A program made the translations under genes and the position numbers. Source: Syntrophus aciditrophicus SB (GTDB taxonomy: Bacteria > Desulfobacterota > Syntrophia > Syntrophales > Syntrophaceae). From it: a stretch of 64,000 bases of DNA. The notes under the pieces were generated by a model that did no database searches, had not been told where the DNA came from, and saw only the letters and a list, made by a program, of their open reading frames with translations. This document shows positions 1-64,000 of the stretch, in pieces (the stretch's first letter is position 1; each line of letters opens with the position of its first letter). The stretch spans positions 310,001-374,000 of the forward strand of contig NC_007759.1 in the NCBI RefSeq assembly GCF_000013405.1, in the 5' to 3' direction.

Positions 1-1098
1 GTCGATGGAACCGTGAAGTTTGGTGATATCATCGAAGGAAAGACGATGCAGGAACAGGTTGACGAAGTTACCGGTCTTTCCCGTAAAGTTATTGTTGAAT
101 TCAAGGGGGCGGACCTCAGGCCTCGAGTTTCCTTAAAGGATGCCACAGGAAAGACAGCCAAGGTTCCCGGCACAAACGCGGCGGCAAGACATCTTCTTTC
201 AGTAGGCGTGAACATCGTTGTCTCTGAAGGAGACCAGGTCAAAGCCGGTGACATTATCGCCAAGATCCCCAGAGAAACGACCAAAACGAAAGATATTACC
301 GGTGGTCTTCCGAGGGTTGCAGAGCTTTTTGAAGCGCGGAAGCCCAAGGATTTCGCCGTTATTTCTGAAATCGACGGCGTGGTGTCCTACGGCAAGGATG
401 CCAAGGGAAAAAGAAAGGTGATCGTAACTCCGGAAATCGGCGATGAAAAGGAATACCTCATCCCCAAAGGAAAGCATGTCAGCGTCCAGGAAGGTGACCG
501 TGTGATCGCCGGGGAAGCTTTAATGAGCGGTGTCAATAATCCTCATGATCTTCTCATGATCAAGGGAGAAAAAGCCCTGGCTCGCTACCTTGTTGATGAG
601 GTTCAGGAAGTTTACCGACTGCAGGGCGTGAAGATCAATGACAAACATATGGAAGTCATTGTACGCCAGATGCTGCGGCGGGTGAAAGTTATCGATCCCG
701 GAGACACTCCCTTCATGGCTGATGAGCAGGTCGAAAAGTTCAGGTTCCAGGAGGAGAATGAAAAGGCCATTGCCAGAGGAGAGCAGCCGGCCATTGGGGA
801 ACCTGTTCTTCTGGGTATCACCAAGGCTTCTCTGAGTACGCAGAGCTTTATTTCTGCTGCCTCATTCCAGGAGACGACACGGGTTCTTACGGAAGCGAGT
901 CTGGCGGGCAAGGTGGATTACCTCCGAGGTTTGAAGGAAAATGTGATTATGGGTAGATTGATTCCTGCCGGGACTGGGCTTGTGATGTATCGCAAGCTCG
1001 GTATTAAAACGGTGGCGGACGAGGATGCTGAATCAGTGGAAATCGAGGGTGATGAAAATAGCAATAAGAAATCTCTTGACATGCACGCGGCGAATTGA
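1..1098 (+). CDS. rpoC: DNA-directed RNA polymerase subunit beta' (C-terminal part)
   Basis: The reading frame is open from the first base, so this is the 3' end of a gene cut by the window edge; 365 residues are visible. It carries the conserved beta' C-terminal segments: the [14 protein letters not shown] motif, the [20 protein letters not shown] segment and the [18 protein letters not shown]-type trigger-loop-proximal helix. RpoC forms the catalytic core of RNA polymerase with RpoB. It lies just upstream of rpsL, the usual rpoBC-str arrangement. The last residues are a short polar tail. Identity is certain; the true start is outside the window. Confidence 0.98.
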
Positions 1099-1161
1099 TA
1101 GTTAACCAGACTTTTCTAAGTCAAGTTAGAATTACGTGAAGTATTGTTTTCGGGAGGAGTA

Positions 1162-1531
1162 ATGCCTACAATAAATCAGTTAGTTCGAAATGGAAGGCTG
1201 CGGGCGGCAAAAAAAGCATCAACACCGGCTTTGGCTGGATCGCCGCAGAGGCGGGGGGTTTGCGTCAGGGTATACACGTCAACACCCAAGAAACCGAATT
1301 CCGCATTGAGAAAGGTTGCGAGAGTTCGGTTGACCAGCGTTATGAAGTAACGTCCTATATTCCCGGAATCGGCATAACCTGCAGGAGCATTCTGTCGTGC
1401 TGGTTCGCGGTGGGCGAGTTAAGGATCTTCCCGGCGTAAGATACCATATTGTCAGAGGTACACTCGATGCGGTAGGAGTGCAGGACCGGAAACAGGGGAG
1501 ATCGAAATACGGGGCTAAAAAGCCAAGTTAA
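1162..1531 (+). pseudogene. rpsL: 30S ribosomal protein S12, with two one-base deletions
   Basis: The ATG at 1162 follows GGAGG with good spacing and opens an S12 protein ([12 protein letters not shown]..., then the decoding-loop [13 protein letters not shown]). The frame breaks near 1339, where AGCGT stands for the expected AGC-GGT, giving a stop at 1348. A second missing base near 1373 (GGCATAAC for GGC-CAT-AAC) brings the sequence back to the frame reading [20 protein letters not shown] and ending at TAA 1529-1531. Restoring both bases gives exactly 123 codons plus stop, the normal S12 length. S12 is essential for decoding, so two homopolymer deletions are more likely sequencing or assembly errors than a dead gene. 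Confidence 0.93.
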
Positions 1532-1546
1532 TATGAGGATTTGATC

Positions 1547-2017
1547 ATGCCAAGAAGAAGGGAAATTGCTAAAAGGGTTATTCTTCCGGACCCTAAATAT
1601 AAGAATATTTTAGTTGCAAAGTTTGTCAATAATCTCCTCAAGGAAGGTAAGAAGAGTATTGCGGAGTCCATTCTTTATGGGGCTTTTGATCTCATAGAGA
1701 AAAAGGCCAAGGAATCCCCTGTGGAATTGTTTGAGAGAGCTGTAAACAATGTGAAACCCGTCATTGAAGTCAAATCAAGGCGTGTGGGGGGGTCTACCTA
1801 TCAGGTTCCCACGGAGGTCGCGGCATCAAGAAGGGTTGCGCTGGCCATTCGCTGGATCATATCCAATGCCAAGGATAGGGCGGAAAAGACCATGAGGGAA
1901 AAGCTGGCAGGAGAATTTATCGATGCCGCTAATAACCGGGGAGGCTCCATCAAAAAGCGGGAGAGTGTCCATAAGATGGCCGAAGCGAATAAGGCTTTTG
2001 CTCACTATCGCTTTTAA
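1547..2017 (+). CDS. rpsG: 30S ribosomal protein S7
   Basis: A 156-residue S7, the primary 16S rRNA 3'-domain binding protein that starts assembly of the small-subunit head and lines the E site. It begins [10 protein letters not shown] and contains the [12 protein letters not shown] loop and the RWIISNAK helix typical of the family. I use the ATG at 1547 rather than a TTG two codons earlier because GAGG at 1535-1538 is at the right distance. It lies 15 bases after rpsL in the str operon. fusA, expected next, is not found; 226 bases without a recognisable gene separate it from tuf. Confidence 0.97.
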
Positions 2018-2243
2018 TTATTTTGAAAAACAATATTTGCTGTATGTACAGCTCTGGATTGAGCGATAAATAATCAAGGATTGAGTTCATTCGCTGTGCT
2101 GAGAAAAAATTTGGAGCATCAATTAGAGATAAGCTCGCCGGCGATCATAAAAACGGTAAAATTATTTGATAGTAAAAGATCGTCCCACAAAAGGCTGGTA
2201 AATAACTTTTCAAAAGAAAGATAAAGATTAAGGAGGTCGGAGG

Positions 2244-3437
2244 ATGGCTAAGAAGAAATTTGAAAGGACAAAGCCGCATTTAAATATTGGCACCATTGGA
2301 CATGTCGATCATGGCAAGACAACTTTGACTGCTGCGATAACAAAGTGGCTTGCAAAGAAAGGCTTAGCCGAATTTCGAGCCTTTGATTCGATTGACAATG
2401 CACCGGAAGAAAAAGAAAGAGGCGTCACCATCAACATTTCCCATGTGGAATATCAGACGGACAAGCGTCATTATGCCCATGTGGACTGTCCGGGGCACGC
2501 GGACTATATTAAAAATATGATCTCCGGTGCAGCGCACATGGATGGCACGATACTGGTCGTGGCAGCTTCCGATGGTCCGATGCCGCAGACGCGAGAGCAT
2601 ATCCTCCTTGCACGTCAGGTGCAGGTTCCCTCTATCGTCGTTTTTCTGAACAAAGTAGACCTTGTCGACGATCCGGAACTTCTTGATCTCGTTGAACTGG
2701 AGTTGAGAGAACTGCTGAATGAATACGAGTTTCCCGGGGACGATATTCCCATCATCAGAGGCTCCGCTTTAAAGGCCCTTGAAAGCGAAAATCCGGATGA
2801 TCCCGATGTAAAACAGATATATGCCCTGATGGATGCCGTGGATGCTTATATCCCTGAGCCTGAGCGTGATCTTGACAAGCCGTTTCTGATGCCCGTGGGC
2901 GACGTTTTTACGATTTCAGGTCGCGGTACAGTTGTGACTGGTCGAATTGACCGGGGAATTATAAAGACCGGTGATGAAGTCGAAATAGTCGGCGTTCGCC
3001 CGACACAAAAGACAGTTTGCACAGGTGTGGAAATGTTTCGCAAGACCCTGGATGAAGGGCGTGCCGGTGACGATGTCGGCTTGCTGCTTCGGGGAATCAA
3101 GAGGGAAGACGTTGAAAGAGGCCAGGTTGTTGCAAAACCGGGTTCTATCACGCCGCATACCAAATTTATGGCCCAAGTCTACGTTTTGACTAAGGAGGAA
3201 GGTGGAAGGCATACTCCTTTCTTCACCGGCTATCGCCCGCAGTTTTATTTCAGAACAACCGATGTTACCGGAGTTGCCAAGTTGGCGGAAGGTGTGGAAA
3301 TGGTTATGCCGGGGGACAATGTAGAAATGGAAGTGACGTTGATCACGCCGATAGCCATGGAAGAACAGCTGCGGTTCGCTATTCGCGAAGGCGGAAGAAC
3401 GGTCGGCGCCGGTGTTGTCAGTAAAGTGATTGAATAG
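2244..3437 (+). CDS. tuf: Elongation factor Tu
   Basis: A full-length 397-residue EF-Tu, the GTPase that delivers aminoacyl-tRNA to the ribosome. The P-loop GHVDHGKTT is at residues 18-26, the DCPGH switch II motif and the NKVD guanine-specificity motif follow, and domains 2 and 3 are intact to the end. A strong AAGGAGGTCGGAGG ribosome binding site precedes the ATG. It sits between rpsG and rpsJ, so the str and S10 operons are contiguous here. Confidence 0.98.
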
Positions 3438-3469
3438 ATAGCGCATAAGTGATTGGATCAGACAAGGAC

Positions 3470-3778
3470 ATGAAAGATCAAAAAATAAGAATTCGCCTTA
3501 AGGCTTACGATTACAAATTACTTGATCGCTCGGTGGAAGAAATTGTGGAAACGGCGAGGCGGACAGGTGCGAGGATTGCCGGTCCTGTACCGCTTCCGAC
3601 GGAGATCAACAAGTATTGTGTGAACCGTTCGCCGCACGTCGACAAGAAGTCAAGAGAGCAATTTGAAATAAGAACACACAAAAGGTTAATTGACATTATA
3701 GAGCCGACACAGTCCACGGTAGATGCACTGATGAAGCTGGACTTGTCTGCTGGTGTGGATGTTGAAATTAAGGCCTAA
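3470..3778 (+). CDS. rpsJ: 30S ribosomal protein S10
   Basis: A 102-residue S10 ([21 protein letters not shown], then the [29 protein letters not shown] loop region). It belongs to the small-subunit head and, as NusE, also takes part in transcription antitermination. A GTG seven codons upstream (3449) would also be in frame; I chose the ATG at 3470 because the protein then has the family's usual N-terminus and length. First gene of the S10 operon, directly after tuf. Confidence 0.95.
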
Positions 3779-3884
3779 TATCATGAAGAGGCGTACAGCG
3801 GGTGCTCCACTGTCCGCTTGAGTATCAGGTCATAAGGAAAAAAATAACGTTTCAATAATGAATGTAGAAGATGAAGTGGATCTG

Positions 3885-4514
3885 ATGAAAAAGATGATCA
3901 TTGGCAGAAAAATTGGGATGACTCAGGTCTTTGCTGAAGATGGAGCAGCTATCCCGGTGACGGCAATTGAGGTTGAACCATCGGTTATTACTCAGAAGAA
4001 AACTGTTGAAAAAGATGGTTATGATGCAATTCAACTCGGATATGGCAGGATAAAGCAGAATAAGGCAACGAAGCCGTTGCAGGGGCATTTCGCCAAAGCA
4101 GATAAAGGATGCTTCCGTATCCTCAAGGAAATGCGCTGTGACCAGATTCAGGAATATGAGCTGGGCCAGGAGATCACGCTGGATATATTCGAGTCCGGTG
4201 AGATGGTCGACATTACCGGCACGACAAAGGGCAAGGGCTTTGCTGGTGTGATTAAACGGCATGGCTTTAGGGGGGGTAGATCGTCCCATGGCTCGATGTT
4301 CCATCGTGCGCCCGGTTCGATTGGAGCGAGTGCGTACCCGTCACGCGTATTTAAAGGGAAAAAATTACCCGGACAAATGGGGAACAAGCAGAAAACTGTG
4401 AAAAATCTTATGATCTGGAGCTTGCGGCCTGAGAGGAACCTGATTCTGATCAGAGGAGCAGTTCCCGGCGCGCGTAATGGATATTTATTTATAAAACAGT
4501 CTGCTAAGGCTTGA
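3885..4514 (+). CDS. rplC: 50S ribosomal protein L3
   Basis: L3, one of the first proteins to bind 23S rRNA and close to the peptidyl-transferase centre. The conserved IIGRKIGMTQVF N-terminus, the GTTKGKGFAGVIKRHGFRGG core extension and the HRAPGSIGASAYPSRVFKGKKLPG loop are present. The frame is open from an ATG at 3858, but the start at 3885 or 3894 gives the usual N-terminus and a length near 209 residues; the ribosome binding site does not decide between them. Its stop is 26 bases before rplD. Confidence 0.95.
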   Translation: MKKMIIGRKIGMTQVFAEDGAAIPVTAIEVEPSVITQKKTVEKDGYDAIQLGYGRIKQNKATKPLQGHFAKADKGCFRILKEMRCDQIQEYELGQEITLDIFESGEMVDITGTTKGKGFAGVIKRHGFRGGRSSHGSMFHRAPGSIGASAYPSRVFKGKKLPGQMGNKQKTVKNLMIWSLRPERNLILIRGAVPGARNGYLFIKQSAKA

Positions 4515-4540
4515 AGTTACGTTATTCAAGGGTGAATAAG

Positions 4541-5164
4541 ATGTTGGTTGCTGAAGTATTTGATATTAATAAAAATAAAGTGTCCGAGATCGAGCTTAAT
4601 GACGCTGTGTTTGGCGCTGAAGTTAATGATGCAGTAATTTATGATGTGGTCAGGATGCAGATGGCGTCACGGCGCTTCGGTACGGCGGCGACCAAAGGTC
4701 GAAGTGACGTGAGTGGTGGAGGTAAAAAGCCTTGGCGGCAAAAGGGTACAGGCAGAGCTCGTTCGGGAACGAGCAGGTCTCCCATTTGGCGAGGTGGAGG
4801 CATCGTGTTTGGACCGGTTCCAAGAGATTATAAGTATAATGTTCCAAAAAAAGTCAGGAAAAATGCATTGCGCTCAGTGCTAAGCCTGAAGTATCAGGGG
4901 CAGAAGCTGGTTGTGTTGAAGGATTTCCCTCTGGATGAAATCAAAACCAAAAAGTTTAAAGAGGTTGTTGACCGGTTCGGTTTAAAAAAAGCCTTGTTCG
5001 TTACAGAAGAACGGAACGAATTTTTGGAGAAGTCTTCAAGAAATATAGCGGGCATCAAGATGGTAAGGTCCGAAGGTTTAAATGTTTATGATGTATTAAA
5101 TCATGAGCATCTCGTAATCATAGAGCCGGCTGTTAAGAAATTGGAAGGGGCGCTGAAATCATGA
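4541..5164 (+). CDS. rplD: 50S ribosomal protein L4
   Basis: A 207-residue L4, a 23S rRNA-binding protein whose long loop lines the peptide exit tunnel; in E. coli it also represses its own S10 operon. The loop residues KKPWRQKGTGRARSGTSRSP and the GGGIVFGP segment are seen. I start at the ATG at 4541, preceded by AAGGGTG at good distance, not at an in-frame TTG at 4511. The stop codon overlaps the start of rplW (ATGA). Confidence 0.96.
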   Translation: MLVAEVFDINKNKVSEIELNDAVFGAEVNDAVIYDVVRMQMASRRFGTAATKGRSDVSGGGKKPWRQKGTGRARSGTSRSPIWRGGGIVFGPVPRDYKYNVPKKVRKNALRSVLSLKYQGQKLVVLKDFPLDEIKTKKFKEVVDRFGLKKALFVTEERNEFLEKSSRNIAGIKMVRSEGLNVYDVLNHEHLVIIEPAVKKLEGALKS

Positions 5165-5451
5165 CGGAATTGCATCAGATCGTCAAGAGAATGCTGGTCA
5201 CTGAGAAAAGTACCTTGGAAAAGGACGAAAAGAACAAATATTATTTCGAAGTGGATCGCAGGGCAAATAAAATAGAAATTCGCAAAGCGGTGGAGAGACT
5301 TTTAAAAGTGACCGTGGACGATGTTCATGTAATTAATATTAAGGGCAAGAAAAAAAGGACAGGTCGGATTATCGGAAAGAGAAGGGATTGGAAAAAGGCG
5401 GTTGTAACGCTTGCCCAGGGAAACACTATTGATATATACCACGGTGTATAA
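5161..5451 (+). CDS. rplW: 50S ribosomal protein L23
   Basis: A 96-residue L23, located at the tunnel exit where it docks trigger factor and SRP. It shows the early LVTEKST motif, the [17 protein letters not shown] helix and the basic [19 protein letters not shown] loop. It overlaps the end of rplD by four bases, indicating translational coupling, and is followed 17 bases later by rplB. Confidence 0.96.
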
Positions 5452-5468
5452 AGAAGGGATGTAAACGG

Positions 5469-6290
5469 ATGGCGATCAGAAAATATAAACCAACCTCACC
5501 AGGAAGAAGATATCAGACTTGTTCTACTTTTGAAGAAGTAACGACGGATCAGCCCCAAAAAAGCCTTCTTGGAACTATAAAAAAAACAGGCGGTCGAAAC
5601 AACTTCGGAAGAATAACAAGCAGACACGTTGGCGGCGGGCATAAAAGACGTTATCGATTTATAGACTTCAAGAGAGAGAAACTGGATGTTCCCGGTAAAA
5701 TCGCTTCCATAGAATATGACCCGAACAGATCTGCCAGAATAGCCTTGGTCAGCTATGAGGATGGCGAAAAGAGATACATTATTGCTCCTGCAAAAGTTGC
5801 TGTCGGAGAGAAGATTGTAAGCGGAGAAAGAGCCGATATCAAAGCAGGAAACGCAATGCCTCTGAGAAATATTCCTGTAGGTTCACTGATACATAATATC
5901 GAGCTGAAAGTAGGAAAAGGCGGCCAGTTAATCCGGAGTGCGGGAACCTATGGACAGTTGATGGCCAAGGAAGGAAGTTACGCACAGGTTCGACTGCCAT
6001 CTGGGGAAATGAGAAAGATTTTTATAGACTGCAGGGCGACAATTGGTCAGGTAGGCAATAATGAGCATGAAAATATCAGCGTAGGCAAAGCAGGGCGGAC
6101 GAGATGGGCCGGTAAAAGACCGAAAGTTCGAGGAGTTGTCATGAATCCGGTTGACCATCCCATGGGTGGCGGCGAAGGAAGGTCTTCAGGAGGGCGGCAT
6201 CCCTGCACCCCTTGGGGCGTACCAACAAAGGGACATAAAACGCGATCCAACAAAAGCACTGATAAATACATTGTAAAGAGAAGGGGATAG
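5469..6290 (+). CDS. rplB: 50S ribosomal protein L2
   Basis: A 273-residue L2, needed for subunit association and peptidyl-transferase activity. It opens [13 protein letters not shown] and carries [15 protein letters not shown], the SH3-like and OB domains, and the C-terminal [17 protein letters not shown] region including the conserved functional histidine. Length and motifs are standard. rpsS follows after three bases. Confidence 0.98.
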
Positions 6291-6293
6291 GAA

Positions 6294-6575
6294 GTGGCAA
6301 GATCAATCAAAAAAGGTCCATTTGTTGATGAAAAACTTTTTGATAAGGTTCAAAAGGCTGTTGCGTCCGGGAATAAAAGTGTTATTAAAACCTGGTCACG
6401 CAGGTCGACGATTACCCCTGATTTGATAGGACATACATTTGCAGTGCACAATGGAAAAAAATTCATACCGGTATTTGTAACGGAGAATATGGTTGGTCAT
6501 AAACTAGGTGAATTTGCACCAACGAGGATATTCTTCAGTCATGCAGGGGATAGAAAATCTAAAGTGCGGAAATAA
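6294..6575 (+). CDS. rpsS: 30S ribosomal protein S19
   Basis: A 93-residue S19 ([37 protein letters not shown], then [12 protein letters not shown]), which pairs with S13 in the small-subunit head. The start codon is GTG at 6294, preceded by GATAGGAAG. It is almost flush with rplB. Confidence 0.97.
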
Positions 6576-6627
6576 TTAATTATTTATTGAACATTTTTGG
6601 ATAAGTAAAGAGCGCAGAGACGAAAAT

Positions 6628-6960
6628 ATGGAAGCGAAAGCAACTGCAAAATATATAAGGATATCACCTCAGAAGGCGAGGCTGGTTGTGGATCTGATTC
6701 GTGGTAAAAAGGTGGACGATGCGAGGGAGATCCTGAATTATTCCCGGAAGCGATCTGGACAAATTGTCGGGAAAGTTCTCAAATCAGCATTCGCAAATGC
6801 TGTACAGAATCCAAACATCGATGAAAAAATATTATTTGTAAAAGAGATTTTTGTAGATCAGGGACCTTCTATGAAAAGATGGCGTGCAAGAGCCCAGGGC
6901 CGAGCTGCATCAATCAAAAAGAGAATGAGTCATATTACCGTTATTTTGGACGAAAAGTAA
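6628..6960 (+). CDS. rplV: 50S ribosomal protein L22
   Basis: A 110-residue L22; its beta-hairpin loop reaches the narrow part of the exit tunnel. ATAKYIRISPQKARLVVDLIRGKKV and the RARAQGRAASIKKRMSHITV C-terminal hairpin strand are clear. Part of the S10 operon between rpsS and rpsC. Confidence 0.97.
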   Translation: MEAKATAKYIRISPQKARLVVDLIRGKKVDDAREILNYSRKRSGQIVGKVLKSAFANAVQNPNIDEKILFVKEIFVDQGPSMKRWRARAQGRAASIKKRMSHITVILDEK

Positions 6961-6978
6961 TAATGGGGAGGTGCGAGA

Positions 6979-7629
6979 TTGGGGCAGAAGGTTAATCCCA
7001 TCGGTCTGAGACTGGGAATCAACAAGAATTGGAATTCTCGGTGGTATGCTGATAAGAGCTATCGCTCGATGCTGTATGAAGATCTCAAAATTCGCGGTTA
7101 TCTGAAAAAGAAGCTTTATCATGCGGGGATATCGCATATAGACATCGAAAGAGCGGTCAATAAGGCAAAGGTGAATATTTATGCTGCGCGTCCTGGAATC
7201 ATAATCGGCAAAAAAGGTGCGGAGATTGAAAAGCTGAAGAAAGAGCTGGAGAACGTTTCCAGTAGCGAAATCATCATCAATATCCTGGAAGTCAGAAAAC
7301 CGGAGATTGACGCTCAGCTTGTTGCCGAAAACATCGCTACGCAGTTGGAGCGGAGAGTTGCATTTCGTAGAGCAATGAAGAAATGTGTTTTAACCGCACT
7401 AAAATTTGGAGCCAAAGGGATCAGAGTAAGTTGTTCCGGAAGACTAGGTGGCGCTGAAATGTCAAGAACGGAGTGGTATCGTGAAGGCAGAGTGCCCCTG
7501 CATACATTAAGAGCGGATATAGACAGCGGTTTTACGGAAGCAAAGACTGCTTATGGGCAGATCGGCATCAAGGTATTGATATTTCACGGTGAAGTGCTTC
7601 CGGGAAGAAAGGAACTTGAAAAACCATAG
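6979..7629 (+). CDS. rpsC: 30S ribosomal protein S3
   Basis: A 216-residue S3 that forms the mRNA entry channel with S4 and S5. [12 protein letters not shown] opens the protein; the KH domain has [16 protein letters not shown], and the [29 protein letters not shown] motif ends the core. The start is TTG at 6979 after GGGGAGGTGCGAGA; no nearer ATG gives the family's N-terminus. Confidence 0.97.
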
Positions 7630-7696
7630 AAGCGGGTAAAATATTAAACTCGGGAAGATGACTAGGTTATAAAAAAGAGGGTTTTTTTCCATGTTA

Positions 7697-8113
7697 ATGC
7701 CAAAAAGGGTGAAATATAGGAAGTTGCAAAGGGGTCGAAGGACAGGAACCGCCACAAGAGGAAGTAAAATATCTTTTGGGGAATATGGACTTCAAGCAGA
7801 AGAATGTGGCTGGATAACCGCAAGGCAGATTGAGGCAGCGAGAATTGCCATTACGCGCCATGTCCGTAGAGGCGGTAAGATATGGATAAGAATATTTCCC
7901 CATAAATCAATAACAAAGAAGCCAGCAGAAACTCGCATGGGAAAAGGAAAAGGTGCACCGGAAGAATGGGTGGCTGTCGTCAAGCCAGGCACGGTACTCT
8001 ATGAGATGCAGGGAGTCTCCAAGGAAGTGGCGAGAGAAGCTTTCAGACTGGCATCACACAAACTTCCGATAGGGACAAGGTTTCTTTCTAGGGAGCTGAC
8101 AGATGAAGGCTAA
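7697..8113 (+). CDS. rplP: 50S ribosomal protein L16
   Basis: A 138-residue L16, a late-assembly protein that helps position A-site tRNA. It has [14 protein letters not shown], the [23 protein letters not shown] basic segment and [12 protein letters not shown]. The ATG at 7697 gives the canonical MPKR start; a second ATG two codons earlier (7691) is equally readable. It overlaps rpmC by 11 bases. Confidence 0.97.
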
Positions 8114-8300
8114 AGAATGGAGAGAGAAAAGCCTTGATGAGATAAGGCAAAAAAATAAAGAGTTGGAAGAGGAGCTTTTTAACCTGAGAATGCGCAGTGC
8201 TGCGGGGCAGCTGGAATCATCAGCGGCGCTTGGAAAAATAAAAAGGGATATAGCACGTGCAAAAACAGTGTTACGGGAAAAGGGGGTTAAAGAGCATTGA
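8103..8300 (+). CDS. rpmC: 50S ribosomal protein L29
   Basis: A 65-residue L29, a small two-helix protein near the exit tunnel that contacts L23. [30 protein letters not shown] is the typical coiled pair. It begins inside the end of rplP and its stop overlaps the TTG start of rpsQ, so the three genes are translationally coupled. Confidence 0.95.
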
Positions 8301-8554
8301 GCGAGAGAGGCTTCAACAGGACTATTAAGGGCGTTGTTGTCAGTAATAAAATGGACAAGACCATTGTGATTCGGGCTGAGCGCCTGGTGAAACATCCGGT
8401 TTTTCATAAATATACAAGAAAACATGTCAAGTATATGGTCCATGATGAGAAAAATGAATGTAAAGTCGGGGATACAGTCATTGTCATGGAATCGCGTCCA
8501 TTGAGCAGACTGAAAAGATGGCGAATGCTTCGTATCGTTGCAAAAGCAGAATAG
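8297..8554 (+). CDS. rpsQ: 30S ribosomal protein S17
   Basis: An 85-residue S17, an OB-fold protein binding 16S rRNA helix 11. The motifs [21 protein letters not shown] and [20 protein letters not shown] are family hallmarks. The start is TTG at 8297, overlapping the rpmC stop codon. Confidence 0.96.
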
Positions 8555-8591
8555 GAAGAAACTACTTGGGAAGAGTGGATGGAGTCGCATA

Positions 8592-8960
8592 ATGATTCAG
8601 ATGCAAACCGTACTTAATGTGGCCGATAATTCAGGCGCTAAAAAGGTCGCCTGCATTAAAGTGCTTGGTGGTTCGAAAAGAAGGTATGCTGGCGTTGGAG
8701 ATGTTATTGTTGTGGCGGTCAAGGAAGCTATGCCCAATTCGAAGGTGAAGAAGGGCGATGTGATGAAGGCCGTCATCGTAAGAACTGCGAAAGAGGTCAG
8801 ACGTCAGGATGGATCTTATTTGAAATTTGACGACAATTCCGCCGTATTAATAAGCAATCAGATGGAGCCGATCGGGACTCGTATTTTTGGCCCGGTAGCC
8901 AGAGAATTGCGGGCAAGGCAGTTCATGAAAATCATATCGCTGGCTCCTGAAGTGCTCTGA
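8592..8960 (+). CDS. rplN: 50S ribosomal protein L14
   Basis: A 122-residue L14 located at the subunit interface. It begins [18 protein letters not shown] and contains [15 protein letters not shown] and [13 protein letters not shown]. An 18-codon in-frame extension upstream (to 8538) overlaps rpsQ and is unlike L14, so I start at 8592, preceded by GGATGGAG. Confidence 0.97.
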
Positions 8961-9027
8961 GCAACCATCATGAGGATTATGCGGTGAGATATTTGCCAGG
9001 AATGTTAATTAAATATGGAGAATAGCA

Positions 9028-9348
9028 ATGCAATTGAAGCATCTGAAAAAAGGGGACTTCGTAAAGGTGATATCCGGAAGGGAAAAAGGTAAGACTGGGA
9101 AAGTCTTGACGGTGATCAGCGAGAAAAACAGAGTTGTCATAGAAAAGATGAACATGGTCAAACGGCACCAGAAAGCCAACGCGATGGGTAAAGGCGGGAT
9201 TGTCGAAAAAGAAGGACCGATACATGCTTCGAACGTTATGATGATGTGTGGGAAATGTAACAAAGAGACAAGAGTCGGTATCAAAAAGCTTGAAGATGGA
9301 AAGAAAGTAAGAATCTGCAAGAAATGCAATGATATATTGGATATATAG
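9028..9348 (+). CDS. rplX: 50S ribosomal protein L24
   Basis: A 106-residue L24, an assembly initiator near the exit tunnel. The KOW motif [23 protein letters not shown] is at the N-terminus. The C-terminal half has two CxxC pairs (CGKC and CKKC), a zinc-ribbon-like feature present only in some L24 proteins. Starts at ATG 9028. Confidence 0.96.
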
Positions 9349-9359
9349 GTAGCGACGAC

Positions 9360-9899
9360 ATGGCTAGATTAAAAGATTATTATAAAAAGGAAGTTATTCC
9401 AGCGCTGATTTCAGAATTTGGTTACAAGAATCCCATGCAGGTTCCCGTGATGAAGAAAATCGTTGTTAATATGGGCCTGGGTGAGGCGATCCAGAATGTA
9501 AAAATCCTGGACAGTGCTGCCGGCGAACTGGAAATGATAACAGGGCAGAAGGTTGTAATTACGAAAGCGAAAAGGTCTATTGCGACATTCAAGCTGCGGA
9601 AGGGTATGTCCATCGGATGCAGGGTTACCTTGAGAAGGGAAAGAATGTATGAATTTCTTGACCGATTTATTAATGTTGCACTGCCAAGAATTCGGGATTT
9701 TAGAGGCGTGTCTCCGAATACGTTTGACGGTCGTGGAAATTACTCAATAGGCGTTAAAGAGCAGATTATTTTCCCGGAAATTGAGTACGATAAGATTGAA
9801 AAGATTCGCGGAATGAATATCGCGATTGTGACGAGTGCGAATACCGATGAAGAAGCAAGAGCACTTTTGAAGTTTATGGGAGTTCCATTTAGAAGTTAA
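9360..9899 (+). CDS. rplE: 50S ribosomal protein L5
   Basis: A 179-residue L5, which binds 5S rRNA in the central protuberance. [20 protein letters not shown], the [20 protein letters not shown] strand region and [20 protein letters not shown] are conserved. Follows rplX after 11 bases. Confidence 0.97.
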
Positions 9900-9938
9900 A
9901 GAATTTGTCGAGGGAGAGAATTAACCGGAGGAGTCGGA

Positions 9939-10124
9939 GTGGCAAAAAAATCCTTGATAGCAAAGGCAAAACGGGAGCAGAAATATTCTGTGAGAACGTA
10001 CAACAGGTGCTCAATTTGCGGAAGGCCGCGAGCATACTATAGAAAGTTTGGTATGTGCAGGATATGCTTAAGGAAGTTATCGTCAAAAGGCGAAATTCCG
10101 GGAGTTATTAAATCAAGCTGGTAG
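9939..10124 (+). CDS. rpsN: 30S ribosomal protein S14, zinc-binding type
   Basis: A 61-residue short S14 of the zinc-binding (type Z) class: CSIC and CRIC form a four-cysteine site, with [20 protein letters not shown] between and around them. Start is GTG at 9939 after CCGGAGGAGTC. Many proteobacteria use the long zinc-free form, so this cysteine form is informative about lineage and zinc use. Confidence 0.97.
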
Positions 10125-10149
10125 TCATTATTTTTTAAGGAGCAGTTAT

Positions 10150-10551
10150 ATGGGGATGACCGATCCTATTGCTGACATGCTGACAAGAATCCGGAATGCA
10201 AACAGAGTTCACTTTAAAAGTGTTGATGTAGTGTATTCGGGAGTGAATGTTAATATCGCCAAAGTGCTGAAAAAAACGGGGTATATCGGCGGTTATGATG
10301 TAAAGAAGGATGAGAAAGGTCATGATGTTCTCAAAGTATACTTGAAGTATCCCGATTCTAAGAGAACCATCATTAATGATATCCAAAGAGTAAGCAAGCC
10401 AGGAAGACGAGTCTATGTGAAAGGGGATGAAATTCCCAAGGTTCTGAATGGCTATGGCGTAGCAATCATATCGACATCAAAGGGCGTCATTACGGACAAA
10501 GAGGCCAGAGAAAAGAGTGTCGGTGGAGAAGTGCTTTGTAAGGTTTGGTAA
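10150..10551 (+). CDS. rpsH: 30S ribosomal protein S8
   Basis: A 133-residue S8, a central-domain assembly protein and, in E. coli, the translational repressor of the spc operon. MTDPIADMLTRIRNA, SKPGRRVYVKGDEIPKVLNG and the GVAIISTSKGVITDKEAR end are clear. AAGGAG at 10138-10143 favours the ATG at 10150 over the one two codons later. Confidence 0.97.
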   Translation: MGMTDPIADMLTRIRNANRVHFKSVDVVYSGVNVNIAKVLKKTGYIGGYDVKKDEKGHDVLKVYLKYPDSKRTIINDIQRVSKPGRRVYVKGDEIPKVLNGYGVAIISTSKGVITDKEAREKSVGGEVLCKVW

Positions 10552-10599
10552 GGATATTTTGAGGTAAGGTTGTAAGAGGATAACGACAGGAGAGTTATC

Positions 10600-11139
10600 A
10601 TGTCAAGAATTGGGAAGAAGCCGATAGAACTGCCCGCTAATGTAACGTGTGAGCGAACTGGAAATGCGATCAAAGTTGCGGGGCCACGTGGGGAATTGAC
10701 TACAATTATACCTGAAAAGGTAGAAGTGGTTATGGATCAGACGAAAGTATTGGTAAAAAGGCATTCCGACAGCCGGGAGGATCGTTCGTATCATGGCTTG
10801 GTAAGAACATTGATCCAGAACATGATTACAGGAGTAAGCACCGGTTATGAGAAAAGTCTAGAGATTGTAGGTGTAGGGTTCAAAGCAGAGGCTGAGGGTA
10901 GAAATCTTAAGTTGACGATAGGATATTCGAGTCCCATAATATACGCTGTCCCGGAAGGTATAGATCTAAAAATCGAAAAGGCAACAAACATCATCCTGTC
11001 CGGAATTGATAAGGAAAAAGTGGGTAAGGTCGCAGCTGAAATTCGCAGGATAAAAAAACCTGAACCATATAAAGGAAAGGGAATTAAATATGCGAACGAG
11101 CAGGTGAGGAGAAAGGTTGGAAAATCTGTAGGCGCGTAA
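10600..11139 (+). CDS. rplF: 50S ribosomal protein L6
   Basis: A 179-residue L6 with the family's internal duplication. SRIGKKPIELPANV opens it and the C-terminal signature RIKKPEPYKGKGIKYANE is present. L6 lies near the factor-binding site. Position in the spc operon is standard. Confidence 0.97.
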   Translation: MSRIGKKPIELPANVTCERTGNAIKVAGPRGELTTIIPEKVEVVMDQTKVLVKRHSDSREDRSYHGLVRTLIQNMITGVSTGYEKSLEIVGVGFKAEAEGRNLKLTIGYSSPIIYAVPEGIDLKIEKATNIILSGIDKEKVGKVAAEIRRIKKPEPYKGKGIKYANEQVRRKVGKSVGA

Positions 11140-11191
11140 CGTCTATATCCATGATTAATTTATAAATATAGATTAATGACGAGGTAAAAAA

Positions 11192-11557
11192 TTGGCTTCA
11201 AAAAAAGTTCAGAAAATTAGGGACAAGAGAAAAGCTCGTGTTCGTGCGAAAATCAGCGGCTCTACAGAGCGACCACGACTTTCTGTATTTAGAAGTTCAA
11301 AGCATATCTATGTGCAGGCAGTTGCTGATAATGAAGGCAAAACCATAGCCCATTCCTCCACCATTAGTGATGATGTAAAGAGTAAGATAACCGATGTGAA
11401 AAAAGTTGAAGCTGCAAAAGAAGTAGGCAGATCAATTTCCAGAAAACTGAGAGATATGGGAATTCAAGAGGTCGTATTTGATAGGGGAAGTTATTTATAC
11501 CACGGTAGAGTAAAAGCTTTAGCAGACGGGGCGCGAGAAGAAGGGTTAAAGTTTTAA
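11192..11557 (+). CDS. rplR: 50S ribosomal protein L18
   Basis: A 121-residue L18 that binds 5S rRNA together with L5. [18 protein letters not shown] and the C-terminal [24 protein letters not shown] are diagnostic. The start is TTG at 11192, preceded by GACGAGG. Confidence 0.97.
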
Positions 11558-11597
11558 GATAACGGATCAAATTTATTCATCTTAAAGGGACTGATAA

Positions 11598-12092
11598 TTG
11601 GACAAGAAAGATTTGGGCGAAGTTGAATATTTGGATAGAGTCATTGCCATCAACAGAACAGCAAAAGTTGTGAAAGGTGGAAGACGCTTCAGGTTTAGTG
11701 CAATTGTTGTGGTCGGTGACGGTAATGGCTCGGTGGGTGCCGGATTAGGAAAAGCTCATGAAGTACCTGAGGCCATCAGAAAAGGAATGGAACAGGCTAA
11801 AAAGAGCATGACTAAAATAGAGATTGAAAAAGGTACGATACCGTATGAAGTAATCGGTAAATTCGGTGCTGGCCGGGTGCTTCTGAAACCTGCGTCAGAA
11901 GGTACCGGTTTGATTGCGGGTGGAGCTGTGAGAGCGGTACTTGAAGTAGCCGGTATTCACAATATTCTAACGAAATGTTTAGGTTCTCACAATCCACATA
12001 ATCTTGTAAAGGCGACGATTGAAGGGTTATGCAGATTGGAAAGCCCGGGCAGGATAGCAGCTTCGAGAGGAAAGTCCATATCGGAAATATAG
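11598..12092 (+). CDS. rpsE: 30S ribosomal protein S5
   Basis: A 164-residue S5, part of the mRNA entry channel and important for accuracy. It has the [20 protein letters not shown] domain, [20 protein letters not shown] and the [17 protein letters not shown] region. The start is TTG at 11598 after AAAGGGA. Confidence 0.97.
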
Positions 12093-12110
12093 AATCAAGG
12101 GGACCGCAGA

Positions 12111-12305
12111 GTGAGCAAGCAACTTAAAATAACACTGAAGAAAAGCGCAATTGGCAGACCTTCAAAGCAGAGAGACACGCTCAGAGGCATGGGATTGTCG
12201 AAAATCAATAAGGCGGTTGTCCTGAAGGACTGTACTGAAATCAGAGGAATGATAAACAAGGTAAGTCATCTTGTCAGTTGCGAGGAAGTTGAAGGAGTGG
12301 AGTAA
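12111..12305 (+). CDS. rpmD: 50S ribosomal protein L30
   Basis: A 64-residue L30: [24 protein letters not shown], then [18 protein letters not shown]. The start is GTG at 12111 following AAGGGGACCGCAGA, and the stop shares a base with the ATG of rplO. Not all bacteria carry L30; its place between rpsE and rplO is standard. Confidence 0.95.
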
Positions 12306-12748
12306 TGGATTTAAGTCAGTTAAGGCCACCCGAGGGATCAAGAAAAAAGAGAAAGCGGATCGGCAGAGGAAGCGGTTCTGGTCATGGTGGGACGTCGTGT
12401 AAAGGGCACAAAGGCCAGAATGCGAGGTCCGGAGGTGGGGTAAGGGATGGCTTTGAAGGTGGCCAGATGCCGTTGTCACGGAGATTGCCCAAAAGAGGAT
12501 TTCGGAGCAGGATCTTAAAAGATATCGTTACTTTGAATGTCGAAAAACTGAACGGGTTTCAAACCGGCGTGGAAATTGATGAGCATCGATTAAAAGAAAG
12601 CGGGATGGTAAAAAGTTCAGCAGAGAAGATTAAGATCCTTGGAAAGGGAGAAATTGACCATCCGCTGACTGTAAAAATCAAAATGATCAGTCAGGGAGCA
12701 AAAGCGAAAATTGAAGCTGCAGGCGGATCGGTCATCGAGGTAGTCTGA
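12305..12748 (+). CDS. rplO: 50S ribosomal protein L15
   Basis: A 147-residue L15, a late-assembly large-subunit protein. [20 protein letters not shown], the glycine-rich [20 protein letters not shown] stretch and the C-terminal AAGGSVIEV are typical. Overlaps rpmD by one base and is followed almost immediately by secY. Confidence 0.97.
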
Positions 12749-12749
12749 T

Positions 12750-14057
12750 TTGATAGAAGGCCTGAAGAACATTAATAAGATTCCGGAATTGCAAAAGAGA
12801 ATACTTTATTCTCTTTTGATGTTGGGCGTGTATCGCGTCGGAGCGCATATTCCAACTCCAGGAATTGATACAGCGGCCTTAATGGCATATTTTGAACAGG
12901 CTAAAGGGTCTTTGTTGGGCCTCTTTGACATGTTCGCAGGAGGGGCGCTGAGTAACCTGTCCGTGTTCGCACTCGGGATCATGCCTTACATCAGTGCGTC
13001 AATCATCCTTCAACTGCTTACTGTAGCTGTGCCTCATCTGGAAAGGCTATCAAAAGAAGGGGAGGCAGGAAGAAGAAAAATAACGCAGTATACCCGTTAC
13101 GGGACCATCGTACTCAGCATAATACAAGGTTTCGGAATATCAGTCGGATTGGAAAACATGGCAGGTCCGACGGGAGTATCCATTGTTATGCAACCGGGTT
13201 GGGGATTTCGATTAATGACCGTCCTGACCCTGACGGCAGGCACGGCCTTTTTAATGTGGCTTGGGGAACAGATCACTGAAAAGGGAATTGGAAACGGAAT
13301 ATCCTTAATTATCTTTGCTGGAATTGTATGCCGAGGACCGGAAGCCATAATCAACACCTTTAGACTTTTATCAACAGGAGAGATGGGTTTTTTCCTGATC
13401 ATTATTCTCATCGCCATGATGATCACCGTTATAGGTGTTATTGTATTTGTAGAGAGCGGACAGAGACGGATTCCTGTTCAATATGCGAAAAGGGTTGTTG
13501 GAAGGAAGGTCTATGGAGGGCAGTCAACCCACCTGCCTCTGAAGGTCAATACAGCCGGTGTCATTCCGCCGATATTCGCGTCATCGATAATCATGTTTCC
13601 AGCTACGATTGCTAACTTTGTACCGCACCCTTGGATGAAGGTCGTAGCGGATGCGTTGGTTCCGGGAAGAATAGGTTATGAAGTATTATATGTAGGATTT
13701 ATCGTCTTTTTTTGTTATTTTTACACAGCGGTGACGTTTAACCCGAATGATGTAGCTGAAAATATGAGGAAATATGGCGGATACGTTCCGGGAATAAGGC
13801 CGGGAAAAAAGACGGCTGAATATATAGACGATGTCTTGACCCGACTGACATTCAGCGGTGCGATATATGTTTCAGCAGTTTGCGTTCTGCCGAGTATTCT
13901 CATAGCCTATTTTAATGTGCCGTTCTACTTTGGAGGGACGGCGTTACTGATCGTAGTAGGGGTTGCACTGGATACGGCGGGGCAGTTGGAAACACATCTT
14001 CTGACACGACAATATGAGGGATTTCTAAAGAAAGGCAAGATTGCAAGAAGAAGATGA
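12750..14057 (+). CDS. secY: Protein translocase subunit SecY
   Basis: A 435-residue polytopic membrane protein, the channel subunit of the SecYEG translocon. It has the expected ten hydrophobic segments, the plug-region signature ([27 protein letters not shown] region) and the [10 protein letters not shown] cytoplasmic loop. The start is TTG at 12750, one base after the rplO stop. adk, often next in this operon, is absent; map follows directly. Confidence 0.97.
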
Positions 14058-14087
14058 AGAGACCTGCCTTTTCCAGAAACAGATAAA

Positions 14088-14837
14088 ATGGTTATTTTAA
14101 AGAGACCTGAAGAAATAGAAAAAATTCGAAAGAGCAGCCGGATCGTAGCGGAAATACTTCAGGAATTAATGAATAGTGTAAAACCCGGAATAAGAACGAT
14201 TGACCTTGAAGAGTACGCGGAAGAGCTGGCTGCCCGTAAAAAGGTAAAACCCGCATTTAAAGGTTATAATGGCTTTCCATTTGGGCTTTGTGTGTCCGTT
14301 AATGAAGAAGTTGTGCATGGAATGCCTTCAAAACGAATCTTACGTGATGGAGACATTGTCAGCTTGGATTACGGAGTTTATCATGACGGGTATTATGGAG
14401 ATGCAGCCATAACCGTGCCAGTCGGTGAGGTTTCACAGGAATTGTTAAGATTACTGCAGATTACAAAAGAGAGCTTATGCGAAGGGATTAAGGAATCAAG
14501 GATAGGGAACAGACTGGGTGATATCTCAGCCGCCATACAGGCTCATGTCGAAAGTGCGGGATTTTCAGTGGTCAGGGATTTTGTGGGACATGGAATCGGT
14601 AAAAGTTTGCATGAAGATCCGCAGGTGCCGAATTTCGGATCAAAAGGCAGAGGGATATTACTGAAAAAAGGAATGGTGCTTGCGATCGAGCCCATGGTAA
14701 ATGCCGGCAAATATTCAGTTAAGGTATTAAATGATAATTGGACAGTCGTCACGGAAGATGGTAAGTATTCCGCTCACTTTGAGCACTCCGTTGCGATAAC
14801 TGAAAATGGTCCGGATATCTTGAGTTGTATCAACTAA
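14088..14837 (+). CDS. map: Methionine aminopeptidase, type I
   Basis: A 249-residue type I enzyme that removes the N-terminal methionine of new proteins, using two metal ions. The substrate-pocket HGMPS, the metal-binding aspartates in LDYGVYHDGYYGDAA, the histidine in FVGHGIGKSLHEDP and the glutamates in AIEPM and near the C-terminus are visible. It lacks the N-terminal zinc finger of type Ic enzymes. Located between secY and infA. Confidence 0.96.
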   Translation: MVILKRPEEIEKIRKSSRIVAEILQELMNSVKPGIRTIDLEEYAEELAARKKVKPAFKGYNGFPFGLCVSVNEEVVHGMPSKRILRDGDIVSLDYGVYHDGYYGDAAITVPVGEVSQELLRLLQITKESLCEGIKESRIGNRLGDISAAIQAHVESAGFSVVRDFVGHGIGKSLHEDPQVPNFGSKGRGILLKKGMVLAIEPMVNAGKYSVKVLNDNWTVVTEDGKYSAHFEHSVAITENGPDILSCIN

Positions 14838-14958
14838 GATCCGGAGATTACTGCGATGAAATACAGTTGAACGATCCAGAGGATCATAAGAAATTATTGC
14901 TAAAAGGATCTGCATTCATATTGAATCAAAGTAAGCAAAAGAAATATCAGGTAGGTTT

Positions 14959-15177
14959 ATGGCCAAAGAAGAACCCATAGAAGTAGAAGGCCGAGTAATT
15001 GAGCCACTGCCCAATGCAATGTTCAGAGTGGAATTAGAAAATGGTCATCGGGTACTGGCACATATCTCAGGAAAAATGAGGATGCATTTTATTAAAATAT
15101 TGCCTGGCGATAAAGTTACGGTGGAATTGTCGCCCTATGATCTCACACGAGGTAGAATTATTTACAGGACAAAGTAG
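14959..15177 (+). CDS. infA: Translation initiation factor IF-1
   Basis: A 72-residue single OB-fold protein that binds the A site of the 30S subunit during initiation. [23 protein letters not shown] and [27 protein letters not shown] are canonical. It follows map by 121 bases, which hold no gene, and precedes rpmJ. Confidence 0.97.
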
Positions 15178-15259
15178 GATAACTGAAAATAGTTAAAGTT
15201 GTGAGTAAAGCTTAATTATAAACGCTTAATTGTAAAAATAGAGGCAGAGGAGTGAAATT

Positions 15260-15373
15260 GTGAAAGTACGGTCATCAATCAAAAAAATATGCGATAAGTG
15301 CAAAATTATAAAAAGACGCGGTTTGCTTAGGGTTATCTGTGAAAATCCAAAGCATAAGCAGAGACAGGGATAG
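15260..15373 (+). CDS. rpmJ: 50S ribosomal protein L36
   Basis: A 37-residue protein read from a GTG at 15260: it begins [15 protein letters not shown] and has the zinc ligands Cys11, Cys14, Cys27 and His32, so it is the zinc-containing form of L36. GGCAGAGGAG precedes the start. It lies between infA and rpsM, the expected place. Confidence 0.95.
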
Positions 15374-15404
15374 TCCATAGAATATGTAATCAGGAGGAGA
15401 TCAG

Positions 15405-15773
15405 GTGGCAAGAATTGCAGGTGTAGATTTACCAAAGAATAAAAGAATGGAAATAGCCTTAACGTATATCTATGGAATAGGTCGGACAAAGGCGAAGGAA
15501 ATTCTTGAAAAGGCTGAGATCAGCTTTGATACAAAAACTGATGAACTTGCTGACTCCGAGATCAATGCAATACGAACTATAATCGATAGAGACCATAAAG
15601 TGGAAGGTGACCTGAGAAGAGATATCTCCATGTCAATCAAAAGACTGATGGATGTGGGAGCATACCGAGGTCTGCGTCATCGTAAGGGGCTTCCGGTAAG
15701 AGGACAAAGAACACATACGAACGCACGAACGCGAAAAGGTCCGAGAAGAGCTATCGCAGGAAAGAAAAAATAA
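15405..15773 (+). CDS. rpsM: 30S ribosomal protein S13
   Basis: A 122-residue S13 in the small-subunit head, touching the P-site tRNA and the large subunit. [25 protein letters not shown] and the C-terminal [22 protein letters not shown] tail are diagnostic. The start is GTG at 15405 after a strong AGGAGG. Confidence 0.97.
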
Positions 15774-15815
15774 TTAATTATAAATTTAGAATCAAGTGGT
15801 TGAGCGAGGAGAAAA

Positions 15816-16208
15816 ATGGCTAAGCAGGTAAGAAAGACAGGCAAGAAAAAAGAGAAGAAGAACATTCCGGAAGGAATTGCACATATACAGTCAACTTTTA
15901 ATAATACAATCATTACCATTACAGATCCAATCGGAAACGTTATTGCGTGGTCGTCATCTGGAATGCAGGGATTTAAGGGTTCCAGAAAAAGCACGCCATT
16001 TGCCGCTCAAATGGCTGCGGAAGACTGCGTAAAAAAGGCGAAAGAACACGGTCTAAGAAAGGTACAGGTCTATGTAAAGGGACCAGGATCCGGACGCGAA
16101 TCAGCGTTACGTTCGCTTCAGGCCGCAGGATTGACGATTTCGTTAATTCGAGATGTAACACCGATTCCGCATAACGGCTGTCGCCCTCCAAAAAGACGAA
16201 GGGTCTGA
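15816..16208 (+). CDS. rpsK: 30S ribosomal protein S11
   Basis: A 130-residue S11 from the platform of the 30S subunit. [21 protein letters not shown], the [16 protein letters not shown] motif and the basic [13 protein letters not shown]-terminus are conserved. Member of the alpha operon. Confidence 0.97.
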
Positions 16209-16295
16209 AAAACTGGTATTATATTTCACATAATATCTTCCATCGTAAATTAAAAAGATTAAATAATACAGACGGGATTAAAAAGGGAGGCATTC

Positions 16296-16925
16296 TTGGC
16301 AAGATATAAGGAATCCGCATGCAGGCTTTGCCGCAGAGAAGGCTTGAAGTTGTTTCTTAAAGGAGACCGCTGCTATGGAGAGAAATGTGCATTCGAACGG
16401 AGGGGTTATGCACCGGGGGAACACGGACAGCTCAGAAGGAAGCAGCCATCAGATTACGGTGTGCAGTTAAGAGAAAAGCAAAAACTGAAACGGATGTATG
16501 GGCTCCTGGAAAAGCAGTTCAGGGGATATTTCGAAAAGGCCGATAAGAAGAAAGGTATCACAGGTACAAATCTGTTGCTCTATCTTGAACGAAGGCTGGA
16601 CAACATGGTATACCGCCTTGGTTTCGCCAATTCAAGAAATGAAGCCAGACAATTGGTCAGACACAATCATTTCCTGGTCAATGGACGTAAAGTAAACATC
16701 CCTTCATTTCTGGTCAATATCGGTGATTTCATTGAAGTTACAGAAGAAGGCAGGAAGAACAACAAAATTATCGAGGCAATGGAAACCATTGTGAGGCGTG
16801 GAATTCCGCAATGGCTTGAGCTGGAACAGGAGAATTTCAAGGGCAAGGTAAAAATGCTTCCCACCCGTGAAGAATTAACTATGCCAATTCAAGAGCAGTT
16901 AGTCGTCGAGCTTTATTCAAAATAA
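16296..16925 (+). CDS. rpsD: 30S ribosomal protein S4
   Basis: A 209-residue S4, an early assembly protein. The N-terminus has a four-cysteine zinc-finger-like set (CRLC and CYGEKC), as in the zinc-binding S4 class. The S4 RNA-binding fold spans [32 protein letters not shown]. Start is TTG at 16296 after GGGAGG. Confidence 0.97.
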
Positions 16926-16986
16926 CATGATGCTTATTCTGAATGAGGAATCAGTTGTTAAGAACTGAAGGGTAGGGAATTAAATA

Positions 16987-18024
16987 ATGGTCAGAAATTG
17001 GTGCAGTTTAATCAGGCCCAGAAGAATAGAAATTGACGAGAGCACTCATACGAGATTTTATGGGGAATTTGTTTGTCAACCTCTCGAAAGAGGCTTTGGT
17101 ATCACCCTCGGCAATGCATTGAGAAGAGTTCTGCTTTCTTCCATTCAGGGGGCAGCCATTGTGTCGGTAAAGATTGATAATGTTCTTCATGAATTTTCGA
17201 CTGTTCCGGGAGTAAAAGAAGACATTACAGATATTATCCTCAATCTTAAAGGGGTGAGGCTGAAGCTTCTCAGTGATGGTCCAAGAGTTATCCGTATTGA
17301 CACGAAGAAAGAAGGTGTCATAACTGCCGCTGATATCATAACGGATGGAACGGTTGAAGTACTAAATGAGGATCATTATATTGCCTCGCTTTCTGGAGAT
17401 ATGCCGTTTCGAATGGAAATGGTCGTTAACAGCGGCAGGGGCTATGTGCAGGCAAAGAAGGAGAAAGACGTTGACCAGCCGGAAGGCACGATCAATATCG
17501 ATGCCTTGTATTCACCCATTAAAAAAGTGAATTATACCGTAACGCATGCACGCGTTGGGCAGATAGCCGATTATGATAAGCTTTCACTTGAAGTGTGGAC
17601 AGACGGGAATGTATTGCCAGAAGATGCTGTTGCATTTGCTGCAAAAATATTAAAAAAGCAGTTACAGGTTTTCGTGGGATTGCATACGGTCATCGGTACG
17701 GAAGAAGTAGAAGAAGAGGAAGAAGGAGAAGCGGTAAGCGAGAAGGAAAATCTGAATGATATCCTTTTAAGGCATGTGGAGGACTTGGAATTGTCGGTTA
17801 GATCTGCCAACTGTCTGAAAAATGCCGGGATCAACCTGATTGGTGAGCTTGTTCAGAAAAGCGAAGCCGAGATGTTGAAAACAAAGAATTTTGGCAGAAA
17901 GTCATTGAGTGAAATAAAGGAAATACTAGCGGAATATGGTTTGACCTTCGGCATGAAACTTGAGTTTACGCCTTGGAATAAAGACGTCAGGGAGGAAATG
18001 GGCGAAATCCAGGAAGAAGGATGA
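16987..18024 (+). CDS. rpoA: DNA-directed RNA polymerase subunit alpha
   Basis: A 345-residue alpha subunit whose dimer scaffolds RNA polymerase assembly. The N-terminal domain has [19 protein letters not shown]-like sequence (here [19 protein letters not shown]). An acidic linker (residues about 238-250, mostly Glu) joins the C-terminal domain, which binds UP elements and regulators and contains [21 protein letters not shown] and [14 protein letters not shown]. Alpha operon, between rpsD and rplQ. Confidence 0.98.
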
Positions 18025-18051
18025 ACATTACTTGGAAAGGGTTTTGATTCT

Positions 18052-18429
18052 ATGCGTCACGGGAAAACAGGAAGAAAATTAGGTAGAACGTCAAGCCACA
18101 GAACTGCCATGCTGAGAAATATGGTAACCTCCTTTTTAAGGTATGAATCTGTGAAAACTACAGATACAAGGGCAAAAGAACTGAGAAAGCTTGCTGAGAA
18201 AATGATAACCTTAGGAAAGAGAGGCGATGTGCATGCGAGGAGACAAGCGCTTGCAGTCGTAAGAGATCGTGCTGTGGTGACGAAAATATTCAATGAGTTG
18301 GCTGAACGGTATCGGGATCGACCAGGAGGTTATACCCGGATCATTAAAGCTGGTTATCGCGAAGGGGATAGTGCGCCGATTTCAATCATTGAGTGTGTTA
18401 GAGACATCAGCGGGACACAGTCGAAATAA
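18052..18429 (+). CDS. rplQ: 50S ribosomal protein L17
   Basis: A 125-residue L17. [23 protein letters not shown] opens it; [21 protein letters not shown] and the [21 protein letters not shown] end are standard. Last gene of the alpha operon. I see no clear terminator directly after it. Confidence 0.97.
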
Positions 18430-18588
18430 GAAGAAAAACTGGGAAGTATTGGGATAATTTGCCTAAGTCAGGGTTTGAATTTAATATGTTTTGTTTCTCT
18501 TTTGTTAAACGAAGACACAGCGCGTATCAGTAAGGTTTAAAGGGAAATAAAGCTTACTTTTTAGATGTGCTGATAGAGGAGGTTCGTT

Positions 18589-18849
18589 ATGGCAGAAGAA
18601 AAGATTGGTGAGGTCATCAAGTTTTTTGCGAAACCAAGTGTCGCGGCCGTTAAAATCATTCAGGGGCAACTTAGTGTAGGCGATACTGTAAAATATACAG
18701 GTCATACTACGGATTTTTCGGATACCATCGAGTCCATAGAAGTAAACAACAGTAAAGTAGAAAAAGCAGTTGCGGGGGATTTCATTGGTATCAAGGTATC
18801 CGGTCGCGTTCGTCCGGGCGATGAGGTATTTAAGGTTACTCCCGAATAA
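18589..18849 (+). CDS. EF-Tu domain-2-like small beta-barrel protein
   Basis: An 86-residue protein that looks like domain 2 of a translational GTPase standing alone: an N-terminal GEVIKFFAKPSVAAVKIIQGQLSVGDTV strand pair, a central loop, and AVAGDFIGIKVSGRVRPGDEVFKV, matching the beta-barrel repeats of EF-Tu and IF-2. There is no P-loop or G domain. Similar stand-alone proteins are annotated in many anaerobes as translation elongation factor-like; their role is unknown to me. A good AGGAGG site precedes the ATG. It sits after rplQ, 160 bases away, and is followed by an intrinsic terminator, so it may be the last gene of the transcript or have its own promoter. Confidence 0.85.
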   Translation: MAEEKIGEVIKFFAKPSVAAVKIIQGQLSVGDTVKYTGHTTDFSDTIESIEVNNSKVEKAVAGDFIGIKVSGRVRPGDEVFKVTPE

Positions 18850-18874
18850 ACACTGAAAAGCTGATCAGCTAAAC

Positions 18875-18923
18875 AAGCCATGGATTGATTTTATTTTAAA
18901 AAGAAAGATCCGTGGCTTTTTTG
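18875..18923 (+). terminator. Intrinsic terminator after the ribosomal supercluster
   Basis: AAGCCATGGAT at 18875-18885 pairs with ATCCGTGGCTT at 18908-18918 (one G-T pair), followed by a run of T. It ends the transcript carrying the EF-Tu domain-2-like gene. Confidence 0.8.
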
Positions 18924-19009
18924 TTTTGAATTATACAGGAAAACGAAGATTTTATCATCTCAGTTGGCCACAGGTTAACAGGATATTTCCTTGTTCGCTT
19001 TTGTGACCC

Positions 19010-19059
19010 GATTCTTTTCAACTATTCATTGATAATAAAATAGTTAAAGAATCCTTTTT
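19010..19059 (+). terminator. Second intrinsic terminator-like hairpin
   Basis: GATTCTTT plus AACTATT (19010-19026, two-base bulge) pairs with AATAGTTAAAGAATC (19039-19053), giving 15 pairs, then C and five T. It lies about 90 bases downstream of the first terminator and upstream of the metallo-beta-lactamase gene. The A/T-rich stem is long, and it could also work in the other direction (the minus strand has no comparable T run). Confidence 0.6.
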
Positions 19060-19157
19060 CTGCCGATGGATGTTGGCGTGCAACAAAGCGCCCGGATCGT
19101 GCTGTCAAAGAAAAATCCCGGCGATAAAACAGAGAAGAAGAGAAAGGGCCAGATTGG

Positions 19158-19925
19158 ATGAATATTCGCATACTGGGCTGTCATGGATCACAGGTTCCCG
19201 GTTGTAATACAACGAGTTTCCTGGTGGAAGAAAATGTGCTGATTGATGCCGGTTCAATAACTTCAACGCTGACTGCGGAGGAACAGGTAAAAGTTGATTA
19301 TATTTTTGTCACACACGCTCATTTGGATCATGTCAAGGAAATGATGTTCATGGTGGATAATCTGTGGTACCTACAGAAGTCCAATCCTCTGACAATCGTC
19401 AGCATAGAGCCGGTCATCCATGCTTTAAAGACCCATCTGTTCAATGGGCTGATCTGGCCGGATTTTTCTTCCTTGCCGAATGCGGAAAATCCTGTGTTGA
19501 GGTATGAAATTCTTGAGGTCGGCGGGAAAAGAAATATAGGCTCCTTCGCGGTCACAGCCATATCTGTAAACCATACGGTGGAAACCGTTTCTTATGTAAT
19601 AGAAACAGGCCAGGGATCCATGATCTTTATCGGAGACACAGGGCCGACAGAAGAGATATGGAAAGTTGCGAACTCGATAGAAGATTTGAAAGCCATCTTT
19701 GTGGAAACATCTCTTCCCGATGAAATGAATCATATTGCCGAAATGACCGGTCATTTAACTCCTGCCATGCTGATGAAGGAGTTGTTTAAACTCAATAATA
19801 AAAATCTGGATATCTATCTCTATCATATGAAGGATTTTTATTCGAAATTAATAACTCGCCAGGTTGCAGCCATGAATCAGAACAGGCTCCACATTTTGGA
19901 GGACGGTCAGACTGTCCGTATTTAG
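19158..19925 (+). CDS. Class-II cyclic-nucleotide phosphodiesterase-like metallo-beta-lactamase protein
   Basis: A 255-residue metallo-beta-lactamase-fold hydrolase. THAHLDHVKEM matches the class-II cAMP phosphodiesterase signature (HxHLDH), with a further histidine at NHTVET and the aspartate in FIGDTGPTEEIW completing a two-metal site. Cytoplasmic, no signal peptide. Family members hydrolyse 3',5'-cyclic nucleotides, but the fold also includes RNase Z-like enzymes, so the substrate is not proven. It is preceded by a terminator, and folC starts 131 bases after it, possibly in the same transcript. Confidence 0.8.
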   Translation: MNIRILGCHGSQVPGCNTTSFLVEENVLIDAGSITSTLTAEEQVKVDYIFVTHAHLDHVKEMMFMVDNLWYLQKSNPLTIVSIEPVIHALKTHLFNGLIWPDFSSLPNAENPVLRYEILEVGGKRNIGSFAVTAISVNHTVETVSYVIETGQGSMIFIGDTGPTEEIWKVANSIEDLKAIFVETSLPDEMNHIAEMTGHLTPAMLMKELFKLNNKNLDIYLYHMKDFYSKLITRQVAAMNQNRLHILEDGQTVRI

Positions 19926-20056
19926 CAGGATGATGTCCTTCTCTTAAGATTTTTCGACCTCAGGCAGTCTTGGACGGGATCGATTACGGAATTTCAGGGA
20001 GTCGGCCTGAAGGTTCTGCGAAGAATATCGTTTGTGAAGTAATTATAAATTGTACA

Positions 20057-21367
20057 ATGGAAAATGTTCAAAAAGAAGATCCACAACGTTTATTAGATTT
20101 AAACTGCAATATCATTCGTCTCGGTCTTGACCCAATCAGGCATCTTCTTGAAAGAATGGAGAATCCCCAACTCAAGTATCCCGCGGTTCTAATTGGAGGA
20201 ACCAACGGCAAGGGATCCACAGCGGCCATTCTATCTTGCATCCTCAAGGAAAGCGGCTATAAAGTCGGACTTTATACTTCACCACATTTGACGAGCATTT
20301 GCGAACGAATCCGTATTAATGGTTCCTTAATATCTGAGGAACGAATGCAAGACTGCTTCGGGATGATCCAAAGCAGTCTTGAGGAGCCGCTGACCTATTT
20401 TGAGGTTCTGACAGCGTCGGCATATCTTTATTTTTATCAGGAGAAGGTTGATATTGCGGTTCTGGAAGTGGGCATGGGGGGACGTCTTGATGCGACCAAC
20501 GTTGTAACGCCCCTGGTCTCCGTCATCTCGAACGTTCATCTGGAACACCAGGAATATCTGGGACGTCATTTAAGAGACATTGCTGCCGAAAAAGCGGGAA
20601 TTATCAAAGAGAATAGCGTCTGTGTTACCGCTGTTACCCAGAAAGCCGTTCTTGACCTTCTGTCAGAAACATGTCGACAGAAAGAAGCGACCCTGTATCG
20701 CCTCGGGAAAGATATCCGCGTCAGAGTGAAAGGCGATGGCACTTTTTCCTATCAGGGGATCGCGATCAAGCTGGACGATCTCAAGTGTACGTTGTCAGGG
20801 GCGCATCAGATAAAGAATGCCGCACTGGCACTAGCAGCGGCCGAGGTCGTTACCACAAAAGGGATTCGTGTCAATCGGCAGGCCATGCTCAGTGGTGTGG
20901 CCTGCGCAAGCTGGGATGGTCGGCTTGAAATACTCCAGAATACGCCCACCGTGCTTGTCGACGGCGCCCATAATCCGGCGGCTGCCAATGTCCTCTGTCA
21001 GGCGCTTCGAAATCGGAATGCGGATGACCATCGGCTCCTTATATTCGGAGCGCTCGGCGACAAGAACTATCGCCTTATGCTAAAAAAATTACTGCCGTTT
21101 TTCGATCATGTCATTTTCACAAAACCAAAGACGGAGCGTGCGGTCGATGTGGCCGATCTGATCAGGGCGGCAAGACACTATGACCGCTCTGCCGAAGCGA
21201 TAGAAGACAGCTGTGAAGCGTTGCAGCGGGCATTATGCCTTACCGGTAAAAATGATATGATCTGTATTACCGGTTCGCTTTATCTTGTCGGTGAAATAAA
21301 AAAAAGGTATGCAGAAAATCTTCATGCTGCATGCAAGCACGGCATTTCTCCCGCTGTTGCAAGCTGA
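20057..21367 (+). CDS. folC: Folylpolyglutamate synthase / dihydrofolate synthase
   Basis: A Mur-ligase-family enzyme of about 436 residues that adds glutamate to dihydropteroate or to folates. The P-loop GGTNGKGST is near residue 50, the LEVGMGGRLDATN motif and the later DGAHNPAA motif of FolC are intact. The frame is open from 19970, but the first 29 residues are unlike the family; I start at the ATG at 20057. The ribosome binding site there is weak. The end overlaps no gene and lptD starts 22 bases after the stop. Confidence 0.93.
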   Translation: MENVQKEDPQRLLDLNCNIIRLGLDPIRHLLERMENPQLKYPAVLIGGTNGKGSTAAILSCILKESGYKVGLYTSPHLTSICERIRINGSLISEERMQDCFGMIQSSLEEPLTYFEVLTASAYLYFYQEKVDIAVLEVGMGGRLDATNVVTPLVSVISNVHLEHQEYLGRHLRDIAAEKAGIIKENSVCVTAVTQKAVLDLLSETCRQKEATLYRLGKDIRVRVKGDGTFSYQGIAIKLDDLKCTLSGAHQIKNAALALAAAEVVTTKGIRVNRQAMLSGVACASWDGRLEILQNTPTVLVDGAHNPAAANVLCQALRNRNADDHRLLIFGALGDKNYRLMLKKLLPFFDHVIFTKPKTERAVDVADLIRAARHYDRSAEAIEDSCEALQRALCLTGKNDMICITGSLYLVGEIKKRYAENLHAACKHGISPAVAS

Positions 21368-21389
21368 AATTGGATTGTTGCCAGAGGTG

Positions 21390-23615
21390 ATGATGAACCG
21401 AAAAAATTCATTATACGAGGAAGTGGGGATAAAGTCCATCCTTCGCCCTGAAGGACCGAGAAGCTGGATCTCTTATATCGTTATGTTTTTTTTTGTTGTT
21501 CTTTTATTCCCTGCCGACGCCCTTACGGCAGAACCCCGAAAGATCCAGGGGCCTGTCGACATTGAAGCGGATACACTGGATTATGTAAAGGACACCGATA
21601 CGTATCATGCCCGGGGAAACGTGATCATCAGGTTTTCCGAAGGGGTTCTCACGGCGGACAGTGTCGCGTTGAACAAGTCGACCAATGAAGCTCTGGCTGA
21701 AGGGCATGTCTCATTGAAAAGTGGCGGGGATATACTTGAAGGGGATATCCTCACATTCAATATCGAGACAAAAAGCGGTGCCGCTGAAAACGCCCGGATT
21801 TTCATGGTGCGGAACCACGTGTATTTGAAGGGCAGCCGTATCGAAAAGGAGGGGGAGGCGCGCTACCGGGTTTTTGATGCCACGGCCACAACCTGCGATG
21901 GGGCAATTCCGGACTGGAGCTTTTCCGGAAAGGAACTGGATGTGACCATCGACGGTTACGGGACGGTGAAACATGGCAAATTCAATATTCGAAATTTTCC
22001 GGTTTTTTATACACCCTATCTGATTTTTCCAGCCAAAACGACCCGGCAATCCGGTTTTCTGCTTCCCACCCTGGCCTATTCACGGGATAAGCATGGGGTG
22101 GATATTGAACTCCCTTTCTTCTGGGCCATCTCCCCGAACCTTGACGCAACCTTTTACTCGCGTTACATGGAAGAACGGGGGTTCATGGAAGGCCTGGAGA
22201 TCCGTTATTTTATCAGTCCGGATTCCTATGGAACATTTTATGCGGACTACCTCAACGATAACAAAAACGTGACGGAGACTTTAGGCGCCATCAGCAGGGA
22301 CTGGCAATCCGATCGGCAGCGGGGTTCATTCTATCTGAACCACGAGACCACGTTCAGCTCTGGGTTTTACCTGCGCAGTGATATCTATAAAGTTTCCGAT
22401 AGCTGGTATTTCAAGGACTTTTCCTCCAAGAATTACTATCGGGACCATTATTCCACGGACCCGACGCAGCGCTTCAAGCGGATCTCTTTTCAGGCCGACG
22501 AGTCTCTGAACTCTCTGGATTCCACAGTGAGGCTGGTCAAGGATGCGGAACTTTACAATATCACAGCCCTGGCGCGCTATACGGATGATTTCACAAGTCC
22601 ATCGAATGACCAGACATTGCAGAAATATCCGGAAATATCTCTTTTTACAGTAAAAAGACCTCTTCTGGGAACGCCGCTTCATGGAATGATCAATGGGACC
22701 TATGATTATTTCTATCGAAATGAAGGGCAGAAAGGCCACATGTATGACATTCAGCCCCTTGTCTCACTCCCTGTCCGCTTGGGACACTATGCCCGTTTTG
22801 TCCCGGAATTCAGTGTCCGGGAGACTATATGGGATCGTGATGACGACGAGTCAGGGACGATGCCCGGGGTAAGCCATCGCGGAGACCGGCAGGTTTATAC
22901 GGCGAGCGCTGTCCTGAATACGGAATTTCACCGGATTTATGCCATCGGGGGAAAGCAGTTCGACAAAATCAGGCACGTGATCAAGCCGGAGTTGACCTAC
23001 ACTTATATTCCTGATCCCAGTCAGGACGATATCCCGGATTACGTGACCCCGATTGATGAAACCAATAGTCTGACCTATGCCCTGACCAATACCTTGACGG
23101 CGAAAATGCGGGAAAAGGACGGTTCAAGCAGTTACCGGGAAATTGTGCGGTTTAAATTGTTTCAGACCTATGATATTCGCGAGGCGCGGAGATCCGTTCA
23201 GGCTGATGAACCTGACAGCGAACCCTTCAGGGATCTCAATATGGAACTCTTTATCGATCCCTTTTCCTATCTCTCCTTCGCAGCCCGCAACAAACTGGAT
23301 GTAAACAGCGGTGACTGGCTGCAAACCAATTATGATCTTGTCCTGAGAGACTGGCGGGGAGATTCGGCTACCCTGCAGTATCGTTATACGCAGGATTCGA
23401 TAGAGGAAATCAATCTCAATTTGAATGCGAAGTTGACCAGCCAACTGGATGCCCTGTTCATATTGAGGAGGAATGAACTGGAAGAAAAAAATCTGGAAAG
23501 AACTTATTTGCTGAAATATCACAGGCAGTGCTGGGGCGTTGATTTCGGCTATTCCGACGGGGACAACGACCGGCGTTTCGTGGTGTCCTTTTCACTTTAT
23601 GGAATGGGAATATAG
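21390..23615 (+). CDS. lptD: LPS-assembly outer membrane protein LptD
   Basis: About 741 residues. A hydrophobic signal segment (ISYIVMFFFVVLLFPADALTA) is followed by the OstA/LptA-like domain (VDIEADTLDYVKDTDTYHARGNV), then the LptD barrel with the FPVFYTPYLIFPAKTTRQSGFLLPTL plug-proximal motif and a series of alternating strands to the C-terminus. With LptE it inserts lipopolysaccharide into the outer leaflet, which shows a diderm envelope. AGAGGTG precedes tandem ATGs at 21390 and 21393; a longer upstream frame into folC is not needed. Confidence 0.93.
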   Translation: MMNRKNSLYEEVGIKSILRPEGPRSWISYIVMFFFVVLLFPADALTAEPRKIQGPVDIEADTLDYVKDTDTYHARGNVIIRFSEGVLTADSVALNKSTNEALAEGHVSLKSGGDILEGDILTFNIETKSGAAENARIFMVRNHVYLKGSRIEKEGEARYRVFDATATTCDGAIPDWSFSGKELDVTIDGYGTVKHGKFNIRNFPVFYTPYLIFPAKTTRQSGFLLPTLAYSRDKHGVDIELPFFWAISPNLDATFYSRYMEERGFMEGLEIRYFISPDSYGTFYADYLNDNKNVTETLGAISRDWQSDRQRGSFYLNHETTFSSGFYLRSDIYKVSDSWYFKDFSSKNYYRDHYSTDPTQRFKRISFQADESLNSLDSTVRLVKDAELYNITALARYTDDFTSPSNDQTLQKYPEISLFTVKRPLLGTPLHGMINGTYDYFYRNEGQKGHMYDIQPLVSLPVRLGHYARFVPEFSVRETIWDRDDDESGTMPGVSHRGDRQVYTASAVLNTEFHRIYAIGGKQFDKIRHVIKPELTYTYIPDPSQDDIPDYVTPIDETNSLTYALTNTLTAKMREKDGSSSYREIVRFKLFQTYDIREARRSVQADEPDSEPFRDLNMELFIDPFSYLSFAARNKLDVNSGDWLQTNYDLVLRDWRGDSATLQYRYTQDSIEEINLNLNAKLTSQLDALFILRRNELEEKNLERTYLLKYHRQCWGVDFGYSDGDNDRRFVVSFSLYGMGI

Positions 23616-23721
23616 GAGGGGATGAACATTAAGGAGACCGGAACGGGCATAGAAAAGTGCCGTTCGCAGAATGGAATTCCAGCCCTGTTCATAGAAATTA
23701 TGAACGGATCCGGTTTTTCTC

Positions 23722-23750
23722 TTGACAAACATCCTGAAATTGCATAGGTA
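23722..23750 (+). promoter_or_regulatory. Sigma-70-type promoter of rplM-rpsI
   Basis: TTGACA (23722-23727), a 17-base spacer and TAGGTA (23745-23750) lie 33 bases before the rplM start. The -35 is perfect, the -10 weaker. It separates rplM-rpsI from lptD. Confidence 0.6.
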
Positions 23751-23782
23751 GTGCCTTTGAATTTTCAAGGACTGGTGTTTTT

Positions 23783-24211
23783 ATGAAGACATATCAAGCG
23801 AAAGAATCGGAAGTAGCGCGGGAGTGGTATCTGATTGACGCCGAAGGGCAGGTGCTGGGAAGGATGGCCAGTGAAATCGCCCGGAGGTTGCGGGGTAAGC
23901 ATAAACCAGAGTATACTCCCCATGTGGATACCGGTGATTTTATTGTGGTCGTCAATGCAGAGAAGATGGTGCTGACCGGTAAGAAACTGAGGGACAAAAT
24001 CTATTACCACCATTCCGGTTATCCCGGCGGATTGAAAGAGAAAACGGCTGGTAAGATGATGCAGGAAAAGCCGACTGATGTTCTGTGGCTGGCAGTCAAG
24101 GGAATGCTTCCCAAGAATTCTCTGGGAAGGCGGATGTTGAGGAAGTTGAAGGTTTATGCCGGAAACGATCATCGCCACGAGGCGCAGTGTCCCAAAGTGC
24201 TTCCACTGTAA
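23783..24211 (+). CDS. rplM: 50S ribosomal protein L13
   Basis: A 142-residue L13, an early large-subunit assembly protein. [33 protein letters not shown], the [11 protein letters not shown] motif and the [22 protein letters not shown] segment are all standard. It forms the usual rplM-rpsI pair. Confidence 0.97.
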
Positions 24212-24275
24212 AATGAGATGGATGGTTTCTGCATCAGATTCTTAAAATTGTAAATTAGCCGATTTGGAGAAAAAT

Positions 24276-24668
24276 ATGTTAGAAAAACGCTTTTATGCGA
24301 CGGGGCGAAGGAAAAGTGCCGTTGCCAGAGTCTATATGAAGGAAGGCAACGGAGTGCTGACAGTCAATAAAAGGGACTTTGATGACTATTTTCCGCGAGA
24401 AAGCCTGAAAATGCTTATTCGGCAACCTTTTGAGGTTGTAGGAAAACAAAATCACTTTGACTGTTATGTTAATGTGTCTGGTGGGGGAATTTCCGGTCAG
24501 GCCGGCGCCGTGAAGCACGCCATTGCACGAGCCCTTCAGGAATATGACGCGGAACTGCGTTCCGTAATGAAAAAAGAAGGCTTCCTGACACGGGATCCCC
24601 GTGCGAAGGAACGGAAAAAGTACGGTCAGCCCGGCGCACGAAAACGCTTCCAGTTCTCGAAGCGTTAA
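24276..24668 (+). CDS. rpsI: 30S ribosomal protein S9
   Basis: A 130-residue S9; its C-terminal tail reaches the P-site t[22 protein letters not shown] and the [11 protein letters not shown] tail ending in the invariant arginine are present. GGAG at 24265-24268 supports the ATG at 24276 rather than a TTG four codons earlier. A strong terminator follows. Confidence 0.97.
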
Positions 24669-24676
24669 GAATTTTT

Positions 24677-24702
24677 AAAGGGGGCGATGGCCCCCTTTTT
24701 TT
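24677..24702 (+). terminator. Intrinsic terminator of rplM-rpsI
   Basis: AAAGGGGGC, loop GATG, GCCCCCTTT followed by more T. A perfect 9-pair GC-rich stem directly after rpsI. Confidence 0.92.
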
Positions 24703-24838
24703 GTGATATCCATTACCTTTCCAATGCCTGTCTTTCCTCGTAGTTTTACCGATTTCGTGCCGAATAGTACGAGTAATTAAATAATAAATGGAGACTTTCC
24801 GGCTGCTTTCAAAAGCGTGTCAATCTGTCAAGAGAGAT

Positions 24839-24933
24839 GATGCCGAGAAACATCCGGGGCGGAGAAGCGGCAATGATGCCGGTGTTTTTGGCCGAAAACC
24901 GGCAAACGGCTATGGATGAACCGTTTCGGCATC
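24839..24933 (+). promoter_or_regulatory. Structured leader upstream of argC
   Basis: GATGCCGAGAAAC (24839-24851) pairs with GTTTCGGCATC (24923-24933), two bases of the left arm bulged. Inside it GCCGG at 24878 pairs with CCGGC ending at 24903, with an inner TTTT/AAAA continuation. The nested stems lie 33-128 bases before the argC start codon and have no T tract. The class is not recognised. Confidence 0.45.
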
Positions 24934-24966
24934 AGGATGAGTAACCAGAATCAAAGTGAGGGTTAT

Positions 24967-26004
24967 ATGATAAAAGTTGGAATCTACGGGGCCAGTGGTT
25001 ATACGGGGCAGGAATGCCTCAGGTTGCTTCTTCGCCATTCCGGCGTAGAGGTGGTCGCGATCACCTCGAGGCGATATGCCGGTCTTCCCATCGCCGACGT
25101 CTATCCTGTGTTTGCGGGGTTAACGTCATTGGCATTTATGAATGCCGCTCCCCATGAAGTTGCCCGGGAGGCCGATGTGATTTTTCTGGCGTTGCCCCAC
25201 AGCGAATCCATGAAGGTGGCCCCAATATTCTGGGAAAGCGGGAAGAAAGTAATCGATCTCAGCGCGGATTTCCGGTTACGGGATGTCGATGTTTATGAAT
25301 CCTGGTACGGAAGGCATGTCTCCTCCCAGCTTGTTCCGCAAACCGTTTACGGTATTCCTGAGCTCTACCGGGAGGAAGTGGCGAAAACCCGGTTTGTGGC
25401 GAATCCCGGATGTTATCCAACCAGCATTATTCTGGGAAGCGCACCTGCTCTCAAAAACGGACTGATTGACACGACCTCGGTGATTGTGGATTCCAAATCC
25501 GGCACCAGCGGCGCTGGTCGTGAACCCGCAGTGGGGTCTCTTTTCTGTGAAGTCAATGAAGGATTCAAAGCCTATAAAGTTTGCAACCACCGTCATACTC
25601 CTGAGATTGAACAGGAATTGAGTCGTCTTGCCGGCCAGGAAATAAGAGTTTCCTTCACACCCCACCTGCTTCCGCTCGATCGGGGGATTCTAAGCACCAT
25701 TTACGCGACATTGACCCGGGATATCACAGGCAAAGAAGTGACGGAACTATACCGGAATTATTATGAGGGAGAAAGATTTGTCCGGATTTGCCAGCCGGGA
25801 AGTTTCCCGAATGTGGCCTTTGTTCGAGGGTCCAATTACTGTGATATCGGCGTAGCGGTGGATGCGCGCACTCAACGGTTGATTGTTGTTTCGGCCATTG
25901 ATAATCTGGTTAAGGGCGCAGCCGGTCAGGCGATCCAGAATATGAACATTTTCTGCGGATTCCCGGAGCACGAGGGGCTCGAGATGATTGCCCTGTTTCC
26001 CTGA
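24967..26004 (+). CDS. argC: N-acetyl-gamma-glutamyl-phosphate reductase
   Basis: A 345-residue enzyme that reduces N-acetyl-glutamyl-phosphate to the semialdehyde, the third step of arginine biosynthesis, using NADPH. The nucleotide-binding [12 protein letters not shown] is at the N-terminus, the catalytic cysteine is in NPGCYPTS, and the SGAGRE and [11 protein letters not shown] motifs follow. I start at the ATG at 24967, with GAGGG just upstream; 17 further in-frame codons before it look non-coding and overlap the structured leader. No other arg genes are nearby. Confidence 0.95.
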
Positions 26005-26155
26005 AACTTTTCCGTGTCCGGCATGTCTTTTTAAAAGAGGGGAGAAAACTCTTTCTGGTCATCAGATTGAAGGTCGCCGGACAGCAAGACCGCTGTCAGT
26101 CGGCAACTGCATGCGGAATGATCTCCTGTCGCGTTTTTTTTCGAGGAGGGATCCT

Positions 26156-27640
26156 ATGTCTTTAAAATTATACAACACCCTGAATAATAAGAAGGAAGTC
26201 TTTACTCCTATCCGAGAGGGCCGGGTCGGGCTTTATGTATGCGGCATTACCGTATATGACGTATGCCATGTCGGGCATGCCCGGTCAGCCGTTGTGTTTG
26301 ATGTTCTCAAAAGGTACTTGGAATACAGGGGGTATGAAGTCACCTACATAAAGAATTTTACCGATGTCGACGATAAAATCATCGCCCGTGCCAATGCGGA
26401 AGGGGTGAGCATTTCGGAGATCGCCAACCGTTATATTGCCTCGCATGATAAAGACATGGACCGTCTGGGGGTTCTCCGGCCGACGGTTACTCCCCGGGCC
26501 ACGGAGCATATCGGGGAAATGATCGAGCTCATCAGCAAGCTCCAGAAACGTGGTCTGGCCTATGCTGTAGACGGGAATGTCTATTATGCCGTGGAGCGGT
26601 TTCCGGGTTATGGAAAACTCTCCGGCCGAAAACTTGAAGATATGATGGCCGGCGCCCGGATCGATGTCAATGAACATAAGAACAATCCCATGGATTTTGC
26701 CCTCTGGAAGGCCAGTAAACCAAATGAACCGGCCTGGGACAGCCCCTGGGGGCCAGGGCGGCCGGGCTGGCACATTGAGTGTTCCGTGATGAGCCAGAAA
26801 TACCTCGGCGATACCTTTGACATCCATGGTGGCGGCGAGGATCTGGTTTTTCCTCACCATGAAAATGAAATTGCCCAATCCGAGGGTGTAACAGGTAAGC
26901 CGCTGGCCAATATTTGGATTCACAACGGCTTTGTGAAAATCAACAGCGAGAAGATGTCCAAATCGCTGGGCAACGTCTTTACCATCCAGGAAATGCTGAC
27001 CCGTTATCATGCCGAGGTCATCCGTCTGTTCATGCTGCAGAGTCACTATCGCAGCGCCGTGGATTTCTCCGAGGAATCGCTGTCGGAAGCGCGGCAGGGG
27101 ATGGATCGGTTCTATGGCACGCTAAAGGCCATCCAGGAAGTTCTGGCAGTGGCGGAGGAAGAGGCGTCTCCGATTTCTCCCGAAACCCTGACGGGGAAAA
27201 CAGCGGAACTGTATGCCCATGTTCAGGGATTGCCTGACCGTTTCGTCGAGGCCATGGATGATGATTTGAATACAGCCCGGGCGATCGGTTACCTCTTTGA
27301 TGCCGCCAGACAGATCAATGGATTTATTCGTGACGCGAAAATGGCCAAATCGAAAGAGGGGTGGAAAGTCCTGGCGCTGGCCGGAAAGAGTATCAAGGAT
27401 CTCGGATACGTATTGGGCCTTTTTCAGGAAAATCCAGATGTCTATTTTTTGCAGGATCGTGAACGGGAAATCCGGAAACGGGGGCTTGAGCCTGCCGAGA
27501 TTGAACTGCTGATCGCCGATCGATGGGCGGCAAGAAACGACAAGGATTGGCATAAGGCTGACGAAATCCGTCAGCTTCTTACGGAAAAAGGCATCGTCTT
27601 GAAAGATACTCCGACCGGTACGACCTGGAAGGTATCATGA
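26156..27640 (+). CDS. cysS: Cysteinyl-tRNA synthetase
   Basis: A 494-residue class I synthetase. The HIGH-type motif is HVGHARS, the KMSKS motif is intact (SEKMSKSLGNV), and the zinc ligands include the Cys in YVCGITVYD, the Cys in WHIECSVMS and the HHENE segment. The frame is open far upstream to 25988, but GAGGAGG before the ATG at 26156 and the normal N-terminus (LKLYNTLNNKKE) fix the start. It follows argC by 151 bases. Confidence 0.96.
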   Translation: MSLKLYNTLNNKKEVFTPIREGRVGLYVCGITVYDVCHVGHARSAVVFDVLKRYLEYRGYEVTYIKNFTDVDDKIIARANAEGVSISEIANRYIASHDKDMDRLGVLRPTVTPRATEHIGEMIELISKLQKRGLAYAVDGNVYYAVERFPGYGKLSGRKLEDMMAGARIDVNEHKNNPMDFALWKASKPNEPAWDSPWGPGRPGWHIECSVMSQKYLGDTFDIHGGGEDLVFPHHENEIAQSEGVTGKPLANIWIHNGFVKINSEKMSKSLGNVFTIQEMLTRYHAEVIRLFMLQSHYRSAVDFSEESLSEARQGMDRFYGTLKAIQEVLAVAEEEASPISPETLTGKTAELYAHVQGLPDRFVEAMDDDLNTARAIGYLFDAARQINGFIRDAKMAKSKEGWKVLALAGKSIKDLGYVLGLFQENPDVYFLQDREREIRKRGLEPAEIELLIADRWAARNDKDWHKADEIRQLLTEKGIVLKDTPTGTTWKVS

Positions 27641-27709
27641 AACCGAGAAAACGAGAGCAATATTGAGATAATCCGAAATATCTGGGACCGGGCCGAGCGC
27701 CTTCATTGC

Positions 27710-27738
27710 TTGACTTTTTGAGCGTCGGCCTGTATGTT
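27710..27738 (+). promoter_or_regulatory. Sigma-70-type promoter of the repeat lipoprotein gene
   Basis: TTGACT (27710-27715), 17 bases, TATGTT (27733-27738), 41 bases before the start codon and after the cysS stop. Spacing is ideal. Confidence 0.65.
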
Positions 27739-27779
27739 TGCCCGTAAGTCAATCTTAGAATTCAAGGAGGGAGAGGAGC

Positions 27780-28121
27780 ATGAGAAAATCAATTGCGGCG
27801 CTGTTAAAAGGTATTTTTTCGTTAATGGTCGTTCTGGTGTTTGTGATTGGCGTCTCCGGCTGTCAGAAGCAGGAAGGCCCTATGGAGGAAGCGGGCAAGA
27901 AGGCTGACAAAGCCGTTGAGGCAACGAAGGGTGCTGTTGAGGAAGCGGGCAAGAAAATTGAAGAAGGCGCGGAAGCAACCAAAGAGGCCGTAGAGAAAGC
28001 CGGAGAGAAAGTTGGAGAAGGTGCTGAAAAAGCAAAAGAAACTGTAAAGAAAGGTGTTGAAAGCACGGCAGGCGCAGTAAAGGAAACCGCAGCAAAAGTC
28101 GAAGAAAAAGCAAAAAAATAA
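27780..28121 (+). CDS. Small lipoprotein with four 18-residue amphipathic repeats
   Basis: A 113-residue protein with a lipoprotein signal: basic start, hydrophobic stretch, and lipobox GVSGC with the lipidated Cys28. After it the protein is Lys/Glu/Ala-rich and contains four repeats of exactly 18 residues (36-53, 54-71, 72-89, 90-107), each ending in a TxxV-like or AxxV step, for example EEAGKKIEEGAEATKEAV. Eighteen residues equal five helical turns, so an uninterrupted amphipathic helix is expected, resembling LEA group 3 or apolipoprotein repeats. AAGGAGGGAGAGG is a strong ribosome binding site. It has its own promoter. Function unknown; a membrane-anchored stress or envelope-spacing helix is an inference. 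Confidence 0.85.
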   Translation: MRKSIAALLKGIFSLMVVLVFVIGVSGCQKQEGPMEEAGKKADKAVEATKGAVEEAGKKIEEGAEATKEAVEKAGEKVGEGAEKAKETVKKGVESTAGAVKETAAKVEEKAKK

Positions 28122-28135
28122 ACCTTCTGTTTTTT

Positions 28136-28176
28136 CTGCCCGAATGGTCAGGTCTTTGCCTGGACTATTCGGGCAG
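28136..28176 (+). terminator. Hairpin between convergent genes
   Basis: CTGCCCGAATGGTCAGG and CCTGGACTATTCGGGCAG form a 15-16-pair imperfect stem with a short loop. It lies between the lipoprotein gene (+) and alaS (-). Neither side has a strong T tract, so termination is likely but not certain. Confidence 0.5.
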
Positions 28177-28233
28177 TTCCTTGAACGTGAGTTGGGGGGA
28201 GATCTCCTGACGACGACCTTCACAAGCTCGATT

Positions 28234-30870
28234 CTAAATCATTTCTTCCAGATGCTTTAAAGCCCGTTCCAGATTTTCCGGTTCAGGGCCGCCGGCCTGA
28301 GCCATATCCGGACGGCCGCCGCCCTTGCCGCCGACCACAGGGGCGATCTCCCGAATGATGCTGCCGGCGGAATACCGGTCCGTGAGATCTTTTGTGACCA
28401 GACAAAGCAGCATGGCCTTGCCCTCCGCCTTGCTTCCGATCAGAATGATGCCGGACTGAAGTCGATCCCTCAGCTTATCCCCGAAATCCCGGAGCGTCTT
28501 GGCGTCCGGCGCGTTCACTGCGGCGGTAAGCACCCGGATGCCTCTGATTTCCCTGGCCTGGCTGAGAAGATCAGCTGAGTCTTTAGCAGCGAGTCGACCT
28601 TTGAGCGTCTCGATTTCTTTTTCCTGGTCTTTCTGAGTTTTGATCAGTTTTTCCACACGCTCCCCAAGGTCGAATGGTGAGACTTTAAGGAGTTTGGCGG
28701 CCTTCTTCAGTTCATTTTCCACCCGGCGGGCATGATTGACCGCTTCCCGGCCGGTGACGGCTTCAATGCGCCGCACTCCGGCAGCTATGGCCGATTCGTG
28801 AATGATCTTGATGAATCCTATGTCGCCTGTTCGCTGGATGTGTGTCCCTCCGCAAAGTTCCATGCTGAAGTCACCCATCCGGACGACCCTTACCTTTTCG
28901 CCGTATTTTTCGTCAAAAACTGCTGTAGCCCCGGTTTTCATCGCTTCTTCGAGAGGCAGCACCCGGGTCACAACGGGCAGATTCCGACGGATCACGGCGT
29001 TGGCGAGGTTTTCGATCTGTTCCAGTTCATTTTCTTCAATCTTCGAGAAATGGGTGAAGTCAAATCGCAGCCTTTCAGCGGTGACCAGCGAACCGGACTG
29101 TTTGATGTGATTTCCCATGACCGTTTTCATGGCTGCCTGCAGCAGGTGGGTTGCGGAGTGATTGGCTTCCGTGGCCCGGCGCTTGTCCTCGGCGACGATG
29201 AGATTGACGGAGTCTCCTTTCCGGCCCCGCCCTTTTATGACCCTGCCGACATGGGAAATGAGATTGTCCAGGGGACGCCGCGTATCCAGGACTTCGAAGA
29301 CAAAATCCTCTCCCTCGATCGTGCCCGTATCTCCGATCTGTCCGCCGATCTCTCCGTAGAAGGGGGTTTCGGCGACTATGAGCTCGCCTTCTTCGCCTTC
29401 TGCAAGCGAATCCACCAGTTCTTCTTTCTGCAGCAGGGCCGTGATCTGCGACTGAGCGTTGCAAACGCCTTCATGGCCAACAAAGACGGTGGAGATCCCC
29501 TGCGTGGAGAGCTTCTGGTAAAGGGCGGAAATCGCCTCTTCGCCGCTGCCTTTCCAGGATTCCCTGGCTTTTTCCCGCTGAACCTCCATGGCGCGCTGAA
29601 AGCCGTCTTCGTCGATGGTCAGGTTGTCCCGGCGGACGATATCGGCCGTGAGATCCGTCGGAAAACCAAAGGTATCATAGAGACGAAAGACAACGTCTCC
29701 GGGGATGGTGGTCGTGCCGGCCTTCTTCAGTCGGGAGACTTCTTCCTGAAGAATTTTCAGTCCGGCATCGAGAGTCTCCATGAAACGCTGTTCCTCGTTG
29801 AGGATGACCTTGGTGATGTAGGATTTCTTGTCAAGAAGATCCGGATAGGTCTCTTTCATCGCCTCGATGACCACCGGTGTCAGCTCGTGGAGGAAGGGCT
29901 GGTTCAGTCCCAGCAGTTTGCCGTGCCGTGCCGCCCGCCGCAGGATTCTCCTCAGGACGTAACCCCGCCCTTCGTTGGAGGGCAGGATGCCGTCACCGAT
30001 CAGAAAAGCGACCGACCGGGCATGGTCGGCGATGACGCGGAGAGACACATCGTCCTCCTCGTTTTTTCCGTAGGGCTTGCCCGTCGTCCGACTGATGGCC
30101 GCGAGAAGAGGCGCGAACAGATCCGTGTCATAGTTGCTCTTCACCCCCTGGGCAACGGCGGCAAGACGCTCCAGTCCCATGCCCGTATCGATGTTCGGCT
30201 TGGGGAGCGGAGTCAATATGCCTGCCTCATCCCGGTCAAACTGGGTAAAAACCAGGTTCCAGATTTCCAGATAGCGGTCGCAGCCGCATTCAATATGGCA
30301 GTCCGGACGACCACACCCGGTTCCTTCGCCCTGGTCGTAGATGATTTCCGAGCAGGGGCCGCAGGGGCCGGTCTCCCCCATCATCCAGAAGTTGCTCTTT
30401 TCACCCAGCCGGACGATACGATCCGCCGGGATGCGCATCTCCTCAAGCCAGATCCGGTAAGCCTCGTCGTCATCCTGGAACACGGTCACCCAGAGCCGTT
30501 CTTTTGGAAGCTGAATTACTTCCGTCAGATATTCCCAGGCCCAGGCAATGGCCTCCCTCTTGAAGTAATCGCCGAAGGAAAAATTCCCCAGCATTTCAAA
30601 AAAGGTGTGGTGACGGGCGGTGAAGCCGACATTTTCCAGATCGTTGTGCTTGCCCCCGGCCCGGACACACTTCTGACAGGAGGCAGCCCGGCTATAGCCC
30701 CGGTCTTCAAGGCCGAGGAAGGCGTTTTTGAATTGAACCATTCCCGCATTGGTAAAAAGGAGTGTCGGATCGTCCTTGGGGATCAGGGATGAACTGCTTA
30801 CCCGCGTGTGACCCTTTCCTTCAAAAAATCTTAAGAAACTTTCCCTGATCTCAGACCCCGCTTTGATCAT
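28234..30870 (-). CDS. alaS: Alanyl-tRNA synthetase
   Basis: A full-length 878-residue class II synthetase that charges tRNA-Ala. The catalytic domain begins [18 protein letters not shown] and has FTNAGMVQFKNAFLG and the PCGPCSEI motif; the editing domain carries the zinc site HSATHLL and CGGTH; the C-Ala domain ends with GGKGGGRPDMAQAGG. The start overlaps the end of recX by 20 bases, so it is probably in the recA-recX-alaS transcript. Confidence 0.98.
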   Translation of the reverse strand: MIKAGSEIRESFLRFFEGKGHTRVSSSSLIPKDDPTLLFTNAGMVQFKNAFLGLEDRGYSRAASCQKCVRAGGKHNDLENVGFTARHHTFFEMLGNFSFGDYFKREAIAWAWEYLTEVIQLPKERLWVTVFQDDDEAYRIWLEEMRIPADRIVRLGEKSNFWMMGETGPCGPCSEIIYDQGEGTGCGRPDCHIECGCDRYLEIWNLVFTQFDRDEAGILTPLPKPNIDTGMGLERLAAVAQGVKSNYDTDLFAPLLAAISRTTGKPYGKNEEDDVSLRVIADHARSVAFLIGDGILPSNEGRGYVLRRILRRAARHGKLLGLNQPFLHELTPVVIEAMKETYPDLLDKKSYITKVILNEEQRFMETLDAGLKILQEEVSRLKKAGTTTIPGDVVFRLYDTFGFPTDLTADIVRRDNLTIDEDGFQRAMEVQREKARESWKGSGEEAISALYQKLSTQGISTVFVGHEGVCNAQSQITALLQKEELVDSLAEGEEGELIVAETPFYGEIGGQIGDTGTIEGEDFVFEVLDTRRPLDNLISHVGRVIKGRGRKGDSVNLIVAEDKRRATEANHSATHLLQAAMKTVMGNHIKQSGSLVTAERLRFDFTHFSKIEENELEQIENLANAVIRRNLPVVTRVLPLEEAMKTGATAVFDEKYGEKVRVVRMGDFSMELCGGTHIQRTGDIGFIKIIHESAIAAGVRRIEAVTGREAVNHARRVENELKKAAKLLKVSPFDLGERVEKLIKTQKDQEKEIETLKGRLAAKDSADLLSQAREIRGIRVLTAAVNAPDAKTLRDFGDKLRDRLQSGIILIGSKAEGKAMLLCLVTKDLTDRYSAGSIIREIAPVVGGKGGGRPDMAQAGGPEPENLERALKHLEEMI

Positions 30871-31369
30871 TCAAATCTTCCTCCTCTTTCATACGCTTTA
30901 AAATCTCAAATATGAGACCCGTGGAAAAACCTCTTCCCCACAGGCTTCGAATCATTTTCTGCATCATCCGATCGTCCGGGTCGGCAAACGTGCCGTTTTG
31001 AATCTTCCTGCGGATCAACCGCCGCAGGGCCTCGGTTTCGGGAAAAGTTTCACGGATCTCCGCAATGGCCTTGGCGATCAGGCCGGCATCGAGTCCCTTT
31101 TCCCGGAGGGTGCAGACGATCCTCCGGTCACCGAGCAACCGGTCCATGGCGAGATGCCGCGCCTTCTGCAGGGCATAGGCGGGATCATCCAGGTAGCGGC
31201 AGCGTTTCAGTTCCGCAAAGACGTCCTCCAGAACGTCGGAATGAAATCCCCGCTCCCGGAGCTTTCTCCAGAGCTCCCTTTCGCTGTGAGGCCGAATCTG
31301 CAGCAGACGCCAGGCCTTCTGCCGGGCTTTTTCCCTTGGGTCTTCTTCCGGTCCTCCAGCGGGGGTCAT
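30851..31369 (-). CDS. recX: RecA regulatory protein RecX
   Basis: A 172-residue RecX-type protein made of three-helix repeats ([28 protein letters not shown] and related units), which binds RecA filaments and limits their activity. It overlaps the recA stop by four bases (ATGA) and alaS by 20, a coupled recA-recX-alaS arrangement known from several bacteria. Confidence 0.92.
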
Positions 31370-32397
31370 TTAGCAGGTTCTTCCTGTTCCTGCAACCGGG
31401 GCTTCAGACCGTGTTCGCTTCGCACCTGTTCCTCGATCCGGACCAGAATATCGGGATGCTCCTTTAAAAAGTTCCTGGTGTTGTCCCGGCCCTGGCCGAT
31501 CCGCTCTCCCCCGTAGGAGTACCAGGCGCCGCTCTTTTCCACGATCCCGCTTTCCGCGGCCAGATCGAGAATATCCCCGGCCTTGGAAATCCCCTCGCCG
31601 AAGAGGATGTCGAATTCCGTCTCCCGGAAGGGCGGCGCGACCTTGTTTTTCACGACCTTCACCTTGGTCCGCATGCCGATGACATCCTGCCCCGATTTGA
31701 TGGAACCGGACTTGCGGATGTCGAGGCGCATGGAAGCGTAGAATTTCAGGGCGTTGCCGCCGGTCGTCGTTTCCGGGTTGCCGAAGAATACGCCGATCTT
31801 CATTCGCAGCTGGTTGATGAAGATAACCGTCGTGTTGGATTTGCTGATGCTGCCGGTGAGTTTCCGCAGGGCCTGGGACATCAGTCTGGCCTGCAGCCCC
31901 ATCTGGGCATCGCCCATTTCCCCTTCGATTTCCGCCTTGGGGACCAGGGCGGCCACGGAATCCACAACGAGGATATCCAGGGCTCCGCTGCGAACCAGGG
32001 TTTCCGCGATCTCCAGGGCCTGCTCCCCGGTATCCGGCTGGGAAATCAGCAGATCGTCGGTGTTGACGCCGATTTTTCGGGCGTAGGAAACATCCAGGGC
32101 GTGTTCGGCATCGATGAAGGCCGCCAGTCCGTTCCGCTTCTGTGCTTCCGCAATAATATGCAGGGCCAGGGTCGTCTTTCCCCCGGATTCAGGACCGAAA
32201 ATTTCGATGATGCGTCCCCGGGGGACGCCGCCGATGCCCAGCGCGATATCCAGACTGAGTGCTCCGGTCGGAATGACCGCAATGTCCTCGATCCGCTCTT
32301 TCGCCCCCAGGCGCATGATAGACCCCTTTCCGAACTGCCTTTCGATCTGACTTATTGCCAGATCCACCGCCTTTGCCCTGTCTCCATCTGTTCCCAT
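31366..32397 (-). CDS. recA: Recombinase A
   Basis: A 343-residue RecA, the ATP-dependent strand-exchange protein and SOS co-protease. Walker A is [18 protein letters not shown]-like Walker B, the loop-2 region ([28 protein letters not shown] area) and an acidic C-terminal tail are present. GGAGGGC lies just before the ATG. I could not identify a confident LexA box in the 217 bases upstream. Confidence 0.98.
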
Positions 32398-32614
32398 AAT
32401 GCCCTCCGATCATAATAACGTGATATTGGAAATCGCTCTTCACGCGAAATTTTGCATGTCATTCCAATTCCGGATTCGAGGAGATATCGAGTCGTCGAGA
32501 AGAAAGCGACGCAGGCGGTCCAGTCTCTACTTCGAGGAGCCGGTAAAAATGCCAACGCAGAATGCGCTGTGATACGGAATTGGAGTCATATTGATTTTCA
32601 GTTTTCTGACCAGC

Positions 32615-33202
32615 TTATTCGCCGCTTTGGAAGGGGTAGCCGGCCAGCTTGCTGTAAATGGCCCCCTGAGGCGTCAGATCACTGCGGAAAAGTGTCAGTC
32701 CTGCAGCCCGGAAACGGCCCGCTTCATATCCATCGCTTTTTTTCATCACCCGGTCAAGGCCGGATAACCCCCGGCTGGATTTGATCCGAGCCAGCGTCAG
32801 ATGGGCGCGGAAGTCACGATCCTCGCGGTGGAATCCGTAGCGCGCCAGTTGCTTATCGACCTCTTGCTGCAAGGCTTTCAGCGCACTGATGTCCCCCTCC
32901 AGACCCATCCAGACAACGCGCGGGCGTCGGAAATCCGGAAACAGCCCGACCTGCCGCACCTGCAGATCCAAGGGTGCAAAGCGGGACGCGACGGGTCCGA
33001 CGGCGGCGCTGATCCGGTCGACATCCGTTTCGGCGATGTTGCCGAAAAATTTCAGAGTCAGATGGATGCCTTCCGGACGGACCCAACTGATGGCGCCGCT
33101 CATGCAATATTTCAACCGGTTCTGCACGGCGGCCATGGCCTGCCGCACGGCCTCCGGCGGTTCAATGGCCAGAAAGGCCCGGATGGGCTCAAATTCGGTC
33201 AC
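32615..33202 (-). CDS. thpR: RNA 2',3'-cyclic phosphodiesterase (2H phosphoesterase)
   Basis: A 195-residue member of the 2'-5' RNA ligase/ThpR family. The two HxTx catalytic motifs are HLTLKFFG and HLTLARI, the normal spacing for this fold. The enzyme opens 2',3'-cyclic phosphates of RNA ends; its physiological substrate is unclear in bacteria. Located between cinA and recA on the same strand. Confidence 0.92.
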   Translation of the reverse strand: MTEFEPIRAFLAIEPPEAVRQAMAAVQNRLKYCMSGAISWVRPEGIHLTLKFFGNIAETDVDRISAAVGPVASRFAPLDLQVRQVGLFPDFRRPRVVWMGLEGDISALKALQQEVDKQLARYGFHREDRDFRAHLTLARIKSSRGLSGLDRVMKKSDGYEAGRFRAAGLTLFRSDLTPQGAIYSKLAGYPFQSGE

Positions 33203-33274
33203 TGCTTCTGTCTCCTCTCCTGTGCGGAGTCGGCGGTTTCCCTCTTTCCCGTTTCTTTTCCGGCTGCAAAGGTT

Positions 33275-34537
33275 TTATTTCTTCGGAGCGCTTCCGGCTG
33301 CAAGATACCGTTTCAGCATCATCAGTGCCGCCTGAGACGTCGCGACCTTGACCCGCCGCCGATCCCCCCAGCGGAAGTGATAGTGCCGGCAAAGGGTTTC
33401 CCGGCCATCCGCCAGGGCTATAAACACTGTTCCCAAAGGCTTCTGCTCGGTTCCCCCGGTCGGCCCGGCAATGCCTGTCGTGGCCAGGCCGAGATCAGTG
33501 TGCCCCAGTCTGCGAACGCCCTCCGCCATCAGTCTGGCGGTGGGTTCGCTGACGGCGCCATGCTCCCCGAGGATTGATTCCGGGACGCCGAGCAGTTCCG
33601 TCTTGGCGAGGTTGCTGTAGGTGACCGCACCCCGCTCCAGAAAGACCGAACTTCCGGAGATGTCCGTCAGACGGTCTGTGATGAGGCCTCCCGTACATGA
33701 TTCCGCCACGGCCAGAGTCAGTTTTCTTTCGGTCAGCAGGGCCGCCACGGCGCCTTCCAGGGTTTCGTCGTCGCAGGCGAAGATCTGGCGCTCCAGTCGC
33801 TGCACCGCCTGTGCTTCGGCATTTTTCAGGATCGACTGCGCCTCGGCCTCCGTTTTCTTCCTTACCGTTAGCACCAGACGGAGTTCCGGGAAATCGGGAT
33901 AGAAACCGACCTCCACCCCCTGACCCTCCAGATCGGCATCGGCGAGTTTCGAATCCACTTCGGCTTCCGAAATGCCGGTGAGTTTAAAGGTCCGGGTGGC
34001 CACGGCCGAAACGGCTGCCGGAAACATCCGGCGGAGAATCGGCAGCACGCCTTCAGGCAGCATCCGTCTCAACTCTCCCGGTACACCAGGGAGCACGGCG
34101 ATAAGCTTTCCCTGAACGTTCAGGGAAAATCCCCAGGCCGTTCCCACCGGATTGGCGATGAGTTCCGCCCCTTCAGGAAAGTCCGCCTGTTTGTCGTTGC
34201 CGGGGGCCCAGTGGAAGCCGTACCGTTCAAAAATTCCCCGGATCCGCCGGAGGACGGCTTCATCTCTGTACAGCTTCAGTCCGTATGCCCTGGCAACGGC
34301 CGCCGTGGTCTTGTCATCTGCCGTCGGCCCCAGGCCGCCCGTCACAATGACGGCATCCGCCATGCCGAGGATATGGTCCAGCGCGGTTTTGATGGCTGCT
34401 TCGTCGTCATCCACGGACATCAGGATCGGGACCCGCCAGCCCTGGATGTTCATTTCCCGGGCGATATAGGAAGCATTGGCGTCTTTTATTCTGCCGGTGA
34501 TCAATTCGTTGCCGATAGTCAAAATGCCAATCCGCAT
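33275..34537 (-). CDS. cinA: CinA: NMN amidohydrolase / ADP-ribose pyrophosphatase-like protein
   Basis: A 420-residue protein with both CinA domains: the N-terminal MoCF-like domain (ILTIGNELITGRIKDAN, then TGGLGPTADDKT and LPGVPGE) and the C-terminal amidohydrolase domain (VAESCTGGLITDRLT, GIAGPTGGT). CinA recycles pyridine nucleotides and in some bacteria is linked to competence and recA. Here it lies three genes from recA on the same strand, matching the known cinA-recA neighbourhood. Confidence 0.95.
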   Translation of the reverse strand: MRIGILTIGNELITGRIKDANASYIAREMNIQGWRVPILMSVDDDEAAIKTALDHILGMADAVIVTGGLGPTADDKTTAAVARAYGLKLYRDEAVLRRIRGIFERYGFHWAPGNDKQADFPEGAELIANPVGTAWGFSLNVQGKLIAVLPGVPGELRRMLPEGVLPILRRMFPAAVSAVATRTFKLTGISEAEVDSKLADADLEGQGVEVGFYPDFPELRLVLTVRKKTEAEAQSILKNAEAQAVQRLERQIFACDDETLEGAVAALLTERKLTLAVAESCTGGLITDRLTDISGSSVFLERGAVTYSNLAKTELLGVPESILGEHGAVSEPTARLMAEGVRRLGHTDLGLATTGIAGPTGGTEQKPLGTVFIALADGRETLCRHYHFRWGDRRRVKVATSQAALMMLKRYLAAGSAPKK

Positions 34538-34596
34538 TTTATTTCCCCACCATGCTCAGTTAAATAGAGGCTTCGTTTAAATATTTTCCTGGGCCG

Positions 34597-35060
34597 TCAT
34601 CCCCATAACCCCGTCAACAGCCGGAGCAGGGCAGCGCCGTAAATCCCCGCAACCACATCATCCGCCACAACGCCGTAACCGCCGGGCAATCTGTCCTGAG
34701 CGGTTCGTGCCGGGAAGACTTTGACGATATCGAAAAATCGAAAGAGCAGAAATCCGCTGATCACATGCAGAAGGGTCGGCGCGGCCAGCGCCAGGGTGTA
34801 CTGGAGACCGATAATCTCATCGATGACGATTCGAGGAGAATCCTTTTTCTGAAAGAGGACTTCCGCCTTCTGGGAAATCCAGATGGCCAGACCCGTCAAC
34901 ACCAGAATGGCAAGAAGATGAAACGGCCTGGATAAGGACGAAAGGGCCAGGTAAAGGGGAATGCCCACGATCGTTCCCACAGTTCCCGGTGCAAAGGGGG
35001 CGTAACCGGCTCCCAGTCCGGTTGCGGCGATCTTGATCCATCTTTTCGTCGGGAAAACAC
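34597..35060 (-). CDS. pgpA: Phosphatidylglycerophosphatase A, probable one-base frameshift near the start
   Basis: The PgpA family removes phosphate from phosphatidylglycerol phosphate in the membrane. The uninterrupted frame starts only at GTG 34980 (127 residues), but in the same frame upstream the sequence reads KIAATGLGAGYAPFAPGTVGT, the conserved PgpA N-terminus, up to a TGA with no usable start codon. One extra A in the AAAA run (plus-strand TTTT 35043-35046) would join it to a GTG at 35060 behind GAGAAAGAG, giving about 154 residues, the normal length. The catalytic DEIIG and the FRFFDIVK and GYGVVADDVVAG motifs and several membrane segments are intact. A homopolymer error in the data is the simplest explanation. 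Confidence 0.8.
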
Positions 35061-35526
35061 CTCTTTCTCAACAATATCCGGCAGGTTAACCCTGCCGCGA
35101 GCCGTTACGCTATCCTTTTTTCCCTGACCTGTCAATCATTTTGCTTTGCCGTTTGCGGCGTCGGCCAACATAGTGAAAGATGACGATCCGGGCGGACGGC
35201 CTTGCAGGGGGGTCCCTTCAGAATTAGTTCAAACTGGCCGTGCCGGATGCGGCTCTCCTGCCATTTCCGCCATAAGGTGAAAAGCGGGGAACATTCACAG
35301 GCGTTAAAGGAATTGACCATGCCCCACTTGTCCCATGGGGGGGGCTCGATGAGTTATGGAAGCGGAGAGGCTCCGGACAGGCTTTCCTTTCTGTCAGGGG
35401 ATTGCTTTGAGCCGAACAAAGAAGGGATTCCTGAATAAATGAATCTTTCCGGTATTTCACAGACGGTGCAAATCCTTCAGCATACATAAAAAACCTGCTT
35501 ATGGCAGATGCGCCCCGTTTCTGAAA
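35061..35526. other. Intergenic region, no gene recognised
   Basis: Short frames exist on both strands (for example 35202-35438 plus and 35132-35320 minus), but they lack ribosome binding sites and family resemblance. It could be decayed mobile DNA; I cannot show that. Confidence 0.4.
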
Positions 35527-35564
35527 CAGGACATCCGAAGTCTCGCGAGGCTTCGGATGTCCTG
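35527..35564 (-). terminator. Perfect 14-bp hairpin downstream of the DUF4332 gene
   Basis: CAGGACATCCGAAG and CTTCGGATGTCCTG are exact reverse complements around a 10-base loop. It lies 37 bases after the stop codon of the minus-strand gene; the minus strand continues TTTCAG, a short T run. Probably a terminator for that gene. Confidence 0.65.
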
Positions 35565-35600
35565 AACAACAATCAATCCTGAACGTTTTCCGTCCTTTGC

Positions 35601-35999
35601 TCAGTATTCGATTGCCCGTCCCAGTTCCTTTGCCTGCTTGACCCAGTCCTCGACCTGGGCGAGGGTGGGGGTTCGTGTTGCATCGCCCTCTTTCGCCTGC
35701 TCAGCCAGTTTGGCGTGCAGATTGGACGGCACGCGCTTTGCCAGTTCGACTACAGTGTCCACCCCTGCCTTTTCCAGCAGATTGCTGTAAACCTCTCCGA
35801 TGCCCTTGACACGAGCCAGATCGGCACGGTTCACCATTCCGAGCACGACCTTCGGATCGACGCCGATTTTGGCTGCCAGATCTTTGCGCTCAGCCGGGGT
35901 TTTACCGGCTGTCAGCAAATCCTCCGCTGTTTTGATGCCAAGGGCATTCAACTTCTCCACCACAGCGACCTCTATCCCACGAATCTCCTCAACGCGCAT
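35601..35999 (-). CDS. DUF4332 helix-hairpin-helix protein
   Basis: A 132-residue soluble protein with tandem helix-hairpin-helix-like units: IRGIEVAVVEKLNALGIKTAEDLL and ADLARVKGIGEVYSNLLEKAGVDTVVELA. This matches the DUF4332 pattern also found in many anaerobes. The units resemble DNA-binding or protein-contact modules, but no activity is established. The frame is open 18 codons further upstream; AAGGAGGGATCT before the ATG at 35999 fixes the start. It is divergent from the flavodiiron gene and has its own probable terminator. Confidence 0.8.
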   Translation of the reverse strand: MRVEEIRGIEVAVVEKLNALGIKTAEDLLTAGKTPAERKDLAAKIGVDPKVVLGMVNRADLARVKGIGEVYSNLLEKAGVDTVVELAKRVPSNLHAKLAEQAKEGDATRTPTLAQVEDWVKQAKELGRAIEY

Positions 36000-36314
36000 A
36001 GATCCCTCCTTGATAAAATATAGATTTTGACTGTAACCGGAGACGTTCCGCACCAGCCTGCAATGATGCGTCTTCCTGACTCTTTATAAGCTTTATAACG
36101 TAATTTTATAATAGCATCGACAATTTAGATGACGCAATAGATTTTCTGAATCAAAGTGCGGAATATACACAGGGATTTCTTCTCCTGTGCAGCCTCGGGG
36201 CATTGGCAGGCAGAATACGCGGAACAGAAAAGATGCTAATTTCAAAATTTTGAGTTATAATTTTTAATATTTTTGGGGAATTATCATTTTATGTAAACAA
36301 GAGGAGGGCAGAGG
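36000..36314. other. Divergent intergenic region
   Basis: Lies between the divergent DUF4332 and flavodiiron genes and must hold both promoters. The half nearest the flavodiiron gene is very A/T-rich and contains TATAAT at 36256, but no convincing -35 is at the right distance. Confidence 0.5.
36108..36137 (-). promoter_or_regulatory. Possible promoter of the DUF4332 gene
   Basis: On the minus strand TTGCGT (36137-36132), 18 bases, TATTAT (36113-36108). The -10 matches five of six positions, the -35 three. It leaves a leader of about 100 bases. Confidence 0.4.
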
Positions 36315-37520
36315 ATGGGCTTCAGGATTACGGATACAGTTTCTTGGGTTGGAAAGGTGGACTGGGAAACCAGGAAATTCCATGGCGAAGAGTACACCAT
36401 GCAACGGGGCACCTCCTATAATGCTTATCTTGTCCGCGGCGGGAAAACGGCTCTGATTGATGCCGTGTGGGGGCCTTTCGCCGAAGAGTTTGTGGAGAAT
36501 CTCCAGAAAGAGATTGATTTGGACGAAATTGACTTTATCGTGGCGAATCATGGCGAGACAGATCACAGCGGGGCTCTGCCCGCCCTGATGAGCCGGATTT
36601 CCGACAGGCCGATTTACTGCACGGCCAACTGCATCAAATCCCTGAAGGGGCAGTATCATCAGGACTGGGATTTCCGGACGGTCAAGACGGGAGACAAACT
36701 CAGTCTGGAGTCTCAGGAGCTGATTTTCATTGAAGCACCCATGCTCCACTGGCCGGACAGCATGTTCTGCTATCTGACCGGCGATAAAATCCTCTTCAGC
36801 AATGACGCCTTCGGACAGCATCTGGCCGCAGAACACCGTTTCAATGATCTGGTCGATCAGGCCGAACTCTATCAGGAAGCGATTAAATATTATGCCAATA
36901 TCCTGACCCCCTTCAGCATGCTTGTGGAGAAGAAGATCAAGGAAATCCTGGCTCTGAATCTCCCTGTCGAGATGATCTGTCCGAGTCATGGCATTATCTG
37001 GAGGCAGGATCCCCTCCAGATTGTGAACACCTACCTGAAATGGGCGGCGGCCTGGCAGGAAAATCAGATTACGATCCTGTACGACACTATGTGGAACGGG
37101 ACGCGCCGGATGGCGGAATCCCTGGCCGAAGGCATCCATGCCGCCGATCCGTCGGCAACGGTAAAACTTTACAATGTGGCCCGTTCCGACAAAACGGAGG
37201 TTATGGCCGAGGTTTTTAAATCCCGGGCGATTCTGGTTGGATCTTCCACGATCAACCGGGGCATGCTCTCTTCTGTCGCTGCCGTTCTGGAAGAGATGCG
37301 GGGGCTGGCGTTCAAAAAAAAGAAGGCGATGGCCTTCGGCGCGTATGGATGGAGTGGAGAAGCCGTCAGGCAGATTTCCCAGAGACTGGGAGATGCGGGT
37401 TTTGCGGTTCTTAATGACGGGCTGCGGCTGTTATGGAATCCCGACGACGGAGGCATCGAAGAGTGCGTGCGGGTCGGGAAGAGTTTTGTGGAACAATTGA
37501 AATCAGATGTCGTTTCCTGA
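36315..37520 (+). CDS. Flavodiiron protein (oxygen / nitric oxide reductase)
   Basis: A 401-residue A-type flavodiiron protein: an N-terminal metallo-beta-lactamase-like diiron domain with ligands His79, Glu81, Asp83 and His84 in HGETDHSG and a further ligand set around LHWPDS and the SNDAFGQH segment, then a C-terminal flavodoxin domain (ILYDTMWNGTRRMAESLAEG). These cytoplasmic enzymes reduce oxygen to water or NO to nitrous oxide with electrons from rubredoxin or coenzyme F420. No rubredoxin gene is adjacent. AGGAGGGCAGAGG precedes the ATG. Followed by genes suggesting an oxygen-defence group. Confidence 0.94.
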   Translation: MGFRITDTVSWVGKVDWETRKFHGEEYTMQRGTSYNAYLVRGGKTALIDAVWGPFAEEFVENLQKEIDLDEIDFIVANHGETDHSGALPALMSRISDRPIYCTANCIKSLKGQYHQDWDFRTVKTGDKLSLESQELIFIEAPMLHWPDSMFCYLTGDKILFSNDAFGQHLAAEHRFNDLVDQAELYQEAIKYYANILTPFSMLVEKKIKEILALNLPVEMICPSHGIIWRQDPLQIVNTYLKWAAAWQENQITILYDTMWNGTRRMAESLAEGIHAADPSATVKLYNVARSDKTEVMAEVFKSRAILVGSSTINRGMLSSVAAVLEEMRGLAFKKKKAMAFGAYGWSGEAVRQISQRLGDAGFAVLNDGLRLLWNPDDGGIEECVRVGKSFVEQLKSDVVS

Positions 37521-37602
37521 ACGTCATTGTGTAAAAGTCATCTGACGAACAATCCTGCCCCTGCAATCGGACAGGGATATTTTACATAAGGAGGATACAG
37601 CC

Positions 37603-38073
37603 GTGGACAGCGCTTTGGTGAAGCATCCCCACAAATTCAGAGAAATGCCCAGGACTCGCAAATCCGATAGACTCAGGGGCACCGGGACGTTTCAACCCGG
37701 CTGCCGAAAGGTTCCGGCGGGATGGCTCCTGGCGGGAATTCTTGCTTTGCTGCTGATTTTTCCCCTGTCCGCTTCCGCCCATTCACCCAGTGACGTTCAG
37801 TTGTCCTATCTGGAACAGGAACAGACCCTCCAGGTCACCATCACCCACAACTCCTATCTGCCGAACTCCCATTACGTTAAGCGGGTGGAAATCCGAAAGA
37901 ATTCTGAAAAGCCCCTGGTGCAGGAATATACGAATCAACCGGATCGAACGACGTTCGTTTACAGGTACAAGCTGCCGCTCAAGGAGGGCGACCGCGTGGA
38001 AGTCATCGCAAACTGCAGTCTATACGGCTCCAGATCCGCCAGGCTGGTCATTTCCGGACCGGCGGCGAAGTAA
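37603..38073 (+). CDS. Secreted beta-sandwich protein (superoxide-reductase/SoxZ-like fold)
   Basis: A 156-residue protein whose N-terminal basic region of about 40 residues precedes a signal segment (AGILALLLIFPLSASAHS). The mature part, about 97 residues, is beta-rich: SDVQLSYLEQEQTLQVTITHNSY, then HYVKRVEIRKN and EGDRVEVIANCSLYGSRSARLVI. The HYVKRVEI and CSLYGSRSA patterns recall small Ig-like proteins related to superoxide reductase or SoxZ, but the iron-ligand set of superoxide reductase is incomplete. The GTG start at 37603 has AAGGAGG eight bases upstream. It follows the flavodiiron gene by 82 bases. Function unproven. Confidence 0.7.
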   Translation: MDSALVKHPHKFREMPRTRKSDRLRGTGTFQPGCRKVPAGWLLAGILALLLIFPLSASAHSPSDVQLSYLEQEQTLQVTITHNSYLPNSHYVKRVEIRKNSEKPLVQEYTNQPDRTTFVYRYKLPLKEGDRVEVIANCSLYGSRSARLVISGPAAK

Positions 38074-38221
38074 GAGAGGCTGAAAATAGGTGTCCGTCGC
38101 CGCCGTACCTGCCTCTGTGAATTCATGCCGGGCTGCGTTCGAAAGTTCAACTGAGAGACGGGCAGGCGGTGCAGCTCGATCTCGGAGCAGAAAGAAGACA
38201 AAAGAGTAGCGGGATGTCGCC

Positions 38222-38620
38222 ATGAACTGGTTTTTTCTTCATGTCGGATTCATGTTGACCGCAGCCGGTTTTTTAATGATCGGGGTGACGGTGGCCATGA
38301 CTTTGCGGCGTAATCGCTGGTGGCTGAAGATCCATCGACGGGCAGGCATCGGCGGAGCCGGCCTCATGGCGTCAGGGTTTCTCGCTGCCGTTCTTATGAT
38401 TTCCCTTTCCGGCCGGCCGCATTTTGGTAATCCTCATACCTGGCTGGGCGGATTGACGCTGGCTGCAGCATTTTCGACGCTTACTCTGGGATTTTTACAG
38501 TTTCGCCTGCCGGCTTATGGGGGGACGATTCGATGGATACATCGGATGTCAGGACGTCTGACCGTGATTCTGGCGATAGTTACTATCTCTTTCGGACTGA
38601 TTCTGGTCGGTTTTCTCTAA
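38222..38620 (+). CDS. Four-helix membrane protein, cytochrome b561-like
   Basis: A 132-residue integral membrane protein with four hydrophobic segments (residues about 5-25, 43-63, 72-92, 108-130) and conserved-looking histidines at LKIHRRAG, HFGNPHTWLGG and RWIHRMSGR, located at helix ends as in b561/DUF4079-type haem-binding proteins. This suggests a membrane electron carrier, which is an inference. It lies between the secreted beta-sandwich protein and wrbA and may act in the same redox system. Confidence 0.65.
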   Translation: MNWFFLHVGFMLTAAGFLMIGVTVAMTLRRNRWWLKIHRRAGIGGAGLMASGFLAAVLMISLSGRPHFGNPHTWLGGLTLAAAFSTLTLGFLQFRLPAYGGTIRWIHRMSGRLTVILAIVTISFGLILVGFL

Positions 38621-38820
38621 AATTGAAAAAGGGGATTCAAAGGGAGAATGTCTGCCTTTCCTTTATAACCCCGGATGCTTTTTTGCAGGAAAAAAAGCAG
38701 GAGATTTTTTTAAGTAACCGCTTATGCTGATTAAAAGGCATTTCGAATGCCGGATAAAAGAGTTCCGTAAAATGTTTTATTGGAAAGAATCCTGAAAAAC
38801 GATTTGAAAGGAGGGACATT

Positions 38821-39432
38821 ATGAAGATTATGGTTGTTTATTACTCGGCCTACGGTCACGTGCACCGTCTGGCCGAGGCCGTGGCTGAAGGGGCGAGTGA
38901 AATCGTTGACGTCGAGGTCGTAATGCGGCGTGTTCCGGAAACCCTTCCTGAAGCACTTCTGAAGAAGATCGGTGTTTTTGAAGCTCAGCAGGCCTTTGCC
39001 CATGTTCCCGTCTGTGAGGTGGCGGAACTGGAGACGGCGGATGCGATTCTCTTCGGCACTCCCGCCCGCTTCGGGAATATGTGCGGACAGATGCGCTCCT
39101 TTCTGGATGCAACGGGCGGCCTGTGGGCCAAAGGGGCGCTGGTCGGCAAGGTGGGCAGTGTTTTCACCAGTACGGGTACGCAGCACGGCGGTCAGGAGTC
39201 CACCATTCTCAGCTTCCATACGACACTCCTTCATCACGGTATGATCATTGTGGGACTGCCGTATACGTTTCAGGGGCAGTCAAGGAATGACGAGATTACA
39301 GGTTGTTCACCCTACGGCGCATCCACGATTGCCGGGTCAGCGAATGATCGATGGCCCACCGAAAATGAACTGGCCGGAGCGAATTTTCAGGGGCGTCATG
39401 TGGCCTGCATTGCCGGGAAACTTTTTCAGTAA
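38821..39432 (+). CDS. wrbA: NAD(P)H:quinone oxidoreductase, WrbA type
   Basis: A 203-residue flavodoxin-like FMN enzyme. The phosphate loop is [18 protein letters not shown], followed by [25 protein letters not shown] and [25 protein letters not shown], typical of WrbA tetramers. It reduces quinones by two electrons, avoiding semiquinone and superoxide formation. GAAAGGAGGGACATT precedes the ATG. The gene adds to the local redox-defence set. Confidence 0.95.
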
Positions 39433-39564
39433 GGAAGCCGGAAAAGATCACGCGCATTCCTCAGGCGGCAGCCGGAGGAATGCGTCGTTTCAAGGGAGTT
39501 CTTGACTTTCAATGAGCCGTTCCCTATACTCCCGCCCCAAATAAGATCAAAATGGAAACTTTAC

Positions 39565-40212
39565 ATGGAAATCGCAGTTAATTTCATTGATTTTTTTATT
39601 CATCTCGACAGGTATCTTCAGCTCCTGATTTCAAATTTCGGCATATGGACCTACGTCATCATTTTTCTGATTATTTTCTGTGAAACGGGGCTTGTCGTGA
39701 CGCCCTTTCTGCCGGGAGATTCTCTCCTTTTCGGGTTGGGAGCCCTGGCCGCCACCGGCGCCCTGGAAGTGGAATTGCTGCTGATGGCCATTCCTGTTGC
39801 GGCGGTGGCCGGAGATAATGTGAACTATACCCTGGGTAAATTTATCGGACCTCGAGTCTTTCATCAGGAAAAATCCCGTTTTTTCAAGAAGGAATATCTC
39901 GATCGAACCCACCGGTTTTACGAACGGTATGGGGGAAAAACCATCATTATCGCGCGATTTGTTCCCATTGTGCGTACATTTTCCCCTTTTGTGGCCGGGA
40001 TAGGCCAAATGGCCTATCCCCGGTTTCTTGCCTACAGCGTATCGGGGGGGCTTGCCTGGGTAGCCTTTTTTATCCTGGGCGGCTTTTACTTTGGGAATCT
40101 TCCTTTAATTAAAGAAAATTTCACCCTGGTTATCCTGGCGATCATCGGAATATCTATCATGCCCGGTCTGTTCGAATTTGTCCGTCGCCGCAGGGAGATG
40201 ACAGCCGGTTAA
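39565..40212 (+). CDS. DedA family membrane protein
   Basis: About 215 residues with the DedA/SNARE-associated (VTT) domain: an early amphipathic and membrane segment, the ETGLVVTPFLPGDSLLFGLG motif, KSRFFKKEYLDRTHRFYERYGGKTI, and RFVPIVRTFSPFVAGIGQM. Several DedA proteins flip undecaprenyl phosphate or phospholipids. The frame is open to 39502; I start at the ATG at 39565 because the longer N-terminus is unlike the family. The ribosome binding site is weak. Confidence 0.9.
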   Translation: MEIAVNFIDFFIHLDRYLQLLISNFGIWTYVIIFLIIFCETGLVVTPFLPGDSLLFGLGALAATGALEVELLLMAIPVAAVAGDNVNYTLGKFIGPRVFHQEKSRFFKKEYLDRTHRFYERYGGKTIIIARFVPIVRTFSPFVAGIGQMAYPRFLAYSVSGGLAWVAFFILGGFYFGNLPLIKENFTLVILAIIGISIMPGLFEFVRRRREMTAG

Positions 40213-40293
40213 AAAAAATTCTACACCGGCCTATTCGTGAGAATGAGGCAATAATCTGCTTATGAGAATTTCACCGTCTGGGAGAAGGAAAAA

Positions 40294-41166
40294 GTGAAGC
40301 GCATCGTCATCTGTCTTCTGGGATTGATCCTCCTGTTCTGTTATGCAACCGAGGCCTTTTCCGGGGAGAAGACCATTGTCAAGATCGGTGAGGATGTTTT
40401 CATTCAGGAAGGCCGGCGGGTCCACAATGTGATTGCCTTCGGAGGGCAGGTCACCGTTTCAGGGACCGTAACCTCTCATGTTGTTGCGGTAGGGGGCTCC
40501 GTCGTTCTGACCAGAACGGCCGCAATCGGCGGGGATGTCGTCTGTCTGGGAGGCGTTGTTGTGCTGGGCAAAGGGGCTCAAATTAACGGCACGCTGACTG
40601 AAATCAATTCCTCCAATCTTTCCGAAGCGATTTCCGATGTTCTGAATGACAACTGGGAGGGATGGTCCTGGATCTTTACGATCATTTCCATTCTGGTTTT
40701 TGCCGGCTTTCTGATTCTGGCCCTGTTGATCATCACCCTGATACCGAAACCGGTTCATCGGATTTCTCAAGCCATTCAGGGGCATCTGATTCAGGTGGGG
40801 CTCTGGGGTATTCTGGTGCTGATCCTTGTTGTTCCTCTTGCGTTATTGTTGACCCTTTCCGTTGTGGGCATCGTTCTTGTTCCCCTGGAAATGACGCTCG
40901 TTGTCTGTGCGGCGCTTCTTGGACTGGTTGCCGTCGCCCGGCTGATCGGTATGATGCTGCTGGCACTGTTCAAGAAAAACACGGCGAAGCCGCTCTGGGA
41001 GACTTTCTGGGGCTTGCTTCTGCTGTGGATCGTGGGCTGGATTCCTGTTTTAGGCTGGATGATCAAGATCCTTGCCCTGGTCATCGGCATCGGGGGCGTT
41101 TTCGCTACCCGATTCGGCACCCATTCATTGCCCCCCCGCCGGGTTGCCTCTCCGGATACCACGTAA
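40294..41166 (+). CDS. Bactofilin-like domain fused to a polytopic membrane domain
   Basis: A 290-residue protein. Residues 1-23 are a signal-like segment. Residues about 24-105 are short beta repeats (IAFGGQVTVSGTVTSHVVAVGG, then AAIGGDVVCLGGVVVLGKGAQINGTL), as in bactofilin/polymer-forming and DUF8173-type proteins. The remainder has four to six hydrophobic segments (around 128-150, 165-200, 205-225, 245-270). Start is GTG at 40294 after GGGAGAAGG. The beta-helix would face the periplasm. Role unknown; perhaps an envelope scaffold or stress protein. Confidence 0.75.
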   Translation: MKRIVICLLGLILLFCYATEAFSGEKTIVKIGEDVFIQEGRRVHNVIAFGGQVTVSGTVTSHVVAVGGSVVLTRTAAIGGDVVCLGGVVVLGKGAQINGTLTEINSSNLSEAISDVLNDNWEGWSWIFTIISILVFAGFLILALLIITLIPKPVHRISQAIQGHLIQVGLWGILVLILVVPLALLLTLSVVGIVLVPLEMTLVVCAALLGLVAVARLIGMMLLALFKKNTAKPLWETFWGLLLLWIVGWIPVLGWMIKILALVIGIGGVFATRFGTHSLPPRRVASPDTT

Positions 41167-41210
41167 TCGGCGCCCGTGCTTACCTCCTTTTCTGCCGTTG
41201 TGTTAATCCC

Positions 41211-41327
41211 CTTTCCGATCAGAGATGATGCCCAGTCAACGATGTGGAAGCGTGGCGCATCCAGGCGCCGCTAGCGAAGCCAACACCAACACCAACGCAG
41301 CGTGCCCTTTGCTCTGAAATCGGAAAG
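41211..41327. repeat. Possible small inverted-repeat (MITE-like) element
   Basis: CTTTCCGATCAGAG at 41211-41224 is mirrored by CTCTGAAATCGGAAAG at 41312-41327 (14 paired positions, two bases bulged), enclosing 87 bases with a short direct repeat (three CCAACA-like units near 41280) and a GGCGC-rich hairpin at 41253-41271. It lies between two convergent genes, with no ORF of its own. Confidence 0.4.
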
Positions 41328-41365
41328 ATACTTTTGAATGCCGTTCGGGATGAATTTTGGGAAAG

Positions 41366-42805
41366 TCAACTCCGATTGATCGGCGAAATATACGCTTTAC
41401 GGGAACGGGCAGCGCCGGTCTTTCTGGCGGCCTCCATGACTGCCGCGGCGACCCGGGGCTGGACGGTGGGATCAAAAATGCTGGGGATGATAAAATCCCG
41501 CCTCAGCGCATCGGCTTTAACGGCCGTAGCGATGGCGTGAACCGCGGCCAGCAGCATTTCCTGATTGATGTCCCGGGCGTGACAGTCCAGGGCTCCCCGG
41601 AAAAGGCCGGGGAAGCACAGGACATTGTTCACCTGGTTGTTGTAATCGGAGCGACCCGTTGCCACGACAGCGGCATAGGGCTCCGCTTCTTCAGGCAGAA
41701 TTTCGGGAACCGGATTGGCCATGGCAAAGACGATCGGATCCCTTGCCATTTTCGAGATATCCTTTCCTTGAAGCAGGCCGGGACGGGACAAACCGATGAA
41801 GACGTCGGCGCCCCGCAGGGCGTCAGCCAGACCGCCTTTCAACCCTTCCGGATTGGTTGTCAGGGCGAGTTCGGCCTTGAATGGATTCATGTCTTCCTGC
41901 CTTCCCCGATACAGAATTCCCCCACGGTCGCAGCCGATAATTTTTCTGACCCCTGCGGCTGACAGCAGAGAAATGGAGGCGATGCCGGCCGCTCCCAGGC
42001 CGTTGACGACGACGGTGATTTCCTCGATCCGTTTGCCGACGATTTTCAGGGCATTGATCAGGCCGGCGAGGATAACGACTGCCGTACCGTGCTGATCGTC
42101 ATGGAAAACGGGGATATCGAGTTCCTTTTTCAGACGCTGCTCGATTTCGAAGCAGCGGGGCGCGGAAATGTCTTCCAGATTGATCCCTCCGAAACCGGGG
42201 GCAATCCATTTTACAGCCTGGATGATTTCTTCCGGATTTTTTGTATTCAGGCAAATGGGGAAGGCGTCAACGCCGCCGAAGCTTTTGAACAATACGGCTT
42301 TCCCTTCCATGACCGGCAACGCGGCTTCAGGACCGATATCCCCGAGCCCGAGGACGGCCGATCCGTCGGTGACGATCGCAACGGTGTTTTTTCTGATGGT
42401 CAGATCATAGGCTCGTTCGATATCCTCCGAAACAGCGAGGGATATCCGCGCGACGCCGGGGGTATAGGCCATGGCCAGGTCATCGCGGTTTGCCATTGGA
42501 ATTTTGCTGACCACCTCGATTTTCCCTCCCGTGTGCCTGAGAAAGGTGCAGTCAATCACATCAAAGGTTCGGAATCCTTCCAGGGCTCCGATGGTTTTCA
42601 GAATTTCCCGTTCTCTGTCTTCGTCAGGCGCGTAAACAAGAATTTCCCGGACAATCTTTCCATCATTCTGGGCAGGCGTCTTCATTTCCATGATCTCGCC
42701 GCCCACCCTGCCAACTGCGGCCATGAGTCGTGAAAGGGCATCGGTTCCTTCCGGCATGTCCAGAGAAACGCGGAAACTGTAACTTGGACCTGGGTTTTTT
42801 AACAT
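41366..42805 (-). CDS. NAD(P)-dependent malic enzyme with N-terminal ACT domain
   Basis: A 479-residue enzyme converting malate to pyruvate and CO2. An ACT-like regulatory domain (residues about 8-90: YSFRVSLDMPEGTDALSRLM) precedes the malic enzyme core: AYTPGVARISLAV with the catalytic tyrosine, the metal-binding NLEDISAPRCFEIE and HDDQHGTAVV, and the nucleotide-binding VVNGLGAAGIASI. ACT fusion suggests allosteric control by an amino acid or other small molecule; the ligand is unknown. The start is preceded by GGAAAGGAACG. Confidence 0.93.
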   Translation of the reverse strand: MLKNPGPSYSFRVSLDMPEGTDALSRLMAAVGRVGGEIMEMKTPAQNDGKIVREILVYAPDEDREREILKTIGALEGFRTFDVIDCTFLRHTGGKIEVVSKIPMANRDDLAMAYTPGVARISLAVSEDIERAYDLTIRKNTVAIVTDGSAVLGLGDIGPEAALPVMEGKAVLFKSFGGVDAFPICLNTKNPEEIIQAVKWIAPGFGGINLEDISAPRCFEIEQRLKKELDIPVFHDDQHGTAVVILAGLINALKIVGKRIEEITVVVNGLGAAGIASISLLSAAGVRKIIGCDRGGILYRGRQEDMNPFKAELALTTNPEGLKGGLADALRGADVFIGLSRPGLLQGKDISKMARDPIVFAMANPVPEILPEEAEPYAAVVATGRSDYNNQVNNVLCFPGLFRGALDCHARDINQEMLLAAVHAIATAVKADALRRDFIIPSIFDPTVQPRVAAAVMEAARKTGAARSRKAYISPINRS

Positions 42806-42923
42806 GGCGCAACGTTCCTTTCCCTCCGGTTTCTGAAAAAATCTCCTGGATTTTTTATATCAGAATTTCGCTGGAAAGAACACGTCACATGAGAAATGGA
42901 AACATGGCAGAAGGGATTCCTCA

Positions 42924-42973
42924 TAATAAAGGCGCCTGCCTCCAGGATTTTTCAACCCTTGAAAGCAGGCGCC
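42924..42973 (-). terminator. Terminator of the orphan membrane protein gene
   Basis: GGCGCCTGC (42931-42939) and GCAGGCGCC (42965-42973) form a perfect 9-bp stem with a 25-base loop. On the minus strand it is followed by TTTATTATG, and it lies 51 bases after the stop codon of the upstream minus-strand gene. Confidence 0.7.
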
Positions 42974-43023
42974 GCGAAATCGTTTATGAAAATGTTAACC
43001 GTTTGTGAATGCAGACGGATCGA

Positions 43024-44259
43024 CTATTCCCTGCCGGCAGGAACCTTCCGGACCAGGGGCCACTTGTCGAAAAAGGTGTTGTAGTACAGGAAAACCATAA
43101 GCCAGGCAAACTGGCCGGCAAGGATGCCCATGACTGGATAGCCCATCCCCAGGTCGTTTCCGGCATAGGGAACCATCTTGAAGATCTTCACCCAGATGAT
43201 GCCGTACGCAAGGCCCAGTACCCACCAGATGGCGATCCGCGTCAGAATGCGGGCAACGGGATTCTGAACCATGGCTGCCGTGGGCCAGTCGTCAAACACA
43301 TGGTGCCACAGCAGGGTCGCGATAACAATGGACAAGGCGACTGAGGCAACCGGAACATCAGGAGGCACGCCGGGCATCAGGTTCAACGGATTAACGATGG
43401 CTCGTACGACATACAGCATGGCATAAGCTCCAATAAAGCTGATGATGAGACCGATGAAGCCCATCCAGGGTTGTTTCTTGGCGAAAAATTTCATGGGATA
43501 ATGCTCGCCGCCCTCAGCAGGAATAAGGAAAAACCAGATGAAGCACTGTGCCCAGGCAACAAAAGTCGGCCAGGAGCCCATGGGTTTGTTGATAATCTCA
43601 TGCCCACCGAGTTCCAGATGAAACCAGAAGCTGGGGATAATGATTGCGAACCAGACCAGGAGGCAGAAATAGGAACCCACCCCCATGGTTCCGATGCTGT
43701 CATAGGGAGCCTTGATGTTGCCGGCAAAGGGCCATTTATGAAACAGGGCGGGATAACCGATATTGGCCAGAATGACGGGAAGCGCGTAGAAGTTCCCGAC
43801 TTCCCAGCCTTCGATGGCCAGTTTGACCTCATCCGCGTTCTGCGGTGTAAACAGGATGGCTAAGCTTAATGGTTTCCACCACATGCCGGTAAATCCGACG
43901 ACAATGAAGAAACCGACGAGACCGACGATCAGACCGACGGCTGTATACCAGAGTCCAGCCCAGGGCTGACGAGGCGTAACGGCATATTTTCCGTAACCGC
44001 CGAAGACCAGGGACTGCCAGATCCAAGCGTTGATGATCATCCAGAAAAAGGTGGCTTCCGCAAAAACCTGGAAAAACTTACCTGCTGTTTTGGCATCGAC
44101 TTCCTGCAGTCCCGGCGCGCCGAAAGCCAGGATAATGGCCTTGGAGATCGTACCCCAGATCGGCCAATAAATGCAGGCGACGATAACCGTGAGAATGACG
44201 GCCACAATTCCCGTGGTAATAAGACTGTTAAAACTCCGTTTTACAACATACTCATCCAT
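43024..44259 (-). CDS. Polytopic membrane protein of unknown function
   Basis: A 411-residue integral membrane protein with about ten or eleven hydrophobic segments spread over its length and a tryptophan-rich, aromatic composition (IYWPIWGTISK, WMIINAWIWQSLVFGGYGKY, GFTGMWWKPLSLAIL, VVWF- and WFFLIP-type stretches). HHVFDDWP and GGHEIINKPMGSWP are charged loop motifs that could line a channel. I do not recognise the family. A GGAGAGGGAAGAT site fixes the ATG at 44259; a longer frame to 44307 is not needed. It stands alone between a terminator and a 600-base upstream region with repeated ACAATGT sites, suggesting strong individual regulation, perhaps as a transporter. Confidence 0.7.
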   Translation of the reverse strand: MDEYVVKRSFNSLITTGIVAVILTVIVACIYWPIWGTISKAIILAFGAPGLQEVDAKTAGKFFQVFAEATFFWMIINAWIWQSLVFGGYGKYAVTPRQPWAGLWYTAVGLIVGLVGFFIVVGFTGMWWKPLSLAILFTPQNADEVKLAIEGWEVGNFYALPVILANIGYPALFHKWPFAGNIKAPYDSIGTMGVGSYFCLLVWFAIIIPSFWFHLELGGHEIINKPMGSWPTFVAWAQCFIWFFLIPAEGGEHYPMKFFAKKQPWMGFIGLIISFIGAYAMLYVVRAIVNPLNLMPGVPPDVPVASVALSIVIATLLWHHVFDDWPTAAMVQNPVARILTRIAIWWVLGLAYGIIWVKIFKMVPYAGNDLGMGYPVMGILAGQFAWLMVFLYYNTFFDKWPLVRKVPAGRE

Positions 44260-44877
44260 ATCTTCCCTCTCCTTTTTTTGAAAAAAATTCTGATGCCAAT
44301 TCGACAACTCGCCGCCTTAACTGGAACAGAAAAAATTCTTCGATTTATGAATGCCATGTTGAATCTTTTATATAAGATTAAAATGGTCAGGTCATTGCTC
44401 CCCGGGGTCCTGAAATCCGCCCCTCCTCCTTTCTATGAATTGACCAAGCCGACTTCTTCCTTTCACCCTCCTTTCCTGTGTTTGTAATTGTCTTACAATG
44501 TGTTCAAAAAACAGCCACATTGTGACTTATGTTTCATACACACCAGACAATGTCAACAAAAAGTTTACAACCTTTGCGTTACATCTCAGATAAATATTAA
44601 TCAGATCAAAATTCAGTCATTGTGAAAGGCGGCTCCGAGTTAATTAGAAAGGCGTGAATTGATTTCTTTTTGCCCGCATTTCAGTAAAAGCTCAGATGCC
44701 GTTCCCTCTATGTGCAGGATGGTCCTAAGATCCTGTTCCTTATGGAAATCCGCATTTTTCTCTGTTGCATTATGCAGTCATGTATTGTACGTAAACTTCT
44801 CTTTCAGAGACCAGGTGAATGAGTCCGTTGAAAAAGCATGATGAAGCGCATTGAAATAATAAAAGTGAGAAAAGAAA
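44260..44877. other. Divergent intergenic region upstream of purL and the membrane protein gene
   Basis: 618 bases without a supported gene. It contains the ACAATGT motif cluster at 44487-44556 and must hold the promoters of the orphan membrane protein (-) and purL (+). The frame at 44659-44841 has no ribosome binding site or family resemblance. Confidence 0.6.
44487..44556 (-). promoter_or_regulatory. Cluster of three ACAATGT sites with a -35-like TTGACA
   Basis: ACAATGTG (44495-44502) and its exact reverse complement CACATTGT (44516-44523) form an inverted repeat with a 13-base spacer; a third ACAATGT lies at 44547-44553. ATTGT-CTT-ACAAT (44487-44499) is itself a palindrome. On the minus strand TTGACA spans 44556-44551, overlapping the third site; the -10 is poor. 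A regulator acting at an upstream promoter of the membrane protein gene is plausible. Confidence 0.4.
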
Positions 44878-47859
44878 ATGATCAGCAGGATTGAGATCGG
44901 TTTTCTCCCCGGGGTGAGAGACGCCCTGGGAGAGAAAACCCGGCGCAGGATCTTCCACGATCTTCATCTTTCCGTGGAAAATGTGGAAACGATCGAGGTC
45001 TACACCCTGGAAGGGGATTTGACGGACGAGTTATTGGAACGTATTGCCGCCGGGCCGTTTTCGGACCCGGTCATTCAGCGGTACGCCGTCAACAGAAGTC
45101 TGGCTTTTGATTTCGACTGGCTGATCGAAGTGGGCTTCCGGCCCGGCGTCACAGATAACGTCGGCCGCACCGCGACAGAAGCGGTCCGGCTGCTCCTGGA
45201 GAAGGCGGCCAACGGCGGCCTGAAGGTTTATACCTCGCGGCAGTACCTGCTCAAGGGAAAGTTGACCCGCCGGGAAGTGGAAGACATTGCCTCCGGACTG
45301 CTGGCCAATGAGCTGATCCAGAGATTTGAAATTATTGACGGCCGGACCTGGAAATCCGGGGAGCCTGTGAAACCTTACGTCCCCAGGGTCATCGTTGCGG
45401 ATCAGCCCCGGACGGAATATGTCGATCTGCCCGATGACGACGCTGCCCTGCAGGAGATCAGCGGCAGCCGCGTTCTGGCCTTGACCGTGGAAGAAATGCG
45501 GATTATCCGGAATTATTTTCAGGATGAGGCTGTGCAGCGCCGGCGCCGGGAGGCCGGAATCGGCGAAGGGATCACTGATGTGGAACTGGAGTGTCTGGCC
45601 CAGACCTGGTCGGAGCACTGCAAGCACAAGATCTTCAACAGCCTGATCACCTATGAGGATGAGCATGGCAATTCCCGGGTTATCGACTCCCTCTTTAAAA
45701 GCTGTGTCAAGGGGTCGACCAACGCCATACGCGAAGAGCTGGGCCCGGAGGACTGGTGCTTATCCGTTTTTGTGGATAACGCCGGAATCATCAAGTTCAA
45801 TGACGAATACAACCTGGTTTTCAAGGTAGAAACCCATAATTCGCCCTCCGCCCTCGATCCTTATGGCGGCGCCCTGACGGGCATCGTCGGGGTGAACCGC
45901 GACCCCTTCGGGGCCGGAAAGGGAGCGAAGCTCATCTTCAACACGGACGTCTTCTGCTTTGCCTCTCCCTTCTATGACCAGCCGCTGCCGCCTCGCATTC
46001 TCCATCCCCGGCGCATCTATGAAGGGGTGCGGGAAGGAGTGGAGCATGGGGGAAACAAGAGCGGCATTCCCACCGTCAACGGCTGTCTCGTTTTCGATGA
46101 GCGCTTTCTCGGAAAACCCCTGGTTTACTGCGGAACGGGGGGGATCATGCCCGCCCGGATCCTGGGCGAACCGTCTCACATCAAGGAAGTCCAGCCGGGG
46201 GACATCGTCGTCATGACCGGCGGACGCATCGGCAAGGACGGCATCCACGGAGCGACCTTTTCCTCGGAGGAACTTCATGAGGGTTCCCCTGTGACGGCCG
46301 TCCAGATCGGAGACCCCATCACCCAGAAGCGGATGACCGATTTTCTCCTGCTGGCTCGAGATCAGGGGCTCTACCGGGCCATTACCGACAACGGCGCCGG
46401 CGGTCTTTCATCGTCCGTGGGCGAGATGGCCAGTCTGTCCGGCGGATGCGAAATCGACCTGAAAAAGGCGCCTCTGAAATACGCGGGGCTTCATCCCTGG
46501 GAAATCCTGATTTCCGAGGCCCAGGAGCGGATGACCCTGGCGGTGTATCCGGACAAGATCGACGCCTTTCTGAACCTGGCGGCCAAAATGGGAGTGGAGG
46601 CAACGGTTCTGGGTCGTTTCACCGATTCGGGAATGTTTCATGTATGCTACGGCGAGCAGACAGTGGCCTTTCTTGATATGGAGTTTCTCCACGAAGGGCT
46701 GCCCCAGATGAAGTTGAATGCCCGCTGGACGCCGCCGGCTTTCCCGGAGCCCGATTTTCCCGAGCCGGCCGATCTGGGACGCGCTCTGAAAGAGATGCTG
46801 GGACGACTGAACATCTGCAGCAAGGAATCCGTTGTCCGGCAGTATGATCACGAAGTTCAGGGGGGGAGCGCCGTCAAACCTCTGGTGGGAGCTGCCGATG
46901 ATGGACCGGGAGATGCCGCGGTGCTGCGTCCGATCCTGGAATCCTTCGAAGGGATCGTTGTGGCCAGCGGTATCTGTCCGCGCTACAGTGATATCGACAC
47001 TTATGCCATGGCCGCATGCGCCATCGATGAGGCAATCCGGAACGCTGTGGCCGTCGGGGCTTCATTGCGCCGGATGGCCGGGCTGGACAATTTCTGCTGG
47101 TGTGACCCCGTGGAGTCGGAAAAAACACCGGACGGACGCTACAAACTGGCCCAGCTGGTCCGGGCCAACGAGGCTCTCTACGACTATACCCGGATTTACG
47201 GGGTGCCCTGCATCTCCGGAAAGGACAGCATGAAGAACGATTACATGATCGGAGGAACAAAGATCTCCATTCCCCCGACGCTGCTCTTTTCCGTCATCGC
47301 CAGGATGGACGACGTGCGCAGGGCGGTGACGATGGATGCCAAACAGCCGGGGGATCTCGTTTACGTCCTCGGGGAAACGCGGAAAGAGCTGGGCGGTTCG
47401 GAATGGTATGCCCTGAACGGCTTCGTGGGCAACAGTGTGCCGCGGGTTGATGCCCGTAAAGCCCGCAGCCGCTACGAGGCCCTGTGCGGTGCGATGGAGG
47501 CCGGACTGGTCGCTTCCTGCCATGACTGCTCCGATGGCGGTCTGGGGGTAGCCCTGGCGGAAATCGCTTTCGCCGGCGGTCTGGGAATGGCCGTCGATGT
47601 TTCCCTTGCGCCGTCGGCGGGAATTACGAGGAATGACGATCTGCTCTTTTCCGAATCCCAGAGCCGGCTGGTGGTGACGGTGTCCCCCGCTGATCGGGAA
47701 GCCTTCGAATCAATGATGGCCGATTCGGAAATGGCCTGTATCGGTCGAGTCACCGTGGAGCAGACCTTTGTGGTGACCGGATTGCAGGGCCGCGTCATTA
47801 TCGAGGAAGAGATTGCCTCCCTGAAAGAGGCCTGGCAGCAGACGCTGCGGGAGATGTAA
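44878..47859 (+). CDS. purL: Phosphoribosylformylglycinamidine synthase, PurS-PurS-PurL fusion
   Basis: A 993-residue enzyme of purine biosynthesis that turns FGAR and glutamine-derived ammonia into FGAM with ATP. Residues 1-80 and 82-165 are two PurS-like units (IEIGFLPGVRDALGEKT and IEVGFRPGVTDNVGRTA), fused to a full PurL catalytic region from about 190 with TWSEHCKHKIFNS, KVETHNSPSALDPYGGALTG, GGRIGKDGIHGATFSS and a second half-repeat with SGKDSMKNDY and HDCSDGGLGVALAE. PurS normally is a separate 80-residue subunit that bridges PurL and PurQ. purQ follows. The ribosome binding site is weak (GAGAAAAG). Confidence 0.94.
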   Translation: MISRIEIGFLPGVRDALGEKTRRRIFHDLHLSVENVETIEVYTLEGDLTDELLERIAAGPFSDPVIQRYAVNRSLAFDFDWLIEVGFRPGVTDNVGRTATEAVRLLLEKAANGGLKVYTSRQYLLKGKLTRREVEDIASGLLANELIQRFEIIDGRTWKSGEPVKPYVPRVIVADQPRTEYVDLPDDDAALQEISGSRVLALTVEEMRIIRNYFQDEAVQRRRREAGIGEGITDVELECLAQTWSEHCKHKIFNSLITYEDEHGNSRVIDSLFKSCVKGSTNAIREELGPEDWCLSVFVDNAGIIKFNDEYNLVFKVETHNSPSALDPYGGALTGIVGVNRDPFGAGKGAKLIFNTDVFCFASPFYDQPLPPRILHPRRIYEGVREGVEHGGNKSGIPTVNGCLVFDERFLGKPLVYCGTGGIMPARILGEPSHIKEVQPGDIVVMTGGRIGKDGIHGATFSSEELHEGSPVTAVQIGDPITQKRMTDFLLLARDQGLYRAITDNGAGGLSSSVGEMASLSGGCEIDLKKAPLKYAGLHPWEILISEAQERMTLAVYPDKIDAFLNLAAKMGVEATVLGRFTDSGMFHVCYGEQTVAFLDMEFLHEGLPQMKLNARWTPPAFPEPDFPEPADLGRALKEMLGRLNICSKESVVRQYDHEVQGGSAVKPLVGAADDGPGDAAVLRPILESFEGIVVASGICPRYSDIDTYAMAACAIDEAIRNAVAVGASLRRMAGLDNFCWCDPVESEKTPDGRYKLAQLVRANEALYDYTRIYGVPCISGKDSMKNDYMIGGTKISIPPTLLFSVIARMDDVRRAVTMDAKQPGDLVYVLGETRKELGGSEWYALNGFVGNSVPRVDARKARSRYEALCGAMEAGLVASCHDCSDGGLGVALAEIAFAGGLGMAVDVSLAPSAGITRNDDLLFSESQSRLVVTVSPADREAFESMMADSEMACIGRVTVEQTFVVTGLQGRVIIEEEIASLKEAWQQTLREM

Positions 47860-48006
47860 AAAAGTTCAATATTCAATGGGAGAGGACGGGGTTTTCCGCT
47901 GGGAAATAGAAAGTAGAACGCTGTGAGACAGGTTGTTTGATAACCAGACACCGCTCCGATGACGGGGTCGCTGAAAGAAAACAAGGAACAGGGGAAGTTA
48001 AGAACA

Positions 48007-48831
48007 ATGCCGCAACGGGTAAAATCCATGGTCATTACGGGAAACGGGACGAACTGCGAGATGGAGATGGCTCACGCCTGCCGTCTTGCCGGTTCCGATG
48101 AAGTGGACATCGTCCATATCAGCGACCTGATCAGTGGGGAAAAGCGTCTCGATGATTATCATTTTCTCAATCTGCCCGGAGGGTTTGTCGACGGCGACGA
48201 CCTCGGTTCCGCCAAGGCCAATGCCAACCGCCTGCTGCATGTCCGCATCCGGGGAACGGAAGAGCGGCTTTACGATTCGCTGCGCCGTTTCATCGCCGAT
48301 GGCAAACTGATTCTGGGGGTCTGCAACGGTTTCCAGCTCATGGTCAAGCTGGGACTGCTGCCCGGTTTCGATGGCGACTATGCGACACAGACCGTAACAC
48401 TGACCTATAATGACTCCGGAAAATTCGAGGATCGCTGGGTCTATCTGAAACCGGATCCCTCTTCCCCCTGTGTGTTCACCCGGGAGATGGAAGGAATTTA
48501 TCTACCCGTCCGGCATGGGGAAGGAAAGCTGGTGCCGCGGGACGAAGGGATCCTGAAGCGGCTGCACGACCAGAGGCAGGTCGTTCTTCAATACAGCGAT
48601 TCATCCTTCCGGGAGGCTGTGATGGCCTATCCGCAGAATCCCAACGGCTCTACAAACGCCATCGCGGGCCTCTGCAATGAAACGGGACGTCTTTTCGGTC
48701 TGATGCCGCACCCGGAGGCCTATCTGCATGCAACCAACCACCCCCGCTGGACCCGCGAGAAACTGCCGGAAGAGGGCCAGGGGCTGCAGATCTTCCGCAA
48801 CGCGGTAAACTTTCTCCGCCGGGAACTATAG
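48007..48831 (+). CDS. purQ: Phosphoribosylformylglycinamidine synthase, glutaminase subunit PurQ
   Basis: A class I glutamine amidotransferase of 274 residues that supplies ammonia to PurL. The nucleophile is in GVCNGFQLMVKLG, and the His-Glu pair is in LMPHPEAYLHATNHP. LNLPGGFVDGDDLGSAKANA forms the oxyanion region. I start at the ATG at 48007, preceded by GGGGAAG; the frame upstream to 47959 adds a polar segment. It lies 147 bases after purL and must work with the fused PurS domains. Confidence 0.93.
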   Translation: MPQRVKSMVITGNGTNCEMEMAHACRLAGSDEVDIVHISDLISGEKRLDDYHFLNLPGGFVDGDDLGSAKANANRLLHVRIRGTEERLYDSLRRFIADGKLILGVCNGFQLMVKLGLLPGFDGDYATQTVTLTYNDSGKFEDRWVYLKPDPSSPCVFTREMEGIYLPVRHGEGKLVPRDEGILKRLHDQRQVVLQYSDSSFREAVMAYPQNPNGSTNAIAGLCNETGRLFGLMPHPEAYLHATNHPRWTREKLPEEGQGLQIFRNAVNFLRREL

Positions 48832-49157
48832 TTTGACTTGATCGGGTTCAAATCTTTTCCCCCAGTATCAGGTAGCTGTGTCTGTCTGGAAGTTCAATGC
48901 AGGTCGGTTTCTCCGCAATAGACTCCTTCAATCAAGGTGATGATCGATGCAGATTCGGATGGCGCTTTTCCGAATCTGACGCTGGATTTCTGCTTCCCTG
49001 CAGATGGACAAACTGTGACAGATTTTGACTTTGTATTGATTTAACAGGTTCCAAACCGTTCCTTGAATTTGTCGGCACAGAGATGCTGTGCCGATTTCCT
49101 GATACCCGACAGGGTCGTCCGCATGTAATCCGTTTTCAGTGAAAGGAACTGCCGCAA
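48832..49157. other. Intergenic region with two perfect hairpins
   Basis: CAGATTCGGA/TCCGAATCTG (48950-48959 and 48969-48978) and TCGGCACAG/CTGTGCCGA (49072-49080 and 49086-49094) are perfect inverted repeats. The second is followed by TTTCCTG and could end the purQ transcript. No gene is seen. Confidence 0.55.
49072..49094 (+). terminator. 9-bp hairpin before the restriction-modification gene
   Basis: TCGGCACAG, loop AGATG, CTGTGCCGA then TTTCC. It is 63 bases before the start codon of the restriction-methylation gene; it may be a weak terminator of purQ or a leader structure limiting expression of the nuclease. Confidence 0.4.
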
Positions 49158-52100
49158 ATGAACTACCAACCGCTGTTCAGCATTTCTCTTCTGGCCTCCC
49201 ACTGGGAGAATGAATTCAGGATTTTTCAAGACTCCGTTGAAGCTCAGGTGCTGCTTGAGCGCCTTAAAATCTGGAATGAACGCCGAAGGCTCAAGGAAAC
49301 CGCCACCGATGCCGCCTTCATATCATTGTTTTTCCGGGACATCTGGGGTTATTCCCTGCAGGGCGAGAGTGGCGATGGCTATCAGTGCTATCCTCAATTT
49401 CCGATTGCCCGGGCGGGGCAAATGGGTGGCGTGGGCCAGGCTGATCTGGCGCTCGGCCGTTTTGGCGAAGCCGGGATGCCGGACATCCCTCAGGTGCTTT
49501 GCGAGTTCAAGGACATGCGCTCCGGACTGGATCAACAGCAACACCGGAAGGGTAACGATCGCACACCTGTAAGACAATGCCTGGATTACCTGCGGGAAGC
49601 CAGGGCATCCCTGACCGGCCATGAACTGGTCGAGCCGGCATGGGGTATCGTTACCGATACAAACGAATTCCGACTCTACAATCGCGTAAAAGGGGAAGCC
49701 CAATGCCAGCGTTTCGTGATCTCTCCCGCACCCGGTGAAGAAGCCGAGTCCCTTCTCAATAATACTGAATCCGCGGCCTTCCTGCGGTTCCTGTTCAGTA
49801 AAATCTTTTCCTCCGCCGTCCTCCTTTCCGAACGTGGTCCCGCACCGCTCGAAGTTTTACTGAAAGAGCAATTCGTCCGGGAATCGGCCCTCGAACGGGA
49901 CTTTTACATTGAATACAAGGCGTATCGTGAATTCGTTTTTAAAAGCATCGTCGAAGCCAATCCGGGATTCTCCGGAACCAGGGGCAAGCTGGTACGGTTG
50001 ACCCAACGATTCCTTGACCGCTGCCTCTTCATCATGTTCTGCGAGGACATGGGAAAGGCCCTCGAGTTTCCCGGGGATCTCCTGAGAAACGTCCTGATCG
50101 ATCTCAGCCGCGACGCATACTACAATCCCGAGGATTCCATCCCCTGGGAGCGGGTCAAAACCATCTTCCGGACCATGCGCGACGGAGGAAGGGTCGGCGA
50201 CCACCTCATTAAGCGTTTCAACGGCGGCCTGTTCGAAGAACTTCCCGATCTGGAAAACCTGAATATTCCCGCCAAGGTCTTCTGTGTCAGGAACCAGGGA
50301 ACAGGTGGGGCGGAAACTCTGCTCGCCCATCCCCTGACCCTGCTCTTTTTCTGTGCCAAGTACAATTTCGGCATCAAGAATGCGGCACACGAGCGGATGA
50401 TCGATTTTTACGCCATCGGCCGCATCTTCGAACAATCGATCACCGAACTGGAAATCATGGAGGCCGAAGCCGACGGCAGGCCGTCCATCAATCTTCTTTC
50501 CCAGCGCAAGCGGGACGGCGTTTACTATACCCCGGAATGGGTCACGGCCTATATCGTGGAAGAGACGGTGGGCGCGCGGCTTCGGGATATTAAGGGCGAA
50601 CTTGACCTGACCGAGGAAAAGCGTCCGAATGATGAGCAGATCGAAGAGTACCGCAAATTTTTAGCGGACAGACGCCGAACCGCGAAGGCAGCCGGTGCCT
50701 GGCTGCAATCGCTGCAGGCCTACCGCAGGCGGTTACGTGAGTTGAAGGTCGTCGATCCCGCCTGCGGTTCCGGCGCTTTTCTCATTCAGACGCTGGAAAG
50801 GCTCAAACGGGAGCATCGCTGGGTGGCCGATGAGACAGACCGCATTGTTGGGCTGGCAGAGTTATGGGACCAGGATGTGGTCATCAACGATATCCTGGCC
50901 AACAATCTGCACGGTGTGGACCTCAACGCCGAGTCCGTGGAAATCACCAAACTGGCGCTCTGGATGCACACGGCGTCGGCCGGCAAGCCCCTGTCGAGCC
51001 TCGACAGGAACATCCGTTGCGGCAACAGTCTGGTCGGCCCGGACTTCTATGCGAATCGGCAGCCGGACCTCTTCAGCGAAGATGAACGGGAGCGTATCAA
51101 TGCCTTCGACTGGAAGGAGACGTTCCCGGGAATATTTGACCAGGGCGGCTTCGACTGTGTGATCGGCAACCCGCCCTATGTCAAACTGCAGAATTTCCGC
51201 CGGGTTCAATCGTCCGTTGCCGAATATCTGCTGGAGGCCCGCCGTGCCGACGGCGCCCCCTTGTATGCAAGCACCCGGACGGGCAATTTCGACCTGTATC
51301 TTCCCTTCATCGAAAAGGGACTGGATCTTCTACGGCCGGATGGGCGCATGGGCTACATTGCCCCCAACGTCTGGATGATGAACGAGTACGGCAGGGGGCT
51401 GCGCGCCGTTGTCAAGCGGAACCGCCGCCTTGACCGCTGGGTCGATTTCAAGAGTTTTCAGGTTTTCGACGAAGCCATCACCTACACGGCCCTTCAATTT
51501 TTCCGGGGCCGTTCGGTTGATGCGCTTCGCTGTTCCTTTATCCCCGACGGGGACATGTCCCGGATCGAGTGGCAATCCCCTGATGCTCGGATCTCCTATG
51601 AAGAACTGCCCGAAACCGAAGCCTGGAACCTGATGCCCGATGCCGAACGGAAGCTCATCGACCGTCTGAGAGAGACTTGCAAACCATTAATTGAGCGTTG
51701 CCGCGGGATATTTGTTGGGATTCAGACCAGCGCTGATGCCATCTACCACTTAATCCGTCTTGGACCGGGGCGATACCGGACAAAAAGCGGCATGGAGGTC
51801 CGCCTTGAGGACGCCATCATGCGTCCCCTCGTCTCCGGTGCTGAAGCCAAACGTTATCAATCCCCTCAGACCGATACCTGGCTCCTGTTTCCTTATGATA
51901 TTTCCGGTGCGAGGCCGCGACTTCTAACAGAAAGCGAACTATCCAACCGTTTTCCCCTGGCCCTGGCTTATCTGAAGCAGCATGAACAGGCATTGAGAAA
52001 CAGAGAAAGAGGCAGGATGAATATAGATGACGGTTGGTGGGCTTACAATTACCCTAAGAATCTGGATAAGCAGGAACATACCAAGCTATTGGTTGCCCAG

Positions 52101-52886
52101 ACCGTTCCCAATCTGCGGGTTTCCTACGATTCAGAGGGAACGTTCTACTGCAACAACGTTCGAGTCAATGGCATCCTGCCGAATACTCCTGAGGGCGGCT
52201 GGTTTCTCCTTGGCATCCTCAATGCCCGCCCTGCCGATTTCATTTTTCGTCGCATTGCCAAACCAAAAGAAGGTGGATGGTTTGAGGCCAACAAACAATT
52301 CATCGCTCCCCTCCCCATTCCCGAGGCGTCGGATGAGGACAGGGCCGAGGTTGCCCGGCAGGCAAGGGAGTTGCAGCGGCTGCACACCCTCCGGCGCGAT
52401 CTGATCGCCGGATTCGGCAAGCGGGTCAACGGCGACCAGACCGTTGTGGACAGGCGCAGGTCGACCTGGCTTTGCGCCGATGCCGACAGGTGGAAGGAAA
52501 AGCTTGCGGCCTGGGATGCCCTGCTCCGTCCCGGCGTGGAACTTGCCGTGGAAAATACGGACGATGAATTGCTCCTCAAGATCGGCGGCGAGACGGTACT
52601 GGAACTCTTTGATGTACCCGAGACGCCCTTTATCGCCGCCCAATGGCGGCAAGCCCTGCGTGATGTATCGGTAACGGCGGGCTTCAACGCCGGAAAGCTC
52701 TCCGATTTGCTGCTCAAGCTGCGGAAAAGTGACTCCCCCGAATTGAAAAAACGACTGATCGGCATCGATGACGAGATCAAACGGACGGAAGCCGCCATTA
52801 TTCAAACGGAGAAAGTCATGAACAGCACCGTGTATCGATTGTATGGCATGACCAGGGAAGAAATACGCATGGTTGAGGCCGGGTGA
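49158..52886 (+). CDS. Type IIG-like restriction endonuclease-methyltransferase
   Basis: A 1242-residue single-chain enzyme. The N-terminal third has a PD-(D/E)xK nuclease pattern: Asp96 in GQADLALG and Glu116-x-Lys118 in VLCEFKD. The gamma-class N6-adenine methyltransferase core has the AdoMet motif VVDPACGSGAFLIQTL near residue 535 and the catalytic VIGNPPYVKLQ near residue 670. A C-terminal TaqI/Eco57I-type specificity region and a final coiled segment (about 1190-1235) follow. This architecture (nuclease, methylase and specificity in one polypeptide) fits type IIG or Eco57I-like enzymes. No separate methylase, specificity gene or mobile element flanks it. AAGGA is 10 bases before the ATG. 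Confidence 0.88.
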   Translation: MNYQPLFSISLLASHWENEFRIFQDSVEAQVLLERLKIWNERRRLKETATDAAFISLFFRDIWGYSLQGESGDGYQCYPQFPIARAGQMGGVGQADLALGRFGEAGMPDIPQVLCEFKDMRSGLDQQQHRKGNDRTPVRQCLDYLREARASLTGHELVEPAWGIVTDTNEFRLYNRVKGEAQCQRFVISPAPGEEAESLLNNTESAAFLRFLFSKIFSSAVLLSERGPAPLEVLLKEQFVRESALERDFYIEYKAYREFVFKSIVEANPGFSGTRGKLVRLTQRFLDRCLFIMFCEDMGKALEFPGDLLRNVLIDLSRDAYYNPEDSIPWERVKTIFRTMRDGGRVGDHLIKRFNGGLFEELPDLENLNIPAKVFCVRNQGTGGAETLLAHPLTLLFFCAKYNFGIKNAAHERMIDFYAIGRIFEQSITELEIMEAEADGRPSINLLSQRKRDGVYYTPEWVTAYIVEETVGARLRDIKGELDLTEEKRPNDEQIEEYRKFLADRRRTAKAAGAWLQSLQAYRRRLRELKVVDPACGSGAFLIQTLERLKREHRWVADETDRIVGLAELWDQDVVINDILANNLHGVDLNAESVEITKLALWMHTASAGKPLSSLDRNIRCGNSLVGPDFYANRQPDLFSEDERERINAFDWKETFPGIFDQGGFDCVIGNPPYVKLQNFRRVQSSVAEYLLEARRADGAPLYASTRTGNFDLYLPFIEKGLDLLRPDGRMGYIAPNVWMMNEYGRGLRAVVKRNRRLDRWVDFKSFQVFDEAITYTALQFFRGRSVDALRCSFIPDGDMSRIEWQSPDARISYEELPETEAWNLMPDAERKLIDRLRETCKPLIERCRGIFVGIQTSADAIYHLIRLGPGRYRTKSGMEVRLEDAIMRPLVSGAEAKRYQSPQTDTWLLFPYDISGARPRLLTESELSNRFPLALAYLKQHEQALRNRERGRMNIDDGWWAYNYPKNLDKQEHTKLLVAQTVPNLRVSYDSEGTFYCNNVRVNGILPNTPEGGWFLLGILNARPADFIFRRIAKPKEGGWFEANKQFIAPLPIPEASDEDRAEVARQARELQRLHTLRRDLIAGFGKRVNGDQTVVDRRRSTWLCADADRWKEKLAAWDALLRPGVELAVENTDDELLLKIGGETVLELFDVPETPFIAAQWRQALRDVSVTAGFNAGKLSDLLLKLRKSDSPELKKRLIGIDDEIKRTEAAIIQTEKVMNSTVYRLYGMTREEIRMVEAG

Positions 52887-53042
52887 GATTTTCTTCACTG
52901 ATGCGTGACCTGCTCCCTGTCCTTACGAATAGTAGAGCTCGACCAATAAATAAATCGGCAGTTGCACCAGCAGGACGCCATAATCAGGAGGCAGTTAGCG
53001 AAGATGCGTCGGCCGGCAGGAAATGATTGAGGCGTTAATGCG

Positions 53043-54107
53043 ATGAACAGCGGCGGATACATGGCCATCCCTCCTGGAGCAATCCTGCCGGAATCTCTAC
53101 CGGAATTCAAAATATTCATGCGGAACAGGGAGGGAAAATATGTCCTCTGGGCAGCGGACGGCAACAGGGTTACCGTTGCGCAACTCGCAAAACTCTCGGA
53201 AAGCGGCGTTCAAGACGTATTTGTCGATATCGAAGAGTCGTTTAAGTACGAACAGTATCTTGAGGCCAACCTGGGGAAAATCCTCGACAATCAAGGGATA
53301 ACGGTCGACCGGAAAGCAGCGATATTCAGCAGGGTGTCCACAAATGTCGTGAAAGCCGCCTTTGAAACTTCCCTCAAGTCCGGCGCCATGGGTATGGAGA
53401 CGCTGCAGCGGACACAGAAAATGATCGAGAATGCCATGAAATTCATAACGGATTCCAACTCCCTTCCCGCCCTGGCCAAGATGATAGGCCATGATTACGA
53501 AACCTATGAACATGCAATGAAAGTCACCTGGTGGACCGTGGCATTTATCAGCGAAAATCCGGAGATCCTGACATATTGTCAAAAAGATGAGATATCTGAT
53601 GCAGAGCAGATATCGGAAACGCTGAGGTCATGCGGTGTCTGCGCCCTGTTGCACGATATCGGAAAGGCTTATGTCCCTCAAGAGGTCATCAATAAAAACG
53701 GCCCTCTTACTGAGATCGAATGGGAGATCATGAAGCGTCACCCTCTCAGCGGCCTGGCGATGCTTCTGGATTCGGAACTGCCCGCGTTCGTCAAGAAGGC
53801 CATTGTGCAGCATCATGAGGATTTTGACGGCGGCGGCTATCCCATGAATCTGGAGGGAACGAACATAACCGTCCTTGCCCGCGTGCTGAGGATTATGGAT
53901 GTCTTCGATGCCATGACCTCCCGCAGGCCGTATAAAGATCCTCTGTCTCCCATGAAGGTGATTCAGATCATGATCGGAACGCCGTCGCATCCGGAGGATA
54001 ATGCCGAACCGGCACAGGATCCTCGGGATCGGGGGATGGGCCGGTGCTTTGACCATGAACTGCTTGGAAAATTCATAATATTTATCGGGAATGTAAAACT
54101 GGATTAG
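53043..54107 (+). CDS. HD-GYP domain protein, probable cyclic-di-GMP phosphodiesterase
   Basis: A 354-residue protein with a non-catalytic N-terminal region (about 1-130) followed by an HD-GYP domain: HAMKVTWWTVAF, the metal-binding LLHDIGKAYVPQEVINK, KRHPLSG, HHEDFDGGGYP and DVFDAMTSRRPYKD. All three HD-GYP hallmark motifs are intact, so hydrolysis of cyclic-di-GMP is expected. No receiver or membrane domain is seen. The start lacks a clear ribosome binding site; an ATG at 53061 is an alternative. It follows the restriction gene by 156 bases without evident link. Confidence 0.88.
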   Translation: MNSGGYMAIPPGAILPESLPEFKIFMRNREGKYVLWAADGNRVTVAQLAKLSESGVQDVFVDIEESFKYEQYLEANLGKILDNQGITVDRKAAIFSRVSTNVVKAAFETSLKSGAMGMETLQRTQKMIENAMKFITDSNSLPALAKMIGHDYETYEHAMKVTWWTVAFISENPEILTYCQKDEISDAEQISETLRSCGVCALLHDIGKAYVPQEVINKNGPLTEIEWEIMKRHPLSGLAMLLDSELPAFVKKAIVQHHEDFDGGGYPMNLEGTNITVLARVLRIMDVFDAMTSRRPYKDPLSPMKVIQIMIGTPSHPEDNAEPAQDPRDRGMGRCFDHELLGKFIIFIGNVKLD

Positions 54108-54144
54108 GAAATCGACTGGGAGTTTCGCGCAGAAAGATAAAGAG

Positions 54145-54786
54145 CTATACCTGATAGAACCGCCCGTCCGGAAGTCGAACACAGGTCAGTTGTCCCCCGT
54201 AGACCGCCCCCGTGTCGATGCCGATTTTATTCTCCATCAGAAAAGGCCGAGGAAAAGGCGTATGGCCGAACACCACGACCCTGGGAAAATCGGCATGGGA
54301 AAGGAAAAATTCATCCCGGATCCACAGCAGATCGTGAGGATCCTGCTGTTTCAGAGGAATGCCGGGCCGCAGCCCGGCATGGACAAAAAGAAAATTTCCG
54401 GCTTCAAAATAAAGGGGAAGCGTCTTTAAAAAATGAAGATGCGCATCCGGCAGTCTGGCTGCATATCCTTGATCTGTTTTCTTCATCCCGTAGGATGAGA
54501 GTGTGTTCCGGCCGCCGTTCAGCAGAAACAGAGGTCCGTTTTTCTGTTCCAGATAGAAGTCGAGAAACATCTCCTCGTGATTGCCCCGGAGGCAGACCAC
54601 GGTTTTCATCTCTTTTTTCAGCTCGAGGATGAAATCCAGGACGCCTTTCGAATCAGGCCCCCGATCGATATAATCGCCGATAAAGACCAGGGTGTCCTGA
54701 TTCCTGTCGATGTCCAGCAGGGAGATCATCTCTTTCAGCTGGTCCAGACAGCCATGGATATCCCCGACAGCAAAGATCCGTCCCAT
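54145..54786 (-). CDS. Calcineurin-like phosphoesterase (ApaH/PrpA type)
   Basis: A 213-residue metallophosphatase. The binuclear metal site motifs are all present: FAVGDIHGCLDQL, FIGDYIDRGPDSKG, LRGNHEEMFLDFY, a histidine in FVHAGLRPG and another in VFGHTPFP. Family members are symmetrical Ap4A hydrolases or serine/threonine protein phosphatases; the short length fits the PrpA-like group. It lies 46 bases downstream of the DegP gene on the same strand and may be cotranscribed with it. Confidence 0.88.
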   Translation of the reverse strand: MGRIFAVGDIHGCLDQLKEMISLLDIDRNQDTLVFIGDYIDRGPDSKGVLDFILELKKEMKTVVCLRGNHEEMFLDFYLEQKNGPLFLLNGGRNTLSSYGMKKTDQGYAARLPDAHLHFLKTLPLYFEAGNFLFVHAGLRPGIPLKQQDPHDLLWIRDEFFLSHADFPRVVVFGHTPFPRPFLMENKIGIDTGAVYGGQLTCVRLPDGRFYQV

Positions 54787-54832
54787 CGATTGCCCTTGAA
54801 TTCCCCGGTATTCGAGATGTCTCCCGCCTCGG

Positions 54833-56344
54833 CTATCCCGGCTCCTGTTCCTCTTCCTGTTCCGGCTTGGGATTTCCGTTTTCCTTTTCCAGAGTCACGA
54901 AAAAGGACGAGTCGCCGCGTTGAACGAGCAGCAGCCATGTGTTGTTTTCCGGCCCTCTGGAGAGGGCGTTCTGGTAATCCTTCAAAGTGCGGATACGGGC
55001 TCGATTGATCTGAAGGATGATATCCTGGATCTTGAGACCGGCATCATCGGCAGCCGAACCGGGACGTATTCTTGTAATAATCACGCCGCCTTGAACCTTG
55101 CGTCCCAGATTCCTTGCGATTTCCGGGGTCACCTCCTGAACGGTCATGCCGAGCTGTTGATGAACCGGTTCCTTTGCTGCGATCTCCCTGGCATCCTTAC
55201 GCTCCCCGATGACGGCCGACAGCGTCATTTCCCGTCCGTCTCTCAAGGTCCTGACCTGCACCTTTTTCCCCACCTTCAGCGCAGCCACGATTTTCAGCAG
55301 ATCCTTCGTGCTGGTGACGGGTTTGCCGTCAATCCCGATAATGATATCGCCTGCCTTCATACCCGCCTTATCACCCGGCTCGCCTTCCAGAACCTGACTC
55401 ACCAGCGCGCCCTGCGAATTCTTCAGCTTCAGGTTCGCGGAAATCTCCTCGGTGATATCCTGCACGGTGATGCCCAGCCAGCCGCGGGTCACCCGCCCGC
55501 TGGTTTTCAGATCCTCAAGAATTTCCCTGGCCATGTTGATCGGAATCGCAAAGCCGATTCCCTGCCCCTGGGCCACGATGGCCGTGTTGATTCCCACGAC
55601 CTCCCCAGCCATGTTGAAGAGAGGGCCGCCACTGTTTCCCGGGTTGATGGAGGCGTCGGTCTGCAGAAAATTGTCATAGGGTCCCGCTCCGATCACCCGT
55701 CCTTTCGCGCTGATTATCCCGGCCGTAACCGTATGATCCAGGCCGAAGGGATTGCCGATGGCGAAAACCCATTCGCCGACTCTCAACTTGTCGGAATTGC
55801 CGAGGGTGACGACGGGCAGAACCCGGTCCGCCTTGATTTTGATCAGGGCGATATCGGTGTTGGAATCCCGCCCTTTGACTTCGGCGTCATATTCTTTGCC
55901 GCTGGACAGTTTTACCCGGATCTTGTCGGCTTTTTCCACCACATGATTATTCGTGAAGATGTAGCCGTCGCTGGAAATGATGAATCCCGAGCCGAGACTC
56001 CGCTGTTTGAGTTCCCGTTCGGGAAGATCGTCGAAAAAGCGGCGGAAGAATTCATCGCTGCCGAAAAACCGGTCGAAAGGCGTTTCCCCGCCTGGGAGTC
56101 TTCGCGCTCCGGTTTTAATGACTTTGGTCGTGCTGATGTTCACAACAGCCGGACCGAGCTTCTCTGCCAGATCGGCAAAAGAAACCGGCGCGGCGGAGTC
56201 CGGAAGCACGTCACGCGCATGGGCTTCTCCCGAACCGGATAGCGGCGCCCACGCCGGACATGGGAAGGCGGGCATCATAACCCCGGCCATCATAATGAAC
56301 ATCAAAATTACTGAAAACACTTTCTTTCGACGTTTCAATGTCAT
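54833..56344 (-). CDS. Periplasmic serine protease, DegP/HtrA family
   Basis: A 503-residue Do-type protease. A signal peptide is at the N-terminus (VILMFIMMAGVMMPAFP). The trypsin-like domain has the catalytic triad in FTNNHVVEKA, DSNTDIALIK and INPGNSGGPLFN, followed by two PDZ domains (GWLGITVQDI and QLGMTVQEVTPEI regions). The protein degrades or refolds damaged periplasmic proteins. The ATG at 56344 has GGGGGG nine bases upstream; a TTG three codons earlier is possible. A 7-bp-armed palindrome about 100 bases upstream may be its operator. Confidence 0.95.
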   Translation of the reverse strand: MTLKRRKKVFSVILMFIMMAGVMMPAFPCPAWAPLSGSGEAHARDVLPDSAAPVSFADLAEKLGPAVVNISTTKVIKTGARRLPGGETPFDRFFGSDEFFRRFFDDLPERELKQRSLGSGFIISSDGYIFTNNHVVEKADKIRVKLSSGKEYDAEVKGRDSNTDIALIKIKADRVLPVVTLGNSDKLRVGEWVFAIGNPFGLDHTVTAGIISAKGRVIGAGPYDNFLQTDASINPGNSGGPLFNMAGEVVGINTAIVAQGQGIGFAIPINMAREILEDLKTSGRVTRGWLGITVQDITEEISANLKLKNSQGALVSQVLEGEPGDKAGMKAGDIIIGIDGKPVTSTKDLLKIVAALKVGKKVQVRTLRDGREMTLSAVIGERKDAREIAAKEPVHQQLGMTVQEVTPEIARNLGRKVQGGVIITRIRPGSAADDAGLKIQDIILQINRARIRTLKDYQNALSRGPENNTWLLLVQRGDSSFFVTLEKENGNPKPEQEEEQEPG

Positions 56345-56793
56345 GGTAAACAACCCCCCTGTTTTTAGAATTGATTTTTTTCAGAATGCCGCAAAGAGTA
56401 TTTCCCGGTTAAACGCATTCCCGACTACAAGCTTGGGTTGAAATTAATCATAGATTCAACCTTTTGTCTATTTTGTTTTTCCTGGCGCCGTTCTTGAACT
56501 TGACCCGAACCTGCGACAGTCGCTGGTCGGCCTGCGATCACGGGTGAAAAACCCGCGTTTATCCATTTCCTCCTAAAGACCGGGAATTACGGAACATTGA
56601 AAGCATAGTGATGACAATAAAATCTACATTCAGAAAAAAACATGTTATAATTATTTAAAATAAAAATCTGGAATGCGGCGATCAGGGAAACTGCCGTTTT
56701 CCCATTGTGCGCATATCCAGTGGAACATCGGGATTTCGTTGGGAATCAGATGACTGAACAGCAATTTTCAACTCAGACGAAAGGAGGCATGTT
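56345..56793. other. Divergent intergenic region
   Basis: 449 bases between degP (-) and the duplicated helical protein (+). It holds the palindrome at 56436-56461, a small CGGGT-GAAAA-ACCCG hairpin near 56546, TATAAT at 56646 without a good -35, and GGGAAA/TTTCCC at 56685-56703. No gene is seen. Confidence 0.5.
56436..56461. promoter_or_regulatory. Operator-like palindrome upstream of degP
   Basis: GGTTGAA (56436-56442), a 12-base spacer, TTCAACC (56455-56461): a perfect 7-bp inverted repeat 92 bases upstream of the degP start codon. It looks like a site for a dimeric regulator, such as an envelope-stress response regulator, which is an inference. Confidence 0.4.
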
Positions 56794-57150
56794 ATGGCGA
56801 TGCTGCAAATGAACGAGGCTGAAGCTGCGGAAACCCGTGAAATGCTGAAGGCTGTCATTAAACCGCTGGAACGGCAAATAGCCGCTGTGGATCTTGGGCG
56901 TAGAGATTTTCGTCAGTTTCTTAAACATCGACGAGCCCTTGTCGATGACTGGCTGAAGCAGCTTGAGAAATCGACGAACCTCGAGATGACCGACGAGGAT
57001 GCGAAAGAAGGCGTTGCGATGCTGAAGGATGCCATTGTACCGCTGGAGCGATCGATTGCCGCTACCGATCTGGGACACAGGGACTATCGTGAGTTTCTTA
57101 AAAAACGGCGATCCCTTGTCGACGTGCTGTTAAAGCGTCTTGAAAAGTAA
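56794..57150 (+). CDS. Duplicated helical protein of unknown function
   Basis: A 118-residue protein consisting almost wholly of two repeats: residues 7-59 and 66-118 align without gaps, 32 of 53 positions identical by my count, including PLERxIAAxDLGxRDxRxFLKxRRxLVDxxLKxLEK. Both repeats are predicted helical and highly charged. No signal peptide or metal-binding cysteines are seen. AAAGGAGGC precedes the ATG. The hemerythrin-like gene is 150 bases downstream on the same strand. I do not recognise the family. Confidence 0.8.
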   Translation: MAMLQMNEAEAAETREMLKAVIKPLERQIAAVDLGRRDFRQFLKHRRALVDDWLKQLEKSTNLEMTDEDAKEGVAMLKDAIVPLERSIAATDLGHRDYREFLKKRRSLVDVLLKRLEK

Positions 57151-57299
57151 TCAATCCGGTCTTCAAAAAATAACAGAAAAAAGATAGCAGGGCGAAGCAT
57201 TCGGGGGGCCATGACGGGCCCCCTGAGACTGTCCGGAGGCGTCAAAGCGCTCCTGCTTTAATAAAGGGCTACCGGGGTTGAAGGACGGGAGGTTCAAAG

Positions 57300-57767
57300 A
57301 TGGAACTGAAGGTTCCCCAGACACTCAGGCTGGAACATGTGGAACTGCGTGAGGAGCTTTACGCCCTTACAAAGGAAGACAATGATCTCGGCATTGCGGC
57401 CCGTGACTTGATGGAGCTTTTTTATATGCATGCCATCAAGGAGGAAGAGAGGGTCCTGCCTGCCCTGGAAGCCCTGCCCTTCCTCGCTGAGGGAAAAATT
57501 ACCGATTCGATGAGATTCCTGAAGGACATTGCCGATGACCTGAAGGGAGGGCTCTATGGTGAACTCTTTGAGGATCACAAGGCCATCGTGGCGTCACTGA
57601 AGAATATTGCGCAATCGGCTCTTGACCAGGGCCGGAAGGAAGTGGTCAAATTTGTCGAGCGTTTTATTCTGCATGCCCAGATGGAAGAAGAAATCTTTTA
57701 TCCGGCGGCCCGGATGACTGCAGATTATTTTCAACTCCTGATGAAGTGCCGGACAGATTCTGATTAA
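57300..57767 (+). CDS. Hemerythrin HHE-domain protein
   Basis: A 155-residue four-helix-bundle protein with the HHE pattern in duplicate: His13 in LRLEHVELREEL, His44 with nearby Glu in HAIKEEERVLP, His93 in EDHKAIVASL, and His125 with Glu129-130 in HAQMEEEIFYP. These residues can hold a diiron site. Such proteins bind oxygen, sense it, or repair iron-sulfur centres; the exact role here is open. GGGAGG lies shortly before the ATG. A GC-rich imperfect hairpin at 57203-57223 sits between this gene and the duplicated helical protein. Confidence 0.85.
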   Translation: MELKVPQTLRLEHVELREELYALTKEDNDLGIAARDLMELFYMHAIKEEERVLPALEALPFLAEGKITDSMRFLKDIADDLKGGLYGELFEDHKAIVASLKNIAQSALDQGRKEVVKFVERFILHAQMEEEIFYPAARMTADYFQLLMKCRTDSD

Positions 57768-57859
57768 TGGGGTTATAATCGGGCCTCGATGTCTTTATTG
57801 CTGCGGCGGGTCGGTCTTTCCTTCCCGCCGCCTTGAAATCTTCCCTGTTCTGAAAGAGA

Positions 57860-58888
57860 TTATTTCATAATCAGAACTTTGCCGCCCCTGACTTTTCCTT
57901 CCTTCAATTCGGCCAGCGCCCGATTCGCCTCTCGCAATTCATATTCCTGAGTTTCCGGATGAAGGGGGATCTCTGCGGCCAGTTCCAGAAATTCCCGGAT
58001 ATCCTGACGGGCGACATTGGCCACGCTCTTGATTTCCTTTTCCAGCCAGAGATGATCGGGATAATCCAGATTCAGCAGTTCGCTTTTGTCTCCTTCCTCT
58101 TTGCGGATGGCATTGATGACCAGCCGTCCGCCCTTTTCGAGGTTCTTCAGGGCTTCGACGATGGGTTTCCAGGCAGGCGTCGTGTCAATGACGGCATGGA
58201 GCTTCCGGGGCGACGGATCTGTCGTGCTTCCTGCCCAGACGGCGCCCAGTTGACGGGCAAAATCCCTTTCTTTTTCACTTCGAGCGAATACATAGACGTC
58301 GGTATGGGGATAGCGGCGCCGGACCATTTTCAGGACAAGATGTGCCGAGGCCCCGAACCCCGTCAACCCCAGATTCTGGCCGTCTTCCAGTCCCGTCAGC
58401 CGTAATGACCGGTAGCCGATGGCGCCTGCGCAGAGAAGCGGCGCGGCCTCGGTATCCGTGAAGCGTTCGGGAACAGGGTGGGCGAACGCTGCGGGAACGA
58501 CCATGTACTGAGCGTAGCCACCGTGGACATCCCGGCCGGTCGCCCGGAAGTCTGTACAGAGATTTTCCAGCCCCTTCCGGCATTCCCGGCATTGTCCGCA
58601 GGAAGAATAAATCCAGCCGACGCCGACACGGTCGCCGATCTGGTATTCCGATGCACCGGCGCCCTTTTTTTCAACCCTGCCGACAACCTGATGTCCAGGG
58701 ATGACGGGGAACCGTGGGGGAGGCGTCCGACCCTCGATTTCATCCAGTTCCGTATGGCAGATTCCGCATGCGGAAACACGGATGCGGATTTCTCCCGGGC
58801 CGGGTTCGGGGATCGGGAGTTCGACCGGCTCCAGAGGGGTCCAGGATTCCCTGTATTTAGAAAGGCCTTTCAGGATCATGGCTTTCAT
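57860..58888 (-). CDS. Zinc-dependent alcohol dehydrogenase
   Basis: A 342-residue medium-chain dehydrogenase. The catalytic zinc site is in SACGICHTELDE and PGHQVVGRVEKKG; the structural zinc site is the four-cysteine segment CGQCRECRKGLENLC. The cofactor-binding turn is GLTGFGASAHLVLKM, an unusual variant of GxGxxG. Length and motifs fit the zinc-binding alcohol dehydrogenases related to the AdhA group. The substrate cannot be told from sequence. It ends upstream of a region with a repeat-like element. Confidence 0.92.
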   Translation of the reverse strand: MKAMILKGLSKYRESWTPLEPVELPIPEPGPGEIRIRVSACGICHTELDEIEGRTPPPRFPVIPGHQVVGRVEKKGAGASEYQIGDRVGVGWIYSSCGQCRECRKGLENLCTDFRATGRDVHGGYAQYMVVPAAFAHPVPERFTDTEAAPLLCAGAIGYRSLRLTGLEDGQNLGLTGFGASAHLVLKMVRRRYPHTDVYVFARSEKERDFARQLGAVWAGSTTDPSPRKLHAVIDTTPAWKPIVEALKNLEKGGRLVINAIRKEEGDKSELLNLDYPDHLWLEKEIKSVANVARQDIREFLELAAEIPLHPETQEYELREANRALAELKEGKVRGGKVLIMK

Positions 58889-58929
58889 GAGATCGATGCT
58901 TCTCCTTTTTCATCTGTAGTATTTACTGC

Positions 58930-59035
58930 ACTTCGATGTCATGGCGCTTTCTTTGCCGGCTTCGTTATCGGCCCCTTGACGTACGTTCAGTACGCCTGTG
59001 TCGTCTCTGACTTGCCGCCCTGATATCATCTCTGA
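58930..59035. repeat. Possible interspersed palindromic (REP-like) element
   Basis: The stretch contains CCTTGACGTAC-GTTCA-GTACGCCTG, with an inner perfect CGTAC/GTACG stem, flanked by CGGC near 58955 and GCCG near 59018. Its layout recalls extragenic palindromes I know from deltaproteobacterial genomes. It fills the gap between two minus-strand genes and has no ORF. Copies elsewhere cannot be checked here. Confidence 0.4.
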
Positions 59036-59048
59036 TCTGGAAGTGGAA

Positions 59049-59756
59049 TTATTCCAGACTCATGAGTGACTTCCAGCGCTCCTCCTCCGTGCCGCAGGGC
59101 AGCTCCATTTCCCGGAGAAGGCGAACGATGCGCCCCTCATTGAAACGCAGGTAGGGGTTGATCCGCAGTTCATCCGCCAGCGTGGAATAGACGTGGTTCG
59201 GATCGTAAACGGAAAGGAAGTCATCGATGGCGGGGTTGTCCGGTTCGAGGTGGCGGGCCATGGCGAGGGAATCCCGGACGTAATCATGTCCGGCGTAGAT
59301 GACCGTCTCCGGAGGCAACGTCAGGATTTTCCTGATGGAGGAATAAAAGCTGTGGATATCGCCGGAAAAACAGTTGCCGACCGTTCCGTTGAACAGGGTG
59401 TCTCCGGTGAGCAGGATTGTGTCAGTGTGAAAGCAGATGGAGTCGCGGGTATGGCCGGGAGTGGCGTACACCTGGATAATTTTTCCCTCCAGTTCCAGCC
59501 GGCCAAGGACGGCGAGGGCCGCGCAGTCTATAAACCGCGCCCGGGAATATTTCAGCAGGGCTTCGTTTCCCGATGTGTGGTCATAATGGGAATGGGTATT
59601 TACCACCCATCGCAGTTCGAGGCGGCGCTTTTCCAGGAAGCTCAGGATGTCCTCCACGGCGCCCCCGTCGACTGCCATGGCGGTCCGGTCTCCAAAAATG
59701 AGGTAGCCCAGATTGTCAAAGGAATAGCGGAACTGCTCGACGGCAAGGTCATTCAT
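59049..59756 (-). CDS. Glyoxalase II-like metallo-beta-lactamase hydrolase
   Basis: A 235-residue protein. Metal-binding motifs are NTHSHYDHTSGN, YATPGHTRDSICFH, LLTGDTLFNGTVG and the late YAGHDYVRDSL, the arrangement of hydroxyacylglutathione hydrolases. It may hydrolyse lactoyl-thioesters or another thioester or persulfide. Its start overlaps the end of the Hsp20 gene by 8 bases, so the two are coupled. Confidence 0.87.
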   Translation of the reverse strand: MNDLAVEQFRYSFDNLGYLIFGDRTAMAVDGGAVEDILSFLEKRRLELRWVVNTHSHYDHTSGNEALLKYSRARFIDCAALAVLGRLELEGKIIQVYATPGHTRDSICFHTDTILLTGDTLFNGTVGNCFSGDIHSFYSSIRKILTLPPETVIYAGHDYVRDSLAMARHLEPDNPAIDDFLSVYDPNHVYSTLADELRINPYLRFNEGRIVRLLREMELPCGTEEERWKSLMSLE

Positions 59757-60213
59757 GGGAAGCGCTTCCGCTTTCGGTTCGAATCCTGATCCGTTGAGTC
59801 GTTCGTTCTTTTTTGGGGAGCCTGATCTTCAGCAGGCCGTCGGCATAGGAGGCTTCGATCCCGTCGGTCTGAAGATCATCGGGCAGTCGAACGTTGCGAA
59901 TGCTGGTCCGGGTGATGGTTTCTCTGCCCGCGGTTCTGTCCGAACCCGCCATGTGATTTTCCGTCTGCCGGATCTTCAAGGTCAGGCAGTTGCCCTGAAC
60001 CGTCACCTCGATGTCTTCGGCGTTCAAACCGGGGAGTTCGATTGCCAGGACGAATTCCCTGTCGGTTTCAAAAACCCGTCCGTCAGCAAAGGACCCCACG
60101 GCGGGGATAAAATAACGGCTGATCAAGTCGCCGAAAAAAGAATCGAACAGCTCCTCCATCTGTGTTCTCAAGGTCACGAATTCGTTTCGTTCCCATACAA
60201 TCCGGTTAAGCAT
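59749..60213 (-). CDS. Small heat shock protein, Hsp20 family
   Basis: A 154-residue alpha-crystallin-domain chaperone that holds unfolding proteins. The domain runs from about residue 40 (FETDREFVLAIELPGLNAEDIEVTV) to the ASYADGLLKIRLPKKE strand; the C-terminal tail is basic. The frame is open to 60498, but that region overlaps lonB antiparallel frames; GAGGAG before the ATG at 60213 fixes the start. It follows lonB by 13 bases, so lonB, hsp20 and the hydrolase are likely one transcript. Confidence 0.92.
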   Translation of the reverse strand: MLNRIVWERNEFVTLRTQMEELFDSFFGDLISRYFIPAVGSFADGRVFETDREFVLAIELPGLNAEDIEVTVQGNCLTLKIRQTENHMAGSDRTAGRETITRTSIRNVRLPDDLQTDGIEASYADGLLKIRLPKKERTTQRIRIRTESGSASHE

Positions 60214-60226
60214 AGACAAAAACTCC

Positions 60227-62701
60227 TCAGCAGCATTTACCCTTTGCCGGGGTGTTGTTTTTCTTTTCTTCCTCTTCTTCACCGAATTCCTTGAGGCCCC
60301 GTGCCAGCTCATCCAGTTTCTCGAGAACCCGGGCATGGATCGTCCCTTCCGGGTAGATGCCCTCAGCATCAGGTATTCCCGCCGCGACTCCGGTAAGCAG
60401 CTCGATTCCCTGATCGACGGTCTCGACCCGGTAGATGTGAAATTCTCCTCGAGCGACGGCTTCGATGACGTCCGCACGCAGCATGAGATCCTGCTCATTG
60501 CTCGCGGGAATCAGAACACCCTGCGTGCCGGTCAGCCCCCTGACCCGGCAGCAGTCGAAGAAGCCCTCGATCTTTTGGTTGACTCCGCCGATGGCCTGAA
60601 TCTCGCCTTTCTGATTGACGGAGCCGGTTACGGCCAGATCCTGGCGGAGCGGACAGCCGGCGAGGCTCGACAGAATGGCGTAGATTTCGGTGGAGGAAGC
60701 GCTGTCCCCGTCCACGCCGGAGTAAGACTGTTCGAAGGCGATGCTGGCCGTCATGCTCAGGGGCTGTTTCTGCGCGTATTTTCGCCTGAGATAGCCGCTC
60801 AGGATGAGCACCCCCTTATTGTGCGTGTTTCCTGAAAGATCCGCCTCCCGCTCGACGTTGATCACCCCCGCCCGGCCCATGGAGGTCGTGGCGGTGATCC
60901 GGGTGGGCTTCCCGAAGGCGTAGTCGCCCAGCATGTAAACGGACAGGCCGTTGATCTGGCCGACGACAGATCCTTCCGTGTCGATGAGCAGGGTCCCCCG
61001 ATCGATCATTTCCTGGATCTGTTCTTCAAGAAGATTGGAGCGGTATATCCGGGACGAAATGGCCTGTTCGACATGGCGGGCGGAAACGGTGTTCACGCTT
61101 TCCTGCTGCGCCCGGAAATCCGCTTCAACCAGCAGTTCCTGGATGCTGAGAAGGTGGGTGGTGAGTTTTTCCTTTCGTCCGGTCATGCGCACCGCCTCTT
61201 CAATGACGGCGGCTACGGCTGTCCGGTCGAAGGGTCGTAATTTATCTTCTTCGGATTTCAGACGGACATATCGGGAAATCTGCTGGATCGTTTCCTCCGT
61301 GGTGTTCATGGCGTTGGCGAAGTCCGCCCGGACCTTGAAGATCTTGCGCAAATCTTCATCGTAAGCGTTTAAAATATAATAAAGATAGGAGTTGCTGATC
61401 ACCACGACCTTCAGATCCAGTTCGATCGGCTCCGGCGTCATCCCCGTCGACGTGAAGAGATAGAAGGGATCAAATGTCTGCGGCTCAAAGCAGTTGGACT
61501 TGAGCGCGCGTTTCAGGCCCTGCCACACGCCCGGTTCCAGGATGGCGTCGAGGAGATTGATCACAAGAAATCCCCCGTTGGCTTTCAGCAGGGAGCCGGC
61601 ATGAAGGCGGCTGAAATCCGTCGTCCAGATGCCTGTACGGTCGACGACCCGTTCAATGGCGCCGAACAGATTTTTGAAGTTGGGATAATTTTCCACGATG
61701 ATGGGCTGGGCCTGGGTGTCCCCGTTGTCCACGAACAGATTCACCTGGTAAGGCTGGAAAGGATTGCCCTGGGAGAAGGGGATGGGCACGCCCGCCATAG
61801 TCGGCTGCTGAGGCCCCATGCGGAAGGCGATCAGGTTGTCTGCCATATCATCCGTCATTTCATCCAGATAGGTATGCACCTTGGGATCGTCGTATTTCTT
61901 CTTCAGTTCATCCGCCGGATTGATGATGCTTTTCAGAAAGACGTAGCGATCCATGTCTTCCAGTTGCTTCTGCACTTCCCTCTGCATGTCCCGGATTTCA
62001 AGAAAAATACGGTCCACCTGTTCCGTGAGCTGATGATGCTTTGTCTTGATCACCTCAAATTTTTCCCGGGGGTACTCGCCTCGCTCCACGATGGTTTCCA
62101 GCTTTTCCATGGGGGTCGGCTGATCGTTGACGATGGGCATGACCACCGGACGGGTTATCTGGCCTATCTGGACCTGGACGATGGCGAACCCTTCCTCCTT
62201 GACGCGGGCATCCAGATCCTTGAAAAACTGTTTCCCCTTTTCTTCGTACTTTTCGAGGATTTCCTTCTTCATCGTGAGATAATCCTCGCTCTCAAACAGC
62301 ATGGGGACGTCTTTTTTCAGGTTTTCCACAAAGGAATGGATATCATCCCGGAACTGCCGCCCCATCCCGGCTTTGAAGCGGAGCAGCCTGGGCGCCTCCG
62401 AGTTCTTGAAGTTATAAACGTAGCAGAGGTCGTCGGGAATGAGCTCCTTGCTGGCCATTTCCTCCAGGATTTTAAGCACCGTGGTCATCCGGCCCGTGCC
62501 GGCGGAGCCGGTGACGAACATGTGGTAACCCTGTTTCCGGACGCCCAGTCCGAAGCGGAACGCTTCGAGGGCCCGGTTCTGTCCGATGATCTCCTTCAGG
62601 GGATCGAGTTCGGTAGTGGTTTCAAAGGGGAGTGTCTGGGGGTCCAGTTTCCAGCGAAGTTTTTCCGGCGGTATGGCTAAAAGAGACTGAAGATCTGACA
62701 T
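60227..62701 (-). CDS. lonB: LonB-type ATP-dependent protease
   Basis: An 824-residue Lon-family protease of the LonB-like (AAA+ with long insertion) class. The ATP-binding loop is VTGSAGTGRMTTV, with arginine where Walker A usually has lysine, as is common in this subfamily; NGGFLVINLLDAI is the Walker B region. The proteolytic dyad is Ser667 in GVDGDSASSTEIY and Lys710 in IGGVNQKIEGF, 43 residues apart as in Lon. The C-terminus ends in CC. It leads the lonB-hsp20-hydrolase operon. A ribosome binding site is weakly spaced. Confidence 0.93.
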   Translation of the reverse strand: MSDLQSLLAIPPEKLRWKLDPQTLPFETTTELDPLKEIIGQNRALEAFRFGLGVRKQGYHMFVTGSAGTGRMTTVLKILEEMASKELIPDDLCYVYNFKNSEAPRLLRFKAGMGRQFRDDIHSFVENLKKDVPMLFESEDYLTMKKEILEKYEEKGKQFFKDLDARVKEEGFAIVQVQIGQITRPVVMPIVNDQPTPMEKLETIVERGEYPREKFEVIKTKHHQLTEQVDRIFLEIRDMQREVQKQLEDMDRYVFLKSIINPADELKKKYDDPKVHTYLDEMTDDMADNLIAFRMGPQQPTMAGVPIPFSQGNPFQPYQVNLFVDNGDTQAQPIIVENYPNFKNLFGAIERVVDRTGIWTTDFSRLHAGSLLKANGGFLVINLLDAILEPGVWQGLKRALKSNCFEPQTFDPFYLFTSTGMTPEPIELDLKVVVISNSYLYYILNAYDEDLRKIFKVRADFANAMNTTEETIQQISRYVRLKSEEDKLRPFDRTAVAAVIEEAVRMTGRKEKLTTHLLSIQELLVEADFRAQQESVNTVSARHVEQAISSRIYRSNLLEEQIQEMIDRGTLLIDTEGSVVGQINGLSVYMLGDYAFGKPTRITATTSMGRAGVINVEREADLSGNTHNKGVLILSGYLRRKYAQKQPLSMTASIAFEQSYSGVDGDSASSTEIYAILSSLAGCPLRQDLAVTGSVNQKGEIQAIGGVNQKIEGFFDCCRVRGLTGTQGVLIPASNEQDLMLRADVIEAVARGEFHIYRVETVDQGIELLTGVAAGIPDAEGIYPEGTIHARVLEKLDELARGLKEFGEEEEEKKNNTPAKGKCC

Positions 62702-63007
62702 GGCTTCTCAACATCCTTTCGAAAGATTAAGAATTCCAAAAAAGATTACCCTGCTTCAGTGATGTCCTCTGTTATCCCTTTCTTTTTCAGTGTGCGTTCA
62801 ACCTGCGTAAATAGAAGTTATTTTGATTTATGCTACCAGATGTCCGCCATAAAAACAATCTGAACATCGGGGGTTATCGCCCTTCATCCTCTCAGGCTTG
62901 ACAAAGAGGAACCGTTTTTTTAAAGTCTTATAAACATTGATTCCACAGGAAAAAGAAAATGTTTCCCTTTTTCCGTCATGAAGGGTCAAGAGAATAAGGA
63001 GGAAAAA
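62702..63007. other. Divergent intergenic region
   Basis: 306 bases between lonB (-) and the DUF6485-type gene (+). It contains a good plus-strand promoter (listed) and an imperfect hairpin at 62948-62975. No gene is supported. Confidence 0.5.
62898..62926 (+). promoter_or_regulatory. Sigma-70-type promoter of the cysteine-rich protein gene
   Basis: TTGACA (62898-62903), 17 bases, TAAAGT (62921-62926), about 80 bases before the start codon. Perfect -35 and good spacing. Confidence 0.65.
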
Positions 63008-63211
63008 ATGGAATGTAAAAAGGAAGAAAACCTGGTGTCCTGCCTGTGCACTTATTATTCCTGCTCCCGGAAGGGGGTATGCTGCGACTGCATCCGTTAT
63101 CACCTGAAAAGCCGCCAGCTTCCCGGCTGCTGTTTTTCCAGAGACGCGGAAGCGACCTATGACCGCTCATTCGAGCATTTCGCGCGTCTCGTTCAGGAAG
63201 GAAAAGTCTGA
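63008..63211 (+). CDS. Cysteine-rich zinc-binding protein (DUF6485-like)
   Basis: A 67-residue protein with nine cysteines (3, 12, 14, 19, 25, 26, 28, 41, 42), most in the CLCTYYSCSRKGVCCDC segment, ending in DRSFEHFARLVQEGK. The pattern matches small proteins annotated as DUF6485 in anaerobes and suggests a zinc or iron-sulfur cluster. Function unknown. AAGGAGG lies six bases before the ATG at 63008; a longer frame from 62978 is unnecessary. Confidence 0.8.
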   Translation: MECKKEENLVSCLCTYYSCSRKGVCCDCIRYHLKSRQLPGCCFSRDAEATYDRSFEHFARLVQEGKV

Positions 63212-63520
63212 TCCGGGAGAATTTGCTCTCCTCCTGATTGTCCCTCTCTTTTCCTGAATCTATTAGAACCATCTAATCCTTTGGACCATACCAAAATAAG
63301 GTGTTGCGCCGGATATAAATCCTACAATACCTGATACCCCCTGCTGGAATCTCATAGTATCATCAAATCACTTTAATTTATCTTTCTTAGATAAGTGAGG
63401 ATCTGGATTAGTCCACAACCAGGAGAACCTCCCCTTCCAAATTTCGAAACAGAGAGGAGGTTTAAAATGATTATCAGACGGGATTCCGAACTCATGTAAT
63501 TCAGAAAGCGGAGCTGTGCC
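63212..63520. other. Leader region upstream of the acyltransferase gene
   Basis: 309 bases. It contains a short GGAGA/TCTCC stem at 63216-63231, and AACCTCC (63426-63432) complementary to GGAGGTT (63457-63463), the ribosome binding site of a 10-codon ORF. No larger gene is seen. Confidence 0.5.
63467..63499 (+). CDS. Ten-residue leader ORF
   Basis: ATG-ATT-ATC-AGA-CGG-GAT-TCC-GAA-CTC-ATG-TAA preceded by an excellent GAGAGGAGG site. It ends 21 bases before the ATG of the acyltransferase gene. Such a short ORF with a perfect ribosome binding site may be a regulatory leader or only a misplaced signal; the stem that covers its ribosome binding site supports regulation. Confidence 0.35.
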   Translation: MIIRRDSELM

Positions 63521-64000
63521 ATGAATGCTGATATCTTTGCGGAATGGCTGCGTCGTCAGGGATATAAAGTAGCTCGAACCCCTTCCAGCTACTGGTACGA
63601 AGCAAATGCGAAAGTCTATCAGGCCTTCCCCTATCACTGGGTCATTCAACCGAGTGAGGAGGAGCTGTCAGCCCTTCTGCGGCAAAATCAGGCCATCGCC
63701 CTGCGCTATTCCGCGCCGATTGACAACCCCTTGGGCTGCGTCAGCTATCATGCCGTAATCGACGAGCCCGGCTATGCCCTGGAAAAGCTGGATCGAAGAT
63801 CGCGGCAGAATATCCGCACGGGGCTGAAGAACTGTACCGTGGAGAATATTTCCCTGGAGCGTCTGGCGGAGGAAGGCTGGGAACTGGAGTCGGATACGGC
63901 CGACCGTCAGCAGAGGGAAATCGCCTCGAGCCAGGAAACCTGGCGCCGGCGGTATCTGTCCGCTGCGGACCTTCCCGGTTTCGAGGCGTGGGGAGCCTTG
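63521..64000 (+). CDS. FemAB/GNAT-like acyltransferase (N-terminal part)
   Basis: 160 residues are visible before the window ends. EKLDRRSRQNIRTGLKNCTVENISLERLAEEGWEL resembles the conserved central helix of FemAB-type and BioF2-like acetyltransferases, which act on peptidoglycan precursors, lipids or amines. No signal peptide. The ATG at 63521 is preceded by AGCGGAGCTGTGCC, a modest site. The family assignment rests on one motif, so substrate and exact class are open. Confidence 0.6.
   Translation, partial: MNADIFAEWLRRQGYKVARTPSSYWYEANAKVYQAFPYHWVIQPSEEELSALLRQNQAIALRYSAPIDNPLGCVSYHAVIDEPGYALEKLDRRSRQNIRTGLKNCTVENISLERLAEEGWELESDTADRQQREIASSQETWRRRYLSAADLPGFEAWGAL

Follow-up and report, generated by a model that had tools for sequence, protein, structure and literature searches.

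A Syntrophus protein with a tandem pair of undescribed but widespread domains, predicted as strand–helix–helix, and its possible architecture as a single-chain pseudo-dimer

The window analyzed here (the whole 64,000-nucleotide stretch of the Syntrophus genome, a genome denoted G000) contains a short gene encoding a 118-residue protein (hereafter P0001), flanked on one side by a divergently oriented protease gene and on the other by a gene for a hemerythrin-like protein. The features of this locus are listed below.

54833..56353, minus strand: DegP/HtrA-like protease, the divergent neighbor (PF13365 and PDZ domains)
56623..56651, plus strand: promoter-like TCTACA-17-TATAAT, with TG ahead of the second hexamer (site search)
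56780..56787, plus strand: ribosome-binding site AAAGGAGG, 6 nt before the ATG (read from the sequence)
56794..57150, plus strand: repeat gene, encoding 118 residues in two strand–helix–helix repeats (ORF reading, self-alignment, AlphaFold, dN/dS)
56794..56970, plus strand: repeat 1, residues 1–59, predicted strand 2–5 and helices 8–31 and 37–59 (AlphaFold/DSSP; family profile match)
56971..57147, plus strand: repeat 2, residues 60–118, predicted strand 62–65 and helices 67–90 and 93–117 (AlphaFold/DSSP; family profile match)
57203..57224, plus strand: G+C-rich hairpin downstream of the repeat gene and ahead of the hemerythrin-like gene (read from the sequence)
57300..57767, plus strand: hemerythrin-like (HHE) gene (PF01814, 31.7 bits against a cut-off of 25.3), kept as a neighbor in the genus only

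The promoter-like site is one of two found in the region, where 1.3 would be expected by chance, a weak indication alone; an alignment of three upstream regions places similar letters at the same position in two further genomes of the genus (G073 and G074). The hairpin can likewise be drawn at the same place in these two genomes (loci L002 and L003) from other letters, and its RNAalifold consensus, in which the core pairs are mostly unchanged, carries a covariation term of −0.33 (slight support); no run of T follows it, such that it does not constitute a clear terminator.

Self-alignment of P0001 superimposes residues 7–59 on 66–118 without gaps at 32 of 53 identical positions, as a preliminary description of this DNA had reported, and comparison of the full 118-residue protein with itself at an offset of 59 gives 34/59; shuffling the same residues 2,000 times yielded 16 identities at most at any offset from 40 to 79, placing the match far above the controls. 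The two-copy build is therefore secure, although the earlier wording of “near-identical” halves overstates an identity of just 58–60%. The DNA of the 53-residue units agrees at 108 of 159 bases, with third positions lowest (29/53), and comparison with the G073 orthologue (L002) gives a dN of 0.24 against a dS of 1.10, indicative of a real protein under purifying selection. The gene is short and lacks a known family, features that a chance ORF or annotation artefact would share; that reading is refuted by the selection pattern and is further opposed by the codon-position pattern, the ribosome-binding site and the presence of homologues across phyla, leaving it a vanishingly small probability.

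Neither P0001 nor its relatives matched a Pfam or NCBIfam model above the curated cut-off wherever one was shown. Matches to PHROGs were weak (best E 0.008) and sequence searches of the PDB gave nothing of note (best E 0.037 and 0.46). Scanning 33 family members against domain models returned a best E of 0.002 (among the 25 of 53 families shown), and the corresponding NCBIfam scan a best E among the families shown of 0.016, with the “RDAC family” matching three of the 33 (best E 0.016). We rejected the Pfam, NCBIfam and PHROGs matches as weak hits to unrelated models, none of them above the shown curated cut-offs; viral models (best E 0.15) offered nothing clear of common helical hairpins. Among the literature entries surveyed on Syntrophus with hemerythrin, PA2171 and small proteins, nothing on the repeat protein appeared. 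The initial impression that the repeat belongs to no recognized family was thus borne out, with no described domain family found for it in Pfam, NCBIfam, PHROGs or the PDB.

The repeat is nevertheless not an orphan. With P0001 as the query, four of 155 genomes of the class match (its own included): G000 and G073 with two repeats, G074 with one (59 residues, at the same locus as the Syntrophus tandem gene) and G085 with one (60 residues). Profile searches for single-repeat homologues reach much further, a six-repeat profile matching 61 of 395 genomes of the phylum at E ≤ 0.01 (the weakest of these matches are partial, close to the limit and may be due to chance) and a 33-row profile matching 49 of the 155 class genomes at E ≤ 1e-4. 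Any notion of a private repeat is accordingly not sustained. The 33-row profile also found one match in each of 27 out of 149 genomes (E ≤ 1e-3) from the phylum to which an Acidobacteria locus (L059) belongs, and a single match in every one of 13 genomes that had been traced from named loci and chosen for holding the domain. Scanning the genome_contigs collection with the family alignment produced 69 loci from 102 pattern matches, with titles that include Acidobacteria, Gemmatimonadota, Nitrospirae, Planctomycetes, Chloroflexi, Actinomycetota, Proteobacteria and Methanomicrobiales; these are titles of metagenome-assembled genomes, and odd single assignments may therefore be binning errors. The same collection searched with P0001 alone gave no relative, its peptide patterns probably being too specific. 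Both Syntrophus repeats match the family profile (A2) at 1.2e-18 and 1.9e-18, values from a profile that includes these repeats; independent of it, the 60-residue G085 protein finds repeat 2 at 8.5e-5 and P0001 finds the G085 protein at 2.0e-4. The single form is ~60 residues long and usually present in one copy per genome. We conclude that this ~60-residue β-α-α family is undescribed and unnamed, yet widespread.

Two domains in one reading frame occur at six of the 177 domain-holding loci read, all from G000 and G073; second copies in a few other genomes sit on different contigs rather than in one frame. Between the helices, each of the five Syntrophus repeats has two additional residues (51-domain alignment), and a tree built from 22 of the 51 rows unites the five in one clade with a support of 100/100. 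The same tree places repeat 1 of G000 with repeat 1 of G073 (98/98), and the duplication is thus older than the parting of these two genomes. Repeats 1 and 2 differ by a dS of 0.98. The internal duplication first described as recent would hence be so only in the sense of having arisen inside the genus, ahead of the G000/G073 split. Topology tests did not separate early branching of the G074 single copy from loss (AU p 0.52 and 0.54); the fourth genome of the genus (G075, in 580 contigs) has no match to either the repeat gene or the hemerythrin gene.

Structure prediction for P0001 with AlphaFold (model mbdfd09c03613; 33 aligned rows, two of which cover the second half) returned the order strand–helix–helix twice, at a mean pLDDT of 88.8 and a pTM of 0.73. 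DSSP assigns two strands in all to this model, residues 2–5 and 62–65, one per repeat; as sole strands these must pair, which joins the repeats and suggests that the Syntrophus protein is a single-chain pseudo-dimer of two β-α-α units. This pairing is deduced from the strand count rather than from coordinates, and the placing of the halves is only moderately certain given the pTM and the two rows over the second half. Proteins with a single domain would, by extension, homodimerize in the same shape. Across 51 aligned domains the conserved columns are polar (E29, T33, R41, K45 and R47, in alignment numbering) or hydrophobic (L15, L19, L26, L44 and L58); no Cys or His column is conserved, and hence no metal or redox site is suggested. 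Comparison of the model with solved structures gave a best E of 0.36 in Foldseek and a best Z of 8.3 at 10.7 Å rmsd in VIA; we discarded the ferritin-like, rubrerythrin and Rop rows, values of this order being attainable between helical bundles simply through a common layout.

In some relatives the domain is joined to a second one. Four proteins from three genomes place the family domain N-terminally with a cNMP_binding-like domain behind it, as identified by Pfam for L008 and L046 and by a local profile for L010 and L058.

L008:1501-2151: fusion of the family domain and a cNMP_binding-like domain
L010:1501-2118: fusion of the same kind
L046:1048-1668: fusion of the same kind
L058:1492-2112: fusion of the same kind

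These fusion proteins are without an evident DNA-binding tail, and a kinase-like gene lies 3′ of the fusion gene in L008 and L010 (by eye). The cNMP-binding part of L008 matches Pycsar-type models in PADLOC (E 3e-8), a match that we take to reflect a shared nucleotide-binding domain and rejected as evidence of defense. At another locus (L034), a separate ORF with a cNMP domain stands close to the family gene.

The clearest partner in gene order is DUF3303 (PF11746), a protein of ~85 residues whose gene is often found directly upstream of the family gene, on the same strand, in Syntrophales of other families. Across the class this arrangement holds for 23 of 27 DUF3303 genes, with 33–96 bases between match ends in the 23 genomes concerned; the four exceptions either lack the family gene (G010 and G079) or have the two on other contigs (G036 and G042). 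Of 155 class genomes, 25 have both, two DUF3303 only, 24 the family only (24 of the 49 with the family) and 104 neither (Fisher p 3e-13, uncorrected for kinship). Outside the class, the pair stands in one genome (G221) among the 35 of the phylum whose loci were fetched, and a Syntrophales-built profile found no DUF3303 in the 69 named loci. The DUF3303 product is likely to be a partner of the domain in related Syntrophales; the four genomes of the genus gave no match to DUF3303, and the partner idea consequently cannot hold for the window's own protein. A model of one DUF3303 protein (L009:1692-1952) shows strand–helix–strand–strand–helix–strand at a mean pLDDT of 90.3; its rows in fold searches (microcompartment-shell, NapD, mutarotase and monooxygenase-like, best E 0.0038) were set aside as a general alpha-beta arrangement, and our literature search found no paper mentioning DUF3303.

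The neighbors at the 69 named loci are varied, and the counts are rough because gene calls there used a simple longest-ORF method: tRNA_edit and pyruvate kinase genes recur in six loci each, H+-pyrophosphatase and SDR genes in four each. The largest recurring gene group, among the matches listed, spans eight loci, but at mixed positions, and looks like G+C-rich spurious ORFs. At four planctomycete-titled loci (including one Brocadiaceae), the family gene has a gene with a tRNA-editing domain on one side and a rubrerythrin gene on the other.

Position between degP and a hemerythrin-like gene had led to the proposal of a stress role, and the proposal can be taken further: the repeat protein would be an accessory of the hemerythrin-like protein, aiding a protein that handles oxygen or iron (hemerythrin for Syntrophus, rubrerythrin for certain planctomycetes) or signaling oxidative stress. 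The order itself was confirmed, in that divergent degP, repeat gene and hemerythrin gene follow one another in three of the four genus genomes (G000, G073 and G074, the window's included), and the degP found in the corresponding position in G073 and G074 shares 80–81% identity over 353 residues. Rubrerythrin (PF02915, Pfam on one) adjoins the family gene at four of the 69 named loci (L081, L082, L092 and L102), and the tRNA-editing gene counted above (aminoacyl-tRNA editing, PF04073, Pfam on two) points the same way. Against this, a hemerythrin relative of the kind sought occurs in only three of 155 class genomes versus 49 with the family, so that the link is local to the genus rather than a general role; furthermore, all four rubrerythrin loci carry planctomycete titles, and most named loci are without such a neighbor among the matches listed. 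We regard the stress accessory as unlikely; a stress role in Syntrophus, read from the neighbors, is possible, though not as the general theme. Two observations concern the hemerythrin-like proteins themselves: within L148:314-1514, G074 has a second such gene (56% identical to the window's) beside what we take to be a thiol peroxidase gene, and the window's protein matches the PA2171-family ribosome-binding persister protein of NCBIfam at E 1.9e-5, far below the cut-off (24.5 of 190 bits).

The element order of the model also invites comparison with ribbon-helix-helix (RHH) regulators such as MetJ and Arc, in which strand, helix and helix follow one another and the strands of two units pair in a ribbon; RHH proteins bind DNA sequence-specifically through exposed, mostly basic strand residues. 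A DNA-binding regulator of this type, in Syntrophus a single-chain double RHH, would be compatible with the predicted topology (AlphaFold/DSSP), including strands paired between two units, and with the charge of P0001 itself, which is basic (computed pI 9.0). It is at odds with the net charge of the 51 domains (median −2), with a strand column, taken as exposed, in which 31 of 51 domains have an acidic E, with repeat 1 helices of 24 and 23 residues, longer than those of RHH proteins, and with the lack of any RHH model match for P0001 and 10 relatives (Pfam, E ≤ 10, HMMER filters on); on balance an RHH-like role appears improbable. Still less probable, to the point of being a marginal candidate, is a toxin–antitoxin-like or defense-like pair with DUF3303, one half of which Syntrophus would have kept and doubled. 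The tight two-gene order in 23 class genomes would suit such a pair, as would two weak hits in PADLOC, one for P0001 (PDC-M05A, E 0.0069, 14.2 bits) and one for the single-domain G085 protein (PDC-M05B, E 0.029, 12.6 bits), but none of 72,556 plasmid records matched the family, no relative was confirmed among viral contigs, and the usual single copy per genome fits poorly with such a pair. Phage records gave no match at E ≤ 0.01 to a consensus-like family member and, to P0001, one phage (two records) at 27% identity and E 0.7.

From the repeat, the family with its spread among genomes, the paired genes and the fusions, together with the predicted fold and strand pairing, we favor, with roughly balanced confidence for and against, a reading in which P0001 is a single-chain pseudo-dimer of an undescribed ~60-residue domain that works in dimeric form as a small adaptor or regulatory module. 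In most organisms with the domain, it is a small stand-alone protein, which would homodimerize by pairing its N-terminal strands, the two helical hairpins packing next to each other. The Syntrophus lineage has two copies linked in one frame, which would lock the dimer covalently and leave the halves free to diverge. The domain dimer would act by binding a partner protein, a role that we propose on the basis of small size, absence of conserved Cys or His, dimer architecture, small-protein pairing and the sensor-like fusion. In related Syntrophales the partner is likely to be the protein encoded by the DUF3303 gene next to it on the same strand, with co-transcription presumed, and in some relatives the domain is fused in cis to a cyclic-nucleotide-binding-like sensor domain; the Syntrophus genus, where no DUF3303 gene was found, has the hemerythrin-like gene downstream instead. 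More tentatively, this dimerization family could be a common regulatory module across many bacterial phyla and some methanogens, its ~60 residues deployed alone, with DUF3303, in a cyclic-nucleotide-binding-like fusion or, as a natural dimer freed from DUF3303, in the single chain of Syntrophus. One odd repeat has in this way led to a family of small proteins that is uncatalogued, has a shape open to testing and comes with natural fusions and, in DUF3303, a strong gene partner; for structural work on it the Syntrophus tandem provides a ready-made covalent dimer.

Set beside known systems, the RHH superfamily shares with the P0001 model its strand–helix–helix order and two units joined by a two-stranded ribbon, but differs in the profile, helix-length and strand-charge features weighed above. 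DUF3303, with its different order of elements, is a distinct protein from the strand–helix–helix domain, related to it as a neighbor gene and so possibly through the same pathway. Hemerythrin/HHE proteins (PF01814) and the repeat protein are both mainly helical and are neighbors in the genus; HHE proteins have His/Glu iron ligands, however, and the repeat protein has no PF01814 match and no conserved His or Cys column. The single-chain Rop four-helix bundle (1yo7) is a helical-hairpin dimer in one chain and a weak structural match to the model (Foldseek rank 6, E 0.88, TMq 0.44). Rop is without an N-terminal strand, and 1yo7 is engineered (by its title) and has no sequence relation that we found to P0001, the Syntrophus protein being a natural tandem.
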